Assembly: GCA_006384855.1 (NCBI GenBank)
Contig: VCJN01001028.1
Location: forward strand, 1-64,000
Reading direction: 5' to 3'
Origin: Tetraselmis striata
Lineage: Eukaryota > Chlorophyta > Chlorodendrophyceae > Chlorodendrales > Chlorodendraceae
Length of the DNA: 64,000 nucleotides
Shown here: piece by piece, positions 1 to 64,000 of the stretch
Position numbering within the stretch: the stretch's first letter is position 1
How the letters are laid out: each line of letters opens with the position of its first letter
Position numbers and translations under genes: made by a program
The notes under the pieces: model-generated
What the model was told of the DNA's origin: nothing
The model's database searches: none
The model's input: the letters and a program-made list of their open reading frames with translations, nothing else

Positions 1-1870
1 AGGTCTTCGATCGAGGCGCATGCGCATCAGACGCGGACGGGAGATGTTGACGCCGGCACGACATAGGCCGGATGTGTCGCGGAATTAAGGCGCCATCTCC
101 CGACGGCGCCCCATAGCATTGGGCGCGCGCCGTGGTGGCGTGCGGCACGAGCCGGAACTGCAGGCCAGTAGAAGCAGGGGTAGAAGTGGCCAAGTTGGCG
201 ACAAGCGCCCAGCAAAGCAGCGGCACATGCACCAGTAGGAGAAGTACAGCTGCGCGCACGAGCGCGCGAGCGCGCCATGTACAACCAGGTGAAGTACTGG
301 TGCGCTGCACCCGACGCGATGGTAAATCTGTACCTGCATGTACTGGCGATACACGTTGCGAGGGGTGGACACGCAATAACAACGCGCGATGACAGCGATG
401 TAATGATGCTGTCATCACCAGATGTGGTTGTTTCGCCCCCTTGCGCAAAGAGCGGCGGGGGAAACGCACAACGCTGAGGGGCGCGGGAACGTGGGACCCT
501 GTGTGGTCGTGTCGTACCGGCTCTTAGGCGTGTCGGGGTAGGTTGTCGGCGACGTCGCAGCAGACCCGCCGACTCGGTAAGCTGCGGGTTTTTCTTCGCG
601 GAGAGCGGTGAGCCGGCCGCCGCTGCTGCACCAGCGACGGCTGCTGACCACCCCGCAAAGCGCAAGCTTAGGATGATGCCACGAAACGCACAAGCAAGTC
701 GCGTTACGTGGCGGAGCTGTCCTCCGGCGGGCAGCTCGTGTTGTCACAGATGCGTTGCCGTGACGTTGGAGGCGGGTTGGCCGGCGTAGAGGCCCTTGTA
801 GCCCATGCTGGCTCGTAACTACGATGCCAATGATGTCGGGGCCGAGGGTGACGACGAGGCGGCCGCTGCTGATGCACCAGCGACAGCCGCCGAAGTCCCA
901 AACCCAGAGTTGGCCACGGGTAGTTACGTACACCACGAGACGCCAGGCACGCCAGGTGGTAGAGCTGCCCCCCCGGCGGGAAGCTGCAGGGTGTCGTGGT
1001 CCTTGTGACGACGACGTTGCAGTAGGAGGCGTCGGAGCGCATCAGCACGAGCCGCACAAGCGCCTCCCACTGCGACCACAGCAAACGTTGCTGAAGCATG
1101 ATTGGGGCGAGGGCAACGAGCCCTCTCAAAACACCGGTGCATGAGCGGCGCCACCCCCGTAACAGACCAATGATGCGAGTAGTTCCGGAAAACCACAGCA
1201 TGTAATAACGACCGTTGATGCCACGACGTCCTGCTGCGAGGACACGCGGACCGGGTTGCAGTGTCTTGCGGGACAACAAGTGGCCGCCCCGACGACACAG
1301 ACGTCCTCCTCCGTCCGCGCCGATTTGTTGCGGTGGGCGTAGTTGTCGTCGTTGACAACCTTGACGAGCAACGGCCATGGTGCCGAGCGCGTCCACCTCA
1401 CCTAAACCTCAAGAATTGACTACTGCGAGAGGGCGCTCCACTACGAGAGCCCCAAAGGCTTGTACTGCGACTCGACTTCGGGTGTTGAGGTTTGAACCCC
1501 CCCAACGGGGACCCCCCAGCTCCAATTCCTTGCCGTGCGCATCGCTACCCGAAAACGTCCCAACTGCAAGGCCAGGGCAAAATCGGAAAACGACCTCGGG
1601 CGCACGAGTAGGGAAAACCACACTACCGAGGGGTTGTCTGTCGCTGCTTGATGTTGTAACGCATGTGCGCGGCACGACGACTCACTACCAGGTGGATGAA
1701 CCTCGGTGCGGACTTGTTCAGCCTCAGTGACCCTCGCGCGCACAAGTACGCGAAGCCGCCGCCGAAGGCAGCGACCTGGAAGATGGCAGACGAGCTGCTG
1801 GTGGCTGTCCTAAGTAGCTCCCCGGCCGGGAGCGCAGGGCTCGCGGGCGATGGGGCAGCCCGTACCAAAA
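1..1870. other. Stretch with no recognisable gene
   Basis: GC-rich DNA with several overlapping open frames on both strands, none with a recognisable domain. Two segments (about 590-740 and 840-1000) share loosely similar text around GCTGCTGCACCAGCGAC and CGGCGGGCAGCT, which suggests an old internal duplication or decayed mobile DNA. Confidence 0.4.
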
Positions 1871-1924
1871 CCCGATGGTAACCGCTTGAAACCACTACTG
1901 ACCGTACGGGTCGCACTAGGACAG

Positions 1925-3180
1925 TTTTAATCCGATTGGAAACCCCATAAACACGTTCAGATCAAAACTGGCCGATGGCAGGCTCAGTTGTTATGGCTGC
2001 TTTTTCTGTGTACTCGTGCTGCACCCAAAAAGGGCGCTACGATAGGTGCCTAGTAACCCGTACCACTAAGCAGCACGGATGAGTAAGAAGCGCCGCACCT
2101 AAAGTCTTAAAAGTATGAAGTATGTTTTGAGGGTATGTTTTATGTAAGGTGGGAAGGTCCGGTCCGGACACAAGGCGCTCATCCCGCCGTTGAGCTGCCA
2201 GGGCGGTTCGCCGTGCGACGGTCACCGAAAGGTGGCCTCGCAATGCGCCAAAAGCTCCGACGAAAAGCGCCCCAGACCGTCATTCGTGCTCACCTTCGCG
2301 GCCACGCCCGCGACCGCCGCCACGCTCACTTCCACGCCCGCATCCTGCAGGCGCCGCCGCCACCCGAGCAGTAGCAATAGCTTTTATGATGTTGGCAACC
2401 GTCGTCTCGAAGACGCGGCGCTCGTAGTCCTTCGTCAGGTCCCGAAAACCGCAGAGCCCAAATGTTCAACGGCAAGCTGAAAATGTTGGGCTCGCAATAC
2501 GTCCACACACCTTGTTTGCCGTGCACTCGCTTGATCTCGTTAAGCCTCCGCAGGAAGGCTAGACGAAAGCGAAACACCTTGCCGATGGAGTCGGCATGAT
2601 TCCGAGCGCGTGCGCGGTAGGGGGCAAAGTCCTGATTAGCAATAGGGACGTAAGGTAGCAGCTCGTCGAGAGCTACGAAGAGAGCGGCCATGTGGGCTCC
2701 GAAACACGACATCCACAGATACTCCTCATGGGCCGGCATACGCCGGTCATCCTGCTTGAGGTACTCGTTCGTCATGTCGGTGCTCAGGGGAAAGAGCCCA
2801 TGTACTCGGTTGACCAGTCGAACAGCCTCGAAATCAGACTCTGATCGCCGCAGTACCTCTGGCACCGCGAGGTAGTCGTCCTCGTCACTCGCGTTTTTTG
2901 CTCCAACACGGCCGCTTTGGGCTACCTCTAGCAAGTCGGGGCGCTCTGCGCCTCCCCCGCTGCATGTCGGATGTCCCGCGACGCGCTGACAGGTAATTGG
3001 TGTGTGTAACGCAACGAAACTGGCATATGGCATGTTCGGCTGTTATGGTTGCTTTTACGTGTTCTCTTGCCGAACCCAAAAAGGGCGCAACGACAGGTGC
3101 CTAGTAACCCGTACAACTGAGCAACACGGTAGCCGGAAAAGCGGTTAGGGAAAAGGAGGAAACCCCATAAACAAGTTCAG
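1925..3180 (-). mobile_element. Decayed, internally deleted copy of the YR retroelement
   Basis: On the minus strand this reads: terminal repeat (about 3180-3030), gag-like ORF with a late frameshift (3033-2326), the TGA-CGG junction and the first part of the recombinase ORF (about 2290-2120), then a jump straight into a second terminal repeat (about 2085-1925). The recombinase body is deleted between the equivalents of about 22888 and 24505 in the full element. Both terminal repeats contain GTTTATGGGGTTTCC and GCGCCCTTTTTGGGT, so they are directly repeated. Confidence 0.75.
2326..3033 (-). pseudogene. Gag-like ORF of the decayed YR element
   Basis: Closely resembles the gag-like protein at 21837-22712: shared blocks include [25 protein letters not shown] and [12 protein letters not shown]. 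Similarity stops at about residue 180, where a frameshift replaces the C-terminal text. In the original frame the RG-rich tail and the TGA-CGG stop context can still be read at about 2290-2260. Confidence 0.75.
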
Positions 3181-5330
3181 AACATATACTCAGCACTCGG
3201 AGGGATGCCACGCCGGCGCCAATAAGCATGTGGTGCTCTATAAGAATTATATGAGAACGATATACAGTGACAATACCTCTATTATTGTGAACATTCGGGG
3301 CTCCTTCCCCTTGTGCACTATAGGGGTGGGTTCATTGCATGGATTTCAAGTAATTGAACGTGAAATTGGAATTGATTACAACTACTAATCTGCTGCGTCC
3401 ACTGGCTCATACTGAGTTGTTCTTAGGGCATGCTATCTCTAACCATGGTAGGGAACACTAGGTGTAATAAATTACAACTCAAGCTACCGGCCGTCCACTT
3501 GTATGTCCAAGCCCCTTCTCCCTACAGCGGGATGTATAGCTAGGGCAGCGGCGCCCCCCTGCTGTCCCTACCTGAGTCATGCATGTCCCATCCAATGCTC
3601 AGCATGCATGCTTTAGGCAGCCAAAGGCGTCGCGCCTACATCTACTAAGGTGAGAGGGGGGAGGGGAGCTGACCGGAATAGCTAAGTGTTGCTCAGTATT
3701 TATCCACCGCTGAGCCGGCTAGTAGGATTAGTGGGGGCTGCGATGCCCTCCCTCACTGGAGAAAGTAGTTGTTGTATGTGGCGGGGTTGTGGTGGCGTTG
3801 TGGTGGCGTCCTCCTCAATCCAGCCAAGCACGGCCGTAGGTAGTCCATGAGGTCAATAACGGCGGCGCCATTCCACGCGCCGTCGTTCCAGGTGACCGAA
3901 GACGAAGATTCGTTGCTGACCACCTCACCTGCCATACCTCGTTTCGCCGTGCGTATTACCTCGGGAGAGCCTTAATACGACACCATTGTAGCGAGCATAT
4001 TGCGTGGGGGGTAGCGTGCGGAGTGTGGTGGAGGTGTGTTTAGGAGCCTCTCAAGTTTGGATCTGTTATTTGTAAAATATTGCCTTACTATATTGTTAAA
4101 TAATGTATTCGGGAGGCTTTCCCGATTACATTGTTTTAGAATGATGCTACAGTCACAGCCCGAAAATCGGCGGGCATCACCTAGAAGTGACACTTGCGCC
4201 GAGATGTGCCGCTAAGGCGCCACGGTCCCGCCCGGTGACAAGCCATAGTGCACGCTTGCCCATTAGCGGGTTCCGGACCTCGCGAGATGCCACGACTAGA
4301 ACTCGGGAGTGAGCGTAGATATAAAATCCATCCTTGGTGTGGGTCCTTGCGTGACGTAGGTGTTAGGAATCTCGACGCACGATAGGTCGGTTGTGCTCGC
4401 CGCTGCCAAGGGCGGAAACATATCCAATGTAGTAAACCACGGCAAAGTAACAATTGCGCAAGGCCCTTGATGCGTTATTTGCTGGCTTCCGCGAAGGCAC
4501 CGGGGATAGCGCATCTGCGTGAAAGTCGACACGCCGACACTTTGAAAGTCCTATCAAACTTTGCCGCGAGTACTTACGGGCCTCGGAGTATGCACGATCT
4601 TTGGACACAGAGCTGCGCAAGAGCGGCGATGATGCGCCCGGGTGTGCGGTGCCCGAAAGAACAATTCGAGTACCGATGCGTGTATAAGACATACAGCCAT
4701 GGGCATGGAATGAAATATATCCACTCAATAAACGGCCACCATGTCGCCCATCAACATTTGTGTGAGGATTACATTTCATGGCCTAGCGACCCAGCACATA
4801 TTCCTATATGAGTATGATGTGTGTAAAATGGACAGATGGTTAAAGGCCAAACCTGCGCAGTGCACCTGCCTCCAAAGGGGGTCTGCCCAGCTGCTGACCG
4901 CCCAAGAAATGTAGTTCATGTCGACCTGCGACGCACAACCTTGACGTAAAGGAGGTGTGGTGCTTGTCTGCGGGTCTCGTCCATGAGCGTTGTTGAGCGG
5001 GAGGTGAATAGGTAGATGATCACGCACGTGGCTTGGTCGCCATGCAGCAGTCGACTCTCTTGCAAGGCAGCACATCCGTCACGCAATACCACAACAACAG
5101 TGCGCAAACCGTCTTGATGTAGTCACACATATTCGCAGCGATGCCATTAAATTTGAATAAATCTGTTTACAACTGTTTGGTTCCTACCACTCTTCCAACT
5201 AAGCAGGCCAGCTGTCCTATATACTGCCCAGCTGCATGAACCCGCATAGGGTTGGCAGCAGCCCATAGCGTGCAGCCCTCCAAAGGCCAAGTGATGCCAT
5301 TACTTCTGCATACATCGGCGTAACTCTACA
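3181..5330. other. No gene recognised
   Basis: Mixed composition, AT-richer than the flanks in places (3.2-3.4 and 4.05-4.15 kb). Open frames up to 138 codons occur at 4.36-4.81 kb on both strands but show no domain, and the two strands overlap each other. Confidence 0.4.
5166..5170 (-). terminator. Possible poly(A) signal TGTAA of the P4-ATPase
   Basis: TGTAA is the common chlorophyte polyadenylation signal. This copy lies about 520 bases after the stop. The motif is short and may be chance. Confidence 0.25.
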
Positions 5331-5688
5331 ACAATAGCACAATGCAGCGGCAGTGCGAATACATTGCAAATACGCGCCGGCCTGCTGATGCTTTACTATG
5401 CTTCTTCGGCAGGCTCGGCATCCGCGGGGTGTACTTTGTACTGCTGCACTGGAGTGTGTTCAACGTCATCGGGAGCAGACAGGTGTGATTCCCCGACGCC
5501 TTGCCCCTGTTGCGCCACACAAGCGCTCCCCGGGCGGCTGCTGCTTGACGTGATATCTGCCGAGAGGAACCTGGAAAAACGGACACCGCTAGCACAAGTG
5601 AGGACAAAACCCACACGCGCACACAAAGAAACGACAGGGTTGCGAGGCAGGCGGCCGCCCCAGGGTACACGGACATACGGCACGGAAC

Positions 5689-6905
5689 TCACTTGCCGAC
5701 AGGCGGCAGCGACTCGCTCCGCGTCAGCCGATGGGCACGCCGCGGCGAGGCAGTTGCGCCATCTTCTGGCGTGCCGGGAAGTATGGAGGCCAAAGCCACG
5801 GACGGCGGCCTGGCGGCTGACATGGTCCGGGCGAAGTGCTGCCGCGCAAGCAGCGTCTTGACCGTGACAGGCGCCGCTGGGCCGCTCTCGACGTCTTTGT
5901 CGGGCGCGGCGGCGGCGCGCTGGAGCGCCGTCTGCTTGCCCGCCTGGGACTCCAGCTCCTATCCAGTACACAAAGAGCGCGAGCCGGTCAGTCGTGGGCA
6001 CCACCGCGGACATCGGCCTCCACCAAGCATCTCTGGGGACACCACGCGCGAGGGAAGCCCCACCCCCACCTGGAAGATGTTGATCTCTGTTGGCCGAAAC
6101 GCCAACATCGCCGCCCTGTACAGAAAGTCGGGCAGGATGGCCACCACCGGCGCGAGCACGACGACACCCAGCCAGAACGCGGCGCTGGTGTACAAAAAAC
6201 GGTACACCCCCTGCAGCGCAGCCACAGCGTTGCCGGGTGAGGATCGCAGTAGGTGGGGCATGAGGAGGGGGGCTCATAGTTCGCATCGCCAAACCAGTCA
6301 ATACGGGGATACTAGGCCCTGAGATTCCATAATGTCCAGCCGGGGAACCGGACACAACCCATCGTCTGTGATGAGTCCCTCGACAGGTCGTACGTAACCA
6401 ACATATACCCACCATGGGTTGCAAAGCTCGGTTCCTTTCGCGCGGCGACTTGCTTCCTTCAGTGCTTAAGGTACGAGTGCTCGATAAGTGCTTGGTAAGA
6501 TGAGAAGAGAACAAAAAGGGGAATGAACGTACAACAAAAATCGACATGTCGAAAAGAGGTAACATAGCGACTATATAATGACGTGAACAAAGTCAAATGC
6601 AAGGGGCGAAAAAAATAAACACTCGCTGTACCTGTAGGCGGAGACAACAAAAGCGAAAACCGACTATGGTTACAAATGGCTGCATGATGGTCCGTCTCAA
6701 TACCAAAACGAAAACTGAATGGTCAACTATATTTGAAAATGGCTGCATGATGTCCCGATCAATAGCACGGCGCTCTACCCGCCATCGCCGGTGTTTGGCC
6801 CGTCCGTGTAAAGACGACTCTGTCGCATGCAGGCTAACATCCTTCCCGCGGGATTGAAGGCCAGCATTCTGAGTAACAGAAGTGAAAGGCGCATGCCATG
6901 TCGAA

Positions 6906-6952
<47 letters not shown>

Positions 6953-8805
6953 CATCCCCCCCAACACACACATACACTACACACACATTGATCTACGAGG
7001 CGGGTGTACTCAAAAAGAGTGTCCTAGAGGTGCTTTGTGGGGCCGCGCGTACGGGCAGTTGTAAATATTGATACCGGTTGTAAACGCGATTATCCGAGAG
7101 CTGTGCTTGACCCGTCATTTGATAGATCGCGAATGACCTTCCATTACAATTGCCCTTTGAATTTCTGAAGTGTTTATAACTTCCTGATCACCTTTTGCAG
7201 CTAGCTCATGTAATTATAAATACAACTACGCAAACCCGTTCCGGTTTCCAGTAGTTTGTAGCAGCAACTTCCAGCCAATATCCGATGGGAGTACCCAAAT
7301 TAGATGAAGCTATACGAGTATTCGTACCGTCGGGATGTCATGTGGTAAAAATGCAGTTTTCCGCAATTTACGCGGTAGCGCACGCTCTAGGACGGTCTTG
7401 AGTGTACCCCCCGCGTACAGCAATGCCGACATGAACCAGGAAATCAATACACAGGCAGGCGGAGCGAGGCCTTGGCCCGCGCGCTCACCAGCAGGTCCGG
7501 GAAGAGGCCCAGGGCCGGGATGAGGTGGTACACCTCGCCGGCAAGCGCGAAGAAAACAAACCACAGGCCGATGCTGATGGCCCAGGTGCAGACGTGCATG
7601 ATCCACGTCCAGAAGTGCGTGATCAGCGCAATCTGGTCGCCGGGCGCGGCGCGTTGCAGAGGCAGGGGAGGAGGCGCGCGGGCGGGGGAGCGGGGGTAAG
7701 CGGCGTCTCATGACCTCGTCCCGCGTTCCGGCTATCGCCCTGCCTGGCTAGTGCGCAGGCAGCAGGATACGCACTCCAGACACGAGGGCTTGCTGATCTG
7801 CAGTGGGAGAGGGGCGGCTACCTTGTAGTTCACGGTGATGATGCAGCAGGTGAACACCGCGGCGCCGACTGCGGAGGGGGTGGCAGGGACAACATGGCCA
7901 TGGGGCATCCATTAGCGGCAGCCCATGCACTGAGAGGCATCCGCTCCGGGCGCCGGCCTACCTCCGGCCTACCTCCAGCCGGCGGAGAGCTCACATGTGA
8001 AAACACATCAACAAGGTCTGTCCTCCGGGGCCTCAGCCCAACCGAAATAAGTACGAAAAATTGCTAACTTAAACATGGCATCCCTGCTTACGTCAATGCC
8101 GGAACTTGAAAAATGCGGCTTCTTCTACGTGCGCCGGCGCCCAGAAAGGACATTGCATTGGCGACACAGAAACGGGCGACTGCATCATTCACGCGCCCAG
8201 GCGGTAATTGGCGAATTGGCGGTAATGTCATGGAAGAGGTAAGGGGTTGGGGGGGAGGGGGGGGGGGGGGTGCGCACAGCTGTAGAGGCCGCCGATGTGG
8301 CCGTTGAAGGAGTGAGCACCGAGCAGCGCGGCCAGCGGCACCCAAAACACGACCAGCGAGTGCCAAACGCCAGAGGCGGTCCAGTACCCAAACTTGCGGA
8401 AGGTGTCGGCGCGGCGCATGCGCGCGGTGGTGGCGTACAGCTCAGGGTACTCCTCCAGCGTGGTGGCGCTGACGTCCTGCTCGGTGACGGCGTACACCAG
8501 CGTCGGCAGGGTGGTCCACAGCAGGTTGTAGGTCGCGATCATGGCGGCGTGGTACAGCGGCTGTGCCGAGAAAGCTGCGCCAGAAGGGCAAGCCAGGAAG
8601 CGCACAGCATGAGCACCCGGAGGATGGCGTCAAATGGTGCAGCAATGAGGGTGGGGGTGCATGTGGAAAAAGTTGGAAAAGGTAGGCTTGGTTAATGCAA
8701 CATCCTTTCCACGGTTCCTTTTCCTGCGCACCGACCTGTGAAAAAGCTGTAGTAGAAGTTGCCCAGCACGTAGACAAAGTTCTTGTAGAACGCGTAGAAG
8801 AGAAC
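5689..8805 (-). CDS. P4-ATPase exons 23-28: TM5-TM10 and cytosolic tail
   Basis: Exon 23 ([23 protein letters not shown]) and exon 24 give TM5-TM7. Exons 25 and 26 give TM8 and TM9, with [13 protein letters not shown] as in other P4 pumps. Exon 27 ends with [20 protein letters not shown], the normal end of TM10. Exon 28 is an 89-residue Ala/Pro/Ser-rich cytosolic tail ending [10 protein letters not shown] and a TGA stop at 5691-5689. Such tails are often autoregulatory, but no specific motif is recognised here. Confidence 0.87.
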
Positions 8806-11800
8806 CTGCAGAGTTGGGCCAGCAGCGGGGCGATGCGGGGCACTTAGGGCCGGCGTGCTGGTGCGCTTATACGCTCCCCGGCTCACTTGCGGGAGGCAGC
8901 AGCGAATGTGCTGCCTCAGAGACTTTCACGGCATGGGGTAGTGCTGGCGGATGGGTTGTAGCAAACACGGTGCGGCTTTGGAGCAATGCTTCTATGGTGA
9001 TACTCCAAGGCCTTGTCCAGAGGCGGATGCACTGTCGCCACCCGTGGGGGCTTTGCAACCATGGCAAACATGACCCGGGGTGTTCATCAAAGAAATGAAT
9101 TGGCAACGCAGTTTGCTTGTTCAGAAATAATAACAACTAGCGCGTAGCAGGTGGCAAATAGCTTTGAACGGCCGGGCGGCCTGCCCGTGTTTAATTTGCG
9201 ACCTTTCTGGAGTTTTTTTCTCTTTCGACTCTATTTCGATATTCTAATCAATTTTCTATTGCTGAAGTTATTTCATCGTAGTATATTGTTTCGACGCGGT
9301 ACTAAGCATTATGTGTTCTTTCATATCTACATTGCTTGATTACAAGCACCTTGTTATCCGTAATCCTTACCAAGCGCGCTACGTAGAATCCTTTCAGGTA
9401 CATGCGCGTTGCATACGCGTTTACCTGGTAATTTCCCGGAAAATTCACCCAGCGCTTGTAAGGATTTTCACAATACGATAATAAGATAATAAGGATATCA
9501 CCCGTACGGCCTAATAATAGCGCGTAGTAATTGTTAACGTAGTCTTACCGCAGTGCATTGGTCTGCATCCCTGTATTCCTATCTAATTTCAAACAATGCA
9601 AGTGATCTTATCTTTCATACATGGGCAATACAAACTCAAACAATATACTCAATGCTTTCCGGAATCGATTCACGATGCATCTTTCAGATTTTTTCACAAA
9701 AAACCTATCCCATTCTATTCTATTTTTAATTGCCGAGCTTCCATCCTACTAATTGACTGGTTAGTTCACACTGCGATTGAGATGGTGGAACCCTTCTGAT
9801 CATTTGCACCCTCTCGACCCTTCCATGTGTATTTTGTACGATGGAACGGATACATGCAGGACAGCACCGGGCACTGTTCCTGGATGATAAGCTGGCAGGA
9901 CGCCGACAAGCCGAGAGCATGTCCCAGCTGCCATGCGGGTCAATGTAGCTGGGGACGGGGCGGACCTGCTCGTTGCGGATGTAGCTCCAGTGGCCATGCA
10001 CCAGCAGCAGCCTGCTGAGGAAGGAGAACTGGCCGAACGAGTAGTCCGCCGCCATGACCGCCGCGCGACCCTCGCGCCCGCTGATGCCGCACCCGATGTG
10101 CGCCGCCTGGATCATGCCGACGTCGTTGGCGCCGTCGCCGATGGCGAGGGTCACAGCGCCCACGTGCTCCTTCACCATGTCAGTCACCTGGAGGGGCACA
10201 GGACAGGGGTGGGTGGGTGGGGGCACGCGATTCAGCCAAGGTATCTGGAGCACGGGCATGCTCAAAAGCCTCTCACCGGCACGGCTGGAGCGCCTTCGGG
10301 GGAGTGCAGATGAATCAATCTAACGATGACCTGAATTGGGGCTGGGGCATCCGGGCAATAGCTACCAAGCTGCTTCTCAGCGCGAGTTCAGCCGGAAGGC
10401 ACGCCGAGGAGCAGGTGTATACGCAGTGATGCAGGGCGCGTTGCGTTTTCCGGGTGTGTGGAACAGCCAGGGTGCCCTTGGTGCGGCGGGCGCTGGTCTG
10501 GAGCCAGCACAACCCCGGGCCTAGGTTTGAAATTGCTACCTGGGTGCGGTAGCAAATTTTTGGGTTTTAGGTTTATGATTTCAGGGTTTTAGGTGTTAAA
10601 ACCCCAAAACCCTAAAACCCGGTATGGATGCTCCACGGCGCTGGCCTTACTTGCAACAACTATGTACATGTTTTGCGCGCTTACGTCGGCCTTGCACGTG
10701 CAGAGCGTGGGAATCGGCGCCGGCGTGGGCAGAGACGGCGGCACCCACCAGCGACTTTTGGCGCGGCGACACGCGGCAGCACACGACGCTGAAGCACTCC
10801 GTGCACAACTGCACGAACAGGGCGCGCGCCTCGTCCGTCTCGATCGCCGACCGGAGCGCAGCGCCATCGATGATGAGGCCCACCTGCAGCTCGGCGCTCT
10901 CTGCGTTCTGCACGCGCAATGCGAGTCGCAACGTCAGTGCGACAAGTGAGGGCGCTACCGGAGGCGGGAACGTCCGGCCGAAAGTGTTGCCCTACAGGTA
11001 CTCCACATTCGAACCCACCCGATTGGCGGGGGCCATTTCGTGTCGACATATAATGCCAGCACGCAAGGACGTATAATAATATAGTTACATGACCTGGCTG
11101 CAAAAGCGATCAGGAACCCACCCGAAAAGGCAATAGGAAACGTCAACTATACAGCAATTGCGCAGTGGTATATTGTTATACATGCGCGCGCGGATAGTCG
11201 CTACGTCGTCGATTTTGTACACCAAACCAAAAACATTCCTATGATAACTCCAAAGAAATTAATGTGCACACAAGATGGAGCTTCCGTGATGTACTCTGAT
11301 CCATGGCTACCCGTATTGCCGTTTCATTTTACTGTATTCCTGATAGCGTTTGAGAAAGCACCCCATGTCTGCAGGGGTGAAAGGCGAAAGGGTGCTAGGA
11401 CGCAGGGAAGATAGGCAGTGGATAGAGGGGGAAAGGAAGGGCTGGAAAGGGGGGAGGGGGGCGGACCACTGCCTCCGCATAGGCTTCCTTATGCTGCCGG
11501 ACGATATCCAGCTGGTGCTCCAGCCCTGCACGGGCGCTCTCTGCACCCTGCCCCAGGTCTGCCTCCTGTGGAGAGGGAGAAAGGGGGGGGGGGGCGGGGG
11601 GGGGGGGGGGGGGGTGATACTGTGAGATTCGGCCGGAGAGCGTGTTGGCAGGTGGAGGGGCGGCTGCCTCAGTGACATGAAAGCGCACGAGTTTGTCTAC
11701 ATATGTATAATATATTCTAGCTTCTTAACGCCGAGTTACACGTGCCGCTGTTGTGCATGAAGCCACGGCGCACTTGCCAAGCCTCATGGTCAGTTGCAAC

Positions 11801-14800
11801 AACTTAAAATTAGCCCCCTTTTGCGTGCCTGATGGGGAACGATTATCAAGGCGGGATTGACCCCTACTGATGGAGGCACAGGGCAGGCACATGCGGGGGG
11901 GGGGGGGGGGGGGGAGGAGGGAGGGTTGCTCACCTTGATGACCAGCAGCGGCATGCTGGGGTCAAAGAGGGTGCACGAGACCGCGATGGCGATGGCCGTC
12001 TCCAGCTTATCGCCGGTCAGCACCCACACTCGGATGCCGGCGGCCATGAGCGCGGTGATGGCCTCGGGGACGCCCTCCTGAAGGCGGTCCTCCACCGCCG
12101 TCGCGCCCAGCAGCGTGAGGCCCGACTCCACCTCCGCCGAAGCGACCGCAACCGCCGCCTCGCGGTCGTCAAGGCTGCGGCAGGCAGACGGGTCACCCAA
12201 CCTCAGACGGGCATGTTTAAAGTGCACAGGTCACACGACACATCCAATGCCCTACCACCCTGCCCATAGTGCCTATAAGGCGGGAAAAAGGCAGGACAGA
12301 TGTCAATGGAAGGGGACGATGTCTGGGTTGACAGGCTGGCGACATGCTCCGCCTTGGATGAAGCTGTTGCCATACTTACCAAACCAAGCACGCAGTGCAC
12401 CTTAGTAGACACTGCAATCGTGGAAGAAAACGTGGCAGAATTTGCAATTTGTAATGTATAATTTGTGGCCAAAAACGTGGGCCAATGTGGCCCAACGTGA
12501 TTGGAAAGGGGTAACGAGGGCCCGGGTCGATCCTCAGCCGCCAATCCAATGATGGAAAGGTCATGAACGTCTCCACAACGTGGGGAGTTGTCATGGCATG
12601 GCGCGTGCATCGGTACTTGCTGGAGGTACCCCTCCAGCAAAGGGCGGGAGGGGCAGCCGCACAGCCGAGAAGGACCCCACGAGTTGCAGGGTTGCAGAGG
12701 AAAAGGGGCGGTGTGTAAGGGGTGCGCCACCTGGAGCAGGCGTCCTTGAAGCGGACGCCCCATGCGGTGTACTCCGCCTCCGTTAGCTGGCGGTGCGCGA
12801 TGCACAGCGTGCGGAAGCCTGGCCGCCGAGACAGGGGCAAAGGCTGAGTGCGTCATCACGGCCGATACGCTGGCGAGCCATCCCACCATTTGGGCAGAGT
12901 TACCTCATGGAATGAAGCAACGTGGGATCAGGCACAATTCAATTGGTCCCTATGTCGGAGTACAACTATAAATTTATTAAACACTGAGGACTGACTGACT
13001 GGCTGACATGCAACATGCCAGAATGTACCAATCACAGAGCATTTTTTTAATATTACAGGGGCCAGCAAACATCTGTCGATTGGAATTCCTACCACTCCCA
13101 ACACAAAGAGCTATAGGGTAGCTTGCAGGATAGTTTACAAATACGGACGCCGTGATGCGCACCACTCACGGTGTGTTACGCAACCGGAATACATATATAT
13201 ACATACATATATATATATATGTGTGTATATATATCAATATATGTATATCTATATATATAGACATATATATGCATACATATGTATATTTATGCATGTAGAT
13301 ATAAATGCACATGTACATATGTATGCATTATATATATGTATGCATTATATATATGTATATATACACATATAATATGTATATGTATACATAGTAAACATGC
13401 ATCACACATGACGCTCCTGAGGAGTTCCGCATCAGCGCCGATCGCGCGATGGATGGGAGATTGGCAGGTGTGATGCCGCAGTGTCAGAGCGCCCCTGCGC
13501 CGCAATGCCATGATGTCATGCGGTCGAGGACGGGGCGGCGCCCACCCGCTTGGCTCATCTGGCTCAGGTGCTCCTTTGTCTCCTCCAGACAGTGCTGCGC
13601 TGGCTGCAGGCGCTCCAGGATGACGTTGTCCGCGCCCTTGCACCACACGTGGCACGTGCCTGCCGCGACAGCGCACCAGCGTTAGCATGGAGTCCCACCC
13701 CGGGACCAAATATCAATGCGCACTGCCATTGTCCAGTTCCGTCACTTGCGATGCCACATCTCTGCCGTTTTAGCCGTTGACTAATCTGGCGGTGCTACCC
13801 TGCTGTGCGGCGCTCTAGACCGGCTCTTCATCTCGGGAATGCTTTGATGTCTTCTCATGTCTGTTGTAGGTAACAGGGTGTGAAATCCTAAGTCGTGCAC
13901 TCTGATTGGAAGCAAAACCAAAGCACTCCCAGACCTAATGATAACCTATCAATCAGCAGGACTCGACACGAGGGGACGCCACTCCCAGTATGAGTATTGC
14001 CTGTAGACACCAACCTATCAGAAACAAGGGATGGATACGAGGCTTTGTTTGTTGGTGGGACCTGGGGGCGGGGCTTGGGGGTAACATTAGAAGAAAGAGG
14101 GGCACACCGTCCGGCATGCGTCCAACGATGCTCATGCGCTTGCGGTCGCTGGTGAACTCCAGCAGGCCCGCCACCTCGACGCCGAGCCTCTCCCCGTTGC
14201 ACTGTGGCGACATAGTTGTGGCGGAAGGGGGGTGGCTCAGCGAGCAGCGGCACGTGACAGCGACATGCCCCCCCATCATCACCGCTTGCAGATAAAGATA
14301 TTGTCATTGATGCAAGGCGAGACTGCGGTGAATCCGTCAACAAAGGATGCCTTTGCTTCGCACTTTGATAGGTTGTAAATGGTATCGCAATCGGTACTAG
14401 GGGACACCATGGGAATGGTGAGGCCTATTCAGGAAAAAACAATCACTACATGGTTCAATTACTTTCATAAGACATGTTCGTACGGACGGGCGAAGAGGAC
14501 ACAGGAGGAAGGTGGGGGGGGAGGGGGCACCTGCAGGACTGCGCTGCTGCTGGCGCGCTTGAGCAGCTGGAAGCCAAGCTCCGCCGCGCCCTCCACTAGC
14601 GCCTCTTCGTCTGGGGACTCCGCCTGCGTCGCAATGCAGCCAGCCCCGTAGGTATTTCTTCGGTGAACCTGACCTCCGCTGTAAGGAGGGAGAGGCGTGT
14701 GTCGCACGAGCATGGGCAGGGAGGTGGGGAAGTGGCTGAGACGATGATGGGGGACGTTTTGGCACCTGGTAGATGAGCTTCCCGTCCTCAGGTGTGCCCT

Positions 14801-17602
14801 CCAGGTGCGGCACCACGTTGTTGCAAATCTGAGCGGACATCCGCGGCGGCTTCCTTCAGTGTTGCAGACCTCTACGCACCTCTCGTGTCAACACACACAC
14901 GCAGCACCGGCTGTTGCGGCTGCTCACATTGTAGGTGCATGCTATAGGGAATGTGTTCAGCCGGGGGTGATTTGCTGCCTCGGCATTTGAAATGCAGCAT
15001 TGGATTATCGGGAGAGGGGCGTCATGGGCGGGGGTGGGGCGCACCGCCAAGGCCAGCATGAACTCCGTGCAGCGGTCTGCGGGCTCGCCCGGCTGGGGGC
15101 AGCAGCAGAGAGGATGGGATTCAGCCAATCAGAGTTGCACTGGCCTTATATGATGAACGGTGAGATTGTCAAACAACATGGATTGATTGCAACGGTGCGC
15201 CAAACAAGGGTGTCAACAGGTCGTCAAAAGGTAACAAAACGATGAAGACCGTCAATGGTGTGAGCTACTCTACAGTATGTATGACACGCATCCTGCTTTG
15301 ATGGCCGGCAGACTTGAGGCCCAAATCTAGATGCGGAGGCCAATGGGTCACCCCTCACCTGCCCCGGCCGCGCTGGCGATGCAATTCCCTTGGCTGGCGC
15401 TGCGTCCCGAAGAAGTGCGCGCAACGCCTTGTCTTTGGTGATGGTGTGCTTGGAGGTCTCCAAAGCACCAATGTGGCTCGCGCCATGGGGGCGCCTGGGA
15501 CGGAGGCATGGGCGGGGGTCGGTGTCCAGCGCAAAGGGGGATTGGGAACATTGGCTGAATTATTGTGGTTCTGGAGCATGATTCAGACACAATAAATGCA
15601 CCGCCAGATGCTCCTTCATGCTTTGAAATCCACCACTCTCAATCGAGGCATTGATCCAAAAACTGGAATCTACGAAAAAGGCGCCGCGCTCCAAAACAGG
15701 AAATGTCTCAAAGTATGAGGTAAAAGTGCATTGTACGGAGCCCATCCGACCTTATTTACGTACTGCTATAGCTTTGAGGACTAGTTTCCAAAGCAAGTGC
15801 TCCGAAACCATGTTGATCCGTAATGGTGCGGGTGCGATCTAGAGTGAGTAGTCCCACAGGTCCCATAGGTCAATGGGGACTGGAGCATGGATACCAGGGC
15901 CAGGGCCAGCGCAATACCACGCGCAACCATGAATGCAGTGTGGCTGTGCGCGCTGTCGATTGGAGAGTGGGAGAGTGGCCGAGTGCGTATAGTGGAGAGG
16001 TTGGGAGGGGGCGGCACCGGGAGTTGCCATGAGAGCTGCCGCCCTTGGCGTCTGCTGGGCTAGCCTCTCCGCTCTGGAAGAGGCTTCCCCCCACGGAACA
16101 CCAGACAAAGCTCATCAGGTTGTCCGTCAGTGTGCCTGTCTTGTCGGACAGCACGTACTGAACCTGCGGGCACGGGCAGCAGGCGGCCGGTGCTGAGCTC
16201 AATATACTATCTGGAGGTGAATGGCAGGGCGGTAGAGATGGCTGTTATGGGTTGACACTGGAGATGTGGCGCTTTGTCATAGGACATGCTGGAACTTTGA
16301 TAGAATATCATATGTGACTCGGAACGGTGTGTTTTCTGACGCGCCCCCCACCTGCCCCAGGTCCTCGTTGAGCGTGGTTGTGCGGCAGCGGAAGGGTGTG
16401 CCGGATTTGGCGTGAAACATAGCGGTGTCGCTGTTGAAGAACAGGCACTGGCAGAGCTTTACGACCTCCAGGCTGACGTATAGGCTGATGGGGATGAGCT
16501 GGTTGTAGAGGATGAGGAAGCGCATGACGGCCACCAGGTACGCGGCTACACCTGCGGGTAACGAGGGTAGGCGAACGCGAAAAGTCAGGGAGCGTCTATC
16601 ACGTGCTTTGGACATGATACAACCCCTCCACCTTGCCGCTGATAAACTGCACCCCCCCCCCCCCCCCATCAGCGACCGCTAACAGAAAATACACTGGCTG
16701 CCCATCCTGCGTCTGCGAGCCTTCCTCCATCCATGGATGAGGTGACCCTGCCATTACACTACGCGTTTAGTGTGAATAACACGATACTAAGAATCTCTCC
16801 TGTTCTATGGTCTTTGGCAGTGTTGATAGAAAGAAGGGCTGCTGAGTTGAGAGTAGATACAGTTGCCCTATGTGCGTCAGTATCAGCGACACAACTCAGA
16901 ATACGGCTAGTGATGGGAAGTGGTACGGAGTGGGGGTAGGTTGGTAGGTTGAAATAATGGGGTAGAGGAGGGAGAGGGGGGGGGGGGGGGGGGGGGCATA
17001 CTTGGCGCGAGGTCGGGCCACGCAGATGTTTGACCCAGGTACCATGTACTGCTCCAGCCTCTGGTTGAGTACACCTGACCAGGGCACAGCGAGAGGGTAT
17101 AAGCGGGGGGGAGGGGGTATTAGTACATGATACCCGATGAGACACACAAAACAACACCTGCCAAATACAGCACGATAACGGGCATTGCTTGTGACGACCT
17201 TGCACGCGTGAAGCGTCACTGGTTTATCTCGATAATTATATATTATTCTACCAATATCCTCGCTGTACCTGTACTGGAGGGCGAATATACCCCACCAATT
17301 ATATAGTTGTAATACATGGCAGACAATTGCACACAGAACGGATGTCTTGCACCGGGCGTGGCGCCTCAGCATGGCACCTGGTTCAGGCCGGCGGACACCA
17401 AGGCCAGCAGAAACTGGGCACCAAAGACCAGCGCAACCAGCACGTTGGTGGCTCGCTCCAGCTGTGTCACCTGCGCACTCGGTTATGCCCACAACAGCAT
17501 CAGGGCATCAGGTTGTCAGGGGCCGCAGCTTCTCACACCATAGTCATGCATGGAAAACTATACGGAGGCAAGGCAAGCTTTATGCCCATGCATAGTACAC
17601 AA

Positions 17603-17656
<54 letters not shown>

Positions 17657-17669
17657 GCACCCCCCCCCT

Positions 17670-17702
<33 letters not shown>

Positions 17703-19756
17703 CAAACCCACATCAGAGTATTGGTACCTTGCGGGGAGCAGGCGCGCCGTTGCGTTGGATCTTGGTGTCGACGCCCGCAAATGCCACCATCCCGATCACC
17801 CACTGCGTCTTTCGTAGGCGGCAGCCACGTAGCAGCAGCGCCGACGCATCTAGCCCGATGCGCTCCCCGCTCGCGCTGTTTGTGAACGATCCCTCAAACT
17901 CGTAGAGCCTGCGCCAGAGAACGCGGGGGGAGGAAGGGGGGGCAATCCAGGGCAGGGTGGGGGTCAGCAAAGCTTTGCATGTCACTGGATGGTGTATTCC
18001 CGTACTTCTTGAGCTGCTCCAGAGCATTGAACAGTCATGCGTTATATGACTTGCCGCAATTAGCTGGGTGGAGACTGATGCAAGAATGGGAGAAGGAGTA
18101 GGTGGTTGAAGGGGGGGGGGGGGGGGGGGGGCACCGGTGGTTGGGCGTCTCGCACTGCAGGTGGAACTGTGCGGCAAAGTCGGTCAGCGAGGCGGCGGTC
18201 GTCAGGCCGGCGGTCGCGCCCGGGCAATACTTCAGCTTCAGGTTTGTCTCCCCGTCCAGGTTGGCGGTCTCCACGTAGCACAGCCCCTCCTCGTCCTCTG
18301 TGGCTAGAAACACCAGGTCTGCAGGGAATTCCTGGAAAGAAAGACAGCGGAGACGGGGAAAGGGGGTGGGGTTAGAAGGGATAAGCGACATAGGCCCACT
18401 GCCACAGCCCCGCTGGTCATAGGTGCAAGCATCGGGCATCAGAAGGTCGATGCGAACCACTCACGCTGTTGCGCTCGATCTTTACTATATCGCCCACGCG
18501 CAGATTCTGCCAGCGCGTCTTTGTGGGCCCGCTGTCGTTGCGGATGCGCTCCACCTGGGCACCCCCACCAAAAGCGGAGCTCAGGACACAACCGCCTACC
18601 ACTTTGGAGCGACCTAGTGAGCCTATATGGGGGTGGGGGGTTTGGGATTGAATGTATAGTTGCCTGGTGTTGGCGAGGAAAAGGGGGGGCGCACGGTGCG
18701 GTAGTTGATGTCCAGATCGGCCTTGTGCCGGTAAAAGTCATCGTAGATCTCCTTCAGCATGTTGACGACCAGCACGCAGGAGAGCGGGAACACCGTGGTG
18801 AACCAGTGCGTGGGCGACAGGCCCGGGATGAGCTGGACAAGGGGGTTGGAGGTTTGGTGAGTAAGGGTGTTTTCAGCTTGCGGTCGTAGCAGCTAGCCGG
18901 CAGGACAATTGCCTTCCAAATCAGTCTAACGTAATATTTGAGGATGAGGTTCTGGGCAGCGCTGCAGTGTTAATGCAGCGATGGGAGCTACTCAGGTGTC
19001 TGTTGCTGCATGGAGACAGATGGTACGCGGTTCCGTTTATAGGGGAGAGGTGGCAAGGTGAGCGAAGAACGGTTTGGGGAGGGGGTATACCTGCAAGATA
19101 GCGATAAACGCGAAGTATAGGTTGGCGATGCGGCTAAACTGCTCAAACAGGTTGAGCGGCAGGAAGGTAACCAGCGTGTATTTTGCTGTGCGCACGAAAT
19201 TGCCAGCAACATCCTGCGTGGACAGCCCAACCCCAGCCACGTGAGCATCACGACGCTGTGCCTGCACAACAAAGCTTCGCAGGACTCGGCAGAGAAGAGA
19301 AGGGGGTTTAAAACCTTAGCGGGGCTAACGTCCACGCAGTCAAGGAGGCCGAAGCAGACGGCGCGCTTTATTGGGGGCACCGCCGGGACGTCATCATCCA
19401 GCCTAAGAGGGACATAGCGCAGGCCCTGGGGAGCAGGTTCGCGCAGAGAAGGGGATGGGGGGGGGGGGGGGGGGGGGGGGGGCTGGCTTCAGTGCTGTCT
19501 TCCGGAGTCGGCAGCATCAGCCGACAGCCGACAAGGGCCTCCGGTCCTGGCAGCTGTCGGCCACGCAAGGGCGGCTACTTGCGGGTTCCCAGCGCCTTGC
19601 TTGATTACCCCCCCCCCCCCAAAACCCCCTTTCACGCCCGGATCTCTTGTCCGCGCTCACCTCCGCCTGCCCCGCCGAGGCCACCGACGACATGCTGGCT
19701 GCCGGCTGCGTCGTCCCCATTGTTGCAGACGGCTCCGCGGCTACCCGGTTGTTCAT
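5689..19756 (-). CDS. P4-type ATPase (phospholipid-transporting flippase), complete, 28 exons
   Basis: Predicted to flip phospholipids from the exoplasmic to the cytosolic leaflet at the expense of ATP. Exons, in coding order: 19756-19661, 19425-19315, 19213-19091, 18832-18695, 18554-18465, 18331-18135, 17908-17728, 17470-17378, 17074-17002, 16551-16352, 16163-16018, 15494-15359, 15092-15045, 14828-14766, 14623-14531, 14201-14108, 13659-13546, 12818-12731, 12174-11934, 11565-11470, 10907-10749, 10187-9966, 8805-8736, 8574-8278, 7868-7822, 7632-7489, 6210-6070, 5958-5689. All have AG/GT borders and mutually consistent phases, giving about 1256 residues, the usual P4 length. Motifs seen: DGET (about 212), PISL in TM4 (388), DKTGT (Asp441), QAESPDE (565), CKGAD (634), TGDK (748), GDGANDV (877). 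No frame break was found. The first two exons are the least certain. The P4 subclass and the beta (CDC50) partner cannot be told from sequence. Confidence 0.93.
6908..6950. repeat. (AC)n microsatellite in a P4-ATPase intron
   Basis: About 21 uninterrupted AC units inside the intron between exons 26 and 27. Confidence 0.95.
9966..12174 (-). CDS. P4-ATPase exons 19-22: P domain and hinge
   Basis: Exon 19 carries [13 protein letters not shown], the invariant P4 hinge-side motif. Exon 20 is a charged linker. Exon 21 carries LIIDGAAL and [14 protein letters not shown]. Exon 22 carries [20 protein letters not shown], the Mg-binding loop, then [15 protein letters not shown] leading into TM5. Two small departures are seen: [15 protein letters not shown] where most P4 proteins have GxEGxQAVxxSDF-like text. 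Catalytic residues are kept. Confidence 0.92.
10555..10620. repeat. Interstitial telomere-like inverted repeat
   Basis: GGGTTTTAGG units are followed within 40 bases by their complement CCCTAAAACCC, in the intron between P4-ATPase exons 21 and 22. The text is close to the TTTTAGGG telomere repeat of Chlamydomonas-type algae, but it is degenerate and forms a hairpin. Confidence 0.6.
12731..15494 (-). CDS. P4-ATPase exons 12-18: nucleotide-binding domain
   Basis: Seven short exons (48-136 bases) make up the N domain. Exon 14 ends IYQ and exon 15 starts [10 protein letters not shown], together the P4 nucleotide-binding signature. Exon 16 has [11 protein letters not shown], exon 17 [13 protein letters not shown], and exon 18 [12 protein letters not shown]. 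The introns hold an AT-rich microsatellite (13.19-13.40 kb) and otherwise no recognisable gene. Confidence 0.9.
13186..13400. repeat. AT-rich ATAT/ACAT microsatellite in a P4-ATPase intron
   Basis: Irregular TATATA, CATATG and GTATAT tract of about 210 bases in the intron between exons 17 and 18. No gene. Confidence 0.9.
16018..17074 (-). CDS. P4-ATPase exons 9-11: TM4 and phosphorylation site
   Basis: Exon 9 gives the lumenal WYL segment when read in the phase set by exon 8. Exon 10 has TM4 with PISL, the P4 substitute for the PEGL of other P-type pumps and part of the lipid pathway. Exon 11 has [10 protein letters not shown] with the Asp that is phosphorylated. The exon 9 donor (GTATGC) runs straight into a long C tract at 16979-16996. 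Confidence 0.92.
17378..18554 (-). CDS. P4-ATPase exons 5-8: actuator domain and TM3
   Basis: Exon 5 contains the conserved W(Q)[11 protein letters not shown] segment. Exon 6 contains DGETNLK, the actuator dephosphorylation motif, in which Glu214 would be catalytic. Exon 7 ends the actuator domain. Exon 8 ([19 protein letters not shown]) is TM3. Exons 6 and 7 share an Arg codon split 2+1 across the intron, which supports the splice sites chosen. Confidence 0.88.
17608..17700. repeat. Compound (CT)n-(AC)n microsatellite
   Basis: A CT tract, then AC, a short C run and AC again, in the intron between P4-ATPase exons 7 and 8. Confidence 0.95.
18695..19756 (-). CDS. P4-ATPase exons 1-4: N-terminus and TM1-TM2
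   Basis: Exon 1 starts at the ATG at 19756-19754 and encodes a polar, Ala/Ser-rich leader ending at a GTGAGC donor. Exon 2 follows a 22-base C tract and a CCCCAG acceptor. Exon 3 carries the P4 hallmark [18 protein letters not shown] and TM1. Exon 4 holds TM2 and the segment reading [12 protein letters not shown], typical of the loop after TM2. Exon 3 could instead start 24 codons upstream at another in-phase acceptor. Confidence 0.85.
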
Positions 19757-20985
19757 GCAACCAAGCTGCCGTGCGCGGGTACCCGTGGCATGTCTGGAGA
19801 CAAGCCCGGCGAACTATTAATCCCGACCGCGCTGCTCACAGAAACCTGCTGGCTGGAAGGGGGGAGGGGGGGCAGTGCAGCGAAGAGGTGGACGTTCAAG
19901 CGCCGACCTTCTGGCCTTGGGGGCTGCGACGCGAATGCGAGATGGATTCGTGATGCGCCGGCAAGCAGTTCCAACCCGTGCTGCGGGGCCCTGTACACCA
20001 GCATTGCGATAATCAGTACTTCTGACTGATGTTACAGGTGCTGCACAATAATCATCGCGTGCCTGGTACGTGTGCAGTAAACGAGCATTAGGGCCTAGTC
20101 GCTACTGCTGGTGAACGCATCACCGTGTAGCGGCGACTTCTTGGCAACGTCGCGCAGAGTGCCGGGCTGTAGCGACTAGATAGAAAGATATGATACGAAC
20201 AATGATATGGTCGCTAAAAAACTGCACATGCTGATATACAAACAATTATATACTAATGATACGATAGTCGTGAAAGCCCCGATGTAATAATATAGTATGA
20301 TACGATAGTCGCGACACTGGGATGGTGGCCAGGCGAAATTCTGGAATCCCAAACCCTCGGCTAACGGCGCCGCACTTTCATACTACAGGCGTCAAAAGGT
20401 TGTATTCCGTGCGCAGGCTGCACGCCACACTGTCGACAAAATGATTGCTGCCCTGTGCGCGTATATCCCCATCTTCCCACATCAAGCTTGCGGCCCCTGG
20501 TAGTCGCATAATTAATGCCAGGGCGTATGGTGGGCACAAATCCTCGCGCATTTACATCTAATCCTTAGCACTATTGGTGAAATACTACGACATCTTGCCG
20601 GATGCAAATGCGTAACATTTATCGCATGTCCGCGGTATATATCTAGGGTTTCTAGGGCATTTCTATGCCCTACTCTGAAAGCATGCGGGGTCATTTTGCG
20701 GCTACAGGTACCTGTACAGTATCTTGCGTCGCGAGCCCATTCGTCGTGTCGCAATGGCCGCGCTTGGCGTAAGGATGTAGGATTATGCGCTTCAAAAATC
20801 AGTGATACCCGCTCGCTAGTGGTCGCTACTAGGCCCCGGACGAAAAATGAGAATGCCAATTAGCAATAAAACCCGTAAATAAACGCAGTTTAAGCGCGCA
20901 GTGTTTAAGGTCACAGTGTGGCTGTCGACTGTGTGCGGTACCAGCAGGGATAGTACCAGTACCAAGGTAAATCCCGTGTCCGCTC
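19757..20985. other. Upstream region of the P4-ATPase; no gene seen
   Basis: It probably contains the flippase promoter and 5' UTR, but no clear TATA or initiator could be chosen. At 20.18-20.31 kb the motif ATACGATAGTCG recurs in AT-rich DNA. Confidence 0.4.
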
Positions 20986-21050
20986 GGTTGAGCGGTCGTC
21001 TCGTACCGAGGTCCGGGTATCGAATCCTGGCCGATGCATTTTCGGCAATT
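20985..21050 (+). other. tRNA-like remnant, possibly a SINE head
   Basis: GCTC-GGTT-GAGC could form a D arm, CTCGTAC resembles an anticodon loop, and TATCGAATCCTGG resembles a T arm/B box. The acceptor stem cannot be closed and the T loop is off consensus. It is not a functional tRNA as it stands. Confidence 0.3.
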
Positions 21051-21186
21051 TCGTCTCGGCATGTCATGGGTTTCCCCGGCGGTTGATGCATTATTAGCCC
21101 TTCGGGGTCCGAATTAGGCAACGGTCTACGGGCTATGCCAGACCTACGACTGCAGTTGGCGCAAGTTGGTTTGGGCCTCTACTGCA

Positions 21187-21786
21187 CTATCGCTATCACT
21201 ATCACTATCACTATCACTATCACTATCACTATCACTATCACTATCACTATCACTATCACTATCACTATCACTATCACTATCACTATCACTATCACTATCA
21301 CTATCACTATCACTATCACTATCACTATCACTATCACTATCACTATCACTATCACTATCACTATCACTACCACTATCACTATCACTATCACTATCACTAT
21401 CACTATCACTATCACTATCACTATCACTAACACTAACACTATCACTTGCACTGACTATGACTATGACTATGACTATGACTATGACTATGACTATGACTAT
21501 GACTATGACTATGACTATGACTATGACTATGACTATGACTATGACTATGACTATGACTATGACTATGACTATGACTATGACTATGACTATGACTATGACT
21601 ATGACTATGACTATGACTATGACTATGACTATGACTATGACTATGACTATGACTATGACTATGACTATGACTATGACTATGAATATGAATATGAATATGA
21701 CTATGACTATGACTATGACTATGACTATGACTATGACTATGACTATGACTATGACTATGGCTATGACTATGACTATGACTATGACT
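21187..21786 (+). repeat. Hexanucleotide satellite, (CACTAT)n switching to (GACTAT)n
   Basis: About 270 bases of CACTAT units are followed, after a short degenerate junction at 21429-21457, by about 330 bases of GACTAT units with rare variants (AATATG near 21680, GGCTAT near 21760). The array leaves long frames open on both strands that are not evidence of protein. Confidence 0.98.
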
Positions 21787-21836
21787 CGTCCGTCACGTCC
21801 GTACATATATTCTCGTCCGTACGTCCGTGCGTTACC

Positions 21837-22712
21837 ATGCCAGATGGAGAAGAACCCGTCGCCGAGCCGACGTTGGAGTCGCTGAACGCAGATATGAGGG
21901 CCCAGTCTTCATTACTGCGAGAGTTGGCTACAGCTGTGGCACAACTGACGGCTCGTGATCGCGTTGTTGGTGGGGAAGGGGCACATGGCTCCGGCTCCGG
22001 GCAGCGCTTCGCGGGACAGCCGACAGGCAGCGGGGGAGCCGCAGAGCGCCCCGACTTGCTAGAGCTAGCCCAGAGCGGCCGTGTCGGAGCAAAATCCGTG
22101 AGTGCCGAGGACGACTACCTCGCGGTGCCAGAGCTACTGCAGAGAGCAGAGTCTGGTTACGAGGCCGTTCGACCGGTCAGCCGAGTGCCTGGAATCTTCC
22201 CCCTGAGCACCGACCTAACGAACGAGTACCTCAAGCAGGACGACCGGCGTCTGCCGGCCCAGGAGGAGTATTTGTGGATGTCGTGTTTCGGGGCCCACAT
22301 TGCCGCACTTTTCGTAGCTCTCGACGAGCTGCTACCTTACGTCCCTGCCGCTAACCAGGACTTCACCCCCTACCTCGCGAGAGCTCGGAATCACGCCGAG
22401 GCCATCGACAAGGCGTTTCGTTTTCGTCTGGCTTTCCTGCGGAGGCTAAATGAGATCAAGCGTGTGCACGGTGACCAAGGTGTTCTGGATGTGCTGCGAG
22501 CCCAGCATTTTCAGCCTGCTTCGGAGCATCTGGGTTCCGCGATTTTTGGGGACCTCATGAAGGACTACGAGCGTCGTGTCTTCGAGGCGACTGTTGCCAG
22601 CAGCGCCAAGGCGACTGCTACTGCCCGAGTAGCAGCTGCAGCTGCAGGTCGCGGGCGTGGGCGAGGACGTGGCGGCGGGCGTGGGCGTGGCCGCGAAGGT
22701 GAGCACGAGTGA
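21837..22712 (+). CDS. Gag-like protein of the YR element (291 aa)
   Basis: The start is the ATG in GTTACCATGC, the first one after the satellite; the frame is also open through the satellite. The N-terminus is acidic with a short helical region (about residues 10-45). A conserved globular part (about 60-230) includes [21 protein letters not shown] and [16 protein letters not shown], shared with the decayed copy. The C-terminus is an RG/GR-rich tail that should bind nucleic acid. The gene ends GAG-TGA-CGG and the same frame stays open into the recombinase. The Gag role is inferred from position and tail; no zinc knuckle is present. Confidence 0.65.
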
Positions 22713-24374
22713 CGGTGTAGGGCGCCTTTCGCCGGAGCTGCTGGAGCTTTGCGAGGCCACCTTTCGGTGACCGCCGCAAGACGCACCCTTGCAGCGCAAC
22801 GGCAAGATGAGCGCCCTGTGTCAGGACCTGACCCCCCCACCTTACAGACTTCATTTAGACCTTCCTCGGTGCGGCGCTTCTTACAGCTCCAGCCGAGTGC
22901 GGCTCAACCATCCGCACACCTGCACATGGCGGCTCAACCAACCGCCTTCCTTACCACCCCATCCCTGCGTCCGTTGGTTGTTACACTACGTGTCACAACT
23001 GGTTCGCAACGACCAAGTTTCGCGCGTGTACGTTATGCACGAGACAGGCGCTACGAGCGCGAAGGGCGCGCGGGGCGGCCCTCTTACCTGAACCTAGCCC
23101 CGCAAACCCGTACTGAAGCTACTGCAAACCCGTCCAGCAGCTACCGGCCAACCGCCGGAAACCTAACCGCTGCTGCCGAGTACTTTGCGAACAGTAGTCG
23201 TACTGGTGGAACTCTGTCGGTAAAACGACGCACGTACGTAATTGACGAGCCCGCAGCTGTCGCCCCGTGGGCTGCGTCACTGCGATCCCGGCTGCAGGAC
23301 GCGTTCGGCTCGGACGAGCTGGGCCTGCGAACGCTCGACCTGCTCTCAAGCTCCCTCAGCGCTCAGACACTCAAGAGCTACGCCGGCAGACTGTCTCAGT
23401 TCGCGGAGTTCTGCCACGACTCTGAGAACATCCGCCCGCTAGAGGCGACTACTGCTACTGTCGTTCGGTATGTTGCCTGGATCGGGGAGCGAGGGCAAAT
23501 CGCCGCTAAGTCACTGCAACCTTACATGTCCGCAATCAACACGTTCTTCGAGTTGCACAACCTCGTCCCAATCGCCAAGGACAGTCTACACCTAACTTCA
23601 GCAAGGCGTGGCCTGATGCTGCGTCAACGCCGGCTAGACGCTGCCCCTCTGCGGGTCCCTTTGCCTGCGGATGTAGCCTACCGCTTCGTCACAAAGGCCG
23701 AGCTGATTGTGTCTGCTCCCTACCCAGAGTACCACCACAACTTCCGGGCCCTCCTGGCCTCGGTTGTCAACTTTATGTTCTTTGCCAGGGGCCTTACTGG
23801 CGTGTCCTGTCGAGTGCGAGACGTGCATGTCGACGACTACAACATCACCCTGCAAGTGTACCGCGAAAAGGGTCGCGCTGGCCGACGGGGACCCGACGAC
23901 CTGCGCGTACTTCTCCTTCCGGTGTCCGCGCACCCTCGAGTGGCACGTCTCCTGCACCACTTCATCGACAACGTCCAATCTGTCCCCCTGGTTACTGTTG
24001 ACTTGGCTACATCAAACTTCTGGGCTGTCACTGCGGTCGAGCAGTCAAAACTTTGGACTGCGGCTACAATGTCAGACTGGCTGTCTGCAGCCATCAGTCT
24101 AGTCAACGCTGCCCCCCATGCTGGCACTTCCTGGACTTCACACAGTCTTCGCAAGGGCGCAGCTTCTGCAGCTAACGCCATCGGAGTGCCATTGTCCCAC
24201 ATCCGCTACCAAGGCGGTTGGGCCACTAACTCTGACGTCGTTCTGGACTACATCGACCCCAACGTTCTTCCTTCACCTGGCGCATGGTTCTTCTTTGGAC
24301 ACATCGCCCCCCTCCGCCACTTCCAAGTCCAACAGGACTCCGCAGCGGTGGCCTTCCCAGTGCCTCCTTCATGA
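22713..24374 (+). CDS. Tyrosine recombinase (integrase) of the YR element
   Basis: The frame is continuous with gag except for the TGA at 22710-22712. The first in-frame ATG is at 22926. An N-terminal SAM-like/core-binding part (about 23350-23620; LSAQTLKSYAGRLSQFAEF) is followed by the catalytic part. It has FFARGLTGVSCRVRDV for the first Arg region, SHSLRKGAASAA with the HxxR box (about 24138), GGW, and the nucleophile region VLDYIDP (about 24245). It would cut and rejoin DNA through a 3'-phosphotyrosine, as DIRS elements and Cryptons do. It appears intact. Which start or fusion is used is not settled. Confidence 0.8.
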   Translation, partial: RCRAPFAGAAGALRGHLSVTAARRTLAAQRQDERPVSGPDPPTLQTSFRPSSVRRFLQLQPSAAQPSAHLHMAAQPTAFLTTPSLRPLVVTLRVTTGSQRPSFARVRYARDRRYEREGRAGRPSYLNLAPQTRTEATANPSSSYRPTAGNLTAAAEYFANSSRTGGTLSVKRRTYVIDEPAAVAPWAASLRSRLQDAFGSDELGLRTLDLLSSSLSAQTLKSYAGRLSQFAEFCHDSENIRPLEATTATVVRYVAWIGERGQIAAKSLQPYMSAINTFFELHNLVPIAKDSLHLTSARRGLMLRQRRLDAAPLRVPLPADVAYRFVTKAELIVSAPYPEYHHNFRALLASVVNFMFFARGLTGVSCRVRDVHVDDYNITLQVYREKGRAGRRGPDDLRVLLLPVSAHPRVARLLHHFIDNVQSVPLVTVDLATSNFWAVTAVEQSKLWTAATMSDWLSAAISLVNAAPHAGTSWTSHSLRKGAASAANAIGVPLSHIRYQGGWATNSDVVLDYIDPNVLPSPGAWFFFGHIAPLRHFQVQQDSAAVAFPVPPS

Positions 24375-24427
24375 CTTGGCGCTACCTCTTCTCCGTCAAT
24401 CCACCGCTCTCTCCGTTCGCTCAAGAC

Positions 24428-24750
24428 TGGCAAAACCAGACTCAATTTTGAAATGTTTTAAACTAGGTTATGGGGTTTCCTCCCTTGACCTAACCGCTTT
24501 TCAGCTCCAAGTGCTGCTCAGTGGTACGGGAACTAGGCATCTGTTGTTGCGCCCTTTTTGGGTGCAGCACGAGTAGATATAAAAGCAGCTAGAACAGCTG
24601 AGCCTGCCATCTTCCAGTTTTCGCTGCGTTCCACGCAGCGCCCCCCCTGACTCCGTTTTCCCTCCACGCTTTCGCTAAACCATCCTGCCAATTTCGGCTC
24701 TTGACTGTGTTAATCAGCCTGCGCGATCTTTTTGGCAAAACCAGACTCAA
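24428..24750 (+). repeat. 3' split direct repeat of the YR element
   Basis: Two copies of an 18-base text, beginning TGGCAAAACC, lie about 305 bases apart. Between them are GTTATGGGGTTTCC and GCGCCCTTTTTGGGTGCAGC, which recur in the fragments at 1.9-3.2 and 57.6-57.9 kb. Confidence 0.7.
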
Positions 24751-24834
24751 CTTTCAAACACACAGTACGTAGTATGTAGCACCCGCACCCGCCACGTCCG
24801 CGCCAAGTCCGCGCACTGTGGTTCGCGCGCGGCG

Positions 24835-24925
24835 GGGCCCCCTGACTACGGGGAAAGGTGCCGACGCCGAGAATCGAACCTGCGCAGCCACGCGCGTAGA
24901 GCGCGCGTACGGAGAGCGCCGCTTA
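24835..24925 (-). other. B-box-like sequence, possible tRNA-derived remnant
   Basis: On the minus strand GGTTCGATTCTCGG resembles a tRNA T-loop/B box and is followed by CGTCGGCA. No matching acceptor or A box was found. Confidence 0.2.
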
Positions 24926-24929
24926 AATG

Positions 24930-25885
24930 CTGAAGTTAGCCGCAGCCCGCCGAAAGTATATTCTCAACACAACAGCGGTGATAGCAAAGGAGATTACAAA
25001 GGTGCTTCGTTTTGATATAAATACCCGGTACCGAACGGCTCGCTGCACCGTGTGGGGGCGGCACCGATTTGAAGTTGAGGTGTTAAAAACCCTTTTAGTA
25101 ATTTTTACGCCTATAGCAGAAGGATGAGGCGGTGTTACGCATTTTGGCAAACTTTAAGCTTTGGGTGCGCGCCACTTTATACATGACATACATCGTGCTA
25201 CAAGTAAGGATACATTTCGTATGTTCATCACCCCTGCCTGGCCTGATCACCTGCGAGTGACCGCATAGTTATTATTTATTGATTAATAATTCCCGTGCGG
25301 CGGGTTCTGGAGCCGATCGATGTTGGCGCCCCATGGAATTGCGCTTAATGCCAGCAGTTATATTGTACACTGTAAGGGACGCGCCCAAATTCCTAGAATT
25401 CCGTGGTAAATGCAATTCTACTATGCAGCAGCAGGTATGCAATGCTGTCTATTTATCACATCTATGCATCTATGCACCCGTAGTGGGGCAAAGTGTATTA
25501 CGTAATGTATTCTTATCCATGAAAATATGTATATCACTAAACACGTTGAATTTTCTGCCGACACCCTTGGAAGTTCCGATGCATACGCACACCCATCGGA
25601 CTGCCTAGATCATACGGCTCCCGCAGCGCCACAAGCCGGGACTTTTCTCCCCCCCCCCCCCCCCCCCTCCCCCCAGTACTCTTCGGCCAAAGCCAAAACC
25701 CAGCCGACACGCCCGTCTAGAATTGTCGACGCAACACGCACGATCATGGCAACAAGCACGTTGCTTAAGGATAGAGGCTTATACGCCAATCAAGTTGCGG
25801 AAACATGGAGGAAAAGTTGCTGTAACAGCGAGGGCGATGCGCCGCATCGACAGTTTAGTCCGCCGGTGGGCTCGCTCGGCGTGCT
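24930..25885. other. No gene recognised; contains a poly(C) tract
   Basis: Intergenic-looking, moderately AT-rich DNA with a C run at about 25649-25667. Open frames are short and lack domains. Confidence 0.5.
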
Positions 25886-25904
25886 GCGAGGGGATGGAAA
25901 TGTT

Positions 25905-26055
25905 CGCAACGATGTAGCGACTAAATGTTCGCGGCGATGAAAATGTTCACGACGATGAAAATTTTCGCGGCTATGAAAATGTATGCGACAATGAAGATGT
26001 TTGCGGCGATGAAAAAGATCGCGGCGATGAAATTGTTCACGACGATGGAAATGTT
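25905..26055 (+). repeat. Degenerate ~15-bp minisatellite (GCGRCGATGAAAATGTT-like)
   Basis: About ten imperfect tandem units of the pattern CG-CGATGAAAATGTTC with variation at the first codon-like triplet. Confidence 0.8.
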
Positions 26056-26329
26056 TGACGGGAGAAGGCTTTGGTATCCGTGCGCGACAAGGTAGGGCGC
26101 GCGTCCTCAGCAACAAGGCTGCTTCAGGGGCGAGGCAAATGGCCGAGGGAGAAGAGGCCGCACGGGCCGCCACTATTGCTTGCGGACTGAGGGCGCATGG
26201 CCATACTACGGCAAAAACGGTCAGCACGAGCACTATTTCCGCGCTATGAACATAAGCGAGGGCGGCCGGAGGGGTTGCACTTCCAAGTCAAGTCAAGTTA
26301 ATGGATAAGAGACAACGACTGACAATGGC

Positions 26330-26527
26330 ACCCATTCCACCCGTTGCCCCGGTCGCTTCCGCGGTCTGGGCATGCAGCTGGTCGACGCCATCAGGCCGCC
26401 GCTGCACCATGTGCCCCAGTCGCTTCTGCGGCCCGGGCACGCAGCTAGTGTGCCCCATCGGGCCGCCGCTGCACCATGTGCCCTGTCGCTTCCGCGTGCC
26501 AGGCATGCAGCTGGTCAGCGTCATCAG
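26330..26527. repeat. ~67-bp GC-rich satellite, block 1
   Basis: About three units with the text CACCATGTGCCCC, CGCTTCCGCGGCCCGGGCA and CAGCTGGTCG-CGCCATC. It is interrupted at 26527 by the CACTA-like transposon and resumes at 34699. Confidence 0.9.
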
Positions 26528-27101
26528 CACTGTGAGATTCAGATGTGACGTAAATGTGCCCTACTGGTGACGAACGACGACATACGGGGACGATACGGGA
26601 CGGACGAGGGACGTGGATTTCATACCCAGTAGCGACGACTATCGCGCGCGACCTGTAAAGTACTATATGAATTTCTCGTTTCCATAATTTCATCAAATTG
26701 ATATGCGCACGCGGGCTCGCGTGTCGCCCGCCGACGCGGAGTACCCGGGCTAAGTACAGGCGGCTGCAAGTACTCGCTGCACATCGCTGCACATCGCCGC
26801 GGTGTGCCGCGATGTGCGGCACGACGGGCGGAGGTGTGGGCGGATGTAGGTGGTACGGTAGGTGGTAGGCGGTAGGTGGTGTTCGTAGGTGCGCGTTTTA
26901 ATGCAGCCGCCCTAACTGCTGATGATTGTGTAACGCCCCAGCACGCGCATGAAGTACGGGGTCGTCTCACGGTCACCGCCGCTCACCGTTGAATCAAGCG
27001 CGGACAGCCGCGCACTCGCATCTGTGTTGCCTGCCGGTGGTGGGTTACATCCACCCCAACTCTCAACCCCCCCCCCCCGCCCCCCGCGCGCGGCAGCAGG
27101 C

Positions 27102-27518
27102 ATGCCGGCAAAGGGATGGATAGCGAGTGTGTCGAAGGATGGCGTGTACACATGCAAGCACTGCCACGGCATCGTGACGGGTAGTAGTGAAAGGACGGCG
27201 CGAGAGCGGCACTTCCGGAAATACCCGAACTGTAGCCACTCGTTGAAGCGTGCGGCTAAGTTGCGCCGCAAGGCCGCCTTATCACAAGCAGCAGCAGCAG
27301 GGGCGGCAGCAGCAGCAGCAGCAACAGCAGCAACAAGCGCGGCAGCAGGAGTAGCTGGAGCCGTCGGAAACGGCCCGCCGGCGCCGGTCTCGGACGACGG
27401 CGGCTCGAAGGTGGACGATGTGATGGGCGTGGGGGAGGACCCCGTTGGCGAAGACGGTATGGACATCGACGCGCCTGCGTGGCCGCCGGCGGGCGTCGAA
27501 CCCGCGATGAGGGCGTGA
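27102..27518 (+). CDS. Zinc-finger exon/ORF in CACTA-like copy 1
   Basis: The ATG at 27102 follows a C-rich tract. The product has a finger of the form C-x2-C-x16-H-x5-C (YTCKHC ... HFRKYPNC), then a basic stretch, a long Ala-rich run and an acidic segment (DDVMGVGEDPVGEDGMDID). Such an N-terminal finger is common in transposon-encoded DNA-binding proteins. The frame closes at 27518 and coding-like text continues in another frame, in both copies, so splicing or an old frameshift joins it to the next exon. Confidence 0.5.
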   Translation: MPAKGWIASVSKDGVYTCKHCHGIVTGSSERTARERHFRKYPNCSHSLKRAAKLRRKAALSQAAAAGAAAAAAATAATSAAAGVAGAVGNGPPAPVSDDGGSKVDDVMGVGEDPVGEDGMDIDAPAWPPAGVEPAMRA

Positions 27519-27701
27519 TACGGAAAGGCGATCCCGGCGACTTCTACATGAAGGTCATCGCCAAGAAGTTCCGGGGAGTATGGCACTACGGCGTGATAAC
27601 CGGCGTCGTTACCGAGTGGGTGTTGGAGGACTACGGCGGGGCGACCCAGTGGCGCGCTGTTTTCGAGGACGGTGACATTGTGGACCTTCTGCGTTCAGAG
27701 G
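27519..27701 (+). CDS. Tudor-like exon in CACTA-like copy 1
   Basis: The text KKFRGVWHYGVITGV ... WRAVFEDGDIVDLL matches the plant/algal pattern of a small barrel domain (xxF.G..Y.G.V ... V.YEDGD.EDL) often seen in algal transposon proteins. It ends at a perfect GTGAGT donor. The next exon probably starts after GGCAG at about 27787 (VVEAMAAAQEHPP). Confidence 0.5.
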
Positions 27702-27786
27702 TGAGTGGGCCCGGCCTGCGTGCTGGTGGCACCACTCAACTGCGGTTGTATGGAATCACACGCACCCGCCCGGTCGGCGTGGCAGG

Positions 27787-28533
27787 TTGTGGAGGCTATG
27801 GCGGCTGCCCAGGAGCACCCCCCTGTGGATGCGGACGGGGAGGCTCGCTTGGTAACCGTCCATCAAGGCGATGACTTGTCCAGTGAATCACGCACCTTGC
27901 CCGGCGTGCGTTCAACACAACCCGGCTGGCGGAGGCCAAGCAGAACACTGGCTGCCATGGCGTGTGCCATGTGCATGTGGTCCTGGGCTATGTCAGCATG
28001 ATCAACCTCTTCCCCCTCGCGCCGTTCCACCTGTTTTTTTTTGGCTTGGGAAGGGACTTGTGGAGGAAATTTGTCACCGTGCAGGGCCACATTGGATTCC
28101 GAGCTATGAAGCAGAATCGAAAGGTAACCCCAAGAACTCCAAGAATCGAAAGGTAACCCCCCCCCCCCCCCCCCCCGGGCGTGGGCGTGGGCGTGGGCGT
28201 GGGCGTGACGGCATTCCCCTCCATGACTGCAGGGTCAGGCAAGGTGACGGTGCAGTCCGGCTGGGTCATGGAGGACTGCTTGCACCACATGGAAACGTTT
28301 TCCATTCTTAACGCCGGTCCGCTGCTCGAGGAGGCCCGGGTGAAGGCGATCATGACCGAGAAGGAGCTTCGCGTCCCTAGGCGGTGCTTGGGCACATGTA
28401 CAAGCGCATGCAAGGAGCTGCGTGGTTCGTCACGCGGTGGGGGTTGCAGAATGTGGTGACGGAGGAGGACGGCCCCGAGCGCAAGGCGCAGGTGGACGCG
28501 CTCACTAGGGAGGGGAGGACCCGATACCCCGCG
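27787..28533 (+). CDS. Possible transposase fragments in CACTA-like copy 1
   Basis: Three coding-like blocks: VVEAMAAAQEHPPVDADG (about 27787-27850); a block ending FPLAPFHLFFFGLGRDLWRKF (about 27915-28085); and SGWVMEDCLHHMETFSILNAG (about 28257-28360) running to the minisatellite. The second recalls the D.MH..L.G..K.LW region of CACTA-type transposases and the third a W..ED.LH..ET.S block. The acidic catalytic residues are not clear, so the protein is likely broken. The donor GTAACC before 28158 runs into a C tract. Confidence 0.35.
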
Positions 28534-29642
28534 CGGCGCCAAGGCGCGGCGGCCGGGGCAGCGCGGCGCCAAGGCGCGGCGGCCGGGGCAGCGCGGCGCC
28601 AAGGCGCGGCGGCCGGGGCAGCGCGGCGCCAAGGCGCGGCGGCCGGGGCAGCGCGGCGCCAAGGCGCGGCGGCCGGGGCAGCGCGGCGCCAAGACAGCGG
28701 CGGCCGGGGCAGCGCGGCGCCAAGACAGCGGCGGCCGGGGCAGCGCGGCGCCAAGGCGCGGCGGCCGGGGCAGCGCGGCGCCAAGAGCGCGGCGGCCGGG
28801 GCAGCGCGGCGCCAAGGCGCGGCGGCCGGGGCAGCGCGGCGCCAAGGCGCGGCGGCCGGGGCAGCGCGGCGCCAAGGCGCGGCGGCCGGGGCAGCGCGGC
28901 GCCAAGGCGCGGCGGCCGGGGCAGCGCGGCGCCAAGGCGCGGCGGCCGGGGCAGCGCGGCGCCAAGGCGCGGCGGCCGGGGCAGCGCGGCGCCAAGGCGC
29001 GGCGGCCGGGGCAGCGCGGCGCCAAGGCGCGGCGGCCGGGGCAGCGCGGCGCCAAGGCGCGGCGGCCGCGGCAGCGCGGCGCCAAGACAGCGGCGGCCGG
29101 GGCAGCGCGGCGCCAAGACAGCGGCGGCCGGGGCAGCGCGGCGCCAAGACAGCGGCGGCCGGGGCAGCGCGGCGCCAAGACAGCGGCGGCCGGGGCAGCG
29201 CGGCGCCAAGGCGCGGCGGCCGGGGCAGCGCGGCGCCAAGGCGCGGCGGCCGGGGCAGCGCGGCGCCAAGGCGCGGCGGCCGGGGCAGCGCGGCGCCAAG
29301 GCGCGGCGGCCGGGGCAGCGCGGCGCCAAGGCGCGGCGGCCGGGGCAGCGCGGCGCCAAGGCGCGGCGGCCGGGGCAGCGCGGCGCCAAGACAGCGGCGG
29401 CCGGGGCAGCGCGGCGCCAAGACAGCGGCGGCCGGGGCAGCGCGGCGCCAAGACAGCGGCGGCCGGGGCAGCGCGGCGCCAAGACAGCGGCGGCCGGGGC
29501 AGCGCGGCGCCAAGACAGCGGCGGCCGGGGCAGCGCGGCGCCAAGACAGCGGCGGCCGGGGCAGCGCGGCGCCAAGACAGCGGCGGCCGGGGCAGCGCGG
29601 CGCCAAGACAGCGGCGGCCGGGGCAGCGCGGCGCCAAGACAG
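28531..29642. repeat. 30/31-bp GC minisatellite in CACTA-like copy 1
   Basis: About 36 units. A 30-base form contains GCGCCAAGGCGCGGCGGCC and a 31-base form has AAGACAGC in place of AAGGCGC. The two forms occur in runs, not at random. All large open frames here are by-products of the repeat. Confidence 0.97.
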
Positions 29643-30591
29643 CGCATACAGCGGAATCGGCGGAAAGGGATGCATTACAAGCTGTGGACGGCAGCCGCTG
29701 AAAACTATGCGGTCATGCCGCAACAACCCCAGCACTGGCTTCTGGATACCTCTGATCTGGCTGACGGCGGCGGGCTGCGGGATGCAGGGCCGCATGACTG
29801 AGGTGGCGGTGCTGGTGAGCCCGCAGAGTCTGCATGCGGCGGAGGCGGCGCAGCCGCATAGGCACTAGACAATGCTCTGAAGCGAGCCCCAATTGTCTGC
29901 CCAGCGCCTGCCCCAATGTAACGCACCAGCTTGGCAGCAATTGGCAGCTCTTTTGCCCCCCCCCCTCCACCCCACAGACACACTACCAATACCAGTTTCT
30001 CATCCCGGCGGGCAGTTGATGCGTATACCCAGGCTTGTGCGTACGCGGTGCGGGGGGGGGGGGGGGGGGGGGGGGAATCACTATAGCTAAGCTAGTGATG
30101 TGAGATATGAGTGCAGCAACAGATATTGTGCAAGATATAATACGATGGCATGCAAGCGGGTCCCCGCTCTTCCACAATCATTGGCCCTGCTCCCTCTTGC
30201 CCCGCCCCCGGTGCCCTTTAGCTGCTCTCAGCATCCCGAGTGGGATGGGCGGGGCAGCGGTTGCTACCGAGTGAGGCGTAGCATCGTTTGCAGTGGCAAC
30301 GCAGCCTTTCCGGTGTGACGCCGCCTGGATGTAACCCAGCAGTACGCGCAAAGTGCAAGTGCAAGCTGCTGATGGCGGGGATCCCGCGCGGGGGGGGGGG
30401 GGGGGGGGGGGCAGCGGCTGTGGGATAGGCGCGGCAGCGGTTGCTACAGAGTGAGGCGTCGCATTGTTTGCAGTAGCAACGCAGCCTTTCCGGTTGCATA
30501 GTGTGACGCAGCCTGGATGTAACCCAGCAGTACGCGCAAAGTGCAAGTGTTACACGTCCGTGTGCCCCACCCAATGACATTGCGCCCGACC

Positions 30592-31293
30592 TCACTGACG
30601 GCATGTCTCGCTCTCCTTCAGCTCCTGGGCCGTCCGCCGCCTCACCCTGCGCACCCTACCAGCCGCGCGTGCCTTCTCGGAAGCCTCACACACGGCGGCG
30701 CGAGTCGCGTCGTGGAACGCGTCCCTGACATGGCGGAACTCCGCCCTCTTCGTGGCCGTGGTCGGGCAGGGGACTGCCCGCTGATGGGTCGCCATGCATG
30801 GGTACTTGGGGCCGCACAAAGCCGGGGTGCCGTCGCAGCAACACTCCCAGTCCGTCCGTTGGCCGCAGTCCACGCATGACGGGCGTCCGGCCAGGACACG
30901 CACATGATAGTGCATGTGGCCGCCTCCCGCCACTGCTCGTAGTGCTCCGGTCAACATGGCGACGAGCAAGTCGGCATGTCCCGCAGGTGGCTGCGGGGCG
31001 GGTGGCGCGAGCGCAGCCTCGCTCGCCTCGACAACCCCCTCAGCCCGATCAGTCGCCTCGACCACGGCCTCCTCTGCCTCCTGACGCGGCGCACCAGGCG
31101 CATCATCGTCGCCTGGCAGGGCGTCCCCCCCCGCAACGGCGCCGTCGGCGGTGGCCGACGCCGTCGTGGCGGGGTGTTGTGAGGAGGTGGCCCTAGACAT
31201 AGGTGGGGCCGGCACCGCCATGTGTTGCTCCACATGCGGTGCGGTTCCTGACGCGACAGCTCCGTCGCACCAGTACCGGCGCCGGCACCCCAC
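30592..31293 (-). CDS. Cys-rich zinc-binding protein of CACTA-like copy 1
   Basis: 233 codons on the opposite strand to the transposase-like blocks. Near the start, after a CAG acceptor, is C-x2-C-x4-C with two His about 18 residues later (VGCRRRYWCDG ... HVEQH). The C-terminal half has a second Cys/His cluster (CVDCGQRTDWECC ... CGPKYPC ... HQRAVPC) and then a basic helix rich in Arg/Ala. A DNA-binding accessory protein is plausible. In copy 2 a C run is one base shorter (7 instead of 8), which breaks the frame. Confidence 0.45.
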   Translation of the reverse strand: MGCRRRYWCDGAVASGTAPHVEQHMAVPAPPMSRATSSQHPATTASATADGAVAGGDALPGDDDAPGAPRQEAEEAVVEATDRAEGVVEASEAALAPPAPQPPAGHADLLVAMLTGALRAVAGGGHMHYHVRVLAGRPSCVDCGQRTDWECCCDGTPALCGPKYPCMATHQRAVPCPTTATKRAEFRHVRDAFHDATRAAVCEASEKARAAGRVRRVRRRTAQELKESETCRQ

Positions 31294-32180
31294 GCACGCC
31301 TGCTGGGCTTACCACCAACCGGCATGTTTCCTTTGGGAGGCGGTTCATCCGCGTCGGAGGTGAGCGGCGGTGCCTGTGTGGGTGTGGATACTGCCCGGCC
31401 ATTAGGGCTCCCGCCGCCTGTCGCTCCGCCGACCCACGCCGCGGCGTGTGCTGCGCCCCGCATAGTCGCCTCGAATATAATATACATGACGCGGGGACGG
31501 GGGGGGGATTCGTGCGTTTCGTATGTCGGCGGAAAGGCGTGCGAAGCTGCGGCTGGCGAAGGTGGTGGAAGTAAGCGTGGCGGCGTCGGCGGCGTATTAC
31601 CGTGCGTGCATGCGTGCGCAACCCCGCGGCAGCAAGCGCCGGACTCGGCGTGTGCCAGCGGCAGAGCTGCGAAGCCATGGACACGGTACGGGATGCCAAG
31701 TCTGGCTAAGCAACTGCCGAGGCTGGCGGCTTAACCCCCATGTCCGGCGGTTGAGGGACGGAAAGTGCGTAGAAGTTGATCGGGAAAGCGGGCATATAAG
31801 CCTGGCTGTGCTAGGTTCCTATTAAGTAATGACGGTTTGTGCTAAGTAATTCTTAGGGGTAGACCATGCAGCGCAGGTAGGGGGCGGTATAAATGAGGCC
31901 GGGCACATATACTGCTCCACGAAACGACACTGTCGCACGTGTAGTTGAATAGACGCCCCCCCCCCCCCCCCCCCCCGCCGGGTCGGCCCGCCGACCCGCC
32001 ACGGCATGTAATATTTGTCATGCATCGCTGGGGTATGTGTGAGTGGATGCCCCGCCGCCACATCCCCCCCCCCCCACCCCCCCCCCATTTACACTTGTGC
32101 ACTCATAAAGTTTGGGCTGGTTTCGGAGCAATACATGTACGTATGTATATACATACAATGGAACGTAGGACCTGCGCGGA
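31294..32180. other. CACTA-like copy 1 interior without a clear gene
   Basis: An open frame at 31523-31825 (+) is basic at its start, with no domain. Two long C tracts lie at about 31956-31976 and 32066-32087. Confidence 0.4.
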
Positions 32181-32184
32181 AAGA

Positions 32185-32970
32185 GGGGGGGCTGGCGGAA
32201 TGCATTGGGGGTGCGAAGAGTAGCGTGTTGGTGAGATTCGGGGTGCATCGGACGCCGGATGCCCATCCACCCAGCGTAAAAGACGCCTACGTAATATTCA
32301 CACTATATATATTCACACGCAAATGTGTGAAAACCGGACATTCCGTGCCGGATGGGTGGGAATACGGCGTCCGATGCAGCCAAAACCCCAGCAACACGCT
32401 ATTCTGTGCACCGCCAATGCACTCCGCCAGCACCGCCTCATTCTCTGTCGATTTCGAAAACGCCTTCACATTACCCACCGGTAATTGCAATTGCCGTGTA
32501 ATGTTGTCACGATGTGCGCACACAACAACACTTACTACCGGTTCCGACGCGGATGGAGGCGAGGCTTGCGGAGTGCGTTGGGGGTGCGTAGAGTAGCGTG
32601 CTGCAAATAATTGGGGTGCATCGGACGCCGGATGCCCATCCACCCGGCGTAAAAGACGCGTAATATTCACACTGCTTTATTAACACACAAATGTGTGAAA
32701 ACCGGACATTCCGTGCCGGATGGGTGGGAATACGGCGTCCGATGCAGCCAAAACCCCAGCAACACGCTATTCTGTGCACCGCCAATGCACTCCGCCAGCA
32801 CCGCCTCATTCTCTGTCGATTTCGAAAACGCCTTCACATTATCCACCGCTAATAATTGCAATTGCCACCGTTTAATGTTGTCACGATGTGCGCACACAAC
32901 AACACTTACTACCGGTTCCGACGCGGATGGAGGCGAGGTTTGCGGAGTGCACTTGCGGTGCACAGACTAG
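32185..32970. repeat. ~370-bp subterminal tandem repeat with internal hairpins
   Basis: Two units and part of a third. Each has GCATCGGACGCCGGATG and, about 100 bases later, its near-complement (ACGGCGTCCGATGC), plus a second inverted pair around GGAATGCATTGGGGGTGCG and GTGCACCGCCAATGCACTCC. Subterminal repeats are typical transposase-binding regions of CACTA elements. Confidence 0.75.
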
Positions 32971-33394
32971 CGGGAGACTAGACCCATTGTCGCTTATTTA
33001 CAAGCACGGGCGGTGCTGCCAGACCTGATCGTCTACGGCCGATATAATATTCACACTATATTAACATCGGTGCACACCGCCGCACACCGCCGCACACCGC
33101 CGCACACCGCTGCGCGCGCACATTCGTCGCACACATTATCCCGGATTCACTCGCCGTATCCATTACGCCGTGCTACTTCAACAATAAACATTGCGAAATT
33201 ACACCGACACAATGCCGCACCGACTAGCTCTTGACAATACGTGCATATAAATAGTAGTGGCGCGCTGCTCCTCGCCTCCGATGTGTCGTTGACTGCTGCG
33301 GAAGGCGGTCGTCGACTGGGTGTTAGTTTCTCCACCTCGGCCCCCCCCCCCCCCCCCCCGCCCCCCCCCCCCCCCCCTTCACCGCTCACAGCGC

Positions 33395-33984
33395 CATGGC
33401 CGACCTCGCCCCCCCGGGCAAAAGTGGGCGGCGAGCCTTGTTGTCTCGCGTGTCCGCGCCGCCGGCATCGAGGAGGACGAGAAAGACATGAGGAAACCCG
33501 TGACAAGGTGGGCGCGCAACAAAACACTCCATCCTCCGCATTAGCACGCACCCACTCGTGGCTAACTTGTGCCGCGCGCAGGTTCGTCCGGGAGCGCCGT
33601 AAGGCCCACCTCAACGCCAAGGCTTCCACAGTGCCAGCGGCGCAACTCGTGGTGGCCGAGGAGGCCGCATCCTCAGCCGCTTAAAGGCGAAACGATTGTG
33701 GCTTGTTGTGGGTGTCTGGGCACAGGGGGCGTCCCGACGCCAAGGTAAGGAAGCTCATGGCGGCGTCGTCGACGGCACAGCCTCCCGGGGTGGTGAAGAC
33801 ACTGACGGATGACAAGAAGCGGAAGAGGCCAGTGAAGAAACGCCGAGGTAAGAAACTGACGGTCGCGGAGTCGGAGGCGGAGTCGGAGGCGCAGGCGGAG
33901 GCGGAGGCGGAGGCGGAGGCGGAGGCGGCGAGATCGTCGAAGCGGAGGGTCCCCCGGGCACGCAAGAACAAGAACAAGCAGTAG
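33395..33984 (+). CDS. Possible spliced basic protein near the CACTA-like 3' end
   Basis: An ATG at 33395 follows two C tracts. Candidate exons are 33395-33510, about 33581-33684 (after GCGCAG) and about 33740-33984. The last encodes KKRKRPVKKRRGKK, an EAEAEA repeat and a final RARKNKNKQ. This looks like a nuclear protein tail. The exon chain is a guess; a stop at 33682 would end the middle exon if it is not spliced. Confidence 0.3.
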
Positions 33985-34698
33985 CCCCCGCCCCCTTTAC
34001 CCCCCCCCCCCCCCCCAGGCGGGAGCGGCTGGCGGCGAGGGGGGGCGGGGGGGGGCGGGGCGGGCGTGGTCCCCCCGCCCCCGCACCCCCCCCCCCCCCC
34101 CCCCCCCGGGCCACATCCCGCGATGGCAGCTGTCGCGAATATTGTAATTCAATCATTCTTCGGCAAACCGCTGCCTGCCCCCGCCCTCCCCCTCGCGAAT
34201 ATTTATGTAACGTGAGCACTCTTTGGCAAAACATGGCAGCCAAACCGCCCATCTGATGACCTTTGATCGGACGGCTGGCAGGCCCGATCAGCAGTACTAG
34301 TACTGCAAATTCCCCAGTGTTACCAAATACGTACGGCTGCGATTTGCGCTCCCATGTACTAATAGTCGTAGTTATCCACAGGACGACTAGGGTTCGTGCC
34401 CGGGTACCGGGTACCGGGTACTACATCCCCGGTACCGGCGTAATAAATATATCGCGTACTACCCGGTACTACACGGACAACCTTGTACCTTGTACGTCAG
34501 TGCCATGTACGCTTCACCGGGCTGGTACGACTACCAGAATGATGACAAAAAGGATTTATCGCCCGCCGGCAATAACGCCGGATGTACTCGCACGTAACTG
34601 GATGGACGTGCCGCCACCAGCAGCAGCCTTCACGGATAAATAATAGTCGCTAGTAGTAGTGCTTCGTCACCTGTATGTCACATCTGAATCTCACAGTG

Positions 34699-36180
34699 CA
34701 GGCCGCCACTGCACCATGTGCCCCGGTCTCTTACGCGGCCCGGGCGCAACTGGTCGGGGCCATCAGGCTGCCGCTGCACCATGTGCCCCGGTCGCTTCCG
34801 CGATCCGGGCACACCAGCTGGTCGACGCCATCGGGAACCCACTGCACCATGTGCCCCGGTGGCTTTCATAGCCCGGGCACGCAACTGGTCGGGGCCATCA
34901 TGCCGCCACTCCACCCTTTGCCCCGGTCGCTTCCGCGGTCCGGGCACGCCAGCTAGTCGATGCCATCAGGCCGCCACTATACCATGTGCCCTTGTCGCTT
35001 CCGCGGCCCGGGCATGCAGGTAGTCGACGCCATCGGAAAGCCACTGCACCATGTGCCCTGGTGGCTTTCATAGCCCGGGCATGCAATTTGTCAAGGCCAT
35101 CGGGCCGCCACTGCACCATGTGCCCCGGTCGCTTCCGCGGCCCGGGCATGCAGGTAGTCGACGCCATCGGGAAGCCACTGCACCATGTGCCCCGGTGGCT
35201 TTCATAGCCCGGGCACGCAATTGGTCGGGGCCATCTGGCTGCCGCTGCACCATGTGCCCCGGTCGCCTCTGCGGTCCGGGCACGCAATTTGTCGACGCCA
35301 ACGGGCCGCCGCTGTACCATGTGCCCTCGTCGCTTCCGCGGCCCGGGCATGTTGCCGGTGGGGACCATCAGGCCGCCAGTGCACCATATGCCCCGGTCGC
35401 TTCCGCGGCCCGGGCATGCAGGTAGTCGACGCCATCGGGAAGCCACTGCACCAGGTGCCCCGGTGGCTTTCATAGCCCGGGCACGCAATTGGTCAAGGCC
35501 ATCAGGCTGATGTTGCACCATGTGCCCCGGTCGCCTCTGCGGCCCGGGCACGCAGTTTTTCGACGCCAACGGGCCGCCGCTGTACCATGTGCCGTCGTCG
35601 CTTCCGCGGCCCGGGCATGTTGCTGGTGGGGACCATCAGGCCGCCAGTGCACCATATGCCCCGGTCGCTTCCGCGGCCCGGGCATGCAGGTAGTCGACGC
35701 CATCGGGAAGCCACTGCACCATGTGCCCAGGTGGCTTTCATAGCCCGGGCACGCAATTGGTCAAGGCCATCAGGCTGCCGCTGCACCATGTGCCCCGGTC
35801 GCCTCTGCGGCCCGGGCACGCAGTTTGTCGACGCCAACGGGCCGCCGCTGTACCATGTGCCCTCGTCGCTTCCGCGGCCCGGGCATGTTGCTGGTGGGGA
35901 CCATCGCGGCGCCACTGCACCATGTTCCATGTCGCTTCCGCGGCCCGGGCACGGCAGCTGGTGGGCGCCATCAGGCCGCCACTCCACCATGTGCCCCCGT
36001 CACAGCGGTACGGGCTCACCAGCTGCTCGGCGCCATCGGGCCGCCACTAGACCATGTGCCCCGGTCGCCTCCGCGGCCCGGGCACGCAGCTGGTTGGTGC
36101 CAACGGGCCGCCACTGCACTGTGTGCCTCGGTTGCTTTCGCAGCCCCGGGCACGCAATTGGTCGGCGTTGTCTGGCGGTC
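34699..36180. repeat. ~67-bp GC-rich satellite, block 2
   Basis: About 22 units of 65-68 bases (first three CATGTG positions: 34715, 34780, 34848). Each contains the self-complementary core CCGCGG/CCCGGG. Two unit subtypes alternate (CAGCTGGTCGACGCCATC and CCGGTGGCTTTCATAGCCC). Confidence 0.95.
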
Positions 36181-37640
36181 GCTGCGCGCTTGGCTTGTCG
36201 GGCTGCACCTACTGCAGCCCCACCCTGCGCGGAGCTTGCTACATACTACATCGTCCACTTCTCACTGCTTGCCCTGCGCACGCCCCGCCGTGCAACAGTG
36301 GCCAGCCGTGTTTCTCTGGGGCGGTCGCTGCTCTCCCGCCCGGCCGCCGCCCTGCGGGCGGCGCCCAAGCTTGTCCGGCAATGTGCATGCGCCCCCTGCC
36401 TTCCTTGAAACGTTTAGTAGTAGTAGTTGGGGTTTCCTCTTCCCTTGTCTAATTAGCAAGCGTGGTACAGCACCTAGACGGTGCTAGTATGGCTACATGG
36501 CGTGCCCGTAGCGCCCGAGGAGCTGCATCGACCCAACAGCACCTCGGGAATGTACAGCGGAAGTTGACGGACACCCGTACGGCACTATGCCCGCGCGCGG
36601 TTCCCGACGTAGGCATCCCAGGTAGTGCTGCTCCCGCATGGTACTTCGTCGTGTGCGTAACAGCACCAGGGGCTTGTCTGTCCCCAAATTCCTCCGTCGC
36701 GGCGCACTTACCATGGGTCGCGCCGTGACAACTACACCCACCCTCCCGTCACTTCGTTCAGATTCGCGGGTCTGCCTCTCAGGCTTTCCGGCCCCTCCCA
36801 ATAGCTTTTTAATGATGCCGAAGCATATTTTCGGCTATATGACTGCGCCCCCTCCCTCCCTTGAAATTTATTCATTGAAGTCTCTAACCGGTAGTTGCTA
36901 ATATATGCAAACATGCTAATACTATTAATTATGTTTGCTGTGACCCATTCATTATCTATTATGTTTTATATCCAATTCCAAGACTTCCACCATCCTAATA
37001 TAATAAATTACTTATAGACTGTTTGGCCCGGCAGCGGCGGGTGATCCGGCCCTCCACACTCCCCGCAGATCCGCAAGATTCCAAACGTCGCAGCAGGCAA
37101 CAGGCTCCGCCCAGTGCCAAAGGGCCGTGGCAAAACAAAAACATAACCCACCTACAGGTACCGGTACCAGTAAATGCAAGATGGTTATTCATGCATTCAG
37201 AACAATGATGAATTGCTGATGACCGCATGCACCCAGCAACATACCAGTACACGCAGAGATAGAGTGCCACGAGTGAAAATTTAAGATGTGTACCACCATG
37301 TTGACATAACATTTACAGCGGCATGCGCTTATTGATATATCTAAGAGTTTGATAGCAATAGCACTCACTTTCAGCACAACAAGCAATATCTCTCGCGCTG
37401 CGTGGTAGCAACATCGCACTCCATCTTTGCTCTCAACAGTGTGCGCTCATTACATACGGATCAACATTTATCAGGATGGGCAACTATTGCCCGCTGATAG
37501 TGCCCGCTGATGGTGTCGCACACAGCTGCTGCTCTACTGCTGCTCGCTGTAACTGAGCATAGCGCAGACTGCACAAAACGCCGACTAAGGAGAGGGCTAT
37601 TGGACGATCGTCCATCATTTCCCTAATTGGTGAAGACGTT
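36181..37640. other. Duplicated 3' flank of FEA-like copy 1; no gene
   Basis: Matches 52340-53806 almost base for base with scattered changes. It holds the presumed 3' UTR and downstream DNA of the adjacent gene. No coding frame is shared between the two copies. Confidence 0.7.
37313..37317 (-). terminator. Possible TGTAA poly(A) signal, FEA-like copy 1
   Basis: TGTAA on the minus strand about 325 bases after the stop. The same site is kept in copy 2. Confidence 0.3.
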
Positions 37641-39952
37641 CTACATGAGGAAAGCCGTGACACCGGCAGCCAGAAGCAGGCCGCTCAGGATGCGCACACC
37701 GGCTGCAGACGAGTCGTCGCCAGGAGTGTTACTTGCGCCAGCGCCAGCGCCATCGCACACACCCTATGGAACACAAAACCGCGTCAGCGCTGAACACATT
37801 AAAACTCTCAGCTGCAAACAATCATGTTCCTGATGCACTGCTGGCATTTCTCACCTCAGTGTCCTCCAGCACGCCAATATCGCCAGTGGAGAGCCCCATA
37901 GCCTCAGGGATGCAGGCCACAGCCTCACAGTAGTAGGTCTTGCTCGCGTTGGGCTGTTTGCTGAAGTTGTACAGCTCGTCCATGGTGGCGTCGCATTCAG
38001 CATTGGCCTCTGCTACCATAGGGGCGATGATACGGTAGAAGGCCTGGCCCTCTGCACGGTGGTCCGCGGTGGACAGCCCCTCCTTGAAGTCCACGTCCAG
38101 CAGGCGGGCATAGCGGATAGAGGCCTGGGTGTAGATAATCTTGACAGCCTTCAGGATTTGTTCGTAATTTTCGGACGAAGGGTTGGCACAGGCGGACACC
38201 ACGGCGCTATTGACGCGGGCTACTCCATTGGCAGTAGTGCCGAAGTTGTCGGCACGCTTCTCGGCACGCTCGTAAGGGGAGGAGGCCAAGTGGGGCTGGC
38301 CGATGTAGAGCGCGCACGCCTTGTCCCATGATGCGCGGTCTCCGGAGCGGCCCGCATAGGCGAGCGAGAGCAGGGCCTGGACAGGGATGGCATCCATCAC
38401 AGTCTTCTCCACCATCTCAGCAATCTCAGCGTTTTCGCTGGCAGTAAAGGCCTCGTCAATGAGGTACTGGTCGTTGAAGTCCGCTGACCCATGGAAGGAC
38501 CTCGCCTGGTTGAAGACTGGGCCGGAAAGGCCCTCACCACGCCCATAGGTCTGCGTTCGGTAACAAAACACACAAGTTAGAAGAAGCTTTGTCACTTTTT
38601 CTTTGCTAACAGGCAATGCCTAAGCAAGATTGAAGGTAAACTAAACATACCCGAAGAAGTCCTGAATTTATGTACGCATTCTCGGCAGCACTGAAGTCAC
38701 CATTGGAGATGAGGTTCTTGATGGAGTTCACAGTGGTCGAAACCTGCAGCTGGTCATACACACCCTGCTGGGGGCTGAAGTTGCCAGCAGGGGTGTTGAT
38801 GGCTGCACATTGATAGGCACACAAGGGATGTCAGCCCTATCATGCTCTGCTCAATGAGACATAGGAACTTGTCAGAACTGAGGAAGGCGTTGTCAGGTGG
38901 CAAAGGGCACTCACTGGCCGTGCCCTCGCACACGCCCTCAGTGTCCTCCAGGGTTCCTAGCTGGGCGGCACTGATGCCTAGAGCGGCAGGGATGCAATCG
39001 ACAGCTGCGCAATAGTACATCTTGCCAGGCATGGGGGTCTTCTCAAAGTTGTACCTGGAAGGAGCACCCAAAAGTCAGCCGTGTTCCTGGCAAAAGCCAG
39101 CACGGAAGGCTGGCCACTTGTGTACAGTCAGGAGTGCTACTAAGGAGATAGAGGTGCTTGGCGTCCAGGAGGTACTCACAGCTGGTCCATGGTGTCATGG
39201 CAAACAGAGTCCGCCGCCCTGACCATGGGCGCAATGATGCGGTAGAAGGCCTGGCCCTCGGCACGGTGGTCCACAGTCGAGAGGTCCTGCATGTAGTCAA
39301 CGTCAAGCAGGCGCGCATAGCGGATGGCTGCCTGCGCGTAGACGACTTGGATGTTCTTCAGAATCGTGTTGTAGTTGGCGGAAGATGGGCCATTGTTGCA
39401 GGCGGACAGGATGTTGCTGTTGGCTGTGGCCACGTTGTTGGTCATGGTGCCGTAATTAGCAGCACGCTTCTCGGCGCGGGCATAAGGGGACGCCTCACTG
39501 ATGGGCAGGGCAAGGGCGGCCAGGTTGTTAGAAACAAAAAGTGAGTATTTAGCTCTGGTATTTGAAACTCCGGGAATGTTCCAGAAGGCGGGGCTCACGT
39601 GTCTCCAATGTAGAGCGCGCAGGCCCGGTCCCATTGGGCACGGTCCCCCTGGCGGGCGGCGTAGGCCAAGGACAGGATCGCTTGCACCGGGATGGCGTCC
39701 ATCACGGTCTTCTGCACCATCTCCAGCATGGCGGCCGCCTCCGGCTGTGTGAATGCCTATCGATAGAGTGGCATCGTCGCCAGTCAGGTGAGGCCTTGAA
39801 GCGTATATGAGCTGGTGGATGAAGTTTGCGACGAGGTACAGAGGACTCACCTCGTTGAGCAGGTAGTCTTGGTTGAAGCTCGCGGAGCCGCCAAAGAAGG
39901 CCTTGGCCTCGTCAAAGACGGGGCCTGAAAGATTGTTACCCTGACCATATTC
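37641..39952 (-). pseudogene. FEA1-like gene copy 1, exon 1 missing
   Basis: Exons 2-8 of the copy 2 gene are all present with the same borders and phases: 39952-39851, 39756-39599, 39497-39180, 39054-38915, 38802-38651, 38550-37855, 37763-37641. The last exon is two codons longer than in copy 2. No stop or frameshift was found. Intron 1 is kept for only about 35 bases and then changes abruptly into satellite at about 39988, so the exon with the start codon and signal peptide is gone. Without another promoter and start it cannot make a secreted protein. The intact frames imply recent truncation. Confidence 0.8.
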
Positions 39953-39987
39953 CTGTGAAGTGGAGCGACATAGGGAAATTTGGTATT

Positions 39988-40933
39988 TGTCGACGCCAAT
40001 GGGCCGCCGCTATACTATGTGCCCTTGTCGCTTCCGCGGCCCGGGCATGTTGCTGGTGGGACCATCAGGTCGCCACTGCACCATGTGCCCCGGTCGCTTC
40101 CGCGCCCCGGGCATGCAGCTAGTTGTCGCCAGCAGGCCGCCACTGCACCATGCGCCCTGGTGGCTTTCATAGCCCGGGCACGCAACTGGTCGGGGCCATC
40201 AGGCTGCCACTGCACCATGTGCCCCGGTCGCCTCTGCTGTCCGGGCACGTAGTCTGTCGACGCCAATGGGCCGCCGCTATACTATGTGCCCTTGTCACTT
40301 CCGCGGCCCGGGCATGTTGCTGGTGGGACCATTAGGTCGCCACTGCACCATGTGCCCCGGTCGCTTCCGCGCCCCGGGCATGCAGCTAGTTGGCGCCAGC
40401 AGGCCGCCACTGCACCATGCGCCCTGGTGGCTTTCATAGCCCGGGCACGCAACTGGTCGGGGCCATCAGGCTGCCACTGCACCATGTGCCCCGGTCGCCT
40501 CTGCTGTCCGGGCACGTAGTCTGTCGACGCCAATGGGCCGCCGCTATACTATGTGCCCTTGTCGCTTCCGCGGCCCGGGCATGTTGCTGGTGGGACCATC
40601 AGGTCGCCACTGCACCATGTGCCCCGGTCGCTTCCGCGCCCCGGGCATGCAGCTAGTCGACGCCATCGGGAAGCCACTGCACCATGTGCCCCCGTCGCCT
40701 CCGCGGCCCGGGCGTGAAGCTGGTCGACGCCATCAGGCAGCCACTGCACCATGTGCCCCGGTCGCTTCCGCGGCCCGGGCATGTTGCTGGTGGGAACCAT
40801 CAGGCCGCCAGCGCACCATGTTCCCTGTCGCTTCCGCGGCCAGGGCATGCAGCTAGTCGACGCCATCGGGAAGCCACTGCACCATGTGCCCCCGTCGCCT
40901 CCGCAGCCCGGGCGTGAAGCTGGTCGGCGCCAT
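39988..40933. repeat. ~67-bp GC-rich satellite, block 3
   Basis: About 14 units, partly in a higher-order arrangement: a ~267-base segment (from TCGACGCCAATGGGCC) repeats about 2.5 times at 39988-40650. Interrupted at 40933 by the 3.46-kb element. Confidence 0.95.
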
Positions 40934-41443
40934 CACAGCACATTTCCGCTATAATACGCGCGGAAATTTTAATATCGCGCGCGCGCGGGACACGAGTGTA
41001 AAAAGCCGCGTCAGCGAGACGCCCCGCCCAACCGCCTCACCCATTGCAGGGCCATCCTGGCCCGGCCCACCGTGCGCACCAGCTACCCGCTCTCGACCAG
41101 CGTCCTTCCAGGGTAGTGCACCCATAGCGTTGACCGACATGTAGGTGGGAGCATAGGCGCCGAGGGCGCCCCATCTGCCTGCGAGACCGGCACCTCCAGG
41201 TGGGTTTGGGTTGGGTGTGGCTCGCAACCACCCACTCACTCACGCACTCGCTGCCACGGGGATGAACACGCCGCCATCGCCATCCCCGTTCGCGTGGCCG
41301 TTTTTCGCCCATCGTGCTCCTTAGGACCAGTTGCATGAACGCACACGGGGGTTTGTCGAGTTTTTCCCTGTCAAAAAAGTTACAAGCGTTCTCCTCACTG
41401 CCCCTCTGCTGCACATGTGCCGCCCGTCACGTAGGGAGGGCTA

Positions 41444-41815
41444 ATGGCGGCCGTAAATCGGCGGAGCCGCGTCCTAGAGGGCGAGTGCCTAGAGTGCCTG
41501 GTGGAGTGCTTCGAGGAGGCCTACGCCTCGGAGCCGCAGCGCTACAAGAACACCGCCTGCACAGCCTGCTTCGGCCCTCTCCTGGCCCCGGTGGCGGTCG
41601 TGGAGCGGGCAACGTGGGAGGCGCAGTTCCAATTGGCCGCGTGGAATGAGCTCGGCCGGGACTTCCCCTGCCGCGCAGCAGCACTCCTCTCTGACTGCTG
41701 CCGGCATTGCCGCGCTGCAGCCTGTATTGTATTTATGTTTCTTGCAGCACGGCAGCGCTGTATGTGCGACGCCGTGCTGCAGAGTGCCCTGCCGCGCAGC
41801 AGCAGTCCCCTCTGA
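41444..41815 (+). CDS. Cys-rich ORF of the 3.46-kb element
   Basis: ATG at 41444. The first about 75 residues look like genuine protein (GECLECLVECFEEAY and NTACTACFGPLL), with paired Cys. After about 41690 the frame runs into the 121-bp tandem repeat, where it stays open only because of the repeat. A splice site near that point is likely. Function unknown. Confidence 0.35.
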   Translation: MAAVNRRSRVLEGECLECLVECFEEAYASEPQRYKNTACTACFGPLLAPVAVVERATWEAQFQLAAWNELGRDFPCRAAALLSDCCRHCRAAACIVFMFLAARQRCMCDAVLQSALPRSSSPL

Positions 41816-42460
41816 CTGCTGCCGGCATTGCCGCGCTGCTGCCTATATTGTTTTTATGTTTCTTGCAGCACGGCGGCGCTGCATGTGCGACGCCGTGCTG
41901 CAGAGTGCCCTGCCGCGCAGCAGCAGTCCCCTCTGACTGCTGCCGGCATTGCCGCGCTGCAGCCTGTATTGTATTTATGTTTCTTGCAGCACGGCGGCGC
42001 TGTATAAGCGACGCTGTGCTGCAGAATGCCCTGCCGCGCAGCGTCAGTCCAGTCATTACCGCTGCTGGCATTGCCGCGTTGCAGCCTGTATTGTATATCT
42101 GTTTTATCATGTTTCTTGCAGCACGGCAGCGTTGTATGTGCAACGCCGTGCTGCAGAGTGCCCTGCCGCGCAGCAGCAGTCCCCTCTGACTGCTGCCGGC
42201 ATTGCCGCGCTGCAGCCTGTATTGTATTTATGTTTCTTGCAGCACGGCGGCGCTGTATAAGCGACGCTGTGCTGCAGAATGCCCTGCCGCGCAGCGTCAG
42301 TCCAGTCATTACTGCTGCCGGCATTGCCGCGCTGCAGCCGGTATTGTAATTGTGTTTCTTGCAGCACGGCAGCGCTGTATGTGCGACGCCGTGCTGCAGA
42401 ATGCCCTGCCGCGTAGCAGCAGTCCCCTCTGACTGCTGCCGGCATTGCCGCGCTGCATTA
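41690..42460. repeat. ~121-bp tandem repeat with hairpins
   Basis: Seven copies of the core GGCATTGCCGCG at 41702, 41823, 41944, 42067, 42198, 42320 and 42441. Each full unit has TTTCTTGCAG (acceptor-like) followed by an 11-base perfect stem, TGCAGCACGGC with GCCGTGCTGCA. Confidence 0.95.
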
Positions 42461-42583
42461 CATGACTTCCTTTTTCTGGGGCATCTCAGGAAGCCAGGGA
42501 AAAGGCGGCGTCGCTGATAGTCACCAGCATGCATAGGCGGCATTGCGGGAGGATTCCAGCATGTGTGTAATTACATTTCCAAC

Positions 42584-44067
42584 CTATTTCTTTGCCGCAC
42601 GGGATGTGTTCTCAAAGGTGTGCTCCGGGAACTTGCGCTTCAGGCTGGCATGTGTCTGCTCATGCTTCTCTCGCTTTACCTTAGCCACATGCCCAGTGCC
42701 CAGACAATCTGCGCAGCCATAACATCACATCCCTTTTAGTGACATGTTGTGTAAACACAAATGACTATAAATGACATCAAAATATAATTGCAGCATACCT
42801 TCAGCACCACAATTGTGCCATTAGTCCTTGTGGCACTGAAGATTTCTGTGGCATCAGCAACTAGCTGGATGCTGAGAGACTCCCCGGGTTTGATGAATCC
42901 CTCCTTCAGCAGTAGCCTGGCACAATGCTGAAGCACCAGCTTGAGATCCATTGTGCTTGATATCATGTCCTCCGTAGTGCTGAGCCCCACAGCAGCCAGC
43001 TCCTTCCCTTGCCCTTTCAGCATGTCCTCCACTGATGGCCACTTGATCATCAAGTTGCCATATGGCAGCACCATCTGCACCGCTTTTCCATGTCCGCGTC
43101 CCACTTGGAGCTGCTGAGGTTGATAAGACGCTGAAAGGCATCTTGAGATAGCTTCAGGTCAGTGTGGACATGCACATCGTTGTGCTCCCACAGCTTTCTA
43201 ATGGCCAGCAGGGTACGCCTCTCTGCTGCTTTCAAGTGATGTTTAAACTGCTTAGACTCCAATATGGAGGCCAGCAACTCGGGGTAGTTGGCTAGGAGGG
43301 CGCCTAGGATAAAGCGGGGGGTGTGCGCTGCTCGCACATCCGCTGGCTGGCCCACTAGGTCCGCCTCCTCCACGATGCCCACCTCCTCCCCGTCAGCTCC
43401 ATGCGCGTCGACATCGCCCTGCTGCTGCTGCTGCTCCGCTCCTTCGTCACCGCCGGAAGGGGCTCCAAACTGTGCGCCGGGCCCGCCCTCCGCATACACA
43501 TACTGCCAGCTGTCGTCGTCTCCGACTGCGTGGGTGAGCCACGCCTCCAGCTGCTCGGCCTTGCGGCCGATGAACTTGCGCACCGTCGCTCGGGTCGTCG
43601 CTTGTAGGACAGGTTTGCCGGCCGCTCCCTCCCCGGCTTCTGGCCCCCGCCCTCTTCGTCACTGCCGCTGCCCTCACTGCCAGCTGACTCGGCCTCGCTG
43701 CCATTTGACTCGCACATGAGCCGTATCTTGGCTTTTAGGCGCGCTACCTTCTTGTCGCGCTTCCGGCGCAGGATGTCCGCCTCCACTCGCGCCCTCTCCG
43801 CCACCGCAAGTTGGGACCGCAGCTCCTTCTCCACTTCTTTCTGTCTGTTGACAACCTCCCTCCAGCAACGCTCCGTCGCTCTCTTCAGCAGGTACTTGAC
43901 CTCTGACTCGAAGTTTTGCAGTTGGGTCGACACACGAGTCGTCGCTGCGGATGCCTGCGACGACGGCCCGGCCGGCATGCCGCTGCCGCTGGCACCCGCC
44001 CCGCCTCCTCCATCACCGGCTTCGCCGCGGCTTTCTCAGACTGCCATTTCTTTGACTTGTAGCCCAT
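42584..44067 (-). pseudogene. Coiled-coil protein gene of the 3.46-kb element, frames disrupted
   Basis: Coding text in pieces: a start at 44067 (MGYKSKKWQSEKAAAKP); a charged coiled coil about 43920-43680 (EVEKELRSQLAVAERARVEA) with an acidic Ser/Glu tract; 43607-43090 (VRKFIGRKAEQLEAWLTH ... LKLSQDAFQRLINL); and 43095-42799 (MIKWPSVEDMLKG ... ESLSIQLVADATEI), ending at a GTATGC donor. A possible last exon at 42708-42584 has DCLGTGHVAKVKREKHEQTH. Frame changes fall near 44020, 43620 and at an AAAA run near 43090. The isolated Asp in VADAT could be a DDE residue, but this is not established. Best read as a decayed transposase or accessory protein. Confidence 0.4.
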
Positions 44068-44390
44068 GGTACCCGGACGGAGGACGGGGGGAGGGGGGCA
44101 AAAGACGTGGCTCTTGTAAGCACAGGTGATATGCAAGCTGCTGTGACATGCCGTGGAGTGGCAGATGTTGCATCCCGATTGTACGCGGCCGCCAGGTCGC
44201 CCCCACCGCCTGCGCACCAGCCGCCTCCCGACACCGCTTGTACTACCCCCAAAGGGTTTGGCAGAGGTACCCACAAGGTCTCTAGACATAGGTCGGGCAC
44301 TATGGTGACTGCCAGTACGGCCAGAGGTACTGGAGGGCGCTTATGCGTACGCGTACGTTAAAATGTCCGATTTTCGGGCCCGGAACTGTG

Positions 44391-44977
44391 ATTGGACAGC
44401 CACTGCAACATGTCCCCCCGTCGCCTCCGCGGCCCGCGCACGCAGCTAGTCGACGCCATCGGGAAGCCACTGCACCATGTGCCCCCGTCGCCTCCGCAGC
44501 CCGGGCGTGAAGCTGGTCGGCGCCATTGGACAGCCACTGCACAATGTGCCCCCGTCCCTTCCGCGGCCCGTGCATGCAGCTAGTCGACGCCATCGGGAAG
44601 CCACTGCACCGTGTGCCCCCGTCGCCTCCGCAGCCACCGGGCACGCAGCTAATGGGCGCCATCGGGCCGCCACTTTACCGTGTGCCCCCGTCGCTTCCGC
44701 GGGCCGTGCATGCAGCTGGTCGGCGCCATCGGGTGAGCACTGCACCATGTGCCCCGGTGGCTTCCGCAGCCCGCGCACGCATTTTGTCGGCGCCATCAGG
44801 CAGCCACTGCACCATGTGCCCGTGTCGCTTCCGCGGCCCGGGCATGTTGCTGGTGGGAACCATCAGGCCGCCAGCGCACCATGTTCCCTGTCGCTTCCGC
44901 GGCCAGGGCATGCAGCTAGTCGGCGCCATCGGGAAGCCACTGCACCATGTGCCCCCGTCGCTTGCGCAGTACGGGCA
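44391..44977. repeat. ~67-bp GC-rich satellite, block 4
   Basis: About nine units. The last breaks at ACGGGCA, where the copia element starts. The unit continues at 51699 after GGGCA is repeated. Confidence 0.95.
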
Positions 44978-45454
44978 TGTTGACGAACACTGGTCGAAGC
45001 AGGTGATCAACTGGTCCACTGAAGTGTAAGTGAGCCCATCTGGCTTATACCTTTATGGGCAATTATAGGCCTGATGATAATATATTCGTAATAGTGCAGT
45101 ATAAATTACGGCTACTGCAGAAATGATGGAATGTACTGGTACTATCAAGTGACATATACTGGACCTGCAGAGCAAGACAGGTGTGAGGCATGTGAAGACA
45201 TGCCTCATATAACACTTCATCAAACACACCCAGATTTCTGACAGGTGTCCGACTGAACCTGAATAGCCTTTTAGATATTGGAACCAGATCAAGAAGCATG
45301 AGAAATGGACAGATGAGCAGATGGAGCATGCCCCTAGCAAGGGCATTCTGCAGATGAGAATATAATGGGACATTTCTCATCATTTGTAATTACAATATTC
45401 TGATCCCACAGACTCTGTCCCAACAGCAAGCTAGGAATTCTCCGAACATCTAGA
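44978..45454 (+). repeat. 5' LTR (477 bp)
   Basis: Begins TGTTGACGAACACTGG. It equals the 3' LTR except for a 10-base difference near 45050, where CCTTTATGGGCAATT-like text replaces a shorter stretch. The end is placed at TCTAGA because the downstream flank of the 3' LTR then starts with the target duplication GGGCA; this end is not a canonical CA. Confidence 0.9.
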
Positions 45455-45836
45455 GGTTATGGCTAGCTACACGACTCAAAGCTTCCACTGCTTCTAGCCT
45501 GCTGTTCAGTTCTTCGTGCCTGTGTGCCTGTGTGTCTGTGTGCCTGGAGCTGTGTGCTCGCCTACTTCGTGCCAGCTTTGTGCTTACTTTGTGCCAGCAG
45601 CTTCGCTGCTGAGGAGGGGAAACTGTGTGCCTCTCTCAAACGACTTGTCAAACCCCTGGCCAGCTCTCTCTCGGCAAAACTCGATCGTTCCCTACCTGAG
45701 AAGCGACCCAGCTCCGAGCTCTTCTGCCCCCTACTCAGCTCCACTCTCTGATTGTGGCTGTGACAACCGATCGTCTCAACTTTGGCAAAGCCCCCCCTGT
45801 CAGTCTCTCCGACTGTGTACCTGACTCCCTTGCATC
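45455..45836 (+). other. Copia leader (5' UTR and primer-binding region)
   Basis: Starts GGTTATGGCTAGC, only partly like a copia primer-binding site. No confident tRNA match can be named. Short open frames here precede the long ORF at 45837. Confidence 0.5.
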
Positions 45837-48800
45837 ATGTCTCTCCCTGCCAAACTCAAGCTCAAGGAGGCCAAGTACCTGGAATTTCAGGAGGTCAATG
45901 ATGCTCGCCTCCTTGTGATCTGGTGCATCTCTGTGAAGCGCCACATCCGCGGTGTTCCTGGGTACCGCAACATCTTCAGCGCCAATGACACCACTGTTGA
46001 TGACGCGCATCACAATGAAGCTGTCAGCTTTATGGCTTCCCTACTGCTAGATAATCAAGCCAAGGGCATCGTGCTCAAGGCCGCTGATCGCGTCAATGAG
46101 ACAGCAGGCGGACGCGCGGCGCTCAAGGCCTTGCAGGAACTCCGCGCTTCATACCTTCCAGATGAACGTACCCTTCTCGCTCAACTGAAAGCGTCACTGA
46201 ATCATGGTCAGAGTACTCATGAAAATCTCCTTGACTTCATGACCCGGCTGGAGGAGCTGCAGATTGCCATCAAGGACTGCGGTGCGACTGTCTCGGATGA
46301 CGACATGCTCGTATCCCTGCTCAATGGCATGCGCACTGAGGAGGCCACTATCCGAGCAGTGGTGAAGGGGGACCCCACTGTCACCACCTTCGAGCTGGCC
46401 AAGGCGAAGATCAGGACTGTCCAAGACCACAGCATCAGTATGGAGCAACCTGGCGCTGCCTTTGCTGCCTTTGCGCCAACTGGGGCGACTTCCTACGCTG
46501 CCCTCCAAGCCCGCGTAACTGAGCTGGAAGCTGAGAAGAAGAAGGCTGAGGCTGCAACCCGCAAGTCCGAGGTAGACGAACTGAAGGCTATGGTGGCTGC
46601 AATGCAGTCCCAGCACCACGCTGGAGGCGGCGGCAGTGCACTGCGCTTCAATCCGCCGAACCGCCGCTGCTACAACTGCAATGCCATCGGACATTTGGCC
46701 CGTAACTGCTCCAAGCCCGACAAGAGGAAGACAGCAGGAGAAGGCCGCCCAAGGCTTGCACCTGGTTCAGAGGAGCCGCCCGCCAAGGAGTTTGGAGCAC
46801 TGTCGTTCCACATGGCGCTACTTGCCAGCGCCACACCTGAGCTCCCACCCATGCCGACTGACGCTTGGTCCGTGATGCCTACAAGCCGTCGCACCATGAT
46901 CAGGGCAGCGCCGTCATTCCCGGTCAGCTCCCACAACCCGTTCGGTTCCCTCACCTTCTCCGATGACACCGCCGGCCCAGACGATGAGCCTACCCTCCTG
47001 GAGGAGCGCGAAATGCGAGACGCCATCGCCGCTGTGTCAGCTGAAGAGCAAGCTATCGCTGCCGCCGTTGCGGCAGCCGCTGAGGAGGAAGCTGCGGAGC
47101 GTGCCGCCATTGCTGACGTTGCAGCCTTCATCGCAGCCGACCCTGTGGCCATGTCTGTGGCCCGCACAAGCAAGGCGACCATCCTGCCCAACGACGTTGC
47201 CATGCGCCGAGCTATCATCACAAATGATCCCACCCCACGGCCTGCTGACTGGCTGCACTCGGCCGCCCACCGCTCGAGTAAGGCACCAGTCCCGATGCCA
47301 ACTGTGACGCACGTCGTACCAGCTTCTTGCTTCAACGCGTCGACCAGCAGTGGCATGTCTTCTGACTGCAGCCGCCTGAGCGATCATGATCTCGGGTACG
47401 ACAGCGCCGATGGTGAAGAAGCCATGCTGGTGGATTTCCAGCGTCACTGGGCGCCTGCTGCACTTGCAGCACGTGGCTTCCCTCCCGCTGATGATCTGAC
47501 ATTGTCACCCGTATCTTACGACACTGGCTGCGAGAACAACAGCGTTCCTGGGCTTATTAGTGACGACAGTATCAGTGACAACGACTTCTACCAGCACGCA
47601 AGCCCAGCCTCGCTGTGTGGCGTAACCACTACTCAGCCGCACACGACTGACAACGTCTTCCCCGACTCTGACAACATGCCGCACCTGGCCCCAGACAGCA
47701 CTGATGATGACAAGGCCGTTTCGATCAGTCGCCGCTCCTCCTCGCTGGTCGCACGCAGCAATTCCAGCACCCGTGCACCGCCGCCGCCGCCGCCGCGCCA
47801 TTCGTGCCCCTGCCCGCACCTTCACAGCGTGGCCCAATGCCAGCCTCCCTGGGATTTCCCCAACTGCGCCTGCTGTCATGCGCAACACACATCTGGACGT
47901 TGCCGTGGACTCCTTTCGCCTCGTGCCCCGCGATGCCGTGTCATTCAAAATCTATCGACGCAGCATGCTGCTCCTCACGAGGGGGTCTCATCCAGTAACG
48001 CCAGGCTCTCCATGACCAAGAGCGCACGTCGTCATCGCAATCGCCGCTCACCTCGTCGCCTTCGGAAGCGCGACCCCTTTGCCATCGGCAGCACCAAGCA
48101 CCTTGCAGCCACCACCCCAGTTGTCATCCCCTCGTCCGCTCCCAACGCTATCCACCAACTGGAGAATGCTCTGGCGGCCGCTGAACAGCGTTGTTTCCTG
48201 GGAGAGGCAGCGCCACTGCAGTCCATCCGCCACGTTCGTGCCGACCCTGCAGCACTGGTGCCCCACCATCCACTCCATGTTGTCATCCTCTGCGCAGGAG
48301 CCACATTTGGCGTCATTGACGGACTTTGTGCAGCCGGACACTGCATTGCTACCATCACACTCGTGGAGAATGACGCAGCAGTGCGTGCTGCCGGGATCCT
48401 GGAGCTCAACAGAGTTCGTGCGAAATGGACTGCGCTCATCTCATCTGATGCGATCGCCAATGCCTACGATCGCCTCCCCACTCATGACGTCCAGCTCCTC
48501 ACCACAGACATGTTTGCCGCACTTCCGCGTGTGGACCTTCTCATGGCAACACCTCCGTGTCAGCCGTTTTCATCAGCTCGGAGGAATCAAAGCCTGCATG
48601 ACCAGCGAGCCAAGCCCTTCTATCCCGTCTGCCGTCTCGTCAAGCAGCTCAACCGCGCACAGAGCAGTATTACGTACGTCATCGAGAATGTCGCTGGAGC
48701 CAAGCGTTTCCCCGCCATTTGCGCAGCCCTAGGGGACCCTGTCCTGGCCCGCGCACACGAGCTTGGATCATCATCCCGCCGCGACACCCTACTCTGGACC

Positions 48801-49562
48801 AACGCGCGCAACCCGGACGCTTTGCAGGCCAACTACCATCGTTCGCTCTGTCGCCCGACCAGCGTGGGCGATTTGATTGCCAAGGGTGGCTTCGCACCGG
48901 AGTGGCAGGCTCCCGCCCACCTGCGTCACAGCAAGTTTGGCAACTTTGTGTCCCGCAAAGGCAGTTTCGCGCACCGGATGCATGGGTCCACCCCGGGCCG
49001 CAGTATGTTGCTACACAATGGCGTGTATGAGGAGGCACCCGCCGACATCAAATGCATCTCTATGGGCTTCGATGCCAACGCCGTCGACTTCCCCGAGGTG
49101 TCCGCCGATCTGCATCGACGTATCATTGGAGCGTGTGTGGACTCCAACGTGGCAGGCTGGCTGATGGCGGCCATCTCCTCCGCGTCCAAGGACGAGAGCG
49201 CTCTTCCTAGCATTCACACCTTCCCCCACAAATGGATCTTCGACTCTGGCGCTACCTCACACATGGTGGCGCAGTACGAGGACTACTCCGACTATCAGAC
49301 CATACCGCGCCGATGGATCAGCGGCTTGGGCGCCTACGCTGTGGGTACCGGTACAGTCCATATCAGCATGCGAGCCGTCAACGGCGATACATCCTGCAGC
49401 ACCCTTCACAACGTTCTTCATGTGCCTGATCTCGCTTCCCGCACCAATAACGAGGTGCTCCGTCTCTTCAGTGCGCGGCAGGCGCAGGATGCCAATGCCG
49501 CTCTACAGATAGTCATGACATCGCGCAGCAGCGCCATTCCCATCGAATCTCCGATGCCGTGA
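45837..49562 (+). CDS. Copia ORF1: Gag - cytosine-5 DNA methyltransferase - protease (1241 aa)
   Basis: Gag helical region about 1-200 (UBN2-like, with ELRASYLPDERTLLAQL and LLNGMRTEEATIR). Coiled coil about 215-260. CCHC knuckle about 276-291 (CYNCNAIGHLARNC). Low-complexity, Pro- and His/Cys-rich region about 440-790. Methyltransferase about 810-1110. Aspartic protease with WIFDSGATSHMV about 1130. It ends at TGA 49560-49562; the remaining pol text is in the -1 frame and overlaps by four bases, so frameshifting or a one-base mutation is needed. The ATG at 45837 is preceded by TGCATC and no longer start exists in frame. Confidence 0.88.
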   Translation: MSLPAKLKLKEAKYLEFQEVNDARLLVIWCISVKRHIRGVPGYRNIFSANDTTVDDAHHNEAVSFMASLLLDNQAKGIVLKAADRVNETAGGRAALKALQELRASYLPDERTLLAQLKASLNHGQSTHENLLDFMTRLEELQIAIKDCGATVSDDDMLVSLLNGMRTEEATIRAVVKGDPTVTTFELAKAKIRTVQDHSISMEQPGAAFAAFAPTGATSYAALQARVTELEAEKKKAEAATRKSEVDELKAMVAAMQSQHHAGGGGSALRFNPPNRRCYNCNAIGHLARNCSKPDKRKTAGEGRPRLAPGSEEPPAKEFGALSFHMALLASATPELPPMPTDAWSVMPTSRRTMIRAAPSFPVSSHNPFGSLTFSDDTAGPDDEPTLLEEREMRDAIAAVSAEEQAIAAAVAAAAEEEAAERAAIADVAAFIAADPVAMSVARTSKATILPNDVAMRRAIITNDPTPRPADWLHSAAHRSSKAPVPMPTVTHVVPASCFNASTSSGMSSDCSRLSDHDLGYDSADGEEAMLVDFQRHWAPAALAARGFPPADDLTLSPVSYDTGCENNSVPGLISDDSISDNDFYQHASPASLCGVTTTQPHTTDNVFPDSDNMPHLAPDSTDDDKAVSISRRSSSLVARSNSSTRAPPPPPPRHSCPCPHLHSVAQCQPPWDFPNCACCHAQHTSGRCRGLLSPRAPRCRVIQNLSTQHAAPHEGVSSSNARLSMTKSARRHRNRRSPRRLRKRDPFAIGSTKHLAATTPVVIPSSAPNAIHQLENALAAAEQRCFLGEAAPLQSIRHVRADPAALVPHHPLHVVILCAGATFGVIDGLCAAGHCIATITLVENDAAVRAAGILELNRVRAKWTALISSDAIANAYDRLPTHDVQLLTTDMFAALPRVDLLMATPPCQPFSSARRNQSLHDQRAKPFYPVCRLVKQLNRAQSSITYVIENVAGAKRFPAICAALGDPVLARAHELGSSSRRDTLLWTNARNPDALQANYHRSLCRPTSVGDLIAKGGFAPEWQAPAHLRHSKFGNFVSRKGSFAHRMHGSTPGRSMLLHNGVYEEAPADIKCISMGFDANAVDFPEVSADLHRRIIGACVDSNVAGWLMAAISSASKDESALPSIHTFPHKWIFDSGATSHMVAQYEDYSDYQTIPRRWISGLGAYAVGTGTVHISMRAVNGDTSCSTLHNVLHVPDLASRTNNEVLRLFSARQAQDANAALQIVMTSRSSAIPIESPMP
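48262..49170 (+). CDS. Cytosine-5 DNA methyltransferase domain within copia ORF1
   Basis: Motifs in order: I, VVILCAGATFGVIDGL (AdoMet binding); II, TLVENDAAVRAAG; IV, MATPPCQPFSSARR with the catalytic Cys (about residue 906); VI, YVIENVAGAKRF (ENV, about 948); VIII, GSSSRRDTLLW (about 980); IX-like, CISMGFDANAVDFPEVS; X, RRIIGACVDSNVAGWL. All motifs needed for methyl transfer are present without a break. Spacing and the ENV-to-motif VIII text recall DNMT3-like enzymes, but the assignment to a DNMT class is tentative. Codon usage is continuous with the flanking gag and protease. Confidence 0.88.
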
Positions 49563-51181
49563 CCATTCCCATCGAGAATGGCGGGCGCTTATTTGTCCTG
49601 CACAGTCACGTGCTCCGTCAGGGACGGCATCAACGTCATGGTAGTCCGGTGGAAGCAACCACAGCCCTCTCCGCAACACCCTCCAGCGCGTTACCATCTG
49701 ACAAAATGTTGTGGCATGCGCGCCTCGGTCACATCCACGAGCGCCCCATTCACCGAGTTACCAATGGGGGACCCAATGCCGACCTGCGTCATACCAGCCT
49801 TCCGTTCTGCAAGACATGCGCAATCGTCAAATCCACTGTGGCCCCGATGCCGCGCATCTGTCATGAGAAACCAACTGTGCCATTCTCTCTCGTTGGGAGC
49901 GACTTCTGGGAGCTGCGCACTCCTTCGCTGCAAGGCCACACGTACTGCTGTGGGTACGTCGACTGCGCGACATCCCTAGTGTGCTTGTTCTTCTGCAATT
50001 CCCGGCAATGTGCTACCGCTACTCTGCGTTCATTCAGCACCATGGTGGCCAGCTACGGCCATTCGATCGCAGCATTGCGTCTGGACAACGATTCAGCCTT
50101 CCACGGTCAAGCATATGTGTCCGCCTGCGACGCCCTAACCATTCGCCGCATATATGCAGCACCATACAGCCAGTTCCAGAATGGGCTGATGGAGCGCACC
50201 TGGCGCACCCTCAGCCAATGGGCTTGCTGTATGCTGGACTACGCCAGCCTCCAAGACACCTACTGGGAGTTCGCTATGTCAGTCGCAGCCTACATCTATA
50301 ACCGCACCTTCTGCCGTGGCGTTCATGGAATTCCACTTCACCTCGTGACTGGCGCCATCCCAGACTTGCGCCATCTCCGTGTGTTTGGCTGTGATGCCTA
50401 TGCGCACGTTCCCCGCAGTACCCGGCACCAGGCTGCCCCATCCGCCCGCCAAGGTGTCTTTGTTGGATACTCCACAGACTCGCCGGCATGGCTTGTGTAC
50501 TTTCCCGCCACACGCTCTGTTGTGGCCAGTCAATCCGTCAGCTTCGATGAAAATGATCGCTCAACGCCCTGCACCCTGGAGTACCCCGATTCATGGCCGT
50601 CTGCAGCCCCTCGGGAGGGGATGACTACAGAGTCAGGAGGGGCCACAGCCGCAAAGACAGGAGGGGCTGTGCCCCGAGCAGTATGCCCTACCTGCTCGGC
50701 ATCAACCCATGACCGGGGACTGACTTTCGGAGGAGAATGCGAGTTTCGTCTTCATGCTAACTTCCCAACAACGTATCCCAGTCAGTGCAAGTCGACCAGC
50801 GGTTATGTATTCTTTCTTGCAGGAGCAGCCGTCAGCTACCTATCCAAGCTTCAGCCATTGGTAGCACTCTCGACAGCAGAGGCAGAATATATAGCGCTTT
50901 GTGTCACAGCGCAGGAGGCAATGTTCTTGAGGCAGATGCTATCAGAACTGGGATTCAGGCAGGGCGGCGCCACAGCAATCGGAGAGGACAACCAGGCATG
51001 TATTACAATTGCCACCAACGACGTGACCTCAGCCCGGACCAAGCACCTGGACATCCGACTTCACTTCGTGCGAGATGCACACGCTCTAAGAAAATCAAGG
51101 TGTACTATGTGCCCACTGCTGACATGCTGGCTGACACCTTCACGAAGCCACTTGCGTCCCGCCAGCAGTTTGAGGCCTTGA
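49559..51181 (+). CDS. Copia ORF2: integrase and RNase H, reverse transcriptase absent
   Basis: GAG-pre-integrase LWHARLGHIHERP with a downstream zinc-binding C-x2-C (FCKTCAI). Integrase core with Asp in VGSDFWE, Asp in ALRLDNDSAF and Glu in QNGLMERTWR. Chromo-like end VFVGYSTDSPAWLVYF. After LEYPDSWPSAAP comes about 60 residues of unrelated text, and then RNase H (CKSTSGYVFF ... STAEAEYIAL ... GEDNQACITIA). The whole RT domain (about 250 residues) is missing. The first RNase H Asp region reads LHANFPT instead of Y.DADWA, so RNase H is probably inactive too. A frameshift near 51090 moves the C-terminal text (KIKVYYVPTADMLADTFTKPL) to another frame ending at 51237. Confidence 0.85.
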   Translation: MTIPIENGGRLFVLHSHVLRQGRHQRHGSPVEATTALSATPSSALPSDKMLWHARLGHIHERPIHRVTNGGPNADLRHTSLPFCKTCAIVKSTVAPMPRICHEKPTVPFSLVGSDFWELRTPSLQGHTYCCGYVDCATSLVCLFFCNSRQCATATLRSFSTMVASYGHSIAALRLDNDSAFHGQAYVSACDALTIRRIYAAPYSQFQNGLMERTWRTLSQWACCMLDYASLQDTYWEFAMSVAAYIYNRTFCRGVHGIPLHLVTGAIPDLRHLRVFGCDAYAHVPRSTRHQAAPSARQGVFVGYSTDSPAWLVYFPATRSVVASQSVSFDENDRSTPCTLEYPDSWPSAAPREGMTTESGGATAAKTGGAVPRAVCPTCSASTHDRGLTFGGECEFRLHANFPTTYPSQCKSTSGYVFFLAGAAVSYLSKLQPLVALSTAEAEYIALCVTAQEAMFLRQMLSELGFRQGGATAIGEDNQACITIATNDVTSARTKHLDIRLHFVRDAHALRKSRCTMCPLLTCWLTPSRSHLRPASSLRP

Positions 51182-51221
51182 ACTCGCGCATCATGAACTA
51201 CAATATTGCACCTGCAACCAG

Positions 51222-51231
51222 TGAGGAGGGG
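51222..51231 (+). promoter_or_regulatory. Polypurine tract of the copia element
   Basis: Purine run TGAGGAGGGG directly before the 3' LTR. This is the expected plus-strand primer site. Confidence 0.7.
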
Positions 51232-51698
51232 TGTTGACGAACACTGGTCGAAGCAGGTGATCAACTGGTCCACTGAAGTGTAAGTGAGCCCATCTGGCTT
51301 ATAGGCAAATAGGCCTGATGATAATATATTCGTAATAGTGCAGTATAAATTACGGCTACTGCAGAAATGATGGAATGTACTGGTACTATCAAGTGACATA
51401 TACTGGACCTGCAGAGCAAGACAGGTGTGAGGCATGTGAAGACATGCCTCATATAACACTTCATCAAACACACCCAGATTTCTGACAGGTGTCCGACTGA
51501 ACCTGAATAGCCTTTTAGATATTGGAACCAGATCAAGAAGCATGAGAAATGGACAGATGAGCAGATGGAGCATGCCCCTAGCAAGGGCATTCTGCAGATG
51601 AGAATATAATGGGACATTTCTCATCATTTGTAATTACAATATTCTGATCCCACAGACTCTGTCCCAACAGCAAGCTAGGAATTCTCCGAACATCTAGA
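51232..51698 (+). repeat. 3' LTR (467 bp)
   Basis: Same start and end as the 5' LTR. Apart from the 10-base indel I saw no difference, which implies a recent insertion. Confidence 0.9.
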
Positions 51699-52340
51699 GG
51701 GCACAACAGCTGCTCGGCGCCATCGGGCCGCCACTTCACCATGTGCTCCTGTCGCTTCCGCGGCCCCCGGTCACACAGCTGGTCGGCGCCATCGGGCCGC
51801 CACTTTACCGTGTGCCCCCGTCGCTTCCGCGGGCCGTGCATGCAGCTGGTCGGCGCCATCGGGCCGCCACTCCACCATGTGCCCCCGTCGCTTCCGCGCC
51901 CCCCAGGCATGCAGCTGGTGGGCGCCATTGGACCGCCACTGCAACATGTGCTCCGGTCGCTTCCGCGGCCCCCGGGCATGCAGCTGGTAGGCGCCATCGG
52001 GCCGCCACTTTACCGTGTGCCCCCGTCGCTTCCGCGGCCCGTGCATGCAGCTGGTTGGCGCCATCGGGCAGGCACTGCACCATGTGCCCCGGTGGCTTCA
52101 GCAGCCCGCGCACGAATTTTGTCTGCGCCATCAGGCCGCCACCGCATCATGTGCCCCGGTGGCCTCCGCGATACGGGCACACAGCTGGTCGGCGCCATCG
52201 GGTTGCCGCTGCGCCATGTGATCTGTCGCTTCCGCGGCCCCGGCATGCAGCTGGTTGGCGCCAACGGGCCGCCACTTCACTGTATGCCTCGCTTGCTTTC
52301 GCAACCCCGGGCACGCAGTTGGTCGGCGCTGTCTGGCGGT
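51699..52340. repeat. ~67-bp GC-rich satellite, block 5
   Basis: About nine units continuing block 4 after the copia insertion, ending where the duplicated FEA flank begins (TTGTCTGGCGGTCGCTGC-like, as at 36160). Confidence 0.95.
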
Positions 52341-53806
52341 CGCTGCACGCTTGGCTCGTCGGGCTGCACCTACTGCAGCCCCACCATGCGCGGAGCTTGC
52401 TTCATACTACATCGTCCACTTTTCACTGCTTGCCCTGCGCACGCCCCGCCGTGCGACAGTGGCCAGCCGTGTTTCTCAAAGGCGGTCGCTGCTCTCCCGC
52501 CCGGCCGCCGCTCTCCGGGCGGCGCCCAAGATTGTCAAGCAATGTGCCTGCGCCCCCTGCCTCCCTTGAAATGTATACTAGTAGTAGTTGCTTGGGGTTT
52601 CCTCTTCCCTTGTCTACGTTGCAGGCGCGGGACAGCACCTATACGGTGCTAGTATGTCCACATGGCGTGCCCGTAACGCCTGATGAGTTGCATCGACCCA
52701 ACAGCACCTCGGCAATTTCATCGTTCACCGTATGTTGACAGACACCCCTACGGCACTATCCCGGCGCGGGGTTCCCGACGTAGGCGTCCCAGGCAGTGCT
52801 GCTCCCGCATGGTGTTTCGTCGTGTGCTTAAGAGCACCAGGGGCTTGTCTGTCCCCAAATTCCTTTGTCGCGGCGCACCCACCATGGGTCGCGCCGTGAC
52901 AGCTACACCCAACCTCCCGTCACTTCGTTCAGATTCGCGGGTCTGCCTCTCAGGCTTTCCGGCCCCTCCCAATAGCTTTTTAATGATGCCGAAGCATATT
53001 TTCGGCTATATGACTGCGCCCCCTCCCTCCCTTGAAATTTATTCATTGAAGTCTCAAACCGGTAGTTGCTAATACATGCGGACATGCTAATACTATTAAT
53101 TGTGTTTGCTGTGACCCATTCATTATCTATTATGTTTTATATCCAATTCCAATACTTCCACCATTCTAATATAATAATTTACTTATAGACTGTTTGGCCC
53201 GGCAGCGGCGGGTGATCCGGCCCCCCACACTCCCCGCAGATCCGCAAGATTCCAAACGTCGCAGCAGGCAACAGGCTCCGCCCAGTGCCAAAGGTAGGGC
53301 AAAACAAAACATAACCCCCCTACAGGTACCGGTACCAGTCAATGCAATGTGGTTATTCATGCATTCAAGACAATGAAGAATTGCTGATGACCACATGTAC
53401 CCAGCAACACACCAGTATAAGCAGATAGAGTGCCACGAGTGAAAATTTAAGTTGTGTACCACCATGTTGACATAACATTTACAGCGGCATGCGCTTATTG
53501 ATATATCTAACAGTTTGATAGCAATAGCACTCACTTTCAGCACAACAAGCAATATCTCTCGCGCTGCGTGGTAGCAACATCGCACTCCATCCTTGCTCTC
53601 AACAGTGTGCGCTCATTACATACGGATCAACATTTATCAGGATGGGCAACTATTGCACGCTGATAGTGCCCGCTGATGGTGTCGCACACAGCTGCTGCTC
53701 TACTGTTGCTCGCTGTAACTGAGCATAGCGCAGACTGCACAAAACGCCGACTAAGGAGAGGGCTATTGGACGGCAATCCATCAATTCCCTAATTGGTGAA
53801 GACGCT
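52341..53806. other. 3' flank of FEA-like copy 2; duplicate of 36181-37640
   Basis: No gene recognised. Similarity to the copy 1 flank is near complete with small indels. Confidence 0.7.
53479..53483 (-). terminator. Possible TGTAA poly(A) signal, FEA-like copy 2
   Basis: TGTAA on the minus strand about 325 bases after the stop, conserved with copy 1. Confidence 0.3.
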
Positions 53807-56482
53807 CTACATGAGGAAAGCAGTGACACCGGCAGCCAGAAGCAGGCCGCTCAGGATGCGCACACCGGCTGCAGACGAGTCGTCGCCAGGAGTGTTGCTT
53901 GCGCCAGCGCCATCGCACACACCCTATGCAACACAAAACCGCGTCAGCGCTCAAAACATTAAAACTCTCAGCTGTCAACAATCATGTTCCTGATGTACTG
54001 TTTGTATTTCTCACCTCAGTGTCCTCCAGCACACCAATATCGCCAGTGGAGAGCCCCATAGCCTCAGGGATGCAGGCTACAGCCTCACAGTAGTAGGTCT
54101 TGCTCGCGTTGGGCTGTTTGCTGAAGTTGTACAGCTCGTCCATGGTGGCGTCGCATTCAGCATTGGCCTCTGCTACCATGGGGGCGATGATACGGTAGAA
54201 GGCCTGGCCCTCAGCACGGTGGTCCGCAGTGGACAGCCCCTCCTCGAAGTCCACGTCCAGCAGGCGGGCATAGCGGATAGAGGCCTGGGTGTAGATAATC
54301 TTGACAGCCTTCAGGATTTGTTCGTAATTTTCGGACGAAGGGTTGGCACAGGCGGACACCACGGCGCTATTGACGCGGGCTACTCCATTGGCAGTAGTGC
54401 CGAAGTTGTCGGCACGCTTCTCGGCACGCTCGTAAGGGGAGGAGGCCAAGTGGGGCTGGCCGATGTAGAGCGCGCACGCCTTGTCCCATGATGCGCGGTC
54501 TCCGGAGCGGCCCGCATAGGCGAGCGAGAGCAGGGCCTGGACAGGGATGGCATCCATCACAGTCTTCTCCACCATCTCAGCAATCTCAGCGTTTTCGCTG
54601 GCAGTAAAGGCCTCATCAATGAGGTACTGGTCGTTGAAGTCCGCTGACCCATGGAAGGACCTCGCCTGGTTGAAGACTGGGCCGGAAAGGCCCTCACCAC
54701 GCCCATAGGTCTGCGTTCGGTAACAAAACACATAAGTTAGAAGAAGCTTTGTCACTTTTCCTTTGCTAACAGGCAATGCCTAAGCAAGATTGAAGGTAAA
54801 CTAAACATACCCGAAGAAGTCCTGAATTTATGTACGCATTCTCGGCAGCACTGAAGTCACCATTGGAGATGAGGTTCTTGATGGAGTTCACAGTGGTCGA
54901 AACCTGCAGCTGGTCATACACACCCTGCTGGGGGCTGAAGTTGCCAGCAGGGGTGTTGATGGCTGCACATTGATAGGCACACAAGGGACGTCAGCATTAT
55001 CATGCTCTGTTCAATTGGACATGGGAACTTGTAGACCTGAGGAAGGCGTTGTCAGGTGACAAAGGGCACTCACTGGCCGTGCCCTCGCACACGCCCTCAG
55101 TGTCCTCCAGGGTTCCAAGCTGGTCGTCACTGATGTCTAGAGCGGCGGGGATGCAATCAACCGCTGCGCAGTAGTACATCTTGCCAGGCATGGGGGTCTT
55201 GTCAAAGTTGTACCTGGAAGGAGCACGCAACAGTCAGCCGTGTTCCGAGCACGAGCCAGCAGGGAAGGCTGGCCACTTGTGCACTGTCAGGAGCGCTACT
55301 AAGGAGATAGAGGTGCTTGGCGCCCAGGCGGTACTCACAGCTGGTCCATGGTGTCATGGCAGACAGAGTCCGCCGACTTGACCATGGGCGCAATGATGCG
55401 GTAGAAGGCCTGGCCCTCCGCGCGGTGGTCCACAGTTGAGAGGTCCTCCATGTAGTCTACGTCAAGAAGGCGCGCATAGCGGATGGCTGCCTGGGCATAG
55501 ATGACTTGGATGTTCTTCAGAATCGTGTTGTAGCTGGCAACAGATGGGCCACTGTTGCAGGCAGACAGGATGTTGCTGTTGGCTGTGGCCACATTGTTGG
55601 TCATGGTGCCGTAATTAGCAGCACGCTTCTCTGCGCGGGCATAAGGGGACGCCTCGCTGATGGGCCCGGGCACAAGGGCAGCCAGCTTGTCAGCAACGAA
55701 AGTGAGCACATATCACTGGTATCTGACCCGGGAATCTGAACGGGGCAGGGGCAGGAGGGGGGGGGGGGGGGGGGGGGAGGTGAGGGGGGAACTCACGTGT
55801 TTCCAATATAGAGCGCGCAGGCCCGGTCCCACTGGGCTTGGTCCCCTTGCCTGGCGGCGTAGGCCAAGGACAGAATCGCCTGAACGGGGATGGCATCCAT
55901 CACGGTCTTCTGCACCATCTCCAGCTTGGCAGGCGCCTCCGTCTGTGTGAATGCCTATCAAAAGAGTGGCATCGTCGCCAGTCAGGTGAGGCCTTGAAGC
56001 GTGTATGAGCTGGTGGATGAAGTATGCGACGAGGTAAAGGGGATTCACCTCGTTGAGCAGGTAGTCTTGGTTGAAGTTCGCGGAGCCGCCGAAGAAGGCC
56101 TTGGCCTCGTCAAAGACGGGGCCTGAGAGGTTGTTACCCTGACCATATTCCTGTGACGAAGTGGAACGACAAAGGGAATGTGGTATTTGGTAAATCAGGA
56201 CGGCGCCATTGGGCCGACACGAGTAGGCGGTGCCTCCGAGGGCCACACGTAGCGCACCTGAAGCAAGCCGCTGCTCTGGTAGGTGCTCTGCGCGCCCGCG
56301 AATTCGTTGTTCGCCAGCTGCGCGTTGATTTCGGCGACCGTGTCGGAGACAAGTAGCTGGGGGTCCACGCTGACGGTCGGCTGAAAGGTGCCGGCGGGTG
56401 AAGTGATCGCCTGCTGCGCCTGGGACAGCGACGCCAGGGCTAGAAGAGCCGCCACGGCTAGGAGGGCGGTGGGACGATTCAT
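53807..56482 (-). CDS. Two-domain secreted FEA1/H43-like protein, complete (635 aa, 8 exons)
   Basis: Exons: 56482-56258, 56150-56049, 55954-55797, 55656-55339, 55213-55074, 54962-54811, 54710-54015, 53923-53807; all splice sites and phases agree. A signal peptide (hydrophobic to about residue 21, ending SQAQ) is followed by two homologous domains (about 23-312 and 315-600). Each has YG-G--LSGPVF, KTVMDAIPVQA-LSLAYA, SPY-RAEKRA-N-G, I-Y-QA-IRYARLLDVD and HRAEGQAFYRIIAPMV, then a Cys pair (YYCAAVDCIP, YYCEAVACIP). The C-terminus has GDDSSAAG then a short hydrophobic tail ending FLM, as in GPI-anchored proteins. This pattern resembles the algal FEA1/H43/HCR1 family induced by low iron or high CO2 and located in the periplasm; the family name is from memory of its motifs. 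Iron-related function is inference. Confidence 0.75.
55757..55778. repeat. G tract in FEA-like intron 3
   Basis: A run of about 20 G (C on the sense strand) lies just downstream of the exon 3 donor. It is absent from copy 1 at the equivalent place. Confidence 0.85.
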
Positions 56483-56960
56483 GTTGCGGTTCCTGTATTA
56501 TCTGGGAAAGGGAACACCGTGATCGCGCCGTGGCTACAGCTAATTTTGTGGCCACAATGCTCTGAAGGGGGTACTGCCATATATGCTCGGGAGGGCACCC
56601 AGACTACAGGTACGGGTAGCTGGTACCGTCCGACTTGATGGTGGCGGCGGCGGATGATGGCGGCGACCATCTCACGACGTCCGCCGACAAGTTCCGTCGT
56701 GGTGTCTCCGGCGCACGCCCAGCACGCGCTGCGCGGCACGTTCCGTGCGCGTGGCGGGTTTGTTACACTGGAAAGAGCTGAGTTAAGAAAAAGTACTACA
56801 GGCGGCAGGAACGGGAAAGCAGGCACGCTCCGTGCACACGCCGCCCTGCTGAGTTGGCGCGCTGGCGTGACACGTGATGCATGGGGTTGGTTACTAGCTA
56901 GGGTTTAGTCGCCAGAGCACGGAGGAGAGATAGCGCTAGACGACAGATAGAGATATACTT
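56483..56960. other. Upstream region of FEA-like copy 2
   Basis: Probable promoter and 5' UTR. No TATA box or known iron-response element could be assigned with confidence. Confidence 0.4.
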
Positions 56961-57000
56961 TTTGGTTACAGATAGAGATCAAGTCCTTATCGATATTGAC

Positions 57001-57195
57001 CTTTTTGGTTACAGGGAGAGCGTCCGGAGAATGCACGCAAAGTACTGGGGGAGGAAAAAGCCTACATTTAAGCAGAACCCTCTTAAATGTAGGCTATCGA
57101 TATTCATGACTTTCATGGAGGCTTTTTCCTCCCCCAGTACTTTCCGTGCATTCTCTTGACGCTCTCCCTGGCCTGTATAAATAACCAAAAAGATA
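57001..57195. repeat. Foldback (inverted repeat) element
   Basis: Left arm 57003-57072 pairs with right arm 57082-57191. Shared text includes AGTACTGGGGGAGGAAAAAGCC and its complement, and GGGAGAGCGTC with GACGCTCTCCC. A 12-base perfect stem (CCTACATTTAAG) sits at the centre. The right arm carries about 30 extra bases. Looks like a MITE or a recent palindromic rearrangement. Confidence 0.85.
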
Positions 57196-57283
57196 AATAT
57201 TCATGACTGCGGACATCGGTGCGCGCGTACGAAAAGGTTGATGGCACGAACGACGCCCGCGCGCGCCCAGCAATCATTTGTTT

Positions 57284-57560
57284 TCCCGCCCCCAGGACTG
57301 GCACCAGTGAAACCCTTGCAGCGTCTCTACCACGGCCGTTTAGGCGCAGCAATCCAGTTACGGAAAGCCCTGGGTAGGCGACGCTCTGTTATAGTCATCA
57401 AGCAATTTGCCGAAGCATTTCGCAAGACTAATTGAAGGCTAGTGACGGAACCTTGCAGCGTCTCTACGATGACGGCCGTTGATGCAGCCATCCAGGTTGT
57501 AAATAAGGAAGGCCCTGGGTAGGCGACGCTCCGTTATGGTCATCAAGCAGATTGCCGAAG
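57284..57560. repeat. Imperfect ~160-bp tandem duplication
   Basis: CCTTGCAGCGTCTCTAC ... GGCCCTGGGTAGGCGACGCTC ... TCATCAAGCA-TTGCCGAAGCATT occurs twice, at about 57314-57425 and 57452-57566. Confidence 0.75.
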
Positions 57561-57639
57561 CATTCTGCAATTGGAGCAATCATATCCGGAAAACACTCGC
57601 GCGCGGTCGTACCAGTAATCCTTTGTACTGTTGCTGCTG

Positions 57640-57862
57640 GTTTCAAAGTTGAGTCTGGTTTTGCCAAAAAGGTCGCGCAGGCTGTTTTACACGGTCAAGA
57701 GCCGAAATTGGCAGGATGGTTTAGCGAAAGCGTGGAGGGAAAACGGAGTCAGGGGGGGCGCTGCGTGGAACGCAGCGAAAACTGGAAGATGGCAGGCTCA
57801 GCTGTTCTGGCTGCTTTTATGTCTACTCGTGCTGCACCCAACAAGGGCGCAACAACAGTTAC
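57640..57862 (-). mobile_element. Terminal fragment of the YR element
   Basis: Reverse complement of about 24545-24760: the 18-base repeat is at 57649-57666, followed by the CTGCGTGGAACGCAG hairpin and the GCACCCAACAAGGGCGC text. No coding part. Confidence 0.85.
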
Positions 57863-58501
57863 TACACCCCTCCACATAAGTTTGGGGTCCTTTTTTGGCT
57901 GAATATGAAATGAAAAATACTAGGGTATCTAAACGTAGGGCTTTAGGGCTGGAACCCGGGAATGTTTTAGGTTGTTATAAAACCTTTTTTCTTGATAGGG
58001 TCTGAATTATAACCTATTACCCTAAGAATAGGGTATTGCGATCTGGCGCGGGGCTCAAAGGGCATGACGCAGTGATGCACAACAATACATGTTATTGGCA
58101 CATATATGATGGCCCACATGCATAGAGCATTGTATGGTGCAATGCCCGTAGATGTGTGAGGAAACATAGTAGCTCGCGGGTTGGGTGGGTTTGGGTGGGC
58201 ATAGTCACGTAAGGCAGAGTGGGCACACGTGCGTGTGACGATGCTAGGACCAGTGCAGTTCTGCCCACTGCAAGCGACACCCCCTTGACTTCAAACGCTT
58301 ATAGCGGCTCAGGGAGTGCTCCAAAAATTCTAAAAAAATGCGCAACAAAATCCTTGCGTCAAACGCGAGAGGTGAATTTCGATTTTTGAGCACCTAATTT
58401 GCACGTTTTGACCACTTTCTAGCGATGAACATAAAATACATCAATCACGGCATCATTTCGCAACACTCAGCCTCAACATGGGGGCGTAGCTTTGCGCTAT
58501 G
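57863..58501. other. No gene recognised
   Basis: Mixed, partly AT-rich DNA between the YR fragment and CACTA-like copy 2. Confidence 0.5.
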
Positions 58502-59073
58502 CACTGTGAGATTCAGATGTGACGTAAATGTGCCCTACTGGTGACGAACGACGACATACGGGGACGATACGGGACGGACGAGGGACGTGGATTTCATACC
58601 CAGTAGCGACGACTATCGCGCGCGACCTGTAAAGTACTATATGAATTTCTCGTTTCCATAATTTCATCAAATTGATATGCGCACGCGGGCTCGCGTGTCG
58701 CCCGCCGACGCGGAGTACCCGGGCTAAGTACAGGCGGCTGCAAGTACTCGCTGCACATCGCTGCACATCGCCGCGGTGTGCCGCGATGTGCGGCACGACG
58801 GGCGGAGGTGTGGGCGGATGTAGGTGGTACGGTAGGTGGTAGGCGGTAGGTGGTGTTCGTAGGTGCGCGTTTTAATGCAGCCGCCCTAACTGCTGATGAT
58901 TGTGTAACGCCCCAGCACGCGCATGAAGTACGGGGTCGCCTCACGGTCACCGCCGCTCACCGTTGAATCAAGCGCGGACAGCCGCGCACTCGCATCTGTG
59001 TTGCCTGCCGGTGGTGGGTTACATCCACCCCAACTCTCACCCCCCCCCCCGCCCCCCGCGCGCGGCAGCAGGC

Positions 59074-59490
59074 ATGCCGGCAAAGGGATGGATAGCGAGT
59101 GTGTCGAAGGATGGCGTGTACACATGCAAGCACTGCCACGGCATCGTGACGGGTAGTAGTGAAAGGACGGCGCGAGAGCGGCACTTCCGGAAATACCCGA
59201 ACTGTAGCCACTCGTTGAAGCGTGCGGCTAAGTTGCGCCGCAAGGCCGCCTTATCACAAGCAGCACCAGCAGGGGCGGCAGCAGCAGCAGCAGCAACAGC
59301 AGCAACAAGCGCGGCAGCAGGAGTAGCTGCAGCCGTCGGAAACGGCCCGCGGGCGCCGGTCTCGGACGACGGCGGCTCGAAGGTGGACGATGTGATGGGC
59401 GTGGGGGAGGACCCCGTTGGCGAAGACGGTATGGACATCGACGCGCCTGCGTGGCCGCCGGCGGGCGTCGAGCCCGCGATGAGGGCGTGA
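59074..59490 (+). CDS. Zinc-finger exon/ORF in CACTA-like copy 2
   Basis: Counterpart of 27102-27518 with a few substitutions (an Ala to Pro change in the Ala-rich run, an Ala to Arg change near VGNGP). The Cys/His positions are unchanged. Confidence 0.5.
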   Translation: MPAKGWIASVSKDGVYTCKHCHGIVTGSSERTARERHFRKYPNCSHSLKRAAKLRRKAALSQAAPAGAAAAAAATAATSAAAGVAAAVGNGPRAPVSDDGGSKVDDVMGVGEDPVGEDGMDIDAPAWPPAGVEPAMRA

Positions 59491-60548
59491 TATGGAAAGG
59501 CGATCCCGGCGACTTCTACATGAAGGTCATCGCCAAGAAGTTCCGGGGAGTATGGCACTACGGCGTGATAACCGGCGTCGTTACCGAGTGGGTGTTGGAG
59601 GACTACGGCGGGGCGACCCAGTGGCGCGCTGTTTTCGAGGACGGTGACATTGTGGACCTTCTGCGTTCAGAGGTGAGTGGGCCCGGCCTGCGTGCTGGTG
59701 GCACCACTCAACTGCGGTTGTATGGAATCACACGCACCCGCCCGGTCGGCGTGGCAGGTTGTGGAGGCTATGGCGGCTGCCCAGGAGCACCCCCCTGTGG
59801 ATGCGGACGGGGATGCTCGCTTGGTAACCGTCCATCAAGGCGATGACTTGTCCAGTGAATCACGCACCTTGCCCGGCGTGCGTTCAACACAACCCGGCTG
59901 GCGGAGGCCAAGCAGAACACTGGCTGCCATGGCGTGTGCCATGTGCATGTGGTCCTGGGCTATGTCAGCATGATCAACCTCTTCCCCCTCGCGCCGTTCC
60001 ACCTGTTTTTTTTTGGCTTGGGAAGGGACTTATGGAGGAAATTTGTCACCGTGCAGGGCCACATTGGATTCCGAGCTATGAAGCAGGAAGACCGGCGCCA
60101 AGCTTTAGTCCCGATACCCAGCAACTTTGAACGCGGGTTGCGCCCTTCGTTTGCAGTGTCCAAGAATCGAAAGGTAACCCCCCCCCCACCCCCCCCGGGC
60201 GTGGGCGTGGGCGTGGGCGTGGGCGTGACGGCATTCCCCTCCATGACTGCAGGGTCAGGCAAGGTGACGGTGCAGTCCGGCTGGGTCATGGAGGACTGCT
60301 TGCACCACATGGAAACGTTTTCCATTCTTAACGCCGGTCCGCTGCTCGAGGAGGCCCGGGTGAAGGCGATCATGACCGAGAAGGAGCTTCGCGTCCCTAG
60401 GCGGTGCTTGGGCACATGTACAAGCGCATGCAAGGAGCTGCGTGGTTCGTCACGCGGTGGGGGTTGCAGAATGTGGTGACGGAGGAGGACGGCCCCGAGC
60501 GCAAGGCGCAGGTGGACGCGCTCACTAGGGAGGGGAGGACTCGATACC
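59491..60548 (+). CDS. Tudor-like and transposase-like blocks in CACTA-like copy 2
   Basis: Same blocks as 27519-28533: FRGVWHYGVITGV ... FEDGD (to 59673, GTGAGT donor), the LAPFHLFFFGLGRDLW block (about 60000-60050) and WVMEDCLHHMETFS (about 60283-60330). The extra ~60 bases at 60090-60165 keep the frame open here (PSNFERGLRPSFAVSKN), so this copy is closer to the ancestral exon. Confidence 0.4.
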
Positions 60549-61340
60549 CGCGCGGCGCCAAGGCGCGGCGGCCGGGGCAGCGCGGCGCCAAGGCGCGGCG
60601 GCCGGGGCAGCGCGGCGCCAAGGCGCGGCGGCCGGGGCAGCGCGGCGCCAAGGCGCGGCGGCCGGGGCAGCGCAGCGCCAAGGCGCGGCGGCCGGGGCAG
60701 CGCGGCGCCAAGGCGCGGCGGCCGGGGCAGCGCGGCGCCAAGACAGCGGCGGCCGGGGCAGCGCGGCGCCAAGACAGCGGCGGCCGGGGCAGCGCGGCGC
60801 CAAGACAGCGGCGGCCGGGGCAGCGCGGCGCCAAGACAGCGGCGGCCGGGGCAGCGCGGCGCCAAGACAGCGCGGCCGGGGCAGCGCGGCGCCAAGGCGG
60901 CGGCCGGGCAGCGCGGCGCCAAGGCGCGGCGGCCGGGGCAGCGCGGCGCCAAGGCGCGGCGGCCGGGGCAGCGCGGCGCCAAGGCGCGGCGGCCGGGGCA
61001 GCGCGGCGCCAAGGCGCGGCGGCCGGGGCAGCGCGGCGCCAAGGCGCGGCGGCCGGGGCAGCGCGGCGCCAAGGCGCGACGGCCGGGGCAGCGCGGCGCC
61101 AAGGCGCGACGGCCGGGGCAGCGCGGCGCCAAGGCGCGGCGGCCGGGGCAGCGCGGCGCCAAGGCGCGGCGGCCGGGGCAGCGCGGCGCCAAGGCGCGGC
61201 GGCCGGGGCAGCGCGGCGCCAAGGCGCGGCGGCCGGGGCAGCGCGGCGCCAAGGCGCGGCGGCCGGGGCAGCGCGGCGCCAAGGCGCGGCGGCCGGGGCA
61301 GCGCGGCGCCAAGGCGCGGCGGCCGGGGCAGCGCGGCTTT
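60549..61340. repeat. 30/31-bp GC minisatellite in CACTA-like copy 2
   Basis: About 26 units of the same repeat as 28531-29642, with a single block of 31-base units and two units containing GCGACGG. It ends GCGCGGCTTTAAGACAGC. Confidence 0.97.
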
Positions 61341-62299
61341 AAGACAGCGCATACAGCGGAATCGGCGGAAAGGGATGCATTACAAGCTGTGGACGGCAGC
61401 CGCTGAAAACTATGCGGTCATGCCGCAACAACCCCAGCACTGGCTTCTGGATACCTCTGATCTGGCTGACGGCGGCGGGCTGCGGGATGCAGGGCCGCAT
61501 GACTGAGGTGGCGGTGCTGGTGAGCCCGCAGAGTCTGCATGCGGCGGAGGCGGCGCAGCCGCATAGGCACTAGACAATGCTCTGAAGCGAGCCCCAATTG
61601 TCTGCCCAGCGCCTGCCCCAATGTAACGCACCAGCTTGGCAGCAATTGGCAGCTCTTTTGCCCCCCCCCTCCACCCCACAGACACACTACCAATACCAGT
61701 TTCTCATCCCGGCGGGCAGTTGATGCGTATACCCAGGCTTGTGCGTACGCAGTGCGGGGGGGGGGGGGGGGGGGGGGAATCACTATAGCTAAGCTAGTGA
61801 TGTGAGATATGAGTGCAGCAACAGATATTGTGCAAGATATAATACGATGGCATGCAAGCGGGTCCCCGCTCTTCCACAATCATTGGCCCTGCTCCCTCTT
61901 GCCCCGCCCCCGGTGCCCTTTAGCTGCTCTCAGCATCCCGAGTGGGATGGGCGGGGCAGCGGTTGCTACCGAGTGAGGCGTAGCATCGTTTGCAGTGGCA
62001 ACGCAGCCTTTCCGGTGTGACGCCGCCTGGATGTAACCCAGCAGTACGCGCAAAGTGCAAGTGCAAGCTGCTGATGGCGGGGATCCCGCGCGGGGGGGGG
62101 GGGGGGGGGGCGGCCGGGGCAGCGGCTGTGGGATAGGCGCGGCAGCGGTTGCTACAGAGTGAGGCGTCGCATTGTTTGCAGTAGCAACGCAGCCTTTCCG
62201 GTTGCATAGTGTGACGCAGCCTGGATGTAACCCAGCAGTACGCGCAAAGTGCAAGTGTTACACGTCCGTGTGCCCCACCCAATGACATTGCGCCCGACC

Positions 62300-63000
62300 T
62301 CACTGACGGCATGTCTCGCTCTCCTTCAGCTCCTGGGCCGTCCGCCGCCTCACCCTGCGCACCCTACCAGCCGCGCGTGCCTTCTCGGAAGCCTCACACA
62401 CGGCGGCGCGAGTCGCGTCGTGGAACGCGTCCCTGACATGGCGGAACTCCGCCCTCTTCGTGGCCGTGGTCGGGCAGGGGACTGCCCGCTGATGGGTCGC
62501 CATGCATGGGTACTCGGGGCCGCACAAAGCCGGAGTGCCGTCGCAGCAACACTCCCAGTCCGTCCGTTGGCCGCAGTCCACGCATGACGGGCGTCCGGCC
62601 AGGACACGCACATGATAGTGCATGTGGCCGCCTCCCGCCACTGCTCGTAGTGCTCCGGTCAACATGGCGACGAGCAAGTCGGCATGTCCCGCAGGTGGCT
62701 GCGGGGCGGGTGGCGCGAGCGCAGCCTCGCTCGCCTCGACAACCCCCTCAGCCCGATCAGTCGCCTCGACCACGGCCTCCTCTGCCTCCTGACGCGGCGC
62801 ACCAGGCGCATCATCGTCGCCTGGCAGGGCGTCCCCCCCGCAACGGCGCCGTCGGCGGTGGCCGACGCCGTCGTGGCGGGGTGTTGTGAGGAGGTGGCCC
62901 TAGACATAGGTGGGGCCGGCACCGCCATGTGTTGCTCCACATGCGGTGCGGTTCCTGACGCGACAGCTCCGTCGCACCAGTACCGGCGCCGGCACCCCAC
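62300..63000 (-). pseudogene. Cys-rich protein of CACTA-like copy 2, frameshifted
   Basis: Equivalent of 30592-31293. The C run at about 62832-62838 is one base shorter, so the N-terminal finger part (63000-62830) and the C-terminal Cys cluster (62773-62300) are in different frames. Confidence 0.5.
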
Positions 63001-64000
63001 GCACGCCTGCTGGGCTTACCACCAACCGGCATGTTTCCTTTGGGAGGCGGTTCATCCGCGTCGGAGGTGAGCGGCGGTGCCTGTGTGGGTGTGGATACTG
63101 CCCGGCCATTAGGGCTCCCGCCGCCTGTCGCTCCGCCGACCCACGCCGCGGCGTGTGCTGCGCCCCGCATAGTCGCCTCGAATATAATATACATGACGCG
63201 GGGACGGGGGGGGATTCGTGCGTTTCGTATGTCGGCGGAAAGGCGTGCGAAGCTGCGGCTGGCGAAGGTGGTGGAAGTAAGCGTGGCGGCGTCGGCGGCG
63301 TATTACCGTGCGTGCATGCGTGCGCAACCCCGCGGCAGCAAGCGCCGGACTCGGCGTGTGCCAGCGGCAGAGCTGCGAAGCCATGGACACGGTACGGGAT
63401 GCCAAGTCTGGCTAAGCAACTGCCGAGGCTGGCGGCTTAACCCCCATGTCCGGCGGTTGAGGGACGGAAAGTGCGTAGAAGTTGATCGGGAAAGCGGGCA
63501 TATAAGCCTGGCTGTGCTAGGTTCCTATTAAGTAATGACGGTTTGTGCTAAGTAATTCTTAGGGGTAGACCATGCAGCGCAGGTAGGGGGCGGTATAAAT
63601 GAGGCCGGGCACATATACTGCTCCACGAAACGACACTGTCGCACGTGTAGTTGAATAGACGCCCCCCCCCCCCCCCCCCCCCCGCCGGGTCGGCCCGCCG
63701 ACCCGCCACGGCATGTAATATTTGTCATGCATCGCTGGGGTATGTGTGAGTGGATGCCCCGCCGCCACATCCCCCCCCCACCCCCCCCCCCCCCCCCATT
63801 TACACTTGTGCACTCATAAAGTTTGGGCTGGTTTCGGAGCAATACATGTACGTATGTATGTATATACATACAATGGAACGTAGGACCTGCGCGGAAAGAG
63901 GGGGGGCTGGCGGAATGCGTTGGGGGTGCGTAGAGTAGCGTGTTGGTGAGATTCGGGGTGCATCGGACGCCGGATGCCCATCCACCCAGCGTAAAAGACG

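Follow-up and report, generated by a model that had tools for sequence, protein, structure and literature searches.

Within the 64,000-nucleotide stretch of Tetraselmis striata DNA analysed here (the window), an LTR retrotransposon of the Ty1/Copia type occupies positions 44978..51698 of the forward strand, on which all of its coding features lie. These ends, already proposed by an earlier sequence-only reading, are confirmed by two features that agree with each other: a pair of LTRs (5' LTR, 44978..45454; 3' LTR, 51232..51698; 97.9% identity where they align, plus a small indel) and the 5-bp target-site duplication GGGCA (44973..44977, second copy at 51699-51703). The insertion site is a 67-bp minisatellite. 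A putative primer-binding region (45455..45475), starting with GGTTATGGC, is located directly inside the 5' LTR; GGTTATGG likewise stands at this position in the printed copies of the related families B1 and B2 introduced below. The polypurine tract GAGGAGGGG is found at 51223..51231.

The first open reading frame, ORF1 (45837..49562, 1241 aa), runs through a Gag-like region, a CCHC zinc knuckle (aa 277-293, 46665..46715; PF00098, E 1.1e-5), a spacer, a C5-cytosine methyltransferase (MTase) domain and a protease region, an order that had been read from the letters and that ORF call and Pfam reproduce. No Gag model was matched in the Pfam search of ORF1, and the N-terminal region owes its label to its position and to the knuckle. 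The protease region was assigned from a DSGA sequence, which we take to be the protease site, beside a Pol_BBD domain (PF22936; aa 1133-1201, 49233..49439). ORF2 (49559..51181) follows in a shifted frame and contains gag_pre-integrase (49691-49831), integrase core (rve, 49880-50170) and SH3 (50351-50557) domains, all above the Pfam cut-off, after which it runs directly into RNase H-like sequence.

Homology places the MTase domain at aa 791-1113 of ORF1 (48207..49175), close to the residues of about 810-1110 first suggested, and Pfam recognises DNA_methylase (PF00145) at aa 879-954 with 37.2 bits (cut-off 22, E 3e-9). A motif check located what we take to be motif IV (PPCQ, with its Cys at 48558-48560), motif VI (ENV, 48684-48692), motif VIII (Arg, 48780-48782) and motif X (GACVDSN, 49128-49148); together with the Pfam match, they place the domain among the C5-cytosine MTases. 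Motif I reads LCAGATFG, presumably an unusual form of this motif.

The view that the window copy itself is functional is not supported by comparison with reverse transcriptase (RT)-bearing copies. Its RT is missing due to a 1479-bp deletion (junction at 50698..50724), the frame is broken between protease and integrase, and the stretch at 50720..51115, which we regard as an RNase H remnant from its motifs and its similarity to copies with RT (Pfam gave no hit), has suffered a 12-bp deletion; the segment that reads GYSD in the RT-bearing copy L010 is missing here. Since RT is deleted, the frame broken and RNase H damaged, the window copy is, judged from its sequence, a defective, non-autonomous member of an MTase-carrying Copia family. 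Three other copies read share identical breakpoints, and a genome-wide search located the junction at 12 sites (nine exact, three with one mismatch; none for a reversed control pattern). This RT-deleted subfamily is presumably mobilised by full-length elements of family A.

A genome search for relatives carrying the same domain, as recommended by the earlier reading, yielded at least 120 MTase matches in the host genome, spread over four or more families of Copia elements (A, B1, B2 and C). In each family, at least one copy encodes a single open polyprotein through integrase and RT (A, 2295 aa; B1, 2468 aa; B2, 2118 aa; C, 2132 aa), in which CCHC (A, B1 and B2), MTase, Pol_BBD, integrase-region domains and RT were identified; PF00145 in B2, CCHC in B1 and B2, and rve in A fell below the Pfam cut-off, and the Pfam hits listed for family C include neither rve nor CCHC. 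Integrase-region domains precede RT (RVT_2) in these relatives, as is typical of Ty1/Copia elements, and RT is followed by what we name RNase H from its motifs; the window copy retains LTRs, target-site duplication and integrase. Taking the four families together, 66 of the 80 RT matches are preceded by an MTase match (B2, 31/34; A, 11/12; B1-like, 8/10; C, 16/24). The MTase thus lies within the coding region of the elements and is conserved across copies, as expected of DNMT-encoding retrotransposons, and a host-gene fragment confined to one copy is ruled out by these counts. The central claim, a Copia-borne C5-MTase in a chlorophyte, positioned between Gag and protease and common to full-length relatives, therefore stands. 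LTR pairs were found in 16 of the 17 other loci examined (none in L025) and are 98.5-100% identical, some of the pairs being cut by the ends of the loci, and a 5-bp target duplication was readable by eye in 14/14 printed copies. Sequence comparison thus shows that insertions of the MTase-carrying families are young.

The original interpretation would have been refuted by family members devoid of the domain, which the counts do not show for A, B1, B2 and C. A sister family, D, is devoid of it in the two copies read (L076 and L077), neither of which matched the MTase profile. As family D accounts for 94 of 150 RT matches scored, the MTase is not needed for success of a Copia family in this genome. 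Could the MTase then be a catalytically dead passenger or a structural spacer, retained just by being in frame in Gag-Pol? The abundance of family D would fit such an explanation, as would the unusual residue preceding the catalytic Cys in family C (PCC) and in the relative P0007 (PDC; PPC in all others). So would the state of the domain in RT-deleted copies, where it looks relaxed: the MTases of L013 and L014 differ by two synonymous and eight non-synonymous changes (dN/dS 1.36), and invariant residues are altered in motif X of both and in motif VIII of L014. Selection on the families as a whole argues otherwise. Pooled dN/dS values of the MTase (A, 0.24; C, 0.31; B1, 0.47; B2, 0.55) were compared with those of RT (A, 0.26; C, 0.21; B1, 0.37; B2, 0.20) and of the adjacent spacer (A, 0.67; C, 1.01; B1, 0.72; B2, 0.74), and they show that the MTase evolves under purifying selection, clearly so in A and C, where its values are near the RT level, unlike those of the spacer, and more weakly in B1 and B2; the B2 value, based on 48 changes in total, is near that of its spacer. 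In addition, 25 of 31 full-length MTase copies read are free of stop codons, with motifs IV, VI, VIII and X kept in 22 of these 25, and the domain has been maintained in families and metagenomic relatives that are just 31-50% identical to the MTase of the window. We therefore consider a dead passenger very unlikely.

Given an MTase domain inside their own polyprotein, the elements may methylate their own fresh copies. We thus suggest as the probable reading that the window holds an RT-deleted, frame-broken member of a family whose MTase, lying between Gag knuckle and protease, is packaged and methylates element cDNA. Packaging into the virus-like particle as part of Gag-Pol is suggested by the in-frame position upstream of the protease; in the particle, the enzyme would be released or still tethered to the nucleocapsid, and it would act on the cDNA either ahead of integration or at about that time. 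New copies would then already be methylated on arrival in the genome; this could let them pass as native sequence, shield their DNA or set their chromatin state. In this chain, we infer enzymatic activity, packaging and self-methylation from domain content and order.

The place beside the nucleocapsid could also serve an enzyme with an RNA substrate, either the element RNA or the tRNA primer, instead of cDNA. In the polyprotein, the MTase comes after the RNA-binding CCHC knuckle, DNMT2-type tRNA MTases are among the matches of the MTase profile to PDB sequences, and RNA methylation was suggested for SymbioLINE-Dnmt in PMC5890265. One retro-MTase model scored against three references ranked DNMT3A best (38.8 bits; M.HhaI, 30.1; DNMT1, 9.8), which speaks against an RNA target and weighs little, as DNMT2 was absent from this comparison. 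On balance, we deem an RNA target unlikely.

A further alternative concerns what the methyl mark is for. Elements are silenced by CG methylation in many eukaryotes, and the MTase might flag the element for repression by the host, restraining copy number and harm. Several families show somewhat elevated CG transitions (CG/CHH transition ratio of 1.18 to 3.40 across MTase families), a modest and uneven excess in a weak test that lacks an adequate control, with only nine transitions in family D. Slower transposition is also one option proposed in PMC5890265. However, the LTRs are nearly identical and each of the four families has one or more intact frames, which shows their recent success, and self-limitation alone is selectable only if it benefits the element. 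Self-silencing as the function of the enzyme hence appears distinctly unlikely to us, and methylation of cDNA in the service of the element stays our preferred reading.

Where does the enzyme come from? Four metagenomic polyproteins, three of Copia and one of Gypsy type, carry the same MTase lineage. We could show from sequence that MTase and Pol trees agree in a deep split between A, B1, B2 and P0007 on one side and C, P0008 and P0020 on the other (support 98.7/100 and 99.8/98), while B2 and P0007 exchange places between the trees with weak support. The edge uniting the MTase-positive set received a support of 17/18, and an RT-only tree places P0020 among MTase-less Copia, together with P0032 (66/77); none of the 14 Copia proteins without MTase that the tree includes matched the MTase profile. 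AU tests accepted monophyly of the MTase-positive set (p = 0.53; the ML tree itself, of equal likelihood, 0.17), D in one group with this set (0.58) and A, B1, B2 and P0007 with D apart from C (0.33), so that a single capture and several captures are both compatible with the data. Although DNMT3A leads the three references scored above, the MTase tree separates the retroelement enzymes, on a long stem, from a group (100/100) of DNMT3A, phage and bacterial enzymes and M.HhaI, and M.HaeIII is the top match of the MTase profile among PDB sequences. Free-standing relatives match poorly at best (47 bits with profile A1; 66 bits for the phage contig L032 with a wider profile). These comparisons make the MTase an orphan lineage of retroelement enzymes, far from the compared DNMT1, DNMT3A, bacterial and phage enzymes. 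Recent capture from bacteria found no support in a prokaryote scan with one motif pattern, as none of 32 matching stretches encodes a relative. Recent capture of a host DNMT likewise found no support in two genome queries: a DNMT3A query came back empty (without positive control), and a DNMT1 query hit 16 places; the 12 loci read, which cover 13 of these, scored no higher than 15.8 bits against the retro-MTase model, and some gave no hit. A tentative and somewhat doubtful extension would be a lineage dedicated to retroelements, distinct from the host DNMT families tested, that serves as an exchangeable module of LTR elements: after a single acquisition by an ancient algal Copia lineage, it would have passed to or from Gypsy elements, and its place between nucleocapsid and protease would let it be packaged and methylate cDNA in the particle prior to integration.

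Retrotransposons are normally silenced by host cytosine methylation, and an MTase borne by the element thus inverts the usual arms race between host and retrotransposon. Its position upstream of the protease in a Copia polyprotein suggests a testable in-particle route for methyl-marking of new DNA. The culturable alga T. striata offers young families with open frames and a subfamily without RT, and its MTase-less sister family D provides a natural control.

With generic Ty1/Copia elements, family D included, the MTase families share RVT_2 and the order protease, integrase, RT and RNase H; they differ by the MTase, for which two D copies and the 14 Copia proteins gave no profile match. The MTase of the metagenomic Gypsy-type polyprotein P0038 reaches 286 bits with the Copia-MTase profile, compared to 47 bits for the best free-standing MTase of the same run. 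In contrast to the T. striata elements, P0038 has an RVT_1-type Pol, with MTase and a PHD finger between RNase H-like and integrase regions. Retroelement MTases from Klebsormidium or Symbiodinium were not recognised among the proteins returned by our protein searches, and the comparison with published systems follows their description in PMC5890265. There, LINE, DIRS and Gypsy elements carrying DNMTs are reported, while Symbiodinium Copia elements are described as being without any DNMT domain. SymbioDIRS-Dnmt3 and SymbioLINE-Dnmt resemble the T. striata elements as multi-copy, retroelement-borne C5-MTases congruent with RT trees, but belong to DIRS (tyrosine recombinase) and LINE elements instead of Copia; de novo CG methylation in yeast was demonstrated for the Symbiodinium DIRS Dnmt3 domains, the only enzymes with activity shown (PMC5890265) and a precedent for the activity proposed here. 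KnitGypsy-Dnmt3 of Klebsormidium nitens is likewise an LTR element from a green-lineage alga whose polyprotein includes a cytosine MTase, and purifying selection was reported for it. It is a Gypsy element with the MTase within Pol, assigned to Dnmt3 by its authors (PMC5890265), whereas the T. striata elements are Copia elements of a chlorophyte, with an MTase of orphan lineage that lies after Gag and ahead of the protease. LINE, DIRS and Gypsy elements with a DNMT are already published; this arrangement in a chlorophyte Copia seems to be new.

Copia elements carrying a C5-cytosine methyltransferase (MTase) domain form a real, recently inserted, multi-copy family in Tetraselmis striata, a chlorophyte of the class Chlorodendrophyceae, with relatives in metagenomes. 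The LTR retrotransposon in the window (44978-51698) is defined by an LTR pair (97.9% identity across the aligned stretch) and a GGGCA target duplication, and its insertion site is a 67-bp tandem minisatellite flanking it at 44292-44980 and 51692-52314. Long ORFs within this minisatellite (e.g. 51741-52652) are probably spurious. The sequence-only reading was right to see an MTase within a Copia element: ORF1 (1241 aa) contains PF00145 above the Pfam cut-off, together with a CCHC knuckle and Pol_BBD beside the protease site, and integrase domains were found in ORF2. No Gag or RNase H model exceeded the Pfam cut-off on the window ORFs; the labels Gag, protease and RNase H derive from position, motifs and homology. 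The proteins nearest to ORF1 are T. striata gene models (94% identity over the MTase), and MTases of the same family (A) from elsewhere in the genome match such models with up to 99.7% identity (element copy L004 versus model P0002). Just inside the 5' LTR of copies of families A, B1 and B2 (window position 45455) lies a putative primer-binding region, GGTTATGG, which we take to resemble the complement of the tRNA-Met anticodon arm. Drosophila copia uses an internal tRNA primer, and the resemblance suggests the same for these elements. Elsewhere in the window, a 541-aa ORF on the forward strand (22749-24371) is probably another mobile element: its SAM-like N-terminal phage-integrase domain exceeds the Pfam cut-off, and a tyrosine-recombinase match falls below threshold.

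When the genome (224 Mb, 2903 contigs) was queried with the MTase, at least 120 matches were obtained; as 116 of 504 candidates were scored, match counts are lower bounds. Identity of full-length MTases to the window copy was about 89-95% in family A, 44-51% in B1 and B2 and 32-34% in C, while shorter pieces spanned a wider range, some of them outside the family assignment. Full-length relatives with the same domain, for which a genome search had been suggested, were present as open polyproteins in all these families: L010 (A, 2295 aa), L016 (B1, 2468 aa), L018 (B2, 2118 aa) and L021 (C, 2132 aa), each in the order Gag-like, spacer, MTase, Pol_BBD, integrase region, RT and RNase H-like. RVT_2 and SH3 were above the Pfam cut-off in all four families; CCHC exceeded it solely in A, scored lower in B1 and B2 and was absent from the listing for C, PF00145 fell below it in B2 (18.7 vs 22), and rve was sub-cut-off in A and absent from the listing for C. 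Counting an MTase match up to 4.5 kb upstream on the same strand as a pair, at least 31/34 RT matches of B2, 11/12 of A, 8/10 of B1-like elements and 16/24 of C were paired among the matches listed, so that an unpaired RT need not mean MTase absence. The sister family D has an open Copia polyprotein of 1561 aa, with no MTase in the two copies read, and accounts for the remaining 94 of 150 RT matches scored (925 candidates), assigned by 50-52% identity.

The window copy is a family member that lacks RT and is defective: it is missing the 1479 bp that RT-bearing relatives have from integrase to RNase H, and an additional frame break separates protease from integrase. Identical breakpoints were found in three further family-A copies (L012, L013 and L014), and the junction occurs at 12 genomic places (9 exact, 3 with one mismatch; reversed control pattern, 0), similar to the number of family-A RTs (12 among the matches listed). 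At least 10 of the 12 junctions have an MTase match within 4.5 kb upstream on the same strand, again among the matches listed. In the RNase H stretch, L012-L014 read GYSN versus GYSD in RT-bearing L010, and this segment is deleted in the window copy. The T. striata model P0004 also passes from the integrase region straight to RNase H, RT being absent, and the MTases of P0004 and L013 share 98.7% identity. Since the LTRs of L012, L013 and L014 are 99.4%, 100% and 100% identical, the RT-less subfamily spread recently, presumably moved by RT supplied in trans. The one deletion stands on two MTase backgrounds (identity to L010: 98% for L012, 92% for L013 and L014), pointing to recombination between element copies.

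Besides the T. striata models, protein searches yielded metagenomic Copia polyproteins of the same domain order, namely P0020 (2106 aa), which extends to RNase H-like sequence, and P0007 and P0008, which stop short of RT. P0038, from a 7.5-kb metagenomic contig, is a Gypsy-type polyprotein in which the RNase H-like and integrase regions enclose both an MTase and a PHD finger, placing a methyl-writer alongside a possible chromatin reader. A Copia-MTase profile built with P0007 and P0008 included gave 292 bits for P0020 and 286 for P0038, neither of them in the profile, and 47 for the best free-standing MTase. A long stem in the MTase tree (99.6/100) sets the retroelement enzymes apart from those of bacteria and from M.HhaI and DNMT3A. 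P0038 joins C, P0008 and P0020 in the retroelement-only tree (98.7/100, support within the group being poor) and adjoins the outgroup at 32/46 when phage enzymes are added. A single orphan MTase lineage is thus present in two LTR superfamilies. The retro-MTase model scored a phage enzyme (contig L032) at 66 bits, DNMT3A at 38.8, M.HhaI at 30.1, DNMT1 at 9.8 and the other C5 MTases read from the genome at no more than 15.8 (12 loci, covering 13 of 16 places); the best PDB sequence match is M.HaeIII. Unrelated to these enzymes, another C5 MTase ORF of ~325 aa is likewise present in multiple copies in T. striata (L084-L089, L092 and L093 on contigs C776, C1647, C1993, C355, C1455, C2337, C2272 and C1230), with the motif GPPCVGLS in the 3 copies printed; its carrier is perhaps another mobile or virus-like element.

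In the integrase + RT (Pol) tree, 14 MTase-less metagenomic or database Copia proteins cluster (100/100) apart from A, B1, B2, C, D, P0007, P0008 and P0020; single-domain trees are weaker, the RT-only tree placing P0020 among the MTase-less proteins. A deep split of A, B1, B2 and P0007 versus C, P0008 and P0020 is shared by the MTase (98.7/100) and Pol (99.8/98) trees, as expected if both parts descended together, and the trees disagree weakly over B2 and P0007. A single capture, a placement of D inside and separate captures are each compatible with the data (AU p 0.33-0.58).

Pooled across within-family pairs (Nei-Gojobori), MTase dN/dS was 0.24 in A, 0.47 in B1, 0.55 in B2 and 0.31 in C, where stop codons in some B1 and C copies were skipped and the B2 value is based on 48 changes. 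In the same order, values were 0.26, 0.37, 0.20 and 0.21 for RT, 0.36, 0.56, 0.29 and 0.55 for the integrase region, and 0.67, 0.72, 0.74 and 1.01 for the MTase-adjacent spacer. The MTases of A and C are therefore constrained about as, or nearly as, strongly as RT, the adjacent spacer drifting; constraint in B1 is intermediate. Among 31 full-length MTase copies read, 25 are stop-free, and 22 of these keep motifs IV, VI, VIII and X, the exceptions being L013, L014 and L024. Between the RT-deleted copies L013 and L014, the MTase shows 8 non-synonymous changes and 2 synonymous ones, and both copies lack an invariant residue of motif X; the MTase thus appears relaxed there, which counts against our own reading. 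The residue preceding the catalytic Cys also varies, with PPC in A, B1 and B2 (e.g. B1 copy L016, 3993-5012, forward strand), PCC in C (L021, 5249-6298, reverse strand) and PDC in P0007.

PMC5890265 was the sole paper devoted to DNMT-carrying retrotransposons in the open-access literature searched; subscription papers or Repbase could contain more. The carriers described there are LINE, DIRS and Gypsy elements, Copia is mentioned solely as lacking a DNMT in Symbiodinium, and the main text gave no match for Tetraselmis or chlorophyte. One published passage might be an error for Gypsy or might record another occurrence, and a chlorophyte host is absent from the passages. According to PMC9998398, DNMT3 was not found in surveyed green-alga transcriptomes and DNMT6 is present in three Tetraselmis; PMC12477816 mentions an N4/N6-type MTase carried by DNA transposons of algae, and PMC7264820 and PMC9289625 gave no match for the DNMT terms queried.

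Given its location between nucleocapsid and protease, we infer that the MTase should enter the particle. CG/CHH transition-rate ratios were 1.74 in A, 3.40 in RT-deleted A copies, 2.39 in B1, 1.18 in B2, 1.78 in C and 0.83 in D (from 9 transitions), only a hint of CG methylation. Self-methylation is made testable by the position of the MTase between Gag and protease, by sister family D, in which it is lacking, and by the RT-less subfamily. In PMC5890265, Symbiodinium DIRS Dnmt3 domains conferred CG methylation in yeast, and LINE and Klebsormidium Gypsy enzymes produced none, which its authors regard as inconclusive. By analogy, the cDNA self-methylation proposed there for DNMT-carrying retroelements might extend to the Copia MTase of T. 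striata.
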